From an uncultured Pseudomonadota bacterium (GTDB lineage Bacteria > Pseudomonadota > Alphaproteobacteria > RUG11792): a DNA stretch of 33,452 bases. How positions within the stretch are numbered: position 1 is the first letter of the stretch; each line of letters starts with the position of its first letter. The translations under genes and the position numbers were made by a program. The DNA lies in the NCBI GenBank assembly GCA_902798535.1, contig CADBWU010000015.1, positions 1-33,452 of the forward strand, in the 5' to 3' direction. A model generated the notes under the pieces. It was not told where the DNA came from and made no database searches. It worked only from the letters and a program-made list of their open reading frames with translations. Positions 1 to 33,452 of this stretch are shown in pieces.

Positions 1-415
1 TAATCGCTTCATGAATATAGTTATACAAAATAACTGCATTCCAGTTTCTTTGTTTATAAGTTTTAGGATCAGTATCTTTAAAGGTTATAATCTCTTCAGG
101 AGCCTTATTTGCAAACGCTCCCTCTCTAGCAACACAATCTCCTATGGCCTTGCCGATGACTTTTGTCCTGGAATCTTTATATTTGTCATCTAGGATCCAG
201 GAATATTCTTTTTGTTTACCGAGATATTGAAACGCATACTCCTTAAAACTACATGCTCTGTCCCAAGCTATCTGATTTAATTCACTTCTGAAATCATGTA
301 TGCTATTTTTAGCTTTAACAGCTTCCATAGCTATAACATCGCTCGAAATGGAAGCGAATATAGCTATAGCATTACCTAAGCCTAGCCCCCCGAACAAACA
401 TTTCTTTTTAAACAT
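1..415 (-). CDS. Exported protein of an unrecognised paralogous family, 5' part only (runs off the window)
   Basis: Reading leftward from ATG at 415 gives about 138 codons without a stop up to the window edge, so the 3' end is missing. The protein begins MFKKKCLFGGLGLGNAIAIF, a basic then hydrophobic stretch typical of a signal peptide, so export is inferred. It is a distant paralogue of the gene at 24506-25897: they share the spaced pattern YxDS, a Cys about 15 residues later, IIxF, then NWNA followed by LxNYI. The first 16 or so codons and all upstream DNA are almost identical between the two genes although the protein bodies have diverged strongly. Ribosome-binding site GAGGTG lies 9 bases before the ATG. 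Function unknown; no domain recognised. The G6 tract in codons 9-10 is a possible slippage site. Confidence 0.75.
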   Translation of the reverse strand, partial: MFKKKCLFGGLGLGNAIAIFASISSDVIAMEAVKAKNSIHDFRSELNQIAWDRACSFKEYAFQYLGKQKEYSWILDDKYKDSRTKVIGKAIGDCVAREGAFANKAPEEIITFKDTDPKTYKQRNWNAVILYNYIHEAI

Positions 416-464
416 TTCTATACACCTCAAAATAAATCACGGGTATCACTGCCCTCCTATAAAT

Positions 465-493
465 ATTCTAACATATTTTTCATGGCTATGCAA
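465..493 (-). promoter_or_regulatory. Sigma70-type promoter of the exported-protein gene
   Basis: On the minus strand TTGCAT (493-488) and TAGAAT (470-465) are separated by 17 bases, about 50 bases upstream of the ATG at 415. The same elements with the same spacing recur in the second module copy, where the -10 reads TAAAAT. Retention of both boxes and the spacer supports a working promoter; there is no experimental evidence. Confidence 0.6.
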
Positions 494-519
494 ATTATTT
501 TCAGCCGAAGAGTATCCCG

Positions 520-585
520 CCTGTCAAGGTCAGCGACCAGCGGTCGGTGACCGAAGGTTGCTGAGCGTATGCGTACCTTGACAGG
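520..585. repeat. Hairpin A of module copy 1
   Basis: Arms cctgtcaaggt (520-530) and accttgacagg (575-585) are exact reverse complements. The 44-base loop contains a nested stem cggtc/gaccg that is absent from copy 2. It lies upstream of the promoter, between it and the larger palindrome. Confidence 0.75.
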
Positions 586-589
586 CCTT

Positions 590-632
590 GGGGCGCGATG
601 TGGTAAAATAAAAACATACCACATCGCGCCCC
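590..632. repeat. Hairpin B of module copy 1 (GC-rich perfect palindrome)
   Basis: Arms ggggcgcgatgtggta (590-605) and taccacatcgcgcccc (617-632) pair perfectly over 16 bp around an 11-base A-rich loop. It sits 10 bases after the stop codon of the minus-strand permease remnant, so it may once have been a transcription terminator, though it lacks a T tract after the stem. The same palindrome lies 12 bases after the mfd stop. Confidence 0.8.
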
Positions 633-642
633 CTCTGATTTT

Positions 643-837
643 TTATGACCTGGTGCGTTTCTGAAATATAAAAATGGGTAATATGATGAAAAACATCATG
701 CTCATTGATAACGCGCAGGCCATTGTCCAATCAAGATTTGAGAAAAATTCAGTCCATAGAACTCGACCAAATGTCACTGCATCTGCTCCGCCCAACAATT
801 CAGGGATGACAAACTCACCAATTGAACCGGTTGAAAA
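643..837 (-). pseudogene. C-terminal remnant of a PotH/PotB-type polyamine ABC transporter permease
   Basis: The minus strand carries 64 open codons ending TAA at 645-643, starting just inside an in-frame stop at 840-838. The peptide contains IGEFVIPELLGG followed by GRVLWTEFFSNLDW and a hydrophobic end. From memory this closely matches the conserved C-terminal part of spermidine/putrescine permeases PotH and PotB (IGEFVIPELLGG, GRVLWxEFFxNRDWPxA). The whole N-terminal part and the partner genes potA, potC and potD are not visible, so this is a scrap of a lost operon. The plus-strand open frame at 674-889 is its antisense shadow. Family assignment is strong; which permease of the family is uncertain. 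Confidence 0.75.
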
Positions 838-1023
838 TTATAATTCCGTTTTACAAAACTACCTCGCTAGATTGCCCGCGAAAAACTAAGCGCTATGCAA
901 GCTAATTTAAATAAGAGAGTTCCATGTTTCCTTACCTTTATCACGGCATGGATTGTTGTTGTATGCAAGGAAGGAAATTTTTTGTTATAATTAGGCTAGG
1001 ATTGAATTTGGTGGTGAAGATTT

Positions 1024-1209
1024 ATGGACAAGAAGGTTGTGGAGCTTAGGAACGAAGAGCGCACGCACTGCGAAATTTGGACTAGAGTGATGGGATACTG
1101 TCGTCCAGTTTCGTCTTTTAACAAAGGCAAGCAAAGTGAATATAAGGACAGGAAATATTTTAAAGAGCACTGTGACTGTGATTGTGTAAAACTTTCAAAA
1201 GTCGCTTAA
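1024..1209 (+). CDS. Small NrdD-like protein (C-terminal anaerobic ribonucleotide reductase fragment family)
   Basis: A 61-residue protein starting at ATG 1024, preceded by GGTGGTGAAG as a loose ribosome-binding site and by a TATAAT box near 985. It contains RTHCEIWTRVMGYCRPVSSF followed by NKGKQSEYKDRKYF, the signature of the C-terminal part of NrdD. Small stand-alone ORFs of this kind occur in several proteobacteria and are often annotated as anaerobic ribonucleoside-triphosphate reductase, but they lack the catalytic barrel and the glycyl-radical loop and cannot act as a reductase. The tail is Cys-rich (CDCDC), which could bind metal. The usual His in MGYHRP is Cys here. Neighbours on both sides are decayed, so its own activity is uncertain. 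Confidence 0.6.
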   Translation: MDKKVVELRNEERTHCEIWTRVMGYCRPVSSFNKGKQSEYKDRKYFKEHCDCDCVKLSKVA

Positions 1210-1288
1210 CTTGCAGGAATTGGCGTAGTGCTAATCAAATGTAGCTCTACGCCGGTATGAGTCAGAAAGGCGGTAAAGGTGACATTGA

Positions 1289-2191
1289 AGTACTGCTTTC
1301 AGTAGTTGGTTCATTTTGTTGCAAATTTGCCTTACTGAACCAGCCAATGTTGCGATGTGTGTTAACGATATATAAGGATATACCAGCGAAGTAAAACGAA
1401 TTCTAATATATACCTCGCATGTATCGGAAGAAATGTCAAATATATGGGAGGAAGAAGATAATAATAACAAATGGATAGCCGCTGTTGGATACAAAGATAG
1501 TGTATATCAGGTAATCTCAGGGCGTTAGCGGACTGCATGTTACAAACAAATGAACTTTCTATTGATGCGGCCAAACAGTCTGGAATAATACAATTCCAGA
1601 ACAATATAGTGGCAACTTATCATCAGTCCAACTGGAATGCAGCATTGTTGTATAACTACTTGTCACATATTATAAATGATCGTTTTAATGTTGGCTGGAT
1701 AGAAAAGCAAGGGGATGAGAAAAATCGTAATGCGACGCAACCGGAAATTGCCGACTTAGAATACGTTGCAATAAAGGTAGAAGAGGCATACAAAGGTAGG
1801 ATGGATGAGCAAACATTACATGTTTTTTTAGACAAAATCAGTAAAGGCTCTTGATTGCTACTTTAGCGCTCTTAAGCTATATACATTCCTGAAACACATC
1901 GTAGTTAGTAGAGAAAATTATTTTGCCAGAAAGAGAAGTTACGAAATCAACGTTCCCTATATCGGATACCATACGCAATATGTTGATAAGCGCGGAAATG
2001 GGCTCCGCTACAGAAATAACAGAACATCGATACAAAAATGAAATGACTATATGGTTGCGTATCACTTTGATTTTGTGATAAAGGAAGGCTCAATAAAAAA
2101 AATACAAGAAGATAACCGCAAGGGTAAAAAGTATGATATACAGCTCAACGACTATTATGAAATAAGCGACATTTTAAAAACTGAAAATTAG
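1289..2191 (+). pseudogene. Frameshifted, stop-interrupted paralogue of the exported-protein family
   Basis: Three blocks together resemble the family seen at 1-415 and 24506-25897. Block 1 (frame 2, about 1289-1516) has a TAA at 1376 and contains YKDSVYQVIS. Block 2 (frame 1, about 1515-1854) continues with ALADCM and then IIQFQNN, SNWNAALLYNYL, which aligns with IIEFRNA and ANWNALVLANFI of the intact copy. Block 3 (frame 2, about 1850-2191) is open apart from a TGA at 2039 and ends TAG at 2189-2191; it is plausibly the C-terminal half but the match there is weak. At least two frameshifts and two stops mean it is dead. There is no recognisable copy of the 5' control module upstream. Confidence 0.65.
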
Positions 2192-2304
2192 CAATATGCT
2201 TTGTATAAATGAGTATGTGATGCACCATAGTGAATAGTATCCAGTACACAGCAAAGGCGAAATTATATAAAATAAAAGTAAGGAGATGAGCACAACAATT
2301 TGAG

Positions 2305-3348
2305 ATGAGAGCGGTCGATATAAGTAAAAATGAAAGATATGTAGAGATTTTTAAAAAACTCGTAGAAATATACGTTGAAACCGGAGAGGCTGTTGGCTCC
2401 AGGACGATTGCGAAACAAATAGAAAGCAGTCTATCTCCTGCAACCGTAAGGAATGTTATGGCTGATTTAGAAGATTTAGGTATCCTTAGTTCTGATCACA
2501 CATCAGCGGGAAGGAAGCCGACTGAAAAAGGTTGGCGTTTTTTTGTAAACACGCTAGTTGAAACCGCCAGCGTATCAGAACTAGAAATAGACGCACTAGA
2601 AAGCGTGGTACAAAATACAAAAGGCAAAAGTCTTGAATCAATTTTAGAACAGGCAACTGGTGTTTTGTCCGAATTAGCGAATTGTGCCAGCTTGATAAGG
2701 GTGCCGACAGTGAATTCTGAAGTACGGCATATCGATTTTGTTTTGCTCAGTCCGGGACGAGCCATTGTTGTTATCGTGAATGAAAATGGGGTCGTGGAAA
2801 ATAGGCTTATTGACGTTGCTCCTGGGGTTTCTGCAAGCGTTCTTGAAAAAGCAACTCGCTACATAAATACAAAACTTGCAGGTTGCTCGTTAAAAGAAAT
2901 TCAAATCAAATTACAGACTGAACTAGATTGCCAGAAAGAGGGAATAGAAGCGGTTGTCAAAGGTGTCGTTGAACAAGGAATAGGTTATATAACTAATGAA
3001 ATCACTGATGATAACGAGAATAAGATTATAGTTAAAGGACAGACGAATTTAATTTCCAAAGCTGGCGAAATTTCTGATTTGGAAGAGCTTCTATGGAAAC
3101 TGGACGAGAAAAAAATTTTGAAAGACCTAATAGATAAATCTATAGAAGGGCAAGGAATCCAAATTTTTATAGGAGCGGAAACAAAAATTTTTGAAATGTC
3201 GGGATGTTCAATGATTATTTCTCCATATCAGAATGCTAAAAAAAATATTGTTGGAGCAATAGGGGTTATCGGTTCATCCAGAATGAGTTACAGCAGAGTA
3301 ATTACTTTGGTGGACTACACCGCCAAGCTTTTGAGTGGAATTGTTTAA
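2305..3348 (+). CDS. hrcA: Heat-inducible transcription repressor HrcA
   Basis: 347 residues, the usual length for HrcA, the repressor that binds CIRCE elements upstream of groESL/dnaK and is kept active by GroEL. The N-terminal winged helix is clear: NERYVEIFKKLVEIYVETGE, then VGSRTIAKQIESSLSPATVR and NVMADLEDLGIL. This is followed by SAGRKPTEKGWRFFVN, a family hallmark, then the GAF-like dimerisation region and a C-terminal GVIGSSRMSYSRVITLVDYT. A possible ribosome-binding site AGGAG (2281-2285) is 19 bases before this ATG, which is long; ATG 2331 (NERYVE...) is a possible alternative. No CIRCE inverted repeat is visible upstream, so autoregulation is not supported here, and none of its usual targets are in the window. 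Confidence 0.95.
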   Translation: MRAVDISKNERYVEIFKKLVEIYVETGEAVGSRTIAKQIESSLSPATVRNVMADLEDLGILSSDHTSAGRKPTEKGWRFFVNTLVETASVSELEIDALESVVQNTKGKSLESILEQATGVLSELANCASLIRVPTVNSEVRHIDFVLLSPGRAIVVIVNENGVVENRLIDVAPGVSASVLEKATRYINTKLAGCSLKEIQIKLQTELDCQKEGIEAVVKGVVEQGIGYITNEITDDNENKIIVKGQTNLISKAGEISDLEELLWKLDEKKILKDLIDKSIEGQGIQIFIGAETKIFEMSGCSMIISPYQNAKKNIVGAIGVIGSSRMSYSRVITLVDYTAKLLSGIV

Positions 3349-3461
3349 GGTTTTCTGATGCATCGTGCTTTTATTAAAAATACCTAGACAAAGAATATCT
3401 AGCCAAAAAGGAGAAATTTTTTATAAAATACTCACAAGTTAGTGTCTTCAAAAAGGCATCT

Positions 3462-4022
3462 GTGGACAAAGATATTAATCTGACCGTGGCAAAAATTTGT
3501 CACGAAATGGCAAACTATCTAAGTGTATTAAGTTTTATTAATGAGGATATCGCAGGTAATGCAACAGGTAACATAGAGGAGCTTTGTAAAACTATTGATC
3601 TCCTCACTTATACTATGGATTTTTTTAGAAACGTTTATGCGGATAACGCTGATTCAAAAGCTGAGATCAATGCCCTAAAAAAAATATATTTGTTAAAAGA
3701 TATCAATCTTTTTATTTCCAGTGATAATGGTCTGTATTCTCTTCCTAATAGAGTTCAGAAAGCGATTTGTTGCATCTTATATACCGCAATGAAATCATCA
3801 AAATCAGGAGATATCGTAACTGTTTCAAGAGCCATGGATAAATTTGTAATAAATATTCCAGAAAATACAAATTTGCCAACTGAAGTGAATAATGCCTTAT
3901 CCGGAACACTTCCAAGCAATGTGATCAATATCCTTATAAATTATGCCAAAAACATAGCTAGTTTGGAAGGTTACAAAATTAGGTTAGAAGAGAGCTCAAA
4001 TCAGGTTGTGATATGGAATTAA
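3462..4022 (+). CDS. chpT: ChpT-like histidine phosphotransferase
   Basis: 186 residues. The start of the protein, AKICHEMANYLSVLSFINED, fits the ChpT/HPTransfase family, in which a His in a (R/K)xCH(D/E) motif relays phosphate from CckA to CtrA and CpdR. The candidate phospho-acceptor is His14. The rest is divergent, as is normal for the pseudo-ATPase domain: no ATP-binding N or G boxes are seen. The chosen GTG has AAAAAGG six bases upstream. The frame stays open upstream to 3378, and a stronger AAGGAG at 3408-3413 faces only an ATA codon at 3423, so the true start could be earlier. Its last 10 bases overlap trmB, suggesting coupled translation. CckA and CtrA are not in the window. Confidence 0.75.
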   Translation: MDKDINLTVAKICHEMANYLSVLSFINEDIAGNATGNIEELCKTIDLLTYTMDFFRNVYADNADSKAEINALKKIYLLKDINLFISSDNGLYSLPNRVQKAICCILYTAMKSSKSGDIVTVSRAMDKFVINIPENTNLPTEVNNALSGTLPSNVINILINYAKNIASLEGYKIRLEESSNQVVIWN

Positions 4023-4702
4023 TAAATAGATTTGATGAAAAATTCTACGGTCGAATAAAAACACGCAATTTAACACACAGGCAGGAATTGCTATACAAAA
4101 CATTAATGCCGGAAATTGAAACAAAATCATTTGCTGATATCGATATCTCAAAATTTTCCAACATCTATCTAGAGATAGGTTTTGGCAGTGGAGAACATAT
4201 AGCTCAGATGGCGATAAATAGCCCCAGAGATTTATTCATCGGCTGCGAGCCATTTGTTAATGGAATTGCCTCACTTCTGGTAAAAATCGATACAAGTGAT
4301 ATAAAAAATATAAAAATTTATCCAGCTGACGCCAGAACATTTATCAGGAGTATTCCCTGTTGTTCGTTATCAGGAGTTTTCTTGCTGTTTCCCGATCCTT
4401 GGCCAAAAAGAAAACACATAAAAAGGCGATTTTTACAAGAGAACACAATCACTGACATATACAATAAATTAAAGGTTGGTGGTTTCTGGAGATTAGCTTC
4501 AGATCACAATGATTACAAAAATTGGATTTTGAAATTGTTCAACCAAGAAAAATTCAGAAATTGTTTTACAATTAACACTTTTGATAGAAAAACCAGACCA
4601 GATGTTGCTGTTTGGGCTAAAACAAGATATGAGCAGAAAGCTACCGAGGATATCTTGTATGTAGAGTGTATAAAAAATGGATGTTCTAATGAAATTGACT
4701 AA
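4013..4702 (+). CDS. trmB: tRNA (guanine-N7-)-methyltransferase TrmB
   Basis: 229 residues, standard for TrmB, which methylates G46 in the variable loop of tRNAs using S-adenosylmethionine. The SAM-binding motif IGFGSGEH lies at about residues 55-62, and the signature FLLFPDPWPKRKHIKRRF lies around 125-142 with the catalytic Asp. The C-terminal SDHNDYKNWIL segment is also typical. The start overlaps the ChpT-like gene and the end overlaps the XRE gene by 26 bases, so the three are probably one transcript. The SAM it needs may be imported; see the transporter at 15449-16318. Confidence 0.95.
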   Translation: MELINRFDEKFYGRIKTRNLTHRQELLYKTLMPEIETKSFADIDISKFSNIYLEIGFGSGEHIAQMAINSPRDLFIGCEPFVNGIASLLVKIDTSDIKNIKIYPADARTFIRSIPCCSLSGVFLLFPDPWPKRKHIKRRFLQENTITDIYNKLKVGGFWRLASDHNDYKNWILKLFNQEKFRNCFTINTFDRKTRPDVAVWAKTRYEQKATEDILYVECIKNGCSNEID

Positions 4703-5063
4703 AAGAATAATCGGGAAAAATGAAGACACTGTAGGCTTGCAAATACGAGCACGACGCAAAGAGCTGAACATGACTCAAGGACAAGTTGCCGAATTTGTGG
4801 GATGTACGGCGCAACAAATCCAGAAATATGAATCTGGGATTTCTAAGATGACTATTCCTATTCTTTTTAGAGTATGTCAAGCTTTGCGCGCTCATCCCAC
4901 AAGATTTTTGTCAGATTTCACTTTTGCCGAAATGCAAGAAAGTGATCGCAATAGCAATATGGAGGCAAGATTACTTAATGCATTCAGAACAGTTGAAAAC
5001 GACAAGGTTAAAGAACGAATTGTTAACCTCGTAGAGGCATTAATTTCGACCTCCACAATGTAA
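4677..5063 (+). CDS. XRE-family transcriptional regulator (Cro/CI helix-turn-helix)
   Basis: 128 residues. A standard HTH_3 domain spans about residues 20-77: LQIRARRKELNMTQGQVAEF, then GCTAQQIQKYESGISKM and RVCQALRAHPTRFLSD. The C-terminal 50 residues look helical and lack a known ligand-binding domain. This layout resembles the small SinR/XRE regulators common in Rickettsiales and other alphaproteobacteria. The gene starts inside the 3' end of trmB; ATG 4689 is an alternative start. Its 3' end overlaps the convergent phage-like gene by 41 bases. Targets unknown. Confidence 0.85.
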   Translation: MDVLMKLTKRIIGKNEDTVGLQIRARRKELNMTQGQVAEFVGCTAQQIQKYESGISKMTIPILFRVCQALRAHPTRFLSDFTFAEMQESDRNSNMEARLLNAFRTVENDKVKERIVNLVEALISTSTM

Positions 5064-5334
5064 TCTTGCCTTTGAGAAATTTTTCTTTGTATTCTGCTGC
5101 CGGGGAAGTATAGATGTATTCAGCATTATTCCACTTAATCGCGGAAATTGGTATGTTTTTGACGTGCACCGGAATCATGGGGATGATTACTTCAAATGAT
5201 TTGGGGCGAATCGCACGGATATAAGCGCGAGTTTTTATCAGTGGTTCAAACCGATTTACTGTTGTTGTATCTGTGTCTCTGGAATTTTTTAGTAGTGTTA
5301 TTCTTTCTGTTAATTTTGGCATAATTGATTTCAT
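5023..5334 (-). CDS. Probable phage/GTA head-closure (stopper) protein
   Basis: 103 residues, read leftward from ATG 5334 behind a very good ribosome-binding site (GAGGAGAAAAGTT). The opening MKSIMPKLTERITLLKNS is like small head-tail adaptor/head-closure proteins (SPP1 gp16 type, RcGTA g7), which start with an ERITL beta strand and are about 100-115 residues long. It starts 12 bases after the end of the connector-like gene, the same order as in HK97-type phages and RcGTA (g6 then g7). Assignment rests on the opening motif, size and position; similarity is otherwise weak. The stop lies inside the 3' end of the convergent XRE gene. Confidence 0.5.
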   Translation of the reverse strand: MKSIMPKLTERITLLKNSRDTDTTTVNRFEPLIKTRAYIRAIRPKSFEVIIPMIPVHVKNIPISAIKWNNAEYIYTSPAAEYKEKFLKGKITLWRSKLMPLRG

Positions 5335-5346
5335 AACTTTTCTCCT

Positions 5347-5877
5347 CTAGTTAATATATAACGTTCTATTTGAATTTATGATGTGTTTTATATATTTCGA
5401 TTCCAAAACATCTTCTTCAGAACACTCATATATATTTTTTGCAATTTGCAATACAGCAAATTGAAGATCTTTTGGAATTTCTTTTTCATTATCTGTTATT
5501 CCTGCAGTGTAAGTGATTTCAATTGGAAATTTTGTGTCATTCGTGATAATCAGAGTTTTTCCTCGTTCGCTCTTTACAGAATAAGATACATTTTCTTTAT
5601 CTTTATCGTTAATGATTCTTTGTACTGAAATCACCCTAATCACATGACTGACTGGAATTGGAATACATCGTGTGGGGCTCAACTCATTTCCATAAAATGT
5701 ATAGCGGTATGTTTTTTTGAGTATTGGCTTTTCAATGTTTTTTTCTAAAATATCCGTTGCCATAGAAATTATTTCTTTTAAATATGTATCTTCATGATTG
5801 TGATCAATTCTAAGGTGTTCTTTTAGAATTTTGATATCTAAAACTTGTTTATCAGATTGTTGCACTATTAAATTCAT
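5347..5877 (-). CDS. Phage gp6 / GTA g6-like head-tail connector (adaptor) protein
   Basis: 176 residues from ATG 5877 with AAAGGAAACCAAA as ribosome-binding site. It shows the pattern of the HK97 gp6-like connector family: LKEHLRIDHNHEDTYLKEII near the N-terminus, an EKPILKKTYRYTF strand, an IPVSHVIRV segment, then ITYTAGI and IPKDLQFAVLQIAKNIYE near the end. Adaptors of this type form a ring under the portal. No terminase, portal, capsid or tail gene is in the window. Scattered GTA-like genes are known in Rickettsiales and relatives, so a dispersed GTA relic is a better fit than a prophage. A cluster of strong hairpins begins 35 bases upstream. Confidence 0.7.
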   Translation of the reverse strand: MNLIVQQSDKQVLDIKILKEHLRIDHNHEDTYLKEIISMATDILEKNIEKPILKKTYRYTFYGNELSPTRCIPIPVSHVIRVISVQRIINDKDKENVSYSVKSERGKTLIITNDTKFPIEITYTAGITDNEKEIPKDLQFAVLQIAKNIYECSEEDVLESKYIKHIINSNRTLYIN

Positions 5878-5911
5878 TTTGGTTTCCTTTCTAAAAAAAT
5901 ATTTCTCATTT

Positions 5912-5948
5912 GAGTCACAAAAGGCTTTTGCAACGCCTTTTGTGACTC
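5912..5948. repeat. Hairpin A' upstream of the GTA-like pair
   Basis: Arms gagtcacaaaaggc (5912-5925) and gccttttgtgactc (5935-5948) pair perfectly over 14 bp with a 9-base loop. It takes the position that hairpin A has in the 5' control modules, between the larger palindrome and the gene, but its sequence is unrelated. Confidence 0.8.
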
Positions 5949-5951
5949 CAG

Positions 5952-5999
5952 GGGGCGCGCGATATGATAAGATTACAAGCCTATCATATCGCGCGCCCC
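5952..5999. repeat. Hairpin B' (GC-rich perfect palindrome), relative of hairpin B
   Basis: Arms ggggcgcgcgatatgata (5952-5969) and tatcatatcgcgcgcccc (5982-5999) pair perfectly over 18 bp around a 12-base loop. Compared with hairpin B at 590-632 and 26060-26102 the arm keeps ggggcgcg and the AT-rich inner half, while two inner bases and one CG step differ; both arms have changed together so pairing is kept. Confidence 0.85.
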
Positions 6000-6001
6000 G
6001 G

Positions 6002-6038
6002 TTCTCTCCAACGCTTCGTTTTACTCAGCGGGAGAGAA
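6002..6038. repeat. Third hairpin of the cluster
   Basis: Arms ttctctcc (6002-6009) and ggagagaa (6031-6038) pair over 8 bp with a 21-base loop. It starts 2 bases after the previous palindrome. Confidence 0.6.
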
Positions 6039-6104
6039 AAATTTGTATTGTTTTATTATTTTTTTCAAAAGGTATCCGAATTGTACTGATTTCGCTTCCG
6101 CCTA

Positions 6105-6171
6105 TCAAGGTACGCTTCGCTATTCGCTCGCTTTTGGACATATCCAAACAGATATTGTCCAAAAACCTTGA
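6105..6171. repeat. Nested hairpin with an outer stem like hairpin A
   Basis: Outer arms tcaaggt (6105-6111) and accttga (6165-6171) enclose an inner stem ttttggaca (6132-6140) with tgtccaaaa (6156-6164). The outer arm sequence is the core of hairpin A at 520-585 and 26004-26055. Confidence 0.6.
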
Positions 6172-6820
6172 CACGCGTTCGCTCAATCAGGCAAATTTTT
6201 TTCGTCCTTTTGGAAAAAAATAAAATATAACGTCTGATGTTTGTTGCCGCAAATTCATATTTTGCAACAAATTTTTCGAATGAATAATTCGAAGGGCTCA
6301 TATGACCTATTCTCAGTCTAGCACAATAACAATACAAAACGTCAAGCATTAAAAAGTCCCATCATCTATTTTTTTTCTGCATGATATAGAAGAGGTAAAT
6401 AAGAAATGCTAACCATATAAATATGCATGCATGCGTGATAAAAAACAATTCGCTGAAAGATAAATAATGGCAAAGTGATTTTTTTTGAAAAAAGAATGCT
6501 GTAGGTGTAATGGCGGTAGGAAAAATTTTTTTCGAGAAAATCAATTAATAAAATATGCAAAAATAGTCTTAAAATTGCCCTGTTTAAATAAAGTCTGAGC
6601 GAATGATTATGAAAAACAAGAGGCGGTAGCGTATCTGATATTTGCTCGAAAAATATGATTCAGTTGGGCTAAAGGCATTGCTAAGTTGCTCAAAAAAACA
6701 AGAAGTATAGCAGAACGCATTTTTGTGCATTTATTTGTCAATTATGCTACTTACAAATGTTTCCCCAAAATGTGAATTACATGCTATTCTGATACTAGGG
6801 GAAGATTTGGAGGATAAGTA
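6172..6820. other. Gene-free, very AT-rich stretch upstream of the SIMPL gene
   Basis: No open frame here has recognisable protein features. Small minus-strand frames at 6362-6560 are hydrophobic but in low-complexity T-rich sequence and are not accepted. Seen: a small inverted repeat ttcgaa-tgaataa-ttcgaa around 6275-6295, an atgcatgcatgc run near 6422, and a frame at about 6600-6775 that is open except for one TGA, possibly a decayed gene. The promoter of the SIMPL gene must lie in the last 150 bases but no convincing -35/-10 pair was found. Confidence 0.5.
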
Positions 6821-7537
6821 ATGAATATTCAAAATATGATAACCGGGTTACTCGCTGTTGCAATAATTGGTGGCGTTGGGCTAAAGACATTAAATGTGAT
6901 TGAGAAAAACAATTCATATATCTCTGTTAAAGGGCTTTCGGATCGCAATGTAGTGGCTGACTGCGCCATGTGGAAAATAACAGTGGTTACAGAAGCGAAC
7001 ACCATCAAAGAAGCGCAGGAAAAGATGAATAAAGATATGGATATCGTGACAAAATTTCTAAAAACAGAAGGCATAATGGATACGGAGGTAACGGATACTT
7101 ATTCCAAAACTCGTGATAAATTTTACTATGGGTGTGAACGTGACAATACACGTACTAAGAGATTTGACTTAAAAGGAAAGATAAAAATAAGAACAAATGA
7201 TATAAATAAAGTTAGGGCAATAAAATCAAAATTTTCACAATTACAAGAGCAAGGTATAAATATTAACGATGAAGTAAAGTATGTATACACAAAAATTGAC
7301 CAGTTACGTATCGAAATGTTGCAGGAAGCTGCGAAGGATTCTGAGACCAGAGCGCAAAAAATAGCCGAAACATTCGGTGCAAAAATAATAGGATTACGTA
7401 ATTTCACTAGTGGTAAATTTTCCATTTCTGCAGAGGATGCTGCTGTAACATCAGATAATGAATGGTATGAAGAGTATTCTTTAAATAAGCGATTAAGGGT
7501 TGTTGTTACGGGCACATTCAATTTACAGACGCGTTAA
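6821..7537 (+). CDS. SIMPL-domain (DUF541) envelope protein
   Basis: 238 residues from ATG 6821 with a good GGAGG six bases upstream. The N-terminus (IQNMITGLLAVAIIGGVGL) is one hydrophobic segment, a signal anchor or signal peptide. Next comes ISVKGLSDRNVVADCAMWKI, the start of the SIMPL domain (family typified by E. coli YggE), and the C-terminal KRLRVVVTGTFNLQT strand that closes it. The segment around residues 165-190 (LRIEMLQEAAKDSETRAQKI) also fits the family. SIMPL proteins are periplasmic or inner-membrane anchored; their biochemical role is poorly defined, with links to oxidative stress. It is monocistronic here, between a hairpin-rich gap and a dead transposon. Confidence 0.85.
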   Translation: MNIQNMITGLLAVAIIGGVGLKTLNVIEKNNSYISVKGLSDRNVVADCAMWKITVVTEANTIKEAQEKMNKDMDIVTKFLKTEGIMDTEVTDTYSKTRDKFYYGCERDNTRTKRFDLKGKIKIRTNDINKVRAIKSKFSQLQEQGININDEVKYVYTKIDQLRIEMLQEAAKDSETRAQKIAETFGAKIIGLRNFTSGKFSISAEDAAVTSDNEWYEEYSLNKRLRVVVTGTFNLQTR

Positions 7538-7574
7538 AATAGATTCGCAGAAAAGCACCATTATACCAAGCTCC

Positions 7575-8372
7575 TACTAGATGCTGTCGTCAAAAGGAAT
7601 TGCGGTAGAGCATGATGGAGGCGATTGTGAGGTAAGCTTGGAAGGATGAGATATTTTTGGTATATCGTGTTGAAATACCCCTAAATTTTTTAATTTTTAG
7701 AAAAAATTTTCAACAATATGCCTCTTTTTATACAATTCTTTATCATAATTCCTCTGCATTTTTGCGTTGCTCCGCGATGGAATTACAGCATTCATTCCAG
7801 TTTTTGCGACAAATTCAACTATACTTTTACTGTCATAACCCTTATCAGCTGTCAGGTATTTTGCTTTAAAATCCTTGTTCAATTCCTCTGCACGCTGGCT
7901 ATCGTGCACATTTCTGTCGGATATGAGTATCTTCAAAGGCATTCCGCGAGCATCTACAGCGATATATGCTTTGATTTCCACATTTCGCACCACTTGCTTT
8001 CATATGACATTTCACGTACGTCGCATCAATCATAATACTGTTCAAATCCGGCTCATCCATCACTGATTTCAATATTTTGTCCCAAATTCCGCGGTCTCGC
8101 CACCTCGTAAATCACCGACGCGTATTTTTCCAATCTCCATACTCCTTCGGCAAGTCCTGCCATGGCGCTCCCGTCAGCGTGCTGCAATTCTCAAAATCCA
8201 GAACACAGCATTAATAATCTGCCCGTATACCCAATATTTCCCGGAAGATTTACATTAATTTTGTGCAAAATCTCATCATTTATATCATTCCTATGCAACA
8301 TCTTTATATTTCACTTCAGATATTTTCAAGGCTATTCTATCACTTTTTAGCATCTTTGATGACAGCGTCTAG
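7575..8372 (-). mobile_element. Decayed IS5-family (IS1031/IS427-like) insertion sequence
   Basis: Imperfect terminal inverted repeats bound it: ctagatgctgtcgtcaaa (7575-7592) and the complement of tttgatgacagcgtctag (8355-8372), with CTA on both outer sides as a possible 3-bp target duplication. The transposase runs on the minus strand. Its N-terminal part (near 8300) reads HRNDINDEI and NVNLPGNIG, then FTRWRDRGIWDKIL, MIDATYVKCHMKASGAKCGN; the C-terminal part (7993-7697) reads YIAVDARGMPLKIL, LTADKGYDS and YKKRHIVENFF, all typical of IS5 orfA/orfB. Several frameshifts, stops and a small deletion at the DDE region join mean it is not functional by itself. Confidence 0.85.
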
Positions 8373-8623
8373 CTAATAACGTAATAAGCAAGTCTGAAAC
8401 TTGTTTGGTTGAAAGTAAAAATTCAGTTATACGAAGGCGCCTGGCACGGTTTCACCGGCGAACAAGTTGTCACTCAAAGGCGATAGATATGATTGCCGCC
8501 TCTTTGCTTTTGCTGTTTAATTAGGAACTTCTTTATTCGATAATAGGTTAGGAACACCTAAAATCAAGACTTGCTTTGTTTCTAATTCGTTCCGATTTTG
8601 ATAACATATGATGGAGCCGTAGG
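8373..8623. other. Intergenic region between the IS5 remnant and the HD gene
   Basis: About 250 bases with no accepted gene. A short plus-strand frame near 8391-8482 reads VKIQLYEGAWHGFTGEQ, weakly reminiscent of the end of a dienelactone-hydrolase-type protein, but it is too short to call. A GC-richer patch at 8435-8500 can form small stems. Confidence 0.4.
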
Positions 8624-9733
8624 ATGTTGGATAACGATATGAAATCACTGAGATTGAAGATTGCCTTAGGTTGCGCCGTAACGCTAATCATAGCAGAGGG
8701 CATATATTATCATCTGCAACATACCGGAAGTTACATTACTGTCTGGAATGAAAAAATTGAATGTGATGATATCGCTCCTGTGATAAATTCAGATGTCATG
8801 CAACGTTTAAAACACATAGATCAATCAGGTGGCGCAAGATATTTTTCACCTAAATTGCCAGCATTTTCTCGCTATGAACATTCTATTGGAGTATACGCAA
8901 TTTTGAAAAAAGCCGGAGTCTCGAAAAAGGAATTAGTAGCAGGATTGCTTCACGATGCATCGCATACAGTTTTTTCTCACGTTGGAGATTATATCTGGAC
9001 TGATGACGTGAATGAATACACCAAGGAAAGCTATCAAGACAAGACTCACCGCGAGTATTTGCACAGAAATAAGATGGAAACAATTCTCAACTCGATAAAC
9101 ATTACTCTTGATGATGCTGATATCAACAAAAATGACTACAAGGCGCTCGAACAACATCTCCCAGATATGTGTGCAGATAGAATACAATACAACATTCATA
9201 CAGGCTTCATAATGAAAATGATAACGCAGAAAGAAATAAAGGAAATAATGGAAGATCTTGAATTTAAGGATAATAAATGGTTCTTTAAAAATCTGGATAT
9301 AGCAAGGAAATTTGCAAATTTATCAATCTATTTCACGCAGAATTTTTGGGGGGCAAAATGGAATACAACAATGAATATACATTTCGCGAATGCTTTAAAA
9401 AGAGCACTGAAACTTAAGATAATAGAGAAAGATGACTTATTTTCCACTGACAAAATTGTTATGGACAAACTGGCAAAAAGCGATGATAGAATCATACAAT
9501 TGAATCTACAACAATGCCAAAACCCACTGAATAGACTTCCAGAGCAAAAGTATAAGACGGAGAAATTCTTGCCAAAATTCAGAGGGATTGATCCACTGAT
9601 AAGAAAAAAAGATGGGACATTTTCCAGGCTTACAGAAATGGATATTATGTTCAAAGCCAATTATGATACTGTTAAACAGTGGTGCGAAAATGGATATGAC
9701 ATTGATATTCTAGTTCCGCTTGTGGAGGAATGA
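8624..9733 (+). CDS. Membrane-anchored HD-domain phosphohydrolase
   Basis: 369 residues from ATG 8624 (GGAG 10 bases upstream). A hydrophobic segment at residues 12-27 suggests an inner-membrane anchor. The HD domain follows: MQRLKHIDQSGGARYF, SRYEHSIGVY (His86), GLLHDASHTVFSHVGDY (His110-Asp111), and DMCADRIQY (Asp185), the H...HD...D metal-binding set. The layout RYEHSxGV and LLHDxxHxxFSH is that of the dGTPase/SAMHD1-like branch rather than the HD-GYP branch, so a nucleotide or similar phosphate ester substrate is likely but not shown. It ends with an ATGA overlap on the Fis-like gene, so the two are translationally coupled. Confidence 0.8.
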   Translation: MLDNDMKSLRLKIALGCAVTLIIAEGIYYHLQHTGSYITVWNEKIECDDIAPVINSDVMQRLKHIDQSGGARYFSPKLPAFSRYEHSIGVYAILKKAGVSKKELVAGLLHDASHTVFSHVGDYIWTDDVNEYTKESYQDKTHREYLHRNKMETILNSINITLDDADINKNDYKALEQHLPDMCADRIQYNIHTGFIMKMITQKEIKEIMEDLEFKDNKWFFKNLDIARKFANLSIYFTQNFWGAKWNTTMNIHFANALKRALKLKIIEKDDLFSTDKIVMDKLAKSDDRIIQLNLQQCQNPLNRLPEQKYKTEKFLPKFRGIDPLIRKKDGTFSRLTEMDIMFKANYDTVKQWCENGYDIDILVPLVEE

Positions 9734-9990
9734 CCGTGAAATCAAGGAATATAGCCGATGCAATAGGGGCGCTCTTAGATGATTTTTTCTTAATACAAAA
9801 GGATATCAATAGGGTAAACAATTTGCACTCCGTTGTGATAAGGGAGGTCGAAGTTGCTATGATTCAAAAAGTTATGAATTGGGCATCTAGAAACAAAACC
9901 CAGGCAGCAAAAATTTTAGGAATAAGTAGGAATACCCTGACCAAGAAGATACAAGATTTGCAAATGGACATAGCGATTGATGAAAAATAA
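9730..9990 (+). CDS. Fis-family DNA-binding protein
   Basis: 86 residues. The C-terminal half, VEVAMIQKVMNWASRNKTQA followed by AKILGISRNTLTKKIQDL, matches the Fis helix-turn-helix (compare E. coli [20 protein letters not shown] and INRGTLRKKL). The N-terminal half has no recognisable domain and there is no AAA+ or receiver module, so this is a Fis-like nucleoid or regulatory protein, not an NtrC-type activator. GGAGG (9724-9728) is only one base from ATG 9730 but seven bases from the in-frame GTG at 9736, which may be the real start. It overlaps the HD gene at its start and mreC at its end. Confidence 0.85.
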   Translation: MTVKSRNIADAIGALLDDFFLIQKDINRVNNLHSVVIREVEVAMIQKVMNWASRNKTQAAKILGISRNTLTKKIQDLQMDIAIDEK

Positions 9991-10822
9991 TAATACGAGT
10001 AATTCGACACAAGTCTTGTTTGCTAAGTTTATGTCACATAATGGCATTTCCAGAAGCCATTTAATGGTTTTTTGTTTTGTGCTTTGCGCTTTGAGTGCTG
10101 GGCTAGACTACATGTCTGAGTTCCATGTTCATTCTATCCGCACTTCTTTAGAAAAGTCTGTAGCTCCACTTAAAATCAAAGCCCATCAATTGATACAGAT
10201 ACCTAAATTAGTGAAAAATTTTTTAGATATTAAGCATGAAAATGAATTGCTAAGACGAGAGCTGGATATCTTAAAAATTGAAAATATAAAAGCCAATGAA
10301 CAAATTCAAGAACTGGATGAAATAAAAAAAAATCTAAATATAAAATACAGTTCTGAACGGTTTGATTTAGCTGAAAAAGTTTTAGGATTTGAAGCATCAA
10401 TTTACAACTCTTGTATAATAATATCAAGAACGCATGAGAATATAGTTGACGACAGCATAGTAATCACGCCTGATGGTCTTGTCGGTGTAATCAACGCAGT
10501 TTATGAGAAAAGCGCGAAAGTTTTGCCATTAACAAATTCTCTAACCGCTATACCCGTAAAGACAAATTCTGGAATACATTTGATTATTAAAGGAACGGAT
10601 CAAAATGAAATGGTTGCTGTAGAAATAAAGCAAGATGACGCAATTTCAAAATTAACAGTTGGTGATATTTTGTATACCTCAGGAGAGGGAGGATTTTATG
10701 AAAAAGGCATTCCGGTGGCAAAAATTATAAACGTAGGTTCCAACAAAGCAGAAATACGTGCGACTCCGATTGTACAAGTATCACACGTAAATTACGTATG
10801 GATTATTAATTCGAAGAGATAG
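9980..10822 (+). CDS. mreC: Rod-shape determining protein MreC
   Basis: About 280 residues; ATG 9980 is preferred over TTG 9977. One transmembrane segment (around residues 27-45), then a coiled coil rich in Leu, Glu and Lys (about 65-105, KHENELLRRELDILKIEN), then the periplasmic beta domain with GFEASIYNSCIIIS, TPDGLVGVINAV, KVLPLTNSLTAIPVK and YTSGEGGFYEKGIPVAKI, all MreC hallmarks. MreC links MreB filaments to the elongation machinery of the cell wall. Neither mreB nor mreD is next to it, unlike the usual mreBCD order; instead it overlaps the Fis-like gene by 11 bases. Confidence 0.93.
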   Translation: MKNNNTSNSTQVLFAKFMSHNGISRSHLMVFCFVLCALSAGLDYMSEFHVHSIRTSLEKSVAPLKIKAHQLIQIPKLVKNFLDIKHENELLRRELDILKIENIKANEQIQELDEIKKNLNIKYSSERFDLAEKVLGFEASIYNSCIIISRTHENIVDDSIVITPDGLVGVINAVYEKSAKVLPLTNSLTAIPVKTNSGIHLIIKGTDQNEMVAVEIKQDDAISKLTVGDILYTSGEGGFYEKGIPVAKIINVGSNKAEIRATPIVQVSHVNYVWIINSKR

Positions 10823-10827
10823 CAGTT

Positions 10828-11718
10828 TTATTGAGCATCAAAGAAAGCCAGAATATTTAGACAGGAAAAAGTTGTCTGCATCAAACCAAAGCAGTTAATA
10901 AATGCCGGCGAATTTATTTTTTTTATTGATGGAAAAATAAATAAGTAAGAGAACAAGGAAATAAAACCAGATTTTGGCATTATATTAAAATAAACCAAAA
11001 ATGGCACACACAAGAATGCCAGATGAACCATCAGAAACAAAAGAGTATAAGCAAATTTAAGTCCATATTTTGTTGGTATGGTCGTTGTTTTTCCTTGTTC
11101 AAATTTGTAATCTCGTATGTTATTCGCCAATACAACGCATGTTGTGAGAAGCCCAAAAGGTATTGAAAAAAATAGATCCTTCAAGCAAAGTGTATGAGTT
11201 AAGGACAATATACAAGCGGAAAAAACCAAAAAACTATACACGATGAACACACAAACTTCGGCAAGTGCATTGTATTTAAATCCGAAAGGCTGTTCGCTAT
11301 AAAAAAGTGTGATAAAAGCAGCGAAAATGCCGGAAAATATCAATGTATAAGGTTGGAATATCAGTGCGCTCACTCCCGAAATTGATGCAAGCAAAAATGC
11401 CGTAACGCCTATGTATAAAACATGTTTTCTGGGAACTATACCAGTTATCAGCCGATATCTCGTTCCAGTCGAATGAGAGTCATCCACTCCACGTTCGCAA
11501 TCTCTGTATTCAGAAATAGTGTTTACAGCCAGGTTATACAGTAAAATTGACAAAGATACACACCAAAAAGAATTCATACTGCATACCTTATAATGGTGTC
11601 GCGTGTATAGATATGCGCAGATTACCAGTAATATAGGCATTACTAGGACGTGCACCCTAGACACCCGGGCATATAAAAAAATGTTACGTGCTATGTTTTT
11701 TAGTATTTCGGAACTCAT
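10828..11718 (-). CDS. UbiA-superfamily prenyltransferase, MenA-like
   Basis: About 296 residues with 8-9 hydrophobic segments, an integral membrane prenyltransferase. Both Asp-rich motifs are present: NTISEYRDCERGVDD (about residues 71-85 counted from the upstream TTG) and NNIRDYKFEQGKTT (about 204-217). The second form, NNxRDxxxDxxxGKxT, is typical of MenA (1,4-dihydroxy-2-naphthoate prenyltransferase, menaquinone pathway) more than of UbiA. No other men or ubi gene is nearby, so substrate is not certain. ATG 11718 was chosen; the frame is open upstream and an AGGAG at about 11750 sits near ATT and TTG codons in the same frame. It converges on mreC with only 5 bases between stops. Confidence 0.75.
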   Translation of the reverse strand: MSSEILKNIARNIFLYARVSRVHVLVMPILLVICAYLYTRHHYKVCSMNSFWCVSLSILLYNLAVNTISEYRDCERGVDDSHSTGTRYRLITGIVPRKHVLYIGVTAFLLASISGVSALIFQPYTLIFSGIFAAFITLFYSEQPFGFKYNALAEVCVFIVYSFLVFSACILSLTHTLCLKDLFFSIPFGLLTTCVVLANNIRDYKFEQGKTTTIPTKYGLKFAYTLLFLMVHLAFLCVPFLVYFNIMPKSGFISLFSYLFIFPSIKKINSPAFINCFGLMQTTFSCLNILAFFDAQ

Positions 11719-11998
11719 ATAGATGTAAACCAATACGATAAGAATATCGCTCCTTATTCACTTATGTCCAGCTATCTGATTTAATGAGAGTTTCACGTTA
11801 GCAATCAATCAGCCCATCGATAGAGCACGTGATGTGAAATCTGGCAAAGAGTGCTCTGGGTATTGCTAGGTTTTGAAGGGAATTTGTAACTACGATAAAG
11901 CTTCTTCTGCCCGTGTGATTCTCTCCGATAAGCTGTACTAATGCAAAAATCTTATTTTTAAGAGAGGGGGGCATCTTGATATATTGATAACTGCAATA

Positions 11999-12649
11999 GC
12001 TCTTGACTAGCATCTCTGAAAGAGATATGGTAAGAGGGTATAAAATACAGGCGTTTGAGCGATTACAAGGTAAAAAAAACTGTGAGGCGCTTTTGCGACG
12101 ATTTAACAGCGAGCACGACGTCTAAAATTTTATCCATAAATAGAAACACAATTAATGTATATTTTAACGAGTTTCGCGTAAAAATTTTGGCAAATTCTAT
12201 AAAAGAACATAGCAAATAATTTGGTATTTTTGAATTAGATGAAAGCTATTTTGGAGCACGTAGAATTCGTGGGAAAAGGGGTAGAGGAGCCGCTAGCAAC
12301 CCCCTGTTTTTGGCTTGCTAAAACGGGAGTAAAAACGTTCGTGCTGAATTGTTCAAAAGGGAAACTAGGGCAAGATACTGGAAGATTCGGCAATTCACAC
12401 CGACGGCTGGAGAGCGTATGATTTATTTTATTTGGGCACATTACCACAGTCAGAATGAATTTGCGTGTGGCAAAAGACATAATGTAAATGCCATCGAATG
12501 TCTTTGTAGTTTTTTCCGGAATACGGTAAGCAAAATTCAACAGATTGACAAGCAAATCTTTTGTCTCGCATTTGAAAGAATGTGAGTTCAGATCCTAACT
12601 ATAGATACGAAGGTTTGCTAGCTGTTTTGAAACAATGCCAGTCTAGAGC
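11999..12649 (+). mobile_element. Decayed ISXO2-like (IS1595 family) element, copy 1
   Basis: Bounded by inverted repeats gctcttgactagcat (11999-12013) and the imperfect complement of atgccagtctagagc (12635-12649). The plus strand encodes a broken transposase: KYRRLSDYKVKKTVRRFCDD, TASTTSKILSINRNTINVY, then after a TAA FELDESYFGARRIRGKRGRG, a frameshift, and SQNEFACGKRHNVNAIECLC. This is the ISXO2/IS1016 pattern (DESYFGGxRxGKRGRG; NEFARGKxHINGIESFW). Upstream ATG is mutated to ATA and there are several stops, so it is dead. It is about 140 bases shorter than copy 2, so it carries internal deletions. Confidence 0.85.
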
Positions 12650-13334
12650 CATTTTTATACCATCGATATGGCTTTGCGCATGCAAATTCATGTGTACTGC
12701 GTTACAAGTATCGACAAATACAGCTATTTATCTATGCTCTGCTCTGCGAAGTACAGGTTAAACGCGTGAGGCGCGAAACAGCGACTAGTTCATGAACATT
12801 TGGCACTCTAGAACCGAGTTTCGAGGTTTCATAAAATCTCGAACCGATAACCCAAGAACCGTATGATCCTTGCTAGCGGAGGTAAAGAGCAGGACTGACA
12901 TTTTCGCATCAGCTTCAAGCTCATTCCCGGTAACATGAATGCCCCGATTTAGAAACACGTTCCGCCGACATGATCCGCATCACAGCTTCTCCGTGTCGAA
13001 AGGGCAAGCAACAATCCCGAGAACCGCGCTATACAAATCCAAGACGACGCCGTCTCGAATCCATTGTACCCAAACTCGCCATAACTCGAGCCACTAGGCT
13101 CCGGTCGCTTGGCTCCGCCTCACATCAATTAGATTACCTAATAAAAGTTAATTTTTAATTACCAAAAGCATAAAATATTACCACGCGTCCGTTTTGAACT
13201 AAACCCAAAATTTATTAAAAATATGTGTTCCTGTCTGCAACTAAATCGTTCCAAAGTTCCACTTAATTTCTTTGTCCAAAATCTGCATTTTGCCATTTTC
13301 TTAACAGAAACTCCCCAAATGTCTAAATCTTTAG
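12650..13334. other. Gene-free region, including a GC-richer block (about 12740-13130) of unknown nature
   Basis: No gene recognised. The middle 390 bases are clearly richer in G and C than the flanks, with codon-like periodicity in no single frame: a minus-strand frame (about 52 codons) and a plus-strand frame (12970-13158) are both open but neither resembles a known protein. A stem tttcgag/ctcgaaa-like pair lies near 12820-12853. The last 190 bases are AT-rich; just past the rarA stop a minus-strand frame (IAKDLDIWGVSVKKMAKCRF) stays open for about 60 codons and may be a remnant. An RNA gene or imported fragment is possible. Confidence 0.4.
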
Positions 13335-14561
13335 CTATTTTTTGCTATTTCGTAGTTTGTCCCAATATTCAAGGCGCTTTCTTATTTCTCGTTCAAATCC
13401 ACGTTCGACAGGGTTATATAAATTTTGTTTCGCAAGCCCTTCGGGAAAATAGTTTTGCCCAGAAAATCCATTTGGCGTATCCGGATCATATACATAGCCA
13501 TTCGAGTAACCTTGTTCCTTCATAAACTTTGTTGGAGCATTTAGAATTTGTTTGGGAGGCATCAAAGAACCTGTTTTGTCCGCTAATTTCTGAGCATTAT
13601 TAAATGCAACATAACAAGCATTAGATTTTGGAGCAGTAGCCAAATAAATCACAGCCTGACAAATAGCCAACTCGCCTTCAGGCGATCCTAAAAAGGAATA
13701 TGCCTGCTGAGCAGCAATAGCTTGTTGTAGCGCATTTGGATCAGCTAGTCCTATATCCTCAACAGCAAATCGAACAAGTCGGCGCGCTATATACAATGGA
13801 TTTTCTCCTCCAGCTAACATCCGAGAAAACCAGTATAATGCCGCATTTACGTCAGAACCTCTAAGAGATTTATGTAGTGCACTTATCAAGTTATAGTGCT
13901 CATCGCCATGCTTATCATAGAGCACTGTGCGTTTTGAAAGGATTTTGGGCAATTTTTCTGCAGTAATTATTTCATTTTCCGCAACAAGATTGATTAACTC
14001 TTCGACCATATTAAGAAGATAGCGTCCATCTCCATTCGCCATTTCACACAATAATGTTTTAGCTTTTTGATCTAACGGAAGCGGTTTGCCCAGATAATTT
14101 TCGGCACGTCCTATTATAGTGCATAAATCATCAATGGATAACCGTTTAAAAACTATAACCTTACACCTTGACAATAATGCAGGACGAAGTTCAAAAGAGG
14201 GATTTTCTGTCGTTGTTCCAATAAGGGTGATATTGCCATTTTCCAAATGTGGCAAAAATATATCTTGTTGCGATTTATTTAAATGATGTATCTCATCCAC
14301 ATGCAAGAGCAACTTATTTCCGCGTTCAGCTATCTCAAACACTTGTTTAAATTGCGTAGCGCCACTTGTAACTGCTGACATCGTGACAACCTCTAAGCCA
14401 CACCTGCTTGCTATGATCTTTGCAAACGACGTCTTACCGCATCCAGGTGGGCCCCATAATATCATCGATTGTAGCCGGGTTAAATTTACTTTCCCTAAAT
14501 CCTCTCCAACTAGGTCACTTATATCGGTTGGTCTTAACAATTCGGCTAATGGTTTTTTCAT
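13335..14561 (-). CDS. rarA: Replication-associated recombination protein RarA (MgsA)
   Basis: 408 residues. An AAA+ ATPase of the clamp-loader clade that acts at stalled replication forks. Seen: PLAELLRPTDISDLVGEDLG, Walker A LWGPPGCGKTSF (about 35-46), Walker B LLLHVDEIHH (about 84-93), sensor 1 IGTTTENPSFELRPALLSR, and the C-terminal tetramerisation part with HYNLISALHKSLRGSDVNAA, WFSRMLAGGENPLYIARRLV, YVYDPDTPNGFSGQNYFPE, all RarA signatures. The segment between the N-terminal box and Walker A is several residues shorter than in E. coli. It is monocistronic, tail toward the GC-richer gap. Confidence 0.95.
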   Translation of the reverse strand: MKKPLAELLRPTDISDLVGEDLGKVNLTRLQSMILWGPPGCGKTSFAKIIASRCGLEVVTMSAVTSGATQFKQVFEIAERGNKLLLHVDEIHHLNKSQQDIFLPHLENGNITLIGTTTENPSFELRPALLSRCKVIVFKRLSIDDLCTIIGRAENYLGKPLPLDQKAKTLLCEMANGDGRYLLNMVEELINLVAENEIITAEKLPKILSKRTVLYDKHGDEHYNLISALHKSLRGSDVNAALYWFSRMLAGGENPLYIARRLVRFAVEDIGLADPNALQQAIAAQQAYSFLGSPEGELAICQAVIYLATAPKSNACYVAFNNAQKLADKTGSLMPPKQILNAPTKFMKEQGYSNGYVYDPDTPNGFSGQNYFPEGLAKQNLYNPVERGFEREIRKRLEYWDKLRNSKK

Positions 14562-14586
14562 TTATTGCCACTTAAACTTTGGACAC

Positions 14587-14622
14587 AAAAAAAAAGAGCT
14601 CGCTTTACGAGCTCCCTTTTTT
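14587..14622 (-). terminator. Rho-independent terminator of the Lys/Glu-rich protein gene
   Basis: Stem gagctcg (14596-14602) with cgagctc (14608-14614), five-base loop, followed on the minus strand by nine T residues (A run 14587-14595). It begins 5 bases beyond the stop at 14627. The plus strand also has a T6 tract after the stem, so it could act in both directions. Confidence 0.85.
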
Positions 14623-14626
14623 CGTT

Positions 14627-15160
14627 TTACTTTGATTCAGCACTTGCTTTCGTTTCCTCGAGCTTTTTTTCTGCTTTTGTTAGCTCTTCTTTCGCTTCAT
14701 CTAGTTCTTTTTGTTCTTTTTTGACCATAGACTTCTTGTAAGAGTCGGTTAATTTATCATTATTGTGTGCCACTGTCTCCGCCTTTTTCAGGTCGACGGT
14801 TTCATCTGACACTTTTTCCTTAGCATCGGAAACTGCTTCTTGAGCCTCTCTTACAGCTTCATCATTCTTACCAGTGTTCTCATTTTTATTCAGTTCCTCT
14901 GTTGCCTTTATTGACTCCTTCGTGAGTTTACTCTTTTTGGATGACTTTTTAGCTTTTTTGCTCTTTTTAGCAACAGGCTTCTCTGGTACTACGGGGGTGC
15001 TTTCATCTGCTACAGGGGCTTCACTTGGAGTTACCTCAGTGGTGGTCGCTGTCTCCTCACCGGAAGCAGCAGGGGCAACATCTCCCACTTTAGCTTCTTC
15101 CGCATAGGCAAAACCAGCCATAAGCGATATTGCCATTGATAACATACTAATTTTGTTCAT
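14627..15160 (-). CDS. Exported Lys/Glu/Ala-rich low-complexity protein
   Basis: 177 residues from ATG 15160, chosen because GGAGAAGAAA precedes it; the frame is open a little further upstream. The N-terminus MNKISMLSMAISLMAGFAYA is a classical signal peptide with cleavage after AYA, so the mature protein is periplasmic or secreted. The mature part has an Ala/Thr/Pro/Val-rich section (residues 20-62), a strongly basic patch KKSKKAKKSSKKSK, then a long charged helix, probably coiled coil (DEAVREAQEAVSDAKEKV, ELDEAKEELTKAEKKLEET). No enzymatic domain. The basic patch resembles histone-H1-like or nucleic-acid-binding tails, but with a signal peptide this is speculative. It has its own strong terminator. 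Confidence 0.8.
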   Translation of the reverse strand: MNKISMLSMAISLMAGFAYAEEAKVGDVAPAASGEETATTTEVTPSEAPVADESTPVVPEKPVAKKSKKAKKSSKKSKLTKESIKATEELNKNENTGKNDEAVREAQEAVSDAKEKVSDETVDLKKAETVAHNNDKLTDSYKKSMVKKEQKELDEAKEELTKAEKKLEETKASAESK

Positions 15161-15448
15161 TTTCTTCTCCAAACAATAAACGTTGCACAAAACAACATAT
15201 CCTAGTTTCAGTATACAACAATCACGAACAACCTAGAAAAAATTTTATAAAAATCATAAATTCATGAATTTTTTTGTCAAAATTTTTGAACACAACTGCA
15301 AAGTCACCGCAATCAAGCTCACTTGTTAGGATTTACGTCCAAAATGCTATTCATAAAAATACCTTATTGGCACAAGCAAAAATCATTCACAAGTAGAATA
15401 TATTGAAAAACTTGCGACTTAAACAATTTGCACCATAATTAATAAAAA

Positions 15449-16318
15449 TTAAATGTTAGTTTTGCCGGATGCAATAAACGTACCACTAATTATCAAGGTA
15501 GCTCCCAGAAGTGTGATGGAATCGGGGATTTGATTGAAAAACACAAAACCGAATAGGATTGCAAACGGCAATTCGATATATCGAACAGGACTTATCGCAG
15601 ATGCGGTCGTGGCTCTATATGCCAAAAAAATAAATAACTGAATCAAATTCGCGCCAATTCCAAGCAAAAAAATCAAACAAAACTCTTTAAGAGTTGGCAT
15701 ATTCCAATACATAGGCACCACTACAGCGGATATCAAAGTTGTGTAAAGACCGAAATAGAATAACATTGTTAATGTATTTTCTTTATGGTCAACCATTTTT
15801 TTTATCATTATATTCATAACAGCAAACAACAACGCCGCACACGTTGGGATAAAAGCAAGTATATTTATATTTTCAGCTCGTGGACGGAACATTATTATAA
15901 GCCCGGAGAAACCAAGAATAGTGGCACAGATAGATGTTTTGCTGATTTTTTCCCTTAAAAAAATTGTAGCGAGGGGAAGCATAAACAGTGCCTCAGAAAA
16001 GAGCACTGTAGTATTTTCAGCCAAAGGCATAACATTCACGCTATAGCAACATAGCCCCAATGCAATTGCTCCCAATATTCCGCGCAAGAGATGCCAAAAA
16101 TGCATATCAGATTTGAACAAATTTTGCCTGGACTTCATCATTGGTATAAGAACAATAGCTACAGAAAAAGCAAATCTAAAGAATGCAATTTCTACCGCGT
16201 GTAATCTTGTTCCTAAAAATCTGGCAAGTACATCATTCAATGCCCCGACAAGATATATCATTATTGCCCAAAATATACCTTGCTTCAGCCCCTTTTCAGA
16301 AAACCAACTAAAAAACAT
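15449..16318 (-). CDS. EamA/DMT-family transporter, probably S-adenosylmethionine uptake (Sam-like)
   Basis: 289 residues with ten predicted membrane segments in two EamA repeats, the drug/metabolite transporter fold. The first repeat contains GALNDVLARFLGTRLHAVEI followed by AFFRF, and the second ends VRYIELPFAILFGFVFFNQI and PDSITLLGA. From memory these positions match the rickettsial Sam transporter ([44 protein letters not shown]), which imports SAM from the host and exchanges it for S-adenosylhomocysteine. Substrate is inferred from that similarity; other DMT carriers share the fold. The gene stands alone, with a small decayed frame and an IS remnant upstream. Confidence 0.75.
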   Translation of the reverse strand: MFFSWFSEKGLKQGIFWAIMIYLVGALNDVLARFLGTRLHAVEIAFFRFAFSVAIVLIPMMKSRQNLFKSDMHFWHLLRGILGAIALGLCCYSVNVMPLAENTTVLFSEALFMLPLATIFLREKISKTSICATILGFSGLIIMFRPRAENINILAFIPTCAALLFAVMNIMIKKMVDHKENTLTMLFYFGLYTTLISAVVVPMYWNMPTLKEFCLIFLLGIGANLIQLFIFLAYRATTASAISPVRYIELPFAILFGFVFFNQIPDSITLLGATLIISGTFIASGKTNI

Positions 16319-16611
16319 CTTTTTTTGTCGCGCTCTTTAACGTTCCATCATTTTACACGAAGTTAAAGTAATAACATACAACAAAAATATGGTACAACTG
16401 GCTTTCGAAGCGACAGAGACATTTTTGTTCTTCGCCTTATGCATCCTTTCAACGAGATTATGCGGTGATTTGATGCGCCAGGCAAACTCTAATCATCTAT
16501 AGATTGATTTTTAGGTACTACTCCTTAAAGAACTGTAATTGCATATACAAAAGTTGGTAAATACAGTATGTCGCATGAATTGCATAAGTGACGAGATTAT
16601 GAACTTGGTAG

Positions 16612-17400
16612 GTTCTTGACTAGCATTTCTGAAAGAGATATGGTGATAGAGTATGAAATACAGGCGTTTGAGCGATTACAAGGTAAAAAAAATTATGAAG
16701 TGCTTTTGTGACGATTTAACAGCAAGCACGACAGCTAAAATTTTGCCCATAAATTGAAACATAATTAATGCGTATTAACTAGGTCTTTCAAAGAAAATAG
16801 CAAAGAATTGGGTATTTTTGAACACAGCGTGTTGAAACACAATGTATTTTGAGCTAGATGAAAGCTACTTTGGGGGGGATATGCAGAATTCGTGGGAGAA
16901 CAGAGTTTCTAATCCCCAATTCCTAGTTTTGCTTAAACAAAATAGAGGGGGGAGCTCATTACTGTTGCAAAAAATTGTTCAAACACAGAATGTGGGGGAT
17001 TTAAAATTGATGAGAGCTACTTCAGTGTTTGCAAAAAACGGAGACGAGAAGTTACATTTGTGATTTTCTAAAACGACACAAAAAAGTGTTCGTAACGTTC
17101 ATAAGAGAGCGCTAAGGCAAGATACTGGAAGGTTCGACAATTCGTACTGACGGGTGAATCTCGTAGATTTTGAACAGGTGCGATACCACAGTCAGAACTA
17201 ATTTGCACACGGCAAAAGACCCAATATAAATGCCATCGAATGTCTTTGTAGTTTTGCGAAAAGAAGGCTTGTAAAATTCAATGGATTGACAAGCAAGTCT
17301 TTTGCCTTGCATTTGAGAGATGCGAGTTTAGATTTAACCATAAAGGTGAAGATTTGCTAGCAATTTTGTTGGCAATTCTGAAACTATGCTAGTCAAGAGC
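16612..17400 (+). mobile_element. Decayed ISXO2-like (IS1595 family) element, copy 2
   Basis: Inverted repeats gttcttgactagcat (16612-16626) and the complement of atgctagtcaagagc (17386-17400) delimit 789 bases. The plus strand encodes MKYRRLSDYKVKKIMKCFCD, TASTTAKILPIN, a TGA where copy 1 has AGA (Arg), a frameshift, then FELDESYFGG. Near the right end remnants of the NEFxRGKxxxNxIE segment and the terminal KECEFRFN-like segment remain out of frame. It is the same element type as 11999-12649 and clearly inactive. Confidence 0.85.
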
Positions 17401-17470
17401 CCTTGGAAATGTTGTACCGATGCGACATAGTGGAAACATCATTTCTTTTTAAGAAAATTTCTTATAATTT

Positions 17471-17500
17471 TTGGCATTGTTTGTGGCATATTTGTGATAT
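17471..17500 (+). promoter_or_regulatory. Possible promoter of the Asn-rich exported protein gene
   Basis: TTGGCA (17471-17476) and TGATAT (17495-17500) are 18 bases apart, 40 bases upstream of ATG 17540. Matches to consensus are moderate; not otherwise supported. Confidence 0.35.
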
Positions 17501-17539
17501 ATGATGAGGGCATGTTAGCTTTAGTTTAAAAATCAGAAT

Positions 17540-18211
17540 ATGAACATAAAATACTGGTACCTGCTTGGAATGCTTTCCATATCTACAGGGATATGTGGAG
17601 ACAATCCTAAAAACAACGATGGCTTTGATGGTTTGTTTGATGGACTTTTCAGCACTACTAGTAACAATTATATTGCTAATAGCAATCAGCCCGAATCAGC
17701 TTCTCAGCAAAACCAGGTAGTTAATGTAAACAATGTACCAGGCAATAATTTGAGACAACAGTTTGTTTCATTGGCGCAACAAAGCGGACTAGTAGCTCAG
17801 ATAAGTAACTCAAACAATGCAGGACAGCTCACGTTTGGTCTTGAGATGATAGGGGAAATATTGAATCAGATGAGTAATCCCCCAAATGCGAACCTTCGCT
17901 TAGCGATAGCAGTAGAACGTTTGCGATCACGTTGCAATAACGCAAACAACATACAGTCTCCAGACCGGTTATCATTTCTAGTAGGAATACTACTACATAT
18001 CATTAGCTCCCCAAATGCAAATTTGGCAAATGACTTTGCGTTCGTAGTGAACGCTTTGCTGGATGTGCAAAAAATGTTTGATGATCCAAACTATATGAGC
18101 TTGCTTGTTAAAGAGTTGCAATCTAAAAACGTTGAAGAACGGACGCAACTGTTGCTATCTATCTTTGGTAATACAAACAATGCACAACCGAATTCACTAT
18201 TTAATCCTTGA
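17540..18211 (+). CDS. Exported Asn/Gln-rich protein, unrecognised
   Basis: 223 residues. The N-terminus MNIKYWYLLGMLSISTGICG is a signal peptide; the SISTGIC end could be a degenerate lipobox with Cys19 but is not a good fit. Residues 25-38 hold the near repeat GFDGLFDGLFST; residues 40-75 are Asn/Gln/Ser-rich and probably unstructured. From about residue 73 the sequence becomes an amphipathic, probably all-helical region with recurring Leu-rich segments: LRQQFVSLAQQSGLV, LTFGLEMIGEILNQM, LSFLVGILLHIISSP, FAFVVNALLDVQKMF. It includes two SxPNANL motifs, suggesting an internal repeat of about 70 residues. No known domain recognised. It lies alone between an IS remnant and map; no function can be given. 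Confidence 0.75.
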   Translation: MNIKYWYLLGMLSISTGICGDNPKNNDGFDGLFDGLFSTTSNNYIANSNQPESASQQNQVVNVNNVPGNNLRQQFVSLAQQSGLVAQISNSNNAGQLTFGLEMIGEILNQMSNPPNANLRLAIAVERLRSRCNNANNIQSPDRLSFLVGILLHIISSPNANLANDFAFVVNALLDVQKMFDDPNYMSLLVKELQSKNVEERTQLLLSIFGNTNNAQPNSLFNP

Positions 18212-18260
18212 TATGGAGCAAATATATCATTGAATTGATTAAACAGGTTATATCTTGATG

Positions 18261-18300
18261 CACAGATGTCGTACTTAAAGAATTTTTACGATGTCTGTGT
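18261..18300. repeat. Imperfect hairpin after the Asn-rich gene
   Basis: The segments cacagatgtcgta (18261-18273) and tacgatgtctgtg (18287-18299) pair except for a two-base internal mismatch. It is about 50 bases after the stop at 18211 and lacks a T tract, so it is at best a weak terminator. Confidence 0.4.
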
Positions 18301-18397
18301 AAAATATTGTTTATGTTCTTGGCAAAGTCGTTTAGTCTATTCCGAAGACCGTTACTGTCCGACACTGTGAGAATGTCTGTGTACTGCGAAATAGTAA

Positions 18398-18413
18398 ATG
18401 GTAGTTATACCAT
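18398..18413 (-). terminator. Weak terminator-like hairpin after map
   Basis: atggta and taccat (18398-18413) form a 6-bp stem with a 4-base loop 10 bases past the map stop; on the minus strand it is followed by tttactattt. Stability is low. Confidence 0.35.
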
Positions 18414-18423
18414 AGTATTTCAG

Positions 18424-19176
18424 CTAAATCAGTGTCAAAACTTCCACTGAATTTTCTGTAACAGCTAAGGTATGTTCAAATTGAGCTGATAGTGATTTAT
18501 CAACTGTAACGGCAGTCCAATGATCGCCTAGCACTTTTGTTTTGTATCCGCCAGCATTTATCATTGGCTCTATAGTGAAACACATTCCAGGCAAAATCTG
18601 TTCTCCCTTGCTGGATGTGGCATAGTGCAAAATTGTCGGTTCTCCGTGGAATACGTCTCCAATTCCATGCCCACAATAGTCGCGCACAATCGAAAATCCA
18701 TGCTTATCAACAAACTTTTGGATAGCTCTTCCGATATCACCGAAATGTCCATAGGGCTTTACAGCATCAATCCCGACAAACAGCGCCTGCTTTGTGATTT
18801 CGACTAAATTTTCTGCTAATTTAGAGCATTCCCCTACCAAAAATGTGCGACTTGTATCTCCATACAGGCCATCTAGGTTTACCGTTATGTCGATATTTAC
18901 TATGTCGCCAGATTTCAGCTTATATTCTCCCGGAATACCGTGGCAAACGACATTATTCACAGATGTGCAAATTGATTTTGGAAATCCATTATAGTTCAAC
19001 GGGGCAGGGATAGCTTTGTTAGCAACAATGAAATCGTGGCATAACTTATCAAGTTCATTTGTTGTTATTCCTGCTGTCACATATGGTTCTATGAAGTCCA
19101 ACACCGAAGCAGCCAACCTCCCCGCTTGCGCTATTTTGTGCAATTCATCATCTGTGTATATTCTAATTTCGCTCAT
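18424..19176 (-). CDS. map: Methionine aminopeptidase, type I
   Basis: 250 residues from ATG 19176 (a TTG at 19185 in the same frame is less likely). The enzyme removes the initiator Met from new proteins in the cytosol. All five metal ligands are present: two Asp in DITVNLDGLYGDTSRTF, His in GHGIGDVFHGEP, Glu in FTIEPM, Glu in QFEHTLAV. CTSVNNVVCHGIPG and YCGHGIG are typical. It lacks the N-terminal zinc-finger extension of the eukaryotic or longer type Ic enzymes. It is monocistronic, divergent from the TolC-like gene with about 190 bases between them. Confidence 0.96.
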   Translation of the reverse strand: MSEIRIYTDDELHKIAQAGRLAASVLDFIEPYVTAGITTNELDKLCHDFIVANKAIPAPLNYNGFPKSICTSVNNVVCHGIPGEYKLKSGDIVNIDITVNLDGLYGDTSRTFLVGECSKLAENLVEITKQALFVGIDAVKPYGHFGDIGRAIQKFVDKHGFSIVRDYCGHGIGDVFHGEPTILHYATSSKGEQILPGMCFTIEPMINAGGYKTKVLGDHWTAVTVDKSLSAQFEHTLAVTENSVEVLTLI

Positions 19177-19366
19177 AACGAACAACGTATTTGAGTTTAA
19201 GATAACACCGGAATTGTATCATATTCTTCAATGTCAACAAACCTTTGGAGCCATTCCACAAAGATGAACATATGTAATTCTGCATGCGTTTTTGCATTGA
19301 TGGAATTTGTGAATTAGTGCTATTCTCTCAGGAGAGTGATTTTTGTGTATTTGGGATTACGTTTAA

Positions 19367-20911
19367 GTGTTATACAGAAAAATTCTATCGCTAATGTGTG
19401 CGGGGTCGCTGGTTGCTGTATCAGCACCGAATAATTCCGCTGGGAACGATAATAAGGGAGCTGTTACAGAAAAAACTAATAAAACTCCAGAGACAGAAAC
19501 TCAAAAAGCTCTTGAAAAAGCGAAGACTGAGGATTTTGAGAGAAAAGTTACTGTAAGGGGGTCTCTGTTTGAAGCGTTAGAGAGCGCGCTAAAAAAGAAC
19601 AAGGAAATTTTATCAGCACAAAATGAACTGATGGCCGCTCATGAAACCCATGTCATGAATTCATCTGCATTCAGACCAAAGGTCTCTTTGAATGCAAAAT
19701 ACCAGCACGATGCAAAAAAAGGATTAAGTCGCTATGATGCGCCTGACCGTCGTTCCTATAACCATGCTGGACAACCTATCGAGGGGACTGGAACTATAAA
19801 ACAAGGATATGACGATAGTGTTAGAACATACGGTATTGGGATTAGCCAGAATTTATTTCATGGGTTCTCGGATATGGCGGCACTGCAGGAAACAGATCTT
19901 GAAATCAAGGCTAGATGGTATGGGTATGAAGCTAAAAAACAAGAAGTTTTAAGAAATGTCTCCATAGTATATTTTGCTTTGTTGGCAAAACGAGATGAAA
20001 TAAACCATTTAAAATCTCTCTTAGAAGCAAGGCAAAACAGCAAAGAAGTTGCAGAATGGATGTATAAAACCGGAGCCGTGAAGTATTTAGATGTTTCACA
20101 GGCTATTGCTAGCGTTTCCGAAACAGAGTCAAAATTGGCAAAGGCGGCTGCCGAGTATATTTCATATTGTGCGCAGTTTGAAGAACTCACTGGATACAAA
20201 GTTCCGAAAAATTTAACCACACCAGAGAAAATGTTTGATGAAAACATAACTGAGAAACAAGCTATAGAGATAGCAAAAAATAATAATCCGCAAATCATTG
20301 CCGCATCGCAAGTTTTGCTGGCAGCAAAGGCGGCAGTGAAGAAGCCAAACCCTGAATTTGTTCCATCTGTTGATTTGTCGTATTCATATGATCACTCATA
20401 CAATTCTTCGGATAATACAAGAAATCATCAAGGGGATAAATATAGGGAAAAAGGTAGCACGATTGCTCTGCAAGTGACAGTTCCATTGTACGACGGAGGA
20501 GCAGCCAGAGCTGAGAAGAGAAAATACATTGACTTGGCGACAAAGGCGGCCGTCGACAAAGAAAAATTGATAGATGATATAAAAACTCAAATAACTGCTG
20601 TTTGGGCATCTATGGCTGCGGCGAAACAAAGTTTGCTATCGGCAAAAAAAGCTGTTGAAGCGCGCCAAATAGCCCTGCACGATGCAGAGGAGGAGTATAA
20701 GTCCGGAGTAAAGATTATTAAAGATGTTTTAGATGCCCAGGAACAACTTTTTGAGGCGAAGTATATGGAGACACGAGCTGAAAATGACTACTTCTCTAGC
20801 CAGTGTCGAGCTAGAGCTTTGATTGGTCAGATGACCCCTCAAAACTTAAAGATTAAGGATAGCCAATTCAGTTATAAGAAGCATTTCAATAAGACACGTA
20901 ATAAATTTTAA
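19367..20911 (+). CDS. TolC-family outer-membrane channel protein
   Basis: 514 residues from GTG 19367, giving MLYRKILSLMCAGSLVAVSA as signal peptide; ATG 19394 is an internal alternative. The mature part has a variable charged linker, then two OEP repeats: SLFEALESALKKNKEILSAQ begins the first and AIEIAKNNNPQIIAASQVLL the second. GIGISQNLFHGF and LQVTVPLYDGGAARAEKRK are the conserved strand motifs, and AEEEYKSGVKIIKDVLDAQE the end of the last helix. It forms the outer-membrane trimer of type I secretion or RND efflux; no inner-membrane partner is in the window. The clearest ribosome-binding site (GGAGAG near 19331) sits before a GTG in another frame, so the start is unsure. It leads a popZ-trx-obgE gene set, as in other alphaproteobacteria where it precedes DUF2497. 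Confidence 0.9.
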   Translation: MLYRKILSLMCAGSLVAVSAPNNSAGNDNKGAVTEKTNKTPETETQKALEKAKTEDFERKVTVRGSLFEALESALKKNKEILSAQNELMAAHETHVMNSSAFRPKVSLNAKYQHDAKKGLSRYDAPDRRSYNHAGQPIEGTGTIKQGYDDSVRTYGIGISQNLFHGFSDMAALQETDLEIKARWYGYEAKKQEVLRNVSIVYFALLAKRDEINHLKSLLEARQNSKEVAEWMYKTGAVKYLDVSQAIASVSETESKLAKAAAEYISYCAQFEELTGYKVPKNLTTPEKMFDENITEKQAIEIAKNNNPQIIAASQVLLAAKAAVKKPNPEFVPSVDLSYSYDHSYNSSDNTRNHQGDKYREKGSTIALQVTVPLYDGGAARAEKRKYIDLATKAAVDKEKLIDDIKTQITAVWASMAAAKQSLLSAKKAVEARQIALHDAEEEYKSGVKIIKDVLDAQEQLFEAKYMETRAENDYFSSQCRARALIGQMTPQNLKIKDSQFSYKKHFNKTRNKF

Positions 20912-20923
20912 AGGAGTGAACAC

Positions 20924-21441
20924 ATGATTTATACGAATAAAAATCCTGACGATGAAATGTCTATGGAGGATATCCTATCCTCTATAAGAAAGTATGTCGC
21001 AGAGGATAAATCTGACGAAAATCAGGAAGAAAGCAGAGATGCTTCCCTAGGTGCAGCGGATAATGATGTAAGCAAAGATAATGTCATAAATTTAAATGAA
21101 TCACAAGTCATCCAAGAGCAAGTTGTTGCAAAACCAGAGCCGAAAGCGTCGGATTCGCAGGTGTATAAGGAAAAGAGTACCTTATCCACCGAGGTTGTTG
21201 ATCCTGAACCATCCATAGTGAGGAAAAGACCGAGTCCATTTGAGCAATTGACAAATGCGTTAAATTCATATGGAAAAAACAAAATGACAAAGGAAAAAGC
21301 GAATATTGCTGGTTCTCGCACTGTAGATCAATTGTTTTCTGAAATTGCAGAGAAAGTTATACAGCAATGGGTGACCTCAAACATGGAAAAATTTGTTGAA
21401 AAAATTGTGATGAGAGAAATTGAGAAAATAAAGGCGGAATA

Positions 21442-21442
<1 letters not shown>
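20924..21442 (+). CDS. popZ: PopZ-like polar organising protein (DUF2497)
   Basis: 172 residues, with AAAGGAG nine bases before the ATG. The N-terminal helix MSMEDILSSIRKYVAEDK and the C-terminal helices RTVDQLFSEIAEKVIQQWVT and NMEKFVEKIVMREIEKIKAE are the two conserved parts of DUF2497/PopZ. Between them lies an acidic, Pro/Glu/Ser-rich unstructured linker of about 80 residues. PopZ builds a polar microdomain that anchors the chromosome origin through ParB and recruits cell-cycle kinases in Caulobacter. Finding it with a ChpT-like protein in one window suggests that part of the alphaproteobacterial cell-cycle apparatus is kept. Its stop overlaps the thioredoxin start (TAATG). Confidence 0.85.
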
Positions 21443-22754
<1,312 letters not shown>

Positions 22755-22794
22755 GCAGACTTTTTTATTTCCATTCCATACGATAGGGAACCCC

Positions 22795-23252
22795 TCGCCT
22801 TTAGGCGAACACTTCAGTATAATGAGAGGTATGGTATACAGAAGAAGTTCACATAGTATTCTACACAAAGTATAGGTACAGAGTGTTGTACGGTAATGAT
22901 ATGGGAAATCTGCTCAGCAAATTACGTCGATATAATCAGTGGCAATGTAAGCCCAGACCATGTGCACATGCTTATATCAGCTCCTCCACATCTATCTGTA
23001 TAAAGGGAAAGGTATGAGAATATCGCAAGATGAGTTCCTGGAATAGTGGCATCTATGAGCTTGAGGATACTTCGTTGCAACATCCGGGCAAATAAGAATA
23101 AAACAAATAAGCATAAAAGAAGTGCAAAAATATATAGAGGAATAAGAAGAACATCATAAAAAGGATACATTCACAATATCCGAATTCTGAGTGTTTACTC
23201 TTTTAATCTGCTTTCCAAGCATGACATAGAACTACCGGCTTCTAGCCGGTAG
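22795..23252 (+). mobile_element. Decayed IS200/IS605-type element (TnpA remnant)
   Basis: Left subterminal hairpin tcgcc-ttta-ggcga (22795-22808) and right hairpin ctaccggc-ttcta-gccggtag (23232-23252) frame a broken Y1 transposase read on the plus strand. MVYRRSSHSI near 22831 is the usual start; further frames give RYRVLYGND, then DIISGNVSPDHVHMLISAPP with the HUH-type His-x-His, and GYFVATSGQI, YIEE, EEHHKKDTFTISEF at the end where the catalytic Tyr helix lies. At least three frameshifts and several stops make it inactive. There is no tnpB. The minus-strand open frame at 22922-23170 is its antisense shadow. Confidence 0.85.
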
Positions 23253-23257
23253 GGCAT

Positions 23258-23779
23258 CTATTGCTTTACTGATTGTTTGGAAGTTACAAACGCATATTTA
23301 CTGATAAAGTATCTTGATACTATCAGGTCTATGCAAAAAGAGATAACAAATCCAAATAAGATCCCCAATCCTAACCAAAACATAGAGTATGTAATCGCAT
23401 TCATATCAATTTCTTTTCCTCCTGCAAGAAACCTCGACAGGAAGTGGAGCAAACAAACAATAGGGAAGCTAACCAATATTTTCATCCCCCAGAAAGTGAA
23501 TACCATTTTGGGAGTTATTTTTTCTATTTCTGTCGTTATCACAAACTTTTTATACGGCTTAAAGAGCATCTTCTTTAGAGATAGTTTTATGCAGCAATAT
23601 GTAAGAATGACAACGCATAACGAGAAAATTGGAATCACAGATTCCTTTGAGCCCGTTATCAAACTAATTATGAATGACAAAACCAAAGTCACAACCGCGG
23701 AAGCTATTCCAAAGAACAAACCATATAAAAGTTGGGCAAAAAACACCCTTGAACCATAATATATTACACTCTTATCCAA
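23258..23779 (-). CDS. Small integral membrane protein, unrecognised
   Basis: 173 residues with about four hydrophobic segments: 11-40 (FFAQLLYGLFFGIASAVVTL and onward), 48-65, 95-115 (MKILVSFPIVCLLHFLSRFL), and 130-155 (YSMFWLGLGILFGFVISFCI). Lys/Arg-rich loops between them suggest an inner-membrane protein. No family recognised. Its stop lies only about 6 bases from the right hairpin of the IS200 remnant, so the C-terminus may have been altered by the insertion. Stems ccctat/ataggg and caccaa/ttggtg lie upstream (23800-23860). The plus-strand frame in the same region is a shadow. Confidence 0.6.
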   Translation of the reverse strand: MDKSVIYYGSRVFFAQLLYGLFFGIASAVVTLVLSFIISLITGSKESVIPIFSLCVVILTYCCIKLSLKKMLFKPYKKFVITTEIEKITPKMVFTFWGMKILVSFPIVCLLHFLSRFLAGGKEIDMNAITYSMFWLGLGILFGFVISFCIDLIVSRYFISKYAFVTSKQSVKQ

Positions 23780-24016
23780 GTTTCACACTCATCAAAACTG
23801 CTAACCCTATTTATATTATATAGGGTCTCCCCTCACCAATTCAAGAGTTTGGTGTGTATTCAAGGTCAAACGCAAACAGATATAAAATCACCTGGGGCAC
23901 ACTTATCACCTTCCTATTTCACATGTTATGAACTTTGGGATTCCCAATTAAATATAGTAAGATTGAGAAAGGCATGCTAAAAATTAAGTTAGATATAGCA
24001 AAATGGCGATAAATTT

Positions 24017-24430
24017 ATGGTAAAATGCGGGAATTATAGGAACGAAGAATTACGTAAAGACAGAATAGAAAAAGGTAAACAACGATATAAATGCAAACAA
24101 TGTAAACGCACCACTAGAGAAAACGGCCAAAGATACAAGTATAGCTTAAGTAAACGATTAAAAGTACTAAAAGGATACTTGGAAGAACTTGGAATTATGG
24201 TGCTGGCGAGGCTTGAAGGTGTTCCAAATCCGTTAATAATAAAATGAATCAGAAATTATACAAAAATTTTAAAGGAATTAATCGCAAAAGCTACAGTTAT
24301 GCAAACAATAAAGGACAATGAAATATTGGAGATAAATGAGCTTTTTTTCATATTGTTAAAAAAACAAAGAAAAATCTATATGTGGCTTACTGTTGGCAGA
24401 ATCCAACTTTCTCTCTATTCCAAAATCCAG
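24017..24430 (+). pseudogene. Decayed IS1-family transposase
   Basis: From ATG 24017 the frame encodes RKDRIEKGKQRYKCKQCKRT, an InsA-like zinc-finger segment (KxGKxxxGxQRYxCxxC), then helix-turn-helix-like residues ending NPLIIK, a TGA at 24245-24247, and in the same frame IRNYTKILKELI, then EILEINELFFILLKKQRKIY and MWLTVGRIQL, matching the start of the IS1 InsB catalytic part (EIDELFTYxKKK.RIYxWxAV). It breaks off near 24420. The TGA replaces what is normally Trp. Inverted repeats were not found. Confidence 0.7.
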
Positions 24431-24505
24431 GACAACGTCCTAGATTTTGGTTTTGATGGGCGACCAACAGTGCATCACACGCCTCCAATCATGCAAACTT
24501 GTTTT

Positions 24506-25897
24506 TCAGTCGAATAGTGAATTAAAGGCATTGCCAAAAATAAAGTCGTTGTCTTGCAGTGCTTTTAGAAGTATTTTATCACTATACTCATCTTCGCTAA
24601 GCTTAAATAGATTTCTAAACTCCGCAATTTTGTCTTTTTCCTCTCTTGATAGTTCTAGGTATTCAACAACCTGTGCATTACTTCTCTTCAGACTATCTCC
24701 AAAAGATCGTATTATCGTGGTTAAGCATCCCGCTGCAGAGTTCACTCCCTCCCCATTATTCTTAACTCGATATGCCAATTTACGTGCATCAGCACCACCT
24801 TGTGAGAAATTAACTATCTTGGTTTTGAAGTAATCTAGAGACGCCGCATCTAGTTGTTCTTTTGTTTTGCCACCCGGCATTATGAGATATGATAACGAGT
24901 ATTTTTGAGGAAGCTCATTTTTTATGATCTCTCTCCATTGATTCCCCTGCACTAGCTCAAATATCTTGATATTTTCACTGCTTGCACTCTTATCGAGATT
25001 CCAGAAATCAGTAGTGTATTTTACAACATTTTCAGGTATTGTGTATATAGGCATCATACTCCAATCTATATCATTTTTATACGAAACAACTTCAGTTGGC
25101 CGCACATTGCTGTCGTATTTTATTTTATACTCCCTCCAGAATGCGCTGTTTTCACCGAGGACTATATTATTTTCTGGATATGAAGCTATAACGCTGTTAC
25201 TGCTGTTATTCAGGTCAACTTTACTAATTCGTGCGTGAGGGGCTTTAATTTTACGGCTGTTTATATCAATGTCTTTTATTTTAGATATATATCCTACTAA
25301 ATCTACTCCTTTCGAACTTACGTATTGTGAAATATCGATTACGGCGTTCCCAATTAACTGCATAAAGTTAGGATTTTTTTGCTGCGCAAAACTCTTTTGC
25401 GAATAATAAGTAGTCAAGTCAGAGTATATGCTGTTTAATGTTGTGAAATAATTTCTTGTTACATCAAGGTCGTTATTCAGGGACTGATAAATAAAATTCG
25501 CTAACACTAAGGCATTCCAGTTTGCCTGGGAATATTTCATCATATCCGGCGTCGCATTGCGAAATTCAATTATATCAATCGCACCCCGTGAAACTGTGAT
25601 TTTTGCTTTAGAAAAAAACTCGGTATTATCTGTGACACAATTAGCGACAATTTGAGGAATAGCATCAAATATACTATCTTCATATTGGCTCGCTTTCCAC
25701 CATGTTTTTTGTTTAACATCAGCACATTTCCACGTTTCGCTTAAATGAGCTCGCCAGCTGTGCTGATACATCTCACGAGTCAATTCACTCTTGGGACTCT
25801 GTCCTTCGCTTGCACAACAACAAAAACTAGTCAATGACAGAACTACAGCACTACCTAAGCCTAGCCCCCCCCCGAACAAACACTTCTTTTTAAACAT
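24506..25897 (-). CDS. Exported protein of an unrecognised paralogous family, intact copy
   Basis: About 463 residues from ATG 25897 (AGAGGTG 9 bases upstream). The protein starts MFKKKCLFGGGLGLGSAVVL, a signal peptide followed by an unusual Cys cluster (SFCCCASEG), so it is exported. No known domain. Family core shared with the gene at 1-415 and the pseudogene at 1289-2191: YEDSIFDAI, Cys about 15 residues on, IIEFRNA, then ANWNALVLANFI. The C-terminal 60 residues are helical and charged (SREEKDKIAEFRNLF). A G9 tract covers codons 9-11. The upstream 200 bases, including promoter and two hairpins, are a near copy of those at 420-632. It follows mfd in the same direction but has its own promoter. 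Host-interaction protein is possible but only a guess. Confidence 0.8.
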   Translation of the reverse strand: MFKKKCLFGGGLGLGSAVVLSLTSFCCCASEGQSPKSELTREMYQHSWRAHLSETWKCADVKQKTWWKASQYEDSIFDAIPQIVANCVTDNTEFFSKAKITVSRGAIDIIEFRNATPDMMKYSQANWNALVLANFIYQSLNNDLDVTRNYFTTLNSIYSDLTTYYSQKSFAQQKNPNFMQLIGNAVIDISQYVSSKGVDLVGYISKIKDIDINSRKIKAPHARISKVDLNNSSNSVIASYPENNIVLGENSAFWREYKIKYDSNVRPTEVVSYKNDIDWSMMPIYTIPENVVKYTTDFWNLDKSASSENIKIFELVQGNQWREIIKNELPQKYSLSYLIMPGGKTKEQLDAASLDYFKTKIVNFSQGGADARKLAYRVKNNGEGVNSAAGCLTTIIRSFGDSLKRSNAQVVEYLELSREEKDKIAEFRNLFKLSEDEYSDKILLKALQDNDFIFGNAFNSLFD

Positions 25898-25948
25898 TTC
25901 TATACACCTCTTAAAAAAAACCACGGGTATCAATACCCTCCTATGAAT

Positions 25949-25977
25949 ATTTTAGCATATTTTTCATGGCTATGCAA
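25949..25977 (-). promoter_or_regulatory. Sigma70-type promoter of the intact exported-protein gene
   Basis: Minus strand TTGCAT (25977-25972), 17-base spacer, TAAAAT (25954-25949), 52 bases upstream of the ATG. Conserved with the promoter at 465-493. Confidence 0.65.
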
Positions 25978-26003
25978 ATTATTTTCAGATAAATAGTATC
26001 CCG

Positions 26004-26055
26004 CCTGTCAAGGTCAGCGACCAAAGGGAGCTGAGCATATGCGTACCTTGACAGG
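26004..26055. repeat. Hairpin A of module copy 2
   Basis: Arms cctgtcaaggt (26004-26014) and accttgacagg (26045-26055), identical to copy 1, with a 30-base loop instead of 44. Confidence 0.75.
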
Positions 26056-26059
26056 CCTC

Positions 26060-26102
26060 GGGGCGCGATGTGGTAAAATAAAAACATACCACATCGCGCC
26101 CC
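26060..26102. repeat. Hairpin B of module copy 2
   Basis: Same 16-bp arms and 11-base loop as 590-632. It begins 12 bases after the mfd stop codon in the minus direction, so it may serve as the mfd terminator even without a T tract. Confidence 0.8.
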
Positions 26103-26114
26103 CATCCTCTTATG

Positions 26115-29100
26115 CTATATCTGCGTAAAGTACAGTTCCCGTATAAGCCTGTATATGCTGTTGGTACGAGCGACTACGTTTTTCCATTTTTTCAGTATTA
26201 CAATTTTGTGGTCATTTCGAATTTTAAATCTACCGGAATCTTCTGCGACAACACTAGAGTTCAGGAAATTCATAAGCCCTTCTGTGCTTTTGCATCTGTT
26301 TTCATGAAATGAAAAAGTAATACCATTTGTGCCTACATCGAGCTTTTCAATATTATTTGCCAGACACAGTAATTTGATTTTTATCAAAATCAGCAAGTTT
26401 TGTACTTCAAAAGGAATTGCTCCAAATCGATCGGATAGTTCATACTCCATTGCGTCAACTGCCGTTTCTGTATCTAATGCCCCTATGCGCCGGTACATCT
26501 CCAGTCTTAATGCTGAATCACTAATATAATACTCTGGTATCAGAGCTGGTATACCTAGGTTAATTTGGATTTCTATTTTGTTATCCTGTTGCCCCTGCTC
26601 TCCTGATTTCAGCATAAGAATTGCTTCTTGCAACATGGATTGATAAAGTTCAACGCCGACTTCTTTGATATATCCTGATTGCTCTTCTCCCAGCAAATTC
26701 CCTGCTCCCCGAATATCAAGATCATACGAAGCCAAATTAAATCCCGATCCGAGTTTATTCAAATTGCTTAGTACTTCCAGACGTTTTTTGGCCGTATCAT
26801 TTAAGATTTTTGATTTATCCAAAAGTAAATACGCATAGGCCTGGCGTTTTGCTCGACCCACTCGGCCACGCAATTGATAAAGCTGTGAAAGTCCAAACAA
26901 ATCAAACCGGTGAATTAAAATTGTATTGGCATTCGGGATATCGATTCCAGAATCTATAATATTTGTTGAAACCAGCACATCAATTTTACAATCACAAAAA
27001 TCACGCAAAATTTCTTCAAGAGTCGCCGTCTTACCGTGGACTTTTGCTATTCGTAGCTCAGGGAAAAGTTTTGAAACGTGCTCATAAATTTCATCTAGAA
27101 ATTCAATCCTCGGAGTTACAACAAAAACCTGCCCGCCGATTTTTGTTTCCTGCTCTATGGCTTGCCTAATTATCTTATCATCGTAGTCGCATATCAAAGT
27201 TTTTACTGGCAATCTATCTGTTGGCGGCGTTGTAATCATGCTAAGCTCTTTTACTCCAGAGATTGCCAGTTGCAAAGTGCGGGGTATCGGAGTTGCGCTT
27301 AATGTCATGAAATGCGTTGTTGCGTGGTAATGTTTCAAAAACTCTTTTTGTTTTACTCCGAAATGTTGCTCTTCATCAATAATTATAAGTCCCAGATCTG
27401 CAAATTCAATTTTTTCAGACAGAATAGCGTGAGTTGCAATAATAATCTGAATTTTTCCTGATTTAATATCTACCAAACTTTCTAGAAAGCGCGCTTTGGT
27501 TACAAATCGTGAAAGTTGGCAGACTTCAACCCCAAAACCATCAAATCGCTTTTGAAAATTTTTATAATGTTGCATGGCTAGAATGGTCGTCGGTGCCAGT
27601 AACACAACCTGTTTTAATGATGATGCGACTATAAATGAAGCTCTTAGCGCAACTTCTGTTTTTCCAAACCCAACATCTCCACAAATCAATCTATCCATTG
27701 GAGTTTCAGAAGTTAAATCGCCTATAACATCATCAATAGCAGATAGCTGATCTTCGGTCTCTGTATGCTCAAAACCTTGACAAAATTTTTCATAATCATC
27801 AGGAATTTCTAATGATTTTGTTTTTTGCATCTTTCGTTTTGCTGCCAACTCTAAGAGATCATTTGCGATAACCAGCAATTTTTTATATACCTTCTGTTTG
27901 CGATTAATCCAAGCATTGCTCTTCAAATAGTCAAGTTGTACATTAGAATCTGCATCACCGTATCGGGAAATTAAATTTATATTTTCGATAGGAATATACA
28001 GTTTGTCATTGTTTTGATATCGCAGCACTATGAAATCGTGAGAGATTCCCGCAACATTAAGATTAACTAGTCCATCGAAAATGGCTATGCCATGTTTTTC
28101 ATGCACGACAAAGTCTCCAACGGATAATTTTGAATAATCCTTAAAGAAATCCTTTGTAGTCTTTTTTCGACTAAATTTTAACTCTTCGCCAAAAAGGTTT
28201 TTTTCTGTATATATGGTTAACTTGTCTGACCTAAATCCATTATTTAAATCAGATATCATTATATTTAGGCTATCTTTATCTGCTTCTGAAAAGTTTTTTA
28301 TTTCTTTGACATTTTTATTTTTTAATAGATTTTTTGTTATATTATATGAACCATTGGTTTTTAATGAAAAAATGGTAGTGTGTGATAATTTTGCTAATAA
28401 ATTATGGAGTTCAATTCCATTCCTAATATTGTATTTTTCACTTAGAGGTTTAAATTTAGAATTTTCCATGAATGGATTTAATTCGCAGAATTCAAATCTT
28501 TTTATAACTTCGTTTACCGCATCTAAAAATATTTCAGAAACCGGGAAAACATTTGAGTACTGTCGGTATTTTTCCAAGCATTTGTCAAAGAACATTTTAT
28601 TATGTTTCTGTAGCTCAAAATCAAAAATAAACTTTGTGCCTTTTGGAAAATAGTCCAAAACGCTTGTGTTTTTTTCATGAAAACAACTTTGAAACCATTC
28701 AATACCCGGGAAATAATTTCCATTCGCTACCGCTTCCTTTGCTCGTTCATCATTGAACTTATATTTCTGTTTAAACAAATATTGCACTTCCTCATTTAAA
28801 ATTATTTCTGTACATTTGATAATCTCTATTGTTTCCATTTCTTTTATGCTAAGTTGAGATTCTTTATCAAATGCTTTTATTGATTCAATTTGATCTCCAA
28901 TAAATTCTAGTCTTACTGGATTTTGCATATCCGGAATGTAAATATCAACTATGCCTCCTCTGACGGCAAAAGCACCTTTGATGTTAACTACTGCAGTTCT
29001 GTTATATCCGAAAGCTATAAGTTTGTTCACTAAAGTCGATATAGTATATCTACTACCTTTTGTTATTATTAATTTCTCAGAAAAGAAGCTTACATCTGCA

Positions 29101-29387
29101 ACTCTATAATTCAGAGCTACGATATCGGTTATCACGAACTTGGGCTTTCGATTTGCAATATGTTCTAGAGCAACAGCTCTCTGTCTAAATATCTCATAAT
29201 CAAAAACTGTGGCGTCATATATATCTGAGGGAAAAGAAGCGAGATACTCTACCGGCGCTCTTGTTTTAAATAAAGAATAAACGTGGCTTGCTAATTTTCT
29301 ATCAGCAAACACAATAACATAGCGTTCATGAGGGTAATCACAAAATGGCAACCATTCTGGCGATATACCCTCAAACGTAGTTTTCAT
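26115..29387 (-). CDS. mfd: Transcription-repair coupling factor Mfd
   Basis: 1090 residues, a little shorter than E. coli Mfd. It removes RNA polymerase stalled at DNA damage and recruits UvrA. Domains in order: UvrB-like region (1-350), RNA-polymerase-interacting domain with VGDFVVHEKHGIAIFDGLVN (about 422) and LRYQNNDKLYIPIENI, superfamily 2 translocase with Walker A GDVGFGKTEVA (about 570), DEEQHFGVKQKE (about 668), TLSATPIPRTLQLAI, and motif VI QLRGRVGRAKRQAYAYLL, then a TRCF C-terminal domain. All motor motifs are intact. ATG 29387 shares one base with the stop of the upstream protease gene (TAATG), so the two are translated in a coupled way. Confidence 0.97.
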   Translation of the reverse strand: MKTTFEGISPEWLPFCDYPHERYVIVFADRKLASHVYSLFKTRAPVEYLASFPSDIYDATVFDYEIFRQRAVALEHIANRKPKFVITDIVALNYRVADVSFFSEKLIITKGSRYTISTLVNKLIAFGYNRTAVVNIKGAFAVRGGIVDIYIPDMQNPVRLEFIGDQIESIKAFDKESQLSIKEMETIEIIKCTEIILNEEVQYLFKQKYKFNDERAKEAVANGNYFPGIEWFQSCFHEKNTSVLDYFPKGTKFIFDFELQKHNKMFFDKCLEKYRQYSNVFPVSEIFLDAVNEVIKRFEFCELNPFMENSKFKPLSEKYNIRNGIELHNLLAKLSHTTIFSLKTNGSYNITKNLLKNKNVKEIKNFSEADKDSLNIMISDLNNGFRSDKLTIYTEKNLFGEELKFSRKKTTKDFFKDYSKLSVGDFVVHEKHGIAIFDGLVNLNVAGISHDFIVLRYQNNDKLYIPIENINLISRYGDADSNVQLDYLKSNAWINRKQKVYKKLLVIANDLLELAAKRKMQKTKSLEIPDDYEKFCQGFEHTETEDQLSAIDDVIGDLTSETPMDRLICGDVGFGKTEVALRASFIVASSLKQVVLLAPTTILAMQHYKNFQKRFDGFGVEVCQLSRFVTKARFLESLVDIKSGKIQIIIATHAILSEKIEFADLGLIIIDEEQHFGVKQKEFLKHYHATTHFMTLSATPIPRTLQLAISGVKELSMITTPPTDRLPVKTLICDYDDKIIRQAIEQETKIGGQVFVVTPRIEFLDEIYEHVSKLFPELRIAKVHGKTATLEEILRDFCDCKIDVLVSTNIIDSGIDIPNANTILIHRFDLFGLSQLYQLRGRVGRAKRQAYAYLLLDKSKILNDTAKKRLEVLSNLNKLGSGFNLASYDLDIRGAGNLLGEEQSGYIKEVGVELYQSMLQEAILMLKSGEQGQQDNKIEIQINLGIPALIPEYYISDSALRLEMYRRIGALDTETAVDAMEYELSDRFGAIPFEVQNLLILIKIKLLCLANNIEKLDVGTNGITFSFHENRCKSTEGLMNFLNSSVVAEDSGRFKIRNDHKIVILKKWKNVVARTNSIYRLIRELYFTQI

Positions 29388-31153
29388 TATCTTGCTTTTT
29401 GTTTTTGCATTTCTGTGAAATTCAAAGTTGTCGCAATCATCATTTGCATCCCATCACGTATGATAACAAACGGTACTGGTTTATTTTTCTTCATAGGATC
29501 CTTCGATGCTTTCTCCATTACTTGCTTTAATTGGGTGACGCTCGTGATTTTTTTATTATCAGCAGAAATGAAGCCATCCCCAACCACAAAAGTCGGGCCA
29601 AAAAAGGAGGCACTTTGTTCTTCGTCAACTTTAGACACGATAACCTTAACTTCTTCAGGATAATCGGATTTATATTGTTCAGTGATGGTCGAAACTGTTA
29701 TTCCAAGACAATCTATTTTAGCTTCCGTTTTATTCGTTTCTTGCGCAGAGGTATTTGTGTCTTTTTCTCCAACAACTCCATCCTTTATCGCTTTCTCAAA
29801 ATCTCCGACTTTTACAGATACCTCAACTTCTCCCCAAGGTTGAGCGTTATTGGAGCTCTGTTGTCTCCATACTTTTACCTTCACAGAATTACCAATTTTT
29901 GTCATGCCAACAGCCATTTGCAACGAACAGGTCTCTGAAATTTTCTTTCCATCAAATTCAATAATTATGTCGCCAACTTGTATGCCAGCTTTTGCTGCAG
30001 GACTATTAGGGACAACTTTTGCCACATATGCTCCATAAATTTTTGATGAATCTAGTGGACTCTGCTGTATCAATCCGACGCTTTCAGCTTGTTTCGCTCC
30101 AACAGCATGTACTTCTGCGCCAAGCCAACCTCGGAATGTTCTCTTATGTTCAATGAGCTGAGACACAGTTATCCGAGCGATATCTGATGGAATTGCAAAA
30201 CCAATGCCAATGTTCCCTCCGCTTGTTGAAAATATAGCATTATTTATACCAACTACTTTGCCATGAACATCCAAAAGGGCACCGCCAGAGTTTCCCATAT
30301 TTATTGGGGCACTATGCTGTATAAAATTATCGGTTAAACTCATAGAGTTTTTGCTCATAGCAAGATTTCGTCCTGTCGCTGATACAATGCCGCTAGTTAC
30401 TGTGCTTCCAAGACCGAATGGATTTCCAATTGCTATAACAAAATTTCCCTCATGCAATTTCGAGGAATCCCCCCACTCCATTGGCACGATTTTCTTGCCA
30501 GCTTTGTTCAATTCATTTAGTGATACCGACAGAACAGCAATATCTGTTCTTGCATCAACGGCATGCACAGTAGCTGGCAGCTCGGTTTTGTCAGACAAAA
30601 ACACTACGACTTTTTTAGCCCGTTCTACAACATGATTGTTGGTTACAATGTATGCAACATCTTTATCTACCCTTATTATAAACCCAGACCCCAGAGCATT
30701 TGCCTTGCGCACTTGTGATTTTCGCTGAGGAAAATTGAAAAAATCTTTGAACAAATCATCGAATGGCCCACCTCTAAAGATATCGGGGATATCTAATCTT
30801 CCGCTACCTGTTTCTACAAGTTGCATCGTCGCTACATTTACAACAGAGTGCATGGCTTTCTTGGCGACATCTTCAAATCCTTTTTCGAAGTTTATATGTA
30901 CATTTTTTTCGGCACTATCATGTTCAACTTCTTTTCCTTCCTCTGTAACTACGGTTTCCTTGATAGTAGGAGCCGATTTTTCATCGAGGGATGTATTGCT
31001 CGAACTGGATGTATCATCGATTGAATTTTCTGTTTCCTCAGTTCCTGCATTGGCGCTTCCAACACATTCCAAAATATACCCTCTACAATTTTCCCATGCA
31101 ACTACAGTACCCAAAACTATGGTAGTGCATGCAACAAGCTTTATAAATTTCAT
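29387..31153 (-). CDS. Do-type periplasmic serine protease (DegP/DegQ-like)
   Basis: 588 residues from ATG 31153, chosen for GGGAAGAAA just upstream. A signal sequence (MKFIKLVACTTIVLGTVVAW) directs it to the envelope, followed by a Ser/Thr/Glu-rich linker of about 60 residues. The trypsin-like domain has His174 (NNHVV), Asp204 (ARTDIAVL) and Ser289 (MGNSGGAL). Two PDZ domains follow, the first with GAYVAKVVPNSPAAKAGIQV and GDIIIEF, the second near the C-terminus with VGDGFISADNKKITSVTQLK. It degrades or refolds misfolded envelope proteins. Between the PDZ domains is an acidic insert (about 435-460). It heads a unit with mfd and diverges from pyrG. Confidence 0.93.
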   Translation of the reverse strand: MKFIKLVACTTIVLGTVVAWENCRGYILECVGSANAGTEETENSIDDTSSSSNTSLDEKSAPTIKETVVTEEGKEVEHDSAEKNVHINFEKGFEDVAKKAMHSVVNVATMQLVETGSGRLDIPDIFRGGPFDDLFKDFFNFPQRKSQVRKANALGSGFIIRVDKDVAYIVTNNHVVERAKKVVVFLSDKTELPATVHAVDARTDIAVLSVSLNELNKAGKKIVPMEWGDSSKLHEGNFVIAIGNPFGLGSTVTSGIVSATGRNLAMSKNSMSLTDNFIQHSAPINMGNSGGALLDVHGKVVGINNAIFSTSGGNIGIGFAIPSDIARITVSQLIEHKRTFRGWLGAEVHAVGAKQAESVGLIQQSPLDSSKIYGAYVAKVVPNSPAAKAGIQVGDIIIEFDGKKISETCSLQMAVGMTKIGNSVKVKVWRQQSSNNAQPWGEVEVSVKVGDFEKAIKDGVVGEKDTNTSAQETNKTEAKIDCLGITVSTITEQYKSDYPEEVKVIVSKVDEEQSASFFGPTFVVGDGFISADNKKITSVTQLKQVMEKASKDPMKKNKPVPFVIIRDGMQMMIATTLNFTEMQKQKAR

Positions 31154-31299
31154 TTTCTTCCCAAACAAAACTACGTATAATCCTCATAAATTTTAACATA
31201 AATCTCCTAGCCTAGTAAATTTGAACAGAAACAAAATTTCGTTTGGTGGAATGCTCAATTTGGATTAGAATCTATGTTGTCGCTGTTGTGAAATTTTAT

Positions 31300-32937
31300 A
31301 TGTCACGTTTTATATTTGTAACTGGTGGAGTTATGTCTTCGTTGGGCAAAGGTATTGCTTCGGCGAGTATTGGCGCGTTACTGCAGCTTCGCGGATATTC
31401 CATAAAGATGAAGAAGCTGGATCCGTACATAAATGTTGATCCTGGGACCATGAGCCCATATAAGCATGGCGAAGTTTTTGTTATGGAAGACGGATGCGAG
31501 GCGGATCTTGATTTTGGGCATTACGAAAGATTTACTGGAATTTATTGCTCAAGAGAAGATTCTTTAACTACTGGGAGAGTATACGAAAAGGTATTAAATA
31601 AAGAGCGTCACGGAGATTATCTCGGCTCTGATATACAGGTCATTCCGCATATTACGAATGAAATAAAAGAGTTTATTACCAGCAATTCTGATAATGTCGA
31701 TTTTACAATATGTGAAGTCGGAGGTACGGTTGGTGATATAGAGGGATTGCCGTACATTGAGGCATTACGACAGTTATCAATGGAGCTTGGCAAAGAACGT
31801 ACAATGCGTATACATCTAACATTTTTGCCATATATAAAAGTTGCAGGAGAGTTAAAAAGCAAGCCAACCCAACATTCGGTTAAGCAGTTGCAGAGCATGG
31901 GGATCCAGCCGGATATTTTACTTTGTCGGAGTGAAAAGTCGTTAACAGACGAAATAAAAGCAAAATTGTCGATGTTTTGTAGCGTCCAAAAGGATAACGT
32001 AATGGCAGCACTAGATGCCCAGAATATCTACCTTATACCAAACCAGTACCATCTCGAAGGGCTTGATAGGCAAATTTGCAGGCATTTCGGGCTTTCAAAT
32101 GAGGAAACCGAAAAGCAAGTTGAAGTTGCTATAAAAAATAAATGGGCGAAGCTGACGGAGGTAATACAAAATCCGAAGCATTCAATCAAAATAGCGGTAA
32201 TTGGGAAATATACGAAATTGAAGGATGCATATCTTTCTCTGACGCAAGCGATTGCACATGCCGGATATGCTCATGATGCGAAAGTTGACATATCGTGGAT
32301 AAATGCCGAAGATGCATCAGAGACGATAGAAAAACAATTGGATGGCACCAAGTGTATTATTGTTCCTGGTGGGTTCAGTTCGCGTGGTGTTGAAGGAAAA
32401 ATGCAAGCAATAAAATATGCAAGAGAGCATAAAATACCATTTTTAGGAATATGTCTGGGATTGCAACTTTCGGTTATAGAAGCATGCCGAAATGTTGCGA
32501 ATCTAAAAGATGCAACGAGTCGAGAATTTACTGATACAGGCAGTTTTGTCATAGATTTTATGAAAAATTGGGATAAAAAAGGAACAATAGAAGTGCGTTC
32601 TGAAAGCGGAAACAAAGGGGGGACAATGCGTCTCGGAAGCTATGAATGCAGGCTTAAAGAAGGCACTTTAGCAAACAAGGTTTACGGCAAAACTGACATA
32701 ACTGAACGGCATCGTCACAGATATGAGGTAAATTATGAGCAATACAAGGACGTTATTGATGCTTCGGGAATAGTCGTGTCGGGGGCATCTGTTGATGGAA
32801 CTTTGCCGGAAGTGATAGAACGTAACGATCACCCATTTTTTATAGCAACTCAGGCTCACCCTGAGTTCAAATCGAGCCCACTTTCTCCGCATCCGTTATT
32901 CTATGCGCTTATAAAAGCGGGACTTGAGACAAATTAA
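31300..32937 (+). CDS. pyrG: CTP synthase
   Basis: 545 residues from ATG 31300, giving the standard start MSRFIFVTGGVMSSLGKGIA; the frame is open 57 bases further upstream. It converts UTP to CTP with ATP and glutamine. N-terminal synthase domain: LDPYINVDPGTMSPYKHGEV, DLDFGHYERF, VCEVGGTVGDIEG-type segment (CEVGGTVGDIEGLPYIEA). C-terminal class I glutamine amidotransferase with nucleophile Cys385 in FLGICLGLQLSV and the His/Glu pair in AHPEFKSSP. Everything needed for activity is present. In many bacteria pyrG precedes eno or kdsA; here only decayed sequence follows. Confidence 0.97.
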   Translation: MSRFIFVTGGVMSSLGKGIASASIGALLQLRGYSIKMKKLDPYINVDPGTMSPYKHGEVFVMEDGCEADLDFGHYERFTGIYCSREDSLTTGRVYEKVLNKERHGDYLGSDIQVIPHITNEIKEFITSNSDNVDFTICEVGGTVGDIEGLPYIEALRQLSMELGKERTMRIHLTFLPYIKVAGELKSKPTQHSVKQLQSMGIQPDILLCRSEKSLTDEIKAKLSMFCSVQKDNVMAALDAQNIYLIPNQYHLEGLDRQICRHFGLSNEETEKQVEVAIKNKWAKLTEVIQNPKHSIKIAVIGKYTKLKDAYLSLTQAIAHAGYAHDAKVDISWINAEDASETIEKQLDGTKCIIVPGGFSSRGVEGKMQAIKYAREHKIPFLGICLGLQLSVIEACRNVANLKDATSREFTDTGSFVIDFMKNWDKKGTIEVRSESGNKGGTMRLGSYECRLKEGTLANKVYGKTDITERHRHRYEVNYEQYKDVIDASGIVVSGASVDGTLPEVIERNDHPFFIATQAHPEFKSSPLSPHPLFYALIKAGLETN

Positions 32938-33452
32938 TCCGCTAAGCACTGCTTAGTACTGATGATACTTGTTTGTGCAGGGTATTGACGCATGTTGTTG
33001 GCAATTTTGTGGATTATAGTTTACATTTTTGACTACTTTCTCTGGAATAGCTACGAAGAATGAGCGAGAAGGCGGGATGTTTGAACAATTAGTACCATGA
33101 AATTCATTGATTGGAGAAGATTTACCAACAGTTTATAGGCAGTTTTAAAACAACTCCTGTCCCAATTCAAACAGATATGAGATAAAAATAGTCTCAAGAA
33201 CTATATAGAATATACACTCCAATGGGGTTAGACGATAGGATTTGTATTTTTGCAGAAAGTTCATGAGTTCACAACGTGCTCCGACGATAGAATGCTCGCT
33301 GAGTTTTTAAAAATTCCTCTCCGAACGCCCTGTTGTTTTAGACAACTACGCTACGATATATTGGATTTGTAGCAAAAGACGAATAAAAAATTCCTAAATA
33401 TTTGAAAAAGAGTCTGACTGTTCTAGGAAACCATATAATGGCTTGGCATAAA
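32938..33452. other. Gene-free right end, possibly a decayed transposase
   Basis: No intact gene. A small stem ctaag/cttag follows the pyrG stop (32942-32956) without a T tract. A plus-strand fragment near 33325-33360 reads RPVVLDNYATIYW, reminiscent of the LVLDNYATHK motif of IS630-type transposases, but the rest of the region gives no supporting frame. Confidence 0.35.

Follow-up and report, generated by a model that had tools for sequence, protein, structure and literature searches.

We describe a family of putatively exported proteins in the reduced genome of a rumen alphaproteobacterium. Many of the genes begin with a front end that is kept alike within the species and whose inner boundary is a run of G in the codons of the signal peptide. 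The best explanation of the whole is a homogenised front end combined with poly-G contingency loci, and this reading is given a probability of about 0.82. The DNA analysed (the window) is 33,452 nucleotides long with a GC content of 37%. It is contig C15 of a genome of 945,849 bases in 61 contigs.

According to the proposed mechanism, the module comprises promoter, 5' leader, start and the n-region of the signal peptide, and ends at the poly-G tract. Gain or loss of G by slipped-strand mispairing at replication would toggle the reading frame downstream. Each family gene would be a contingency locus, and the choice of paralogues expressed, out of about 30, would differ from cell to cell in one population. 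Recombination, either as gene conversion or as an exchange of cassettes joined near the tract, would hold the 5' module near-identical within the species, and the protein-coding part would evolve as old, divergent subtypes behind it.

The module pair in the window

Two stretches of the window, 367-632 and 25847-26102, both on the minus strand, were picked out by a sequence-only reading as about 260 near-identical bases that run from the outer edge of a palindrome to roughly codon 16 and stop within the coding region. Both observations are borne out, and the coordinates are correct. The two stretches share 234 of 251 aligned bases (93.2%), with 17 mismatches and 20 gap columns, and their alignment score is 406 against a top score of 31.5 among 200 shuffles. 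The outer palindrome edges lie at 632 and 26102, the start codons at 415 and 25897, and codon 16 at about 367. Past codon 16 the coding DNA of the pair aligns at 71% with free gaps, which is no better than the 74% reached by shuffled sequence. In a protein-guided alignment the identity is 0.91 in the leader, 0.97 in the signal peptide before the tract and 0.42-0.43 in the N-terminal domain (N-domain). Identity therefore falls sharply and does not decay gradually into the coding region. Plain duplication with even divergence is ruled out by this sharp crossover together with the conflict between module and domain trees described below. The features of the window are as follows.

2..415, minus strand: family gene 1 (L001/L059), putatively exported protein, tract in frame (ON), 138 codons seen, truncated at the left end of the contig
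386..391, minus strand: poly-G tract of gene 1, 6 G within signal-peptide codons
441..454, minus strand: short 5'-leader palindrome of gene 1, GGGCAGTGATACCC, recurring in 13 copies
465..493, minus strand: promoter-like site of gene 1, TTGCAT, 17 nt, TAGAAT, conserved in every module copy
520..585, no strand: inverted repeat CCTGTCAAGGT...ACCTTGACAGG ahead of gene 1, belonging to a separate dispersed repeat
590..632, no strand: palindrome with 16-bp arms, GGGGCGCGATGTGGTA...TACCACATCGCGCCCC, ahead of gene 1, same dispersed repeat as 520..585
1519..1854, plus strand: remnant of a further (third) member of the family, in which only the second half of the N-domain is left (profile match C15:1519-1662, E 7e-10)
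24506..25897, minus strand: family gene 2 (L006/L063), putatively exported protein, tract in frame (ON), 463 codons
25865..25873, minus strand: poly-G tract of gene 2, 9 G within signal-peptide codons
25925..25938, minus strand: short 5'-leader palindrome of gene 2, GGGTATTGATACCC
25949..25977, minus strand: promoter-like site of gene 2, TTGCAT, 17 nt, TAAAAT, aligned to the gene 1 site
26004..26055, no strand: inverted repeat CCTGTCAAGGT...ACCTTGACAGG ahead of gene 2
26060..26102, no strand: palindrome with 16-bp arms ahead of gene 2

Read in the direction of the gene, the module consists of the palindromes, TTGCAT-17-TAGAAT, the leader, ATG TTT AAA AAG AAG TGT TTG TTC, the G run and CTAGGCTTAGGT. 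A promoter scan lists the gene 1 site as TTTGCA-18-TAGAAT (9/12). The N-domain of gene 1 matches the family profile at C15:8-385 (E 4e-49). The 14-bp leader palindrome (441-454 and 25925-25938) lies directly 3' of the promoter and exchanges T-A for C-G at one pair among 13 copies, a weak signal of pair-preserving change (covariation). It could form a stem-loop at the 5' end of the mRNA or serve as a binding site.

Copies, palindromes and encoded proteins

Family members were counted by profile searches and DNA searches of the contigs of the genome. The module is not confined to the two copies of the window, since the DNA search finds the promoter, leader and signal-peptide start about 14 times in this 0.95-Mb genome. 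About 10 of these copies have the palindromic part upstream, and about 10 further copies of the palindromic part lie elsewhere. Five contigs (C10, C14, C23, C8 and C52) and the left end of the window stop inside the module or gene, as would be expected for a repeat too long for short reads to span, so the true copy number is probably higher. When what follows each copy is listed, every promoter/signal copy on a contig that continues leads into a member of one protein family.

Each protein of this family starts with a signal peptide, which precedes a conserved domain about 100 residues long and a variable remainder. The conserved N-domain follows the pattern ...LNQIxWR...WIKxxxYxDSIxKVIGKAIGDCVTxENEF...ITF...NWNAVxLYNYV... 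and its profile has 37 matches in this genome, which correspond to about 30 genes or fragments. Four congeners have 35, 29, 18 and 2 matches. Two further genera of the order have weaker matches, 14 in one and 7 in the other, and there are none in the remaining 28 of the 35 genomes of the order examined. A distant family-like protein in another genome (L240 of G018) has a C-terminal part that matches the calcineurin-like phosphoesterase family. A plasmid origin of the family was considered and rejected, the N-domain being absent from the plasmids searched; a viral origin of the module was likewise set aside, with no exact module match among the viral contigs searched.

The two window proteins have no match in Pfam, and 19 family proteins searched against 24,736 models gave no match that is consistent among members. 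A single member matched a toxin-subunit model (E 8e-4), which in a search of that size was treated as chance. A PDB sequence search with the family gave no match. A structure model of one member (L060), built from 19 family sequences, is of high confidence, with a mean pLDDT of 84 and a pTM of 0.88. In the predicted fold the N-terminal two thirds are helical and are followed by a strand-rich part and terminal helices. The model has no fold match at E <= 0.001 in the PDB or the viral library BFVD. We infer export of the proteins from the appearance of their signal peptides, and a surface or host-facing role is presumed.

The palindromes have a distribution of their own. The GGGGCGCG palindrome and the CCTGTCAAGGT...ACCTTGACAGG repeat each occur at about 20 sites in the genome, mostly paired as a unit of about 110 bp for which folding prediction gives a very stable structure (z = -10.3). 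This palindromic part is also present at about 10 places without family genes, between unrelated genes. At least five family genes (L013, L016, L019, L027 and L029) have the promoter/signal part, or its inner half, without palindromes. The proposal of a single cassette that includes the palindrome thus fails, as either part occurs alone, and the palindromes are best treated as a separate small dispersed repeat that often adjoins the module. The suggestion of a terminator also finds no support: the hairpin itself is strong, but no intrinsic-terminator-like site (GC-rich hairpin and T run) was found on either strand. An Rfam search gave only weak matches to eukaryotic miRNA/snoRNA models, far below the cut-off.

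The loop of the CCTGTCAAGGT repeat consists of varying numbers of GGTCNNNGACC-like units (520-585, 26004-26055), the longest being at G000:C29:9623-9756 (L021/L026). This repeat looks like an independent small repeat element. Other repeats are present in the window. A GGGGCGCGCG palindrome of similar design and other inner sequence lies at 5952-5999, away from family genes. Two decayed copies of one element, with pieces 77-88% identical, lie at 12001-12579 and 16614-17320 and are perhaps insertion-sequence remnants. A DDE transposase fragment (Pfam DDE_Tnp_1) is found at 7697-7993.

The poly-G tract

The inner edge of the module is a poly-G tract inside the signal-peptide codons, a feature absent from the description in the sequence-only reading. 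At the same codon position the genes of this genome have 6, 7, 9, 10, 11 or 17 G, as read from consensus assemblies in which short-read MAG values may be off by one base. Tracts of 6 or 9 G leave the frame intact (ON). Those of 10, 11 or 17 G break it (OFF), and translation then ends only a few codons away. Five OFF genes with 10 or 11 G have intact frames after the tract (L055, 363 codons; L056, 515; L057, 319; L058, 314; L062, 362). All five species of the genus, this genome and the four congeners, carry the tract at the same place, and both states occur among the congeners. Tracts in G003 have 12, 6, 6, 9 and 9 G (ON) and 10 and 10 G (OFF), and those in G004 have 10 and 11 G, both OFF.

Runs of at least 8 G occur at about 32 places genome-wide, at least 12 of them at this codon position, where about 0.01 would be expected. 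About half of the family members are without a long tract. There are other long G runs in this genome, some of them inside ordinary coding sequence, so the diagnostic feature is the fixed position and not the run alone. One run of 14 G (L111, G000:C1:4388-4401) lies away from any family gene. In five family genes (L054, L181, L182, L193 and L205) the tract is interrupted or shortened (GGGTGGGG, TTTTTTGGGGGG, GGTGGAGGG, GGG), and these are possibly locked states. Two distant family members in another genus (L233 and L238 of G008) have 9 and 13 G near the protein start, at about the expected place, which suggests that the switch predates the genus or arose twice.

Three features of slipped-strand switching are found at this tract. 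It is placed so that its length, 6-17 G in signal-peptide codons, alters the frame. Both ON and OFF lengths occur, and the five OFF genes that stand beside ON paralogues are otherwise intact (314-515 codons). The tract also varies faster than its surroundings, in a comparison between loci and not between cells: L002 and L009 are identical in the 40 nt that precede the tract and in the 66 nt that follow it, and the tract has 9 G in one and 17 G in the other. The N-domain dN/dS between pairs of OFF genes is about 0.09-0.39, where dS is finite, which indicates purifying selection on out-of-frame genes. Loss of mismatch repair as the source of tract instability is rejected, since MutS and MutL are both present and the genome is therefore no general mutator. 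As it stands in the assembled contigs, the pattern is the one that marks phase variation by slipped-strand mispairing, of which Neisseria opa is an example. Frame switching by the poly-G tract is very probable, and on/off switching, conferred by the tract, would be the most likely function of the module. The same lengths would presumably change in living cells.

The alternative that survives best, although it is unlikely, is transcriptional or ribosomal slippage at the tract. OFF alleles would then still yield some protein, and the tract would be a leaky device in place of a heritable switch. Slippage has been described for poly-A tracts in Buchnera (PMC2831843), and it would account for the selection kept on OFF genes, but it leaves the differing genomic lengths between loci unexplained. 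It is also compatible with genetic switching, to which it could be an alternative or an addition.

Front ends, protein subtypes and known systems

The genes of four species were compared by segment, with the N-domains sorted to subtypes that, unlike the species labels, were named after the alignment had been viewed. Genes of the same species and different subtype have mean identities of 0.77 in the promoter, 0.70 in the leader and 0.87 at the start, against 0.63, 0.49 and 0.76 for genes of different species and the same subtype. Behind the tract the order is reversed (0.48 and 0.54 versus 0.63 and 0.65). The leader of gene 2 is 91% identical to that of gene 1 and 39% to that of L214 of a goat-rumen species; for the first half of the N-domain the values are 43% and 80%. 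The module tree has 4 species changes (minimum 3) and the domain tree 11. Constraining the domains of a species to one clade is rejected for this species (p-AU 2e-40) and for G003 (p-AU 2e-15).

In the 5' modules the grouping thus follows the species. In the protein domains it follows the subtype, whatever the species, and the change from one to the other comes just past the tract. Copies within a species are more alike than copies between species in the module, the pattern of concerted evolution, and the reverse holds for the domain. It follows that the modules became alike within species after the subtypes had separated, and we hold homogenisation of the front end within species with high confidence. 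The proposal of an expression and export cassette that is moved or homogenised stands in one part, the homogenisation of promoter, leader and signal-peptide start, and falls in another, as the unit is not indivisible. The collapse of identity behind the tract after high values throughout the module agrees with that proposal, as does the sharing of the same expression and export signals by different putatively exported proteins, where one front end precedes old subtypes common to several species.

Some genes are mosaics. L061 and L062 have unrelated leaders and a common post-tract signal half, which in L062 is joined to a different domain subtype, and L071 begins abruptly just upstream of the tract. 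Such sequences suggest that parts are joined at two places, one at the tract and one close to where the signal peptide ends. In another locus, L010 (G000:C29:328-499), the palindromes and promoter of the module are followed by another leader and by a signal peptide that has no poly-G, and the two parts meet just behind the -10 box.

Shared regulatory need could in principle conserve the module by itself, with no recombination between genes. Selection could plausibly act on the promoter, the leader palindrome and the signal peptide, and the weak pair-preserving change in the palindrome fits with this. Selection alone would however keep modules alike between species, whereas leaders of the same subtype are at 0.49 between species against 0.70-0.79 within them. 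The conflict of module and domain trees and the existence of mosaic genes such as L062 also contradict this account, and we consider it improbable. Slightly less probable again is that the OFF genes are pseudogenes in decay, with modules that are still near-identical because the duplications were recent. Some members are indeed broken (L009/L078, with 17 G and a second frameshift, L186, and the remnant at 1519-1854). The five intact OFF genes nevertheless keep 314-515 codons, the break in all of them is exactly the tract, and dN is below dS in OFF genes. Most sites differ between N-domains that follow near-identical modules, which shows that the duplications do not date from recent times. The weakest alternative, that tract lengths are assembly errors and all genes are really in frame, draws on fragmented MAGs with contigs that end in or near the tract, but the tract is conserved in five species, with interrupted forms among them (GGGTGGGG and GGTGGAGGG, for example), and loci whose flanks are otherwise identical differ in tract length by up to 8. 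Instability would be expected of a G run at these codons even if every length were wrong.

The homogenised front end with its poly-G switch resembles several known systems in part. Mycoplasma vlp-type lipoprotein families have near-identical promoter/signal regions before divergent, individually switched coding regions; there it is the promoter that contains the homopolymer, and the products are tandem-repeat lipoproteins. Homopolymer contingency loci near gene 5' ends, such as poly-G in Campylobacter and poly-A in Listeria inlA, are mostly single unrelated genes, in contrast to the one family with one copied cassette described here. In Neisseria, opa is a dispersed multigene family in which the number of CTCTT repeats in the leader-peptide codons switches each copy (PMC3745409, PMC3960869). 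The present family is likewise dispersed, with a repeat tract inside the signal-peptide codons of each copy, but it has poly-G and about 30 genes where opa has a pentamer and up to 11 genes. The Opa proteins are outer-membrane adhesins, and the Pfam, PDB sequence and PDB/BFVD fold searches gave no sequence or fold relation of the present proteins to Opa or another known surface protein. The test of species-wide homogenisation of the front end covers the poly-G family, with opa left out of the comparison. In Anaplasma, also a reduced-genome alphaproteobacterium, the conserved 5' end of msp2/p44 is joined by recombination to variable protein parts (PMC4534519). That system has one expression site fed by silent donors, whereas each gene here has its own promoter and its own switch.

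Mechanisms of this class have been described before. The literature searched yielded no counterpart for the organism group, the protein family, the predicted fold, the number of loci or the coupling of switch and homogenisation, and no description of a large homopolymer-switched family in this uncultured, small-genome rumen order. We put forward tentatively, at somewhat less than even odds, that this is an undescribed system of combinatorial variation in a reduced-genome alphaproteobacterial order, with about 30 poly-G-switched exported proteins of a new fold, a switch cassette that is copied as a unit by recombination, and a G tract that is the joint between a species-wide module and swappable subtypes. 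If true, it would add a large homopolymer-switched gene family to this order. It would be a natural experiment in which switch and export signal evolve in concert and the cargo diversifies. Antigenic, adhesive or phage-receptor variation are candidate benefits of the switching, and the proteins themselves, a new family with a predicted fold open to characterisation, may act where the bacterium meets a host or phages.

Follow-up and report, generated by a model that had tools for sequence, protein, structure and literature searches.

Paired hairpins in the window

The analysed stretch of 33,452 nucleotides (the window) is contig 15 of a rumen alphaproteobacterial draft genome of 945,849 bases in 61 contigs (0.95 Mb; G000); all genomes compared with it were draft MAGs. 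As stated in the initial annotation, hairpin B occurs twice on the plus strand, at 590–632 (16-bp arms, 11-nt loop) and 26060–26102, and a related hairpin B' lies at 5952–5999 on the same strand, each with a second hairpin close by and a minus-strand gene beyond it. The second hairpin lies to the left, at gaps of 4, 4, and 3 nt for 590–632, 26060–26102, and 5952–5999, and beyond it come the starts of the minus-strand ORFs, at 430, 25933, and 5877, respectively. Beside the two B copies this partner is hairpin A, at 520–585 (+; CCTGTCAAGGT ... ACCTTGACAGG) and 26004–26055 (+). At the B' locus it is A' (5912–5948, +), which has 17-bp arms and a sequence unlike A, and which is kept in the orthologous locus L074. 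Right of B' (6101–6175, +) lies an A-like inverted motif that differs from ACCTTGACAGG, and likewise from the complement of ACCTTGACAGG, by a single mismatch.

The ORFs at 2–430 (−), which runs off the contig, and 24506–25933 (−) are secreted-protein-like paralogues with a poly-G tract, and their 5' sides face hairpin A of copies 1 and 2, respectively. ORF 26115–29387 (−), which we take from its protein sequence to be mfd-like, has its 3' end 12 nt away from the second copy of B; orthologous copies of the latter are found in L188 and L185. The B' locus is upstream of a phage gp6-like head–tail connector gene (Phage_connect_1; 5347–5877, −), and the B' type is also found at the same locus in G003 (L074) and G004 (L151).

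In a survey of arms of at least 14 bp that allowed one mismatch, the arms of B measured 16–18 bp and those of B' 20 bp. This survey detected 12 hairpins in 193 kb of G000, as compared with 1 in a Markov simulation. The motif GGGGCGCG occurs six times in the window against an expectation of 0.18, a count reached in none of 100 shuffles. No Rfam family matched the window at its gathering score.

Several other features were observed in the window and elsewhere. The poly-G family comprises the two ORFs in the window and members in L011, L013, L020, L021, L029, L034, L082, and L086; the proteins start with MFKKKCL, followed by the poly-G tract, which is 6, 9, 11, 10, 9, 8, 7, 11, 17 or 11 bases long. 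Since the frame from the MFKKKCL ATG continues only with 6 or 9 G, these look like contingency genes subject to phase variation. The poly-G genes examined have an A or A+B element on their 5' side. Dispersed phage-like genes beside element copies (window 5347–5877, L030, and L087) encode the gp6-like connector, a portal protein, and a cell-wall hydrolase, and are perhaps remnants of a prophage or a gene transfer agent. Decayed pieces of Y1 (IS200-like) genes lie at 22887–23003 and on other G000 contigs, and a stretch of ~650 bp is duplicated at 12001–12629 and 16614–17368, 76–88% alike in blocks.

A two-hairpin element in one bacterial family

A covariance model built from 24 chosen copies matched 9 of the 35 genomes of the same family among the matches listed, namely all five of genus g1, both of g9, one of g10, and one of g13. 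The double-hairpin family proposed in the initial annotation is thus real and common in related genomes. The relatives include the MAGs RUG14192, RUG11852, RUG11420, and RGIG3458 (goat rumen); RUG presumably denotes the rumen as well. Among the matches listed, G000 has about 20 sites (40 rows over both strands) and the two g9 genomes have 134 and 86 rows over two strands. The pattern GGGGCGCG N16-40 CGCGCCCC occurs at 17 places in G000. When 385 genomes sampled from the class were scanned, the model matched G000 itself and none of the other 384, including four more genomes of the family, all of them non-carriers among the matches listed. Viral contigs, phages, and plasmid collections gave no match to the element, and no report of a double-hairpin element was found among the titles and abstract openings covered by a literature search. 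For the analyses below, 181 model rows were reduced to 91 sites by taking one strand each and leaving out a contig-edge match (L087:1–31).

The unit is ~100 bp long and usually consists of both hairpins, in the order A, a few nucleotides, and B in oriented copies. The A+B length has a median of 101 nt, unaffected by one value of 0 that is a script artefact, and reaches 129 nt. Hairpin A varies in its inner part, and its arms are built around TGTCAAGG / CCTTGACA. Hairpin B has the form GCGCG..TGGTA ... TACCA..CGCGC, in which a GCGC belt surrounds the inner core, and both the TGGTA/TACCA core and GCGC are nearly invariant. By a strict pattern, which misses variants such as that in L081, 59 of the 91 sites have an A no more than 12 nt from B; no A was found beside the g10 and g13 copies fetched, nor beside 11 of the 23 sites of G027. 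In the g9 genomes both hairpins occur in versions particular to these genomes, with changes in both arms. The two ends of the unit, CCTGTCAAGG and GCGCCCC, are not complementary, and the 8 nt right of B carry at most 0.36 bit over 59 sites, indicating that no flank sequence is shared there. A third hairpin, strongly varying yet paired, stands between A and B at L087, L152, and L182; that at L087 is upstream of the cell-wall hydrolase gene.

Conservation of pairing between the arms

The alignment for covariation contained 49 of the 91 sites, from which the g9 sites and most identical G000 copies had been left out. In these 49 copies 97.2% of the cells pair, and two-sided changes are found in 8 of the 19 stem pairs. 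Two-sided cells numbered 24, as compared with 2.6 in shuffles that retain the kinship of the copies, and none of 500 shuffles reached 24; slid controls gave at most 4. The initial annotation had deduced compensating changes from B and B' alone. This comparison is insufficient because the two stand at different loci, but the conclusion was borne out at the orthologous B' locus, where the window has A-T and L074, from another species, has G-C at the third position of the stem counted from the loop, both arms having changed. Two-sided changes within a single locus were seen at two loci, the orthologous B' pair and the dapF pair. Real covariation, as claimed, is therefore supported, whereas selection on the fold or on a protein site does not stand as its sole source: since the copies are alike within species, arm copying or template-switch repair could also yield covariation.

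Gain, persistence, and likeness of copies

Elements occupy matching loci of several species at mfd 3', ruvC 3', gltX 5', parA, an ABC permease gene, dapF, and gp6; here and below, gene names other than dapF, priA, ksgA, and gp6 are those that we presume from the protein sequences. These shared loci give no rate, because the loci of the relatives were mostly fetched for carrying an element. Comparison of gltX and ruvB provided a less biased check of presence and absence. At gltX 5', B is at the same place in G000, G002, and G003, the locus is without it in G001 and G004, and G013 has B at a different distance (26 loci compared, some ending at contig ends). At ruvB 3' (22 loci), G000 and G013 have B, and G012 has a hairpin of the A type. 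These patterns indicate that the genus acquired copies during its own history and has since retained most of them. Most checkable G000 copies have counterparts at matching loci of sister species, so that recent movement looks rare. None of five locus comparisons gave a clean empty site, and no target duplication was found among them.

The likeness of copies was evaluated with 39 of the 53 sites of G000, G002, and G003, leaving out aberrant or A-less ones. The mean identity was 0.878 between different loci of the same genome, 0.860 between species at the same locus, and 0.840 when neither was shared. The likeness within species is thus a modest effect in mean identity; none of 5000 label shuffles reached the within-genome mean observed. 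The nearest relative was solely in the same genome for 22 of the 39 copies and included the ortholog for 5. The dapF copies are an exception, staying close to their own orthologs.

Copies in frame within dapF and priA

Among the loci examined, coding copies were found at two: dapF in four species and priA in another genus. In dapF of G000 (contig 16), a 100-nt A+B unit lies inside the gene in phase 0 and contributes 34 codons without a stop. The unit is common to G000, G002, and G003, and G004 has a longer version. The insert is absent from all 25 DapF of other genera in the alignment, although that of G010 carries an unrelated one at this point; most of these proteins match in two pieces. Solved DapF chains, too, match by parts in most cases. 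The protein is assigned to Pfam DAP_epimerase and retains both cysteine motifs, MCGNG and ACGSGA, whose cysteines we take to be catalytic. Outside the insert, dN/dS was 0.116–0.150 in three pairs, indicating that the enzyme is under selection. The pS values were 0.42–0.51 outside and 0.11–0.19 inside the insert, and for dN/dS inside, where only 34 codons are available, the three pairs gave 0.26, 0.97, and 1.05. The low pS together with these dN/dS values inside is expected if the constraint is on the DNA and not on the peptide. Between G000 and G003, one pair of the insert is G-C versus T-A; the stem is kept while Gly is replaced by Trp.

In priA of G013, hairpin B is in frame. The distance from the P-loop to PEI is 77 residues in this protein versus 26–32 in 11 other PriA; a twelfth, that of G016, has its own short insert without a hairpin. 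Relative to solved PriA chains and the 11 relatives the G013 insert is ~48 residues long, and the hairpin accounts for only ~15 of them. The host proteins with an in-frame element are apparently still working.

Two further candidates were discarded. At ksgA in G004 (L080) the likely ATG comes immediately after the element, which is thus outside the gene, and a 126-codon ORF in L030, which is not a recognised gene and is partly N-masked, was not counted. Separately, long additional segments unlike the hairpin inserts extend two proteins of G010 (L270, contig 31): DapF, where they are Asn-rich, to 399 aa, and the PriA frame to 907 aa.

Comparison with known repeats

Passages of PMC2229807 and PMC10969869 describe Rickettsia palindromic elements (RPE) as palindromic repeats of ~105–146 bp that are both intergenic and in frame in conserved protein genes; the title of a cited reference also reports RPE in Wolbachia. 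The present element resembles RPE in being a short palindromic repeat of many copies (A+B median 101 nt, up to 129; ~20 G000 sites among the matches listed), in its in-frame position in conserved genes (dapF in four species, priA in one), and in its host, Alphaproteobacteria with small genomes. It differs in that it consists of two separate palindromes with a strictly conserved inner core, whereas RPE is one unit with a terminal inverted repeat. Its arms are well kept, whereas RPE arms lose identity over time according to the part of PMC6649704 consulted. The bacterial family is also different; RPE was compared through its published description. We do not claim RPE membership, because a single unit with terminal inverted repeats was looked for and not found.

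CIR, which according to a passage of PMC2229807 has one stem-loop in its 5' part and another in its 3' part, is likewise an alphaproteobacterial repeat with two stem-loops. CIR is intergenic by name, whereas the element described here is also coding. A further difference from CIR is that GANTC, the CcrM site, occurs in none of the 45 A+B units tested. Short hairpins, many extragenic sites, and long persistence are features shared with REP/REPIN. Unlike the REP tags of GTAG/CGTC type named in the title of PMC3733652, no constant tag of that type is present right of B (59 sites scored). In-frame coding copies and the lack of co-occurrence with Y1 genes in these draft genomes also set the element apart from REP/REPIN with RAYT.

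Origin and maintenance of the element

We consider it probable that a non-autonomous, dispersed, RPE-like selfish palindromic element of ~100 bp underlies the hairpins, which would be its copies. In its behaviour it resembles the small selfish repeats of the RPE/MITE class. Within a single family of rumen Alphaproteobacteria with reduced genomes, the element would have been gained at many sites, most of them intergenic; new copies would arise by copying into new sites, with a putative copying enzyme supplied in trans, and the likeness within species may result from turnover or gene conversion. A further proposal, tentative and in our estimate somewhat doubtful, is that hairpin-directed copying (ssDNA gene conversion or template switching) keeps the dispersed double hairpins, which stay at fixed chromosomal loci, alike in each species and their arms matched, acting on the DNA even in a conserved gene. 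Nucleotide pairing would then override the encoded peptide, for which the change from Gly to Trp in dapF with the stem kept is an example.

Alternatively, the palindromes might be functional chromosomal sites recognised by a DNA-binding or nucleoid protein or by an RNA-binding protein, with selection keeping pairing and position. The positions conserved across species, the strong conservation of pairs with two-sided changes, and the nearly invariant TGGTA/TACCA and GCGC core are consistent with such sites. We nevertheless regard this as unlikely, since the element was not found in 26 of the 35 family genomes among the matches listed, is absent at gltX in the sister species G001 and G004, and resides inside dapF and priA. 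The gene context was tallied for 93 sites (the 91 plus L030 and L032), of which 7 inside ORFs were set aside, giving 49 gaps with both neighbours. A constant position relative to gene starts or ends, considered in the initial annotation, was not observed: the neighbour on the B side was a 5' end in 39 cases and a 3' end in 36. The A-to-B orientation showed no bias with respect to GC skew, either (positive in 11/19, 10/18, 9/14, and 12/23). The idea that TTGACA in A and TAAAAT/TATAAT in B form a promoter was dropped; the spacing is 20–21 nt by hand count, and the gene on the B side presents its 3' end as often as its 5' end.

Movement of REP/REPIN-like hairpins by a Y1 (RAYT/IS200-like) HUH transposase would account for hairpins with an extragenic bias and persistence at matching sites, and decayed Y1 genes do exist in G000 (10 matches). 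Among the matches listed, however, G004 and G013 have hairpins and no Y1 match, whereas G008 has 88 Y1 matches and no hairpin, and those of the G000 remnants that were inspected look IS200-like by eye. This lack of co-occurrence of hairpins and Y1 remnants also speaks against the hairpins being ends of a known transposon, a possibility raised in the initial annotation. As no constant tag follows B, we find this mode of movement rather improbable.

It is very improbable that the copies were merely carried along when the poly-G genes underwent segmental duplication (recombination between paralogues). Ten places in G000 do combine a poly-G gene start, shared upstream DNA, and an adjoining A or A+B, but L012, L016, L022, L023, L015, and L032 share nothing beyond the element, the g9, g10, and g13 copies have other flanks, and gains are already seen at loci without this gene family. 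Transcription terminators or attenuators, suggested by strong GC-rich hairpins of which several are 7–35 nt from a stop codon, can practically be dismissed, given that just 5 of 86 have a T-rich tail, defined as 8 nt with at least 5 T, and given the mixed gene sides, 15 of 49 classified gaps being divergent (15 of 67 in a 160-kb background), and ordinary T-tailed hairpins in the same genome (L159:16150, L160:11092).

Selfish palindromes inside working genes are known, in the portions of the literature consulted, from Rickettsia and, by the title of a cited reference, from Wolbachia. If the hairpins are a selfish element as favoured here, a second, structurally different gene-inhabiting family in rumen Alphaproteobacteria would suggest a repeated origin of such a lifestyle. 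With five species of one genus and three more genera, and several copies at matching loci, the comparative set can be used to study the spread of such elements and the reason for the lasting match between their arms.
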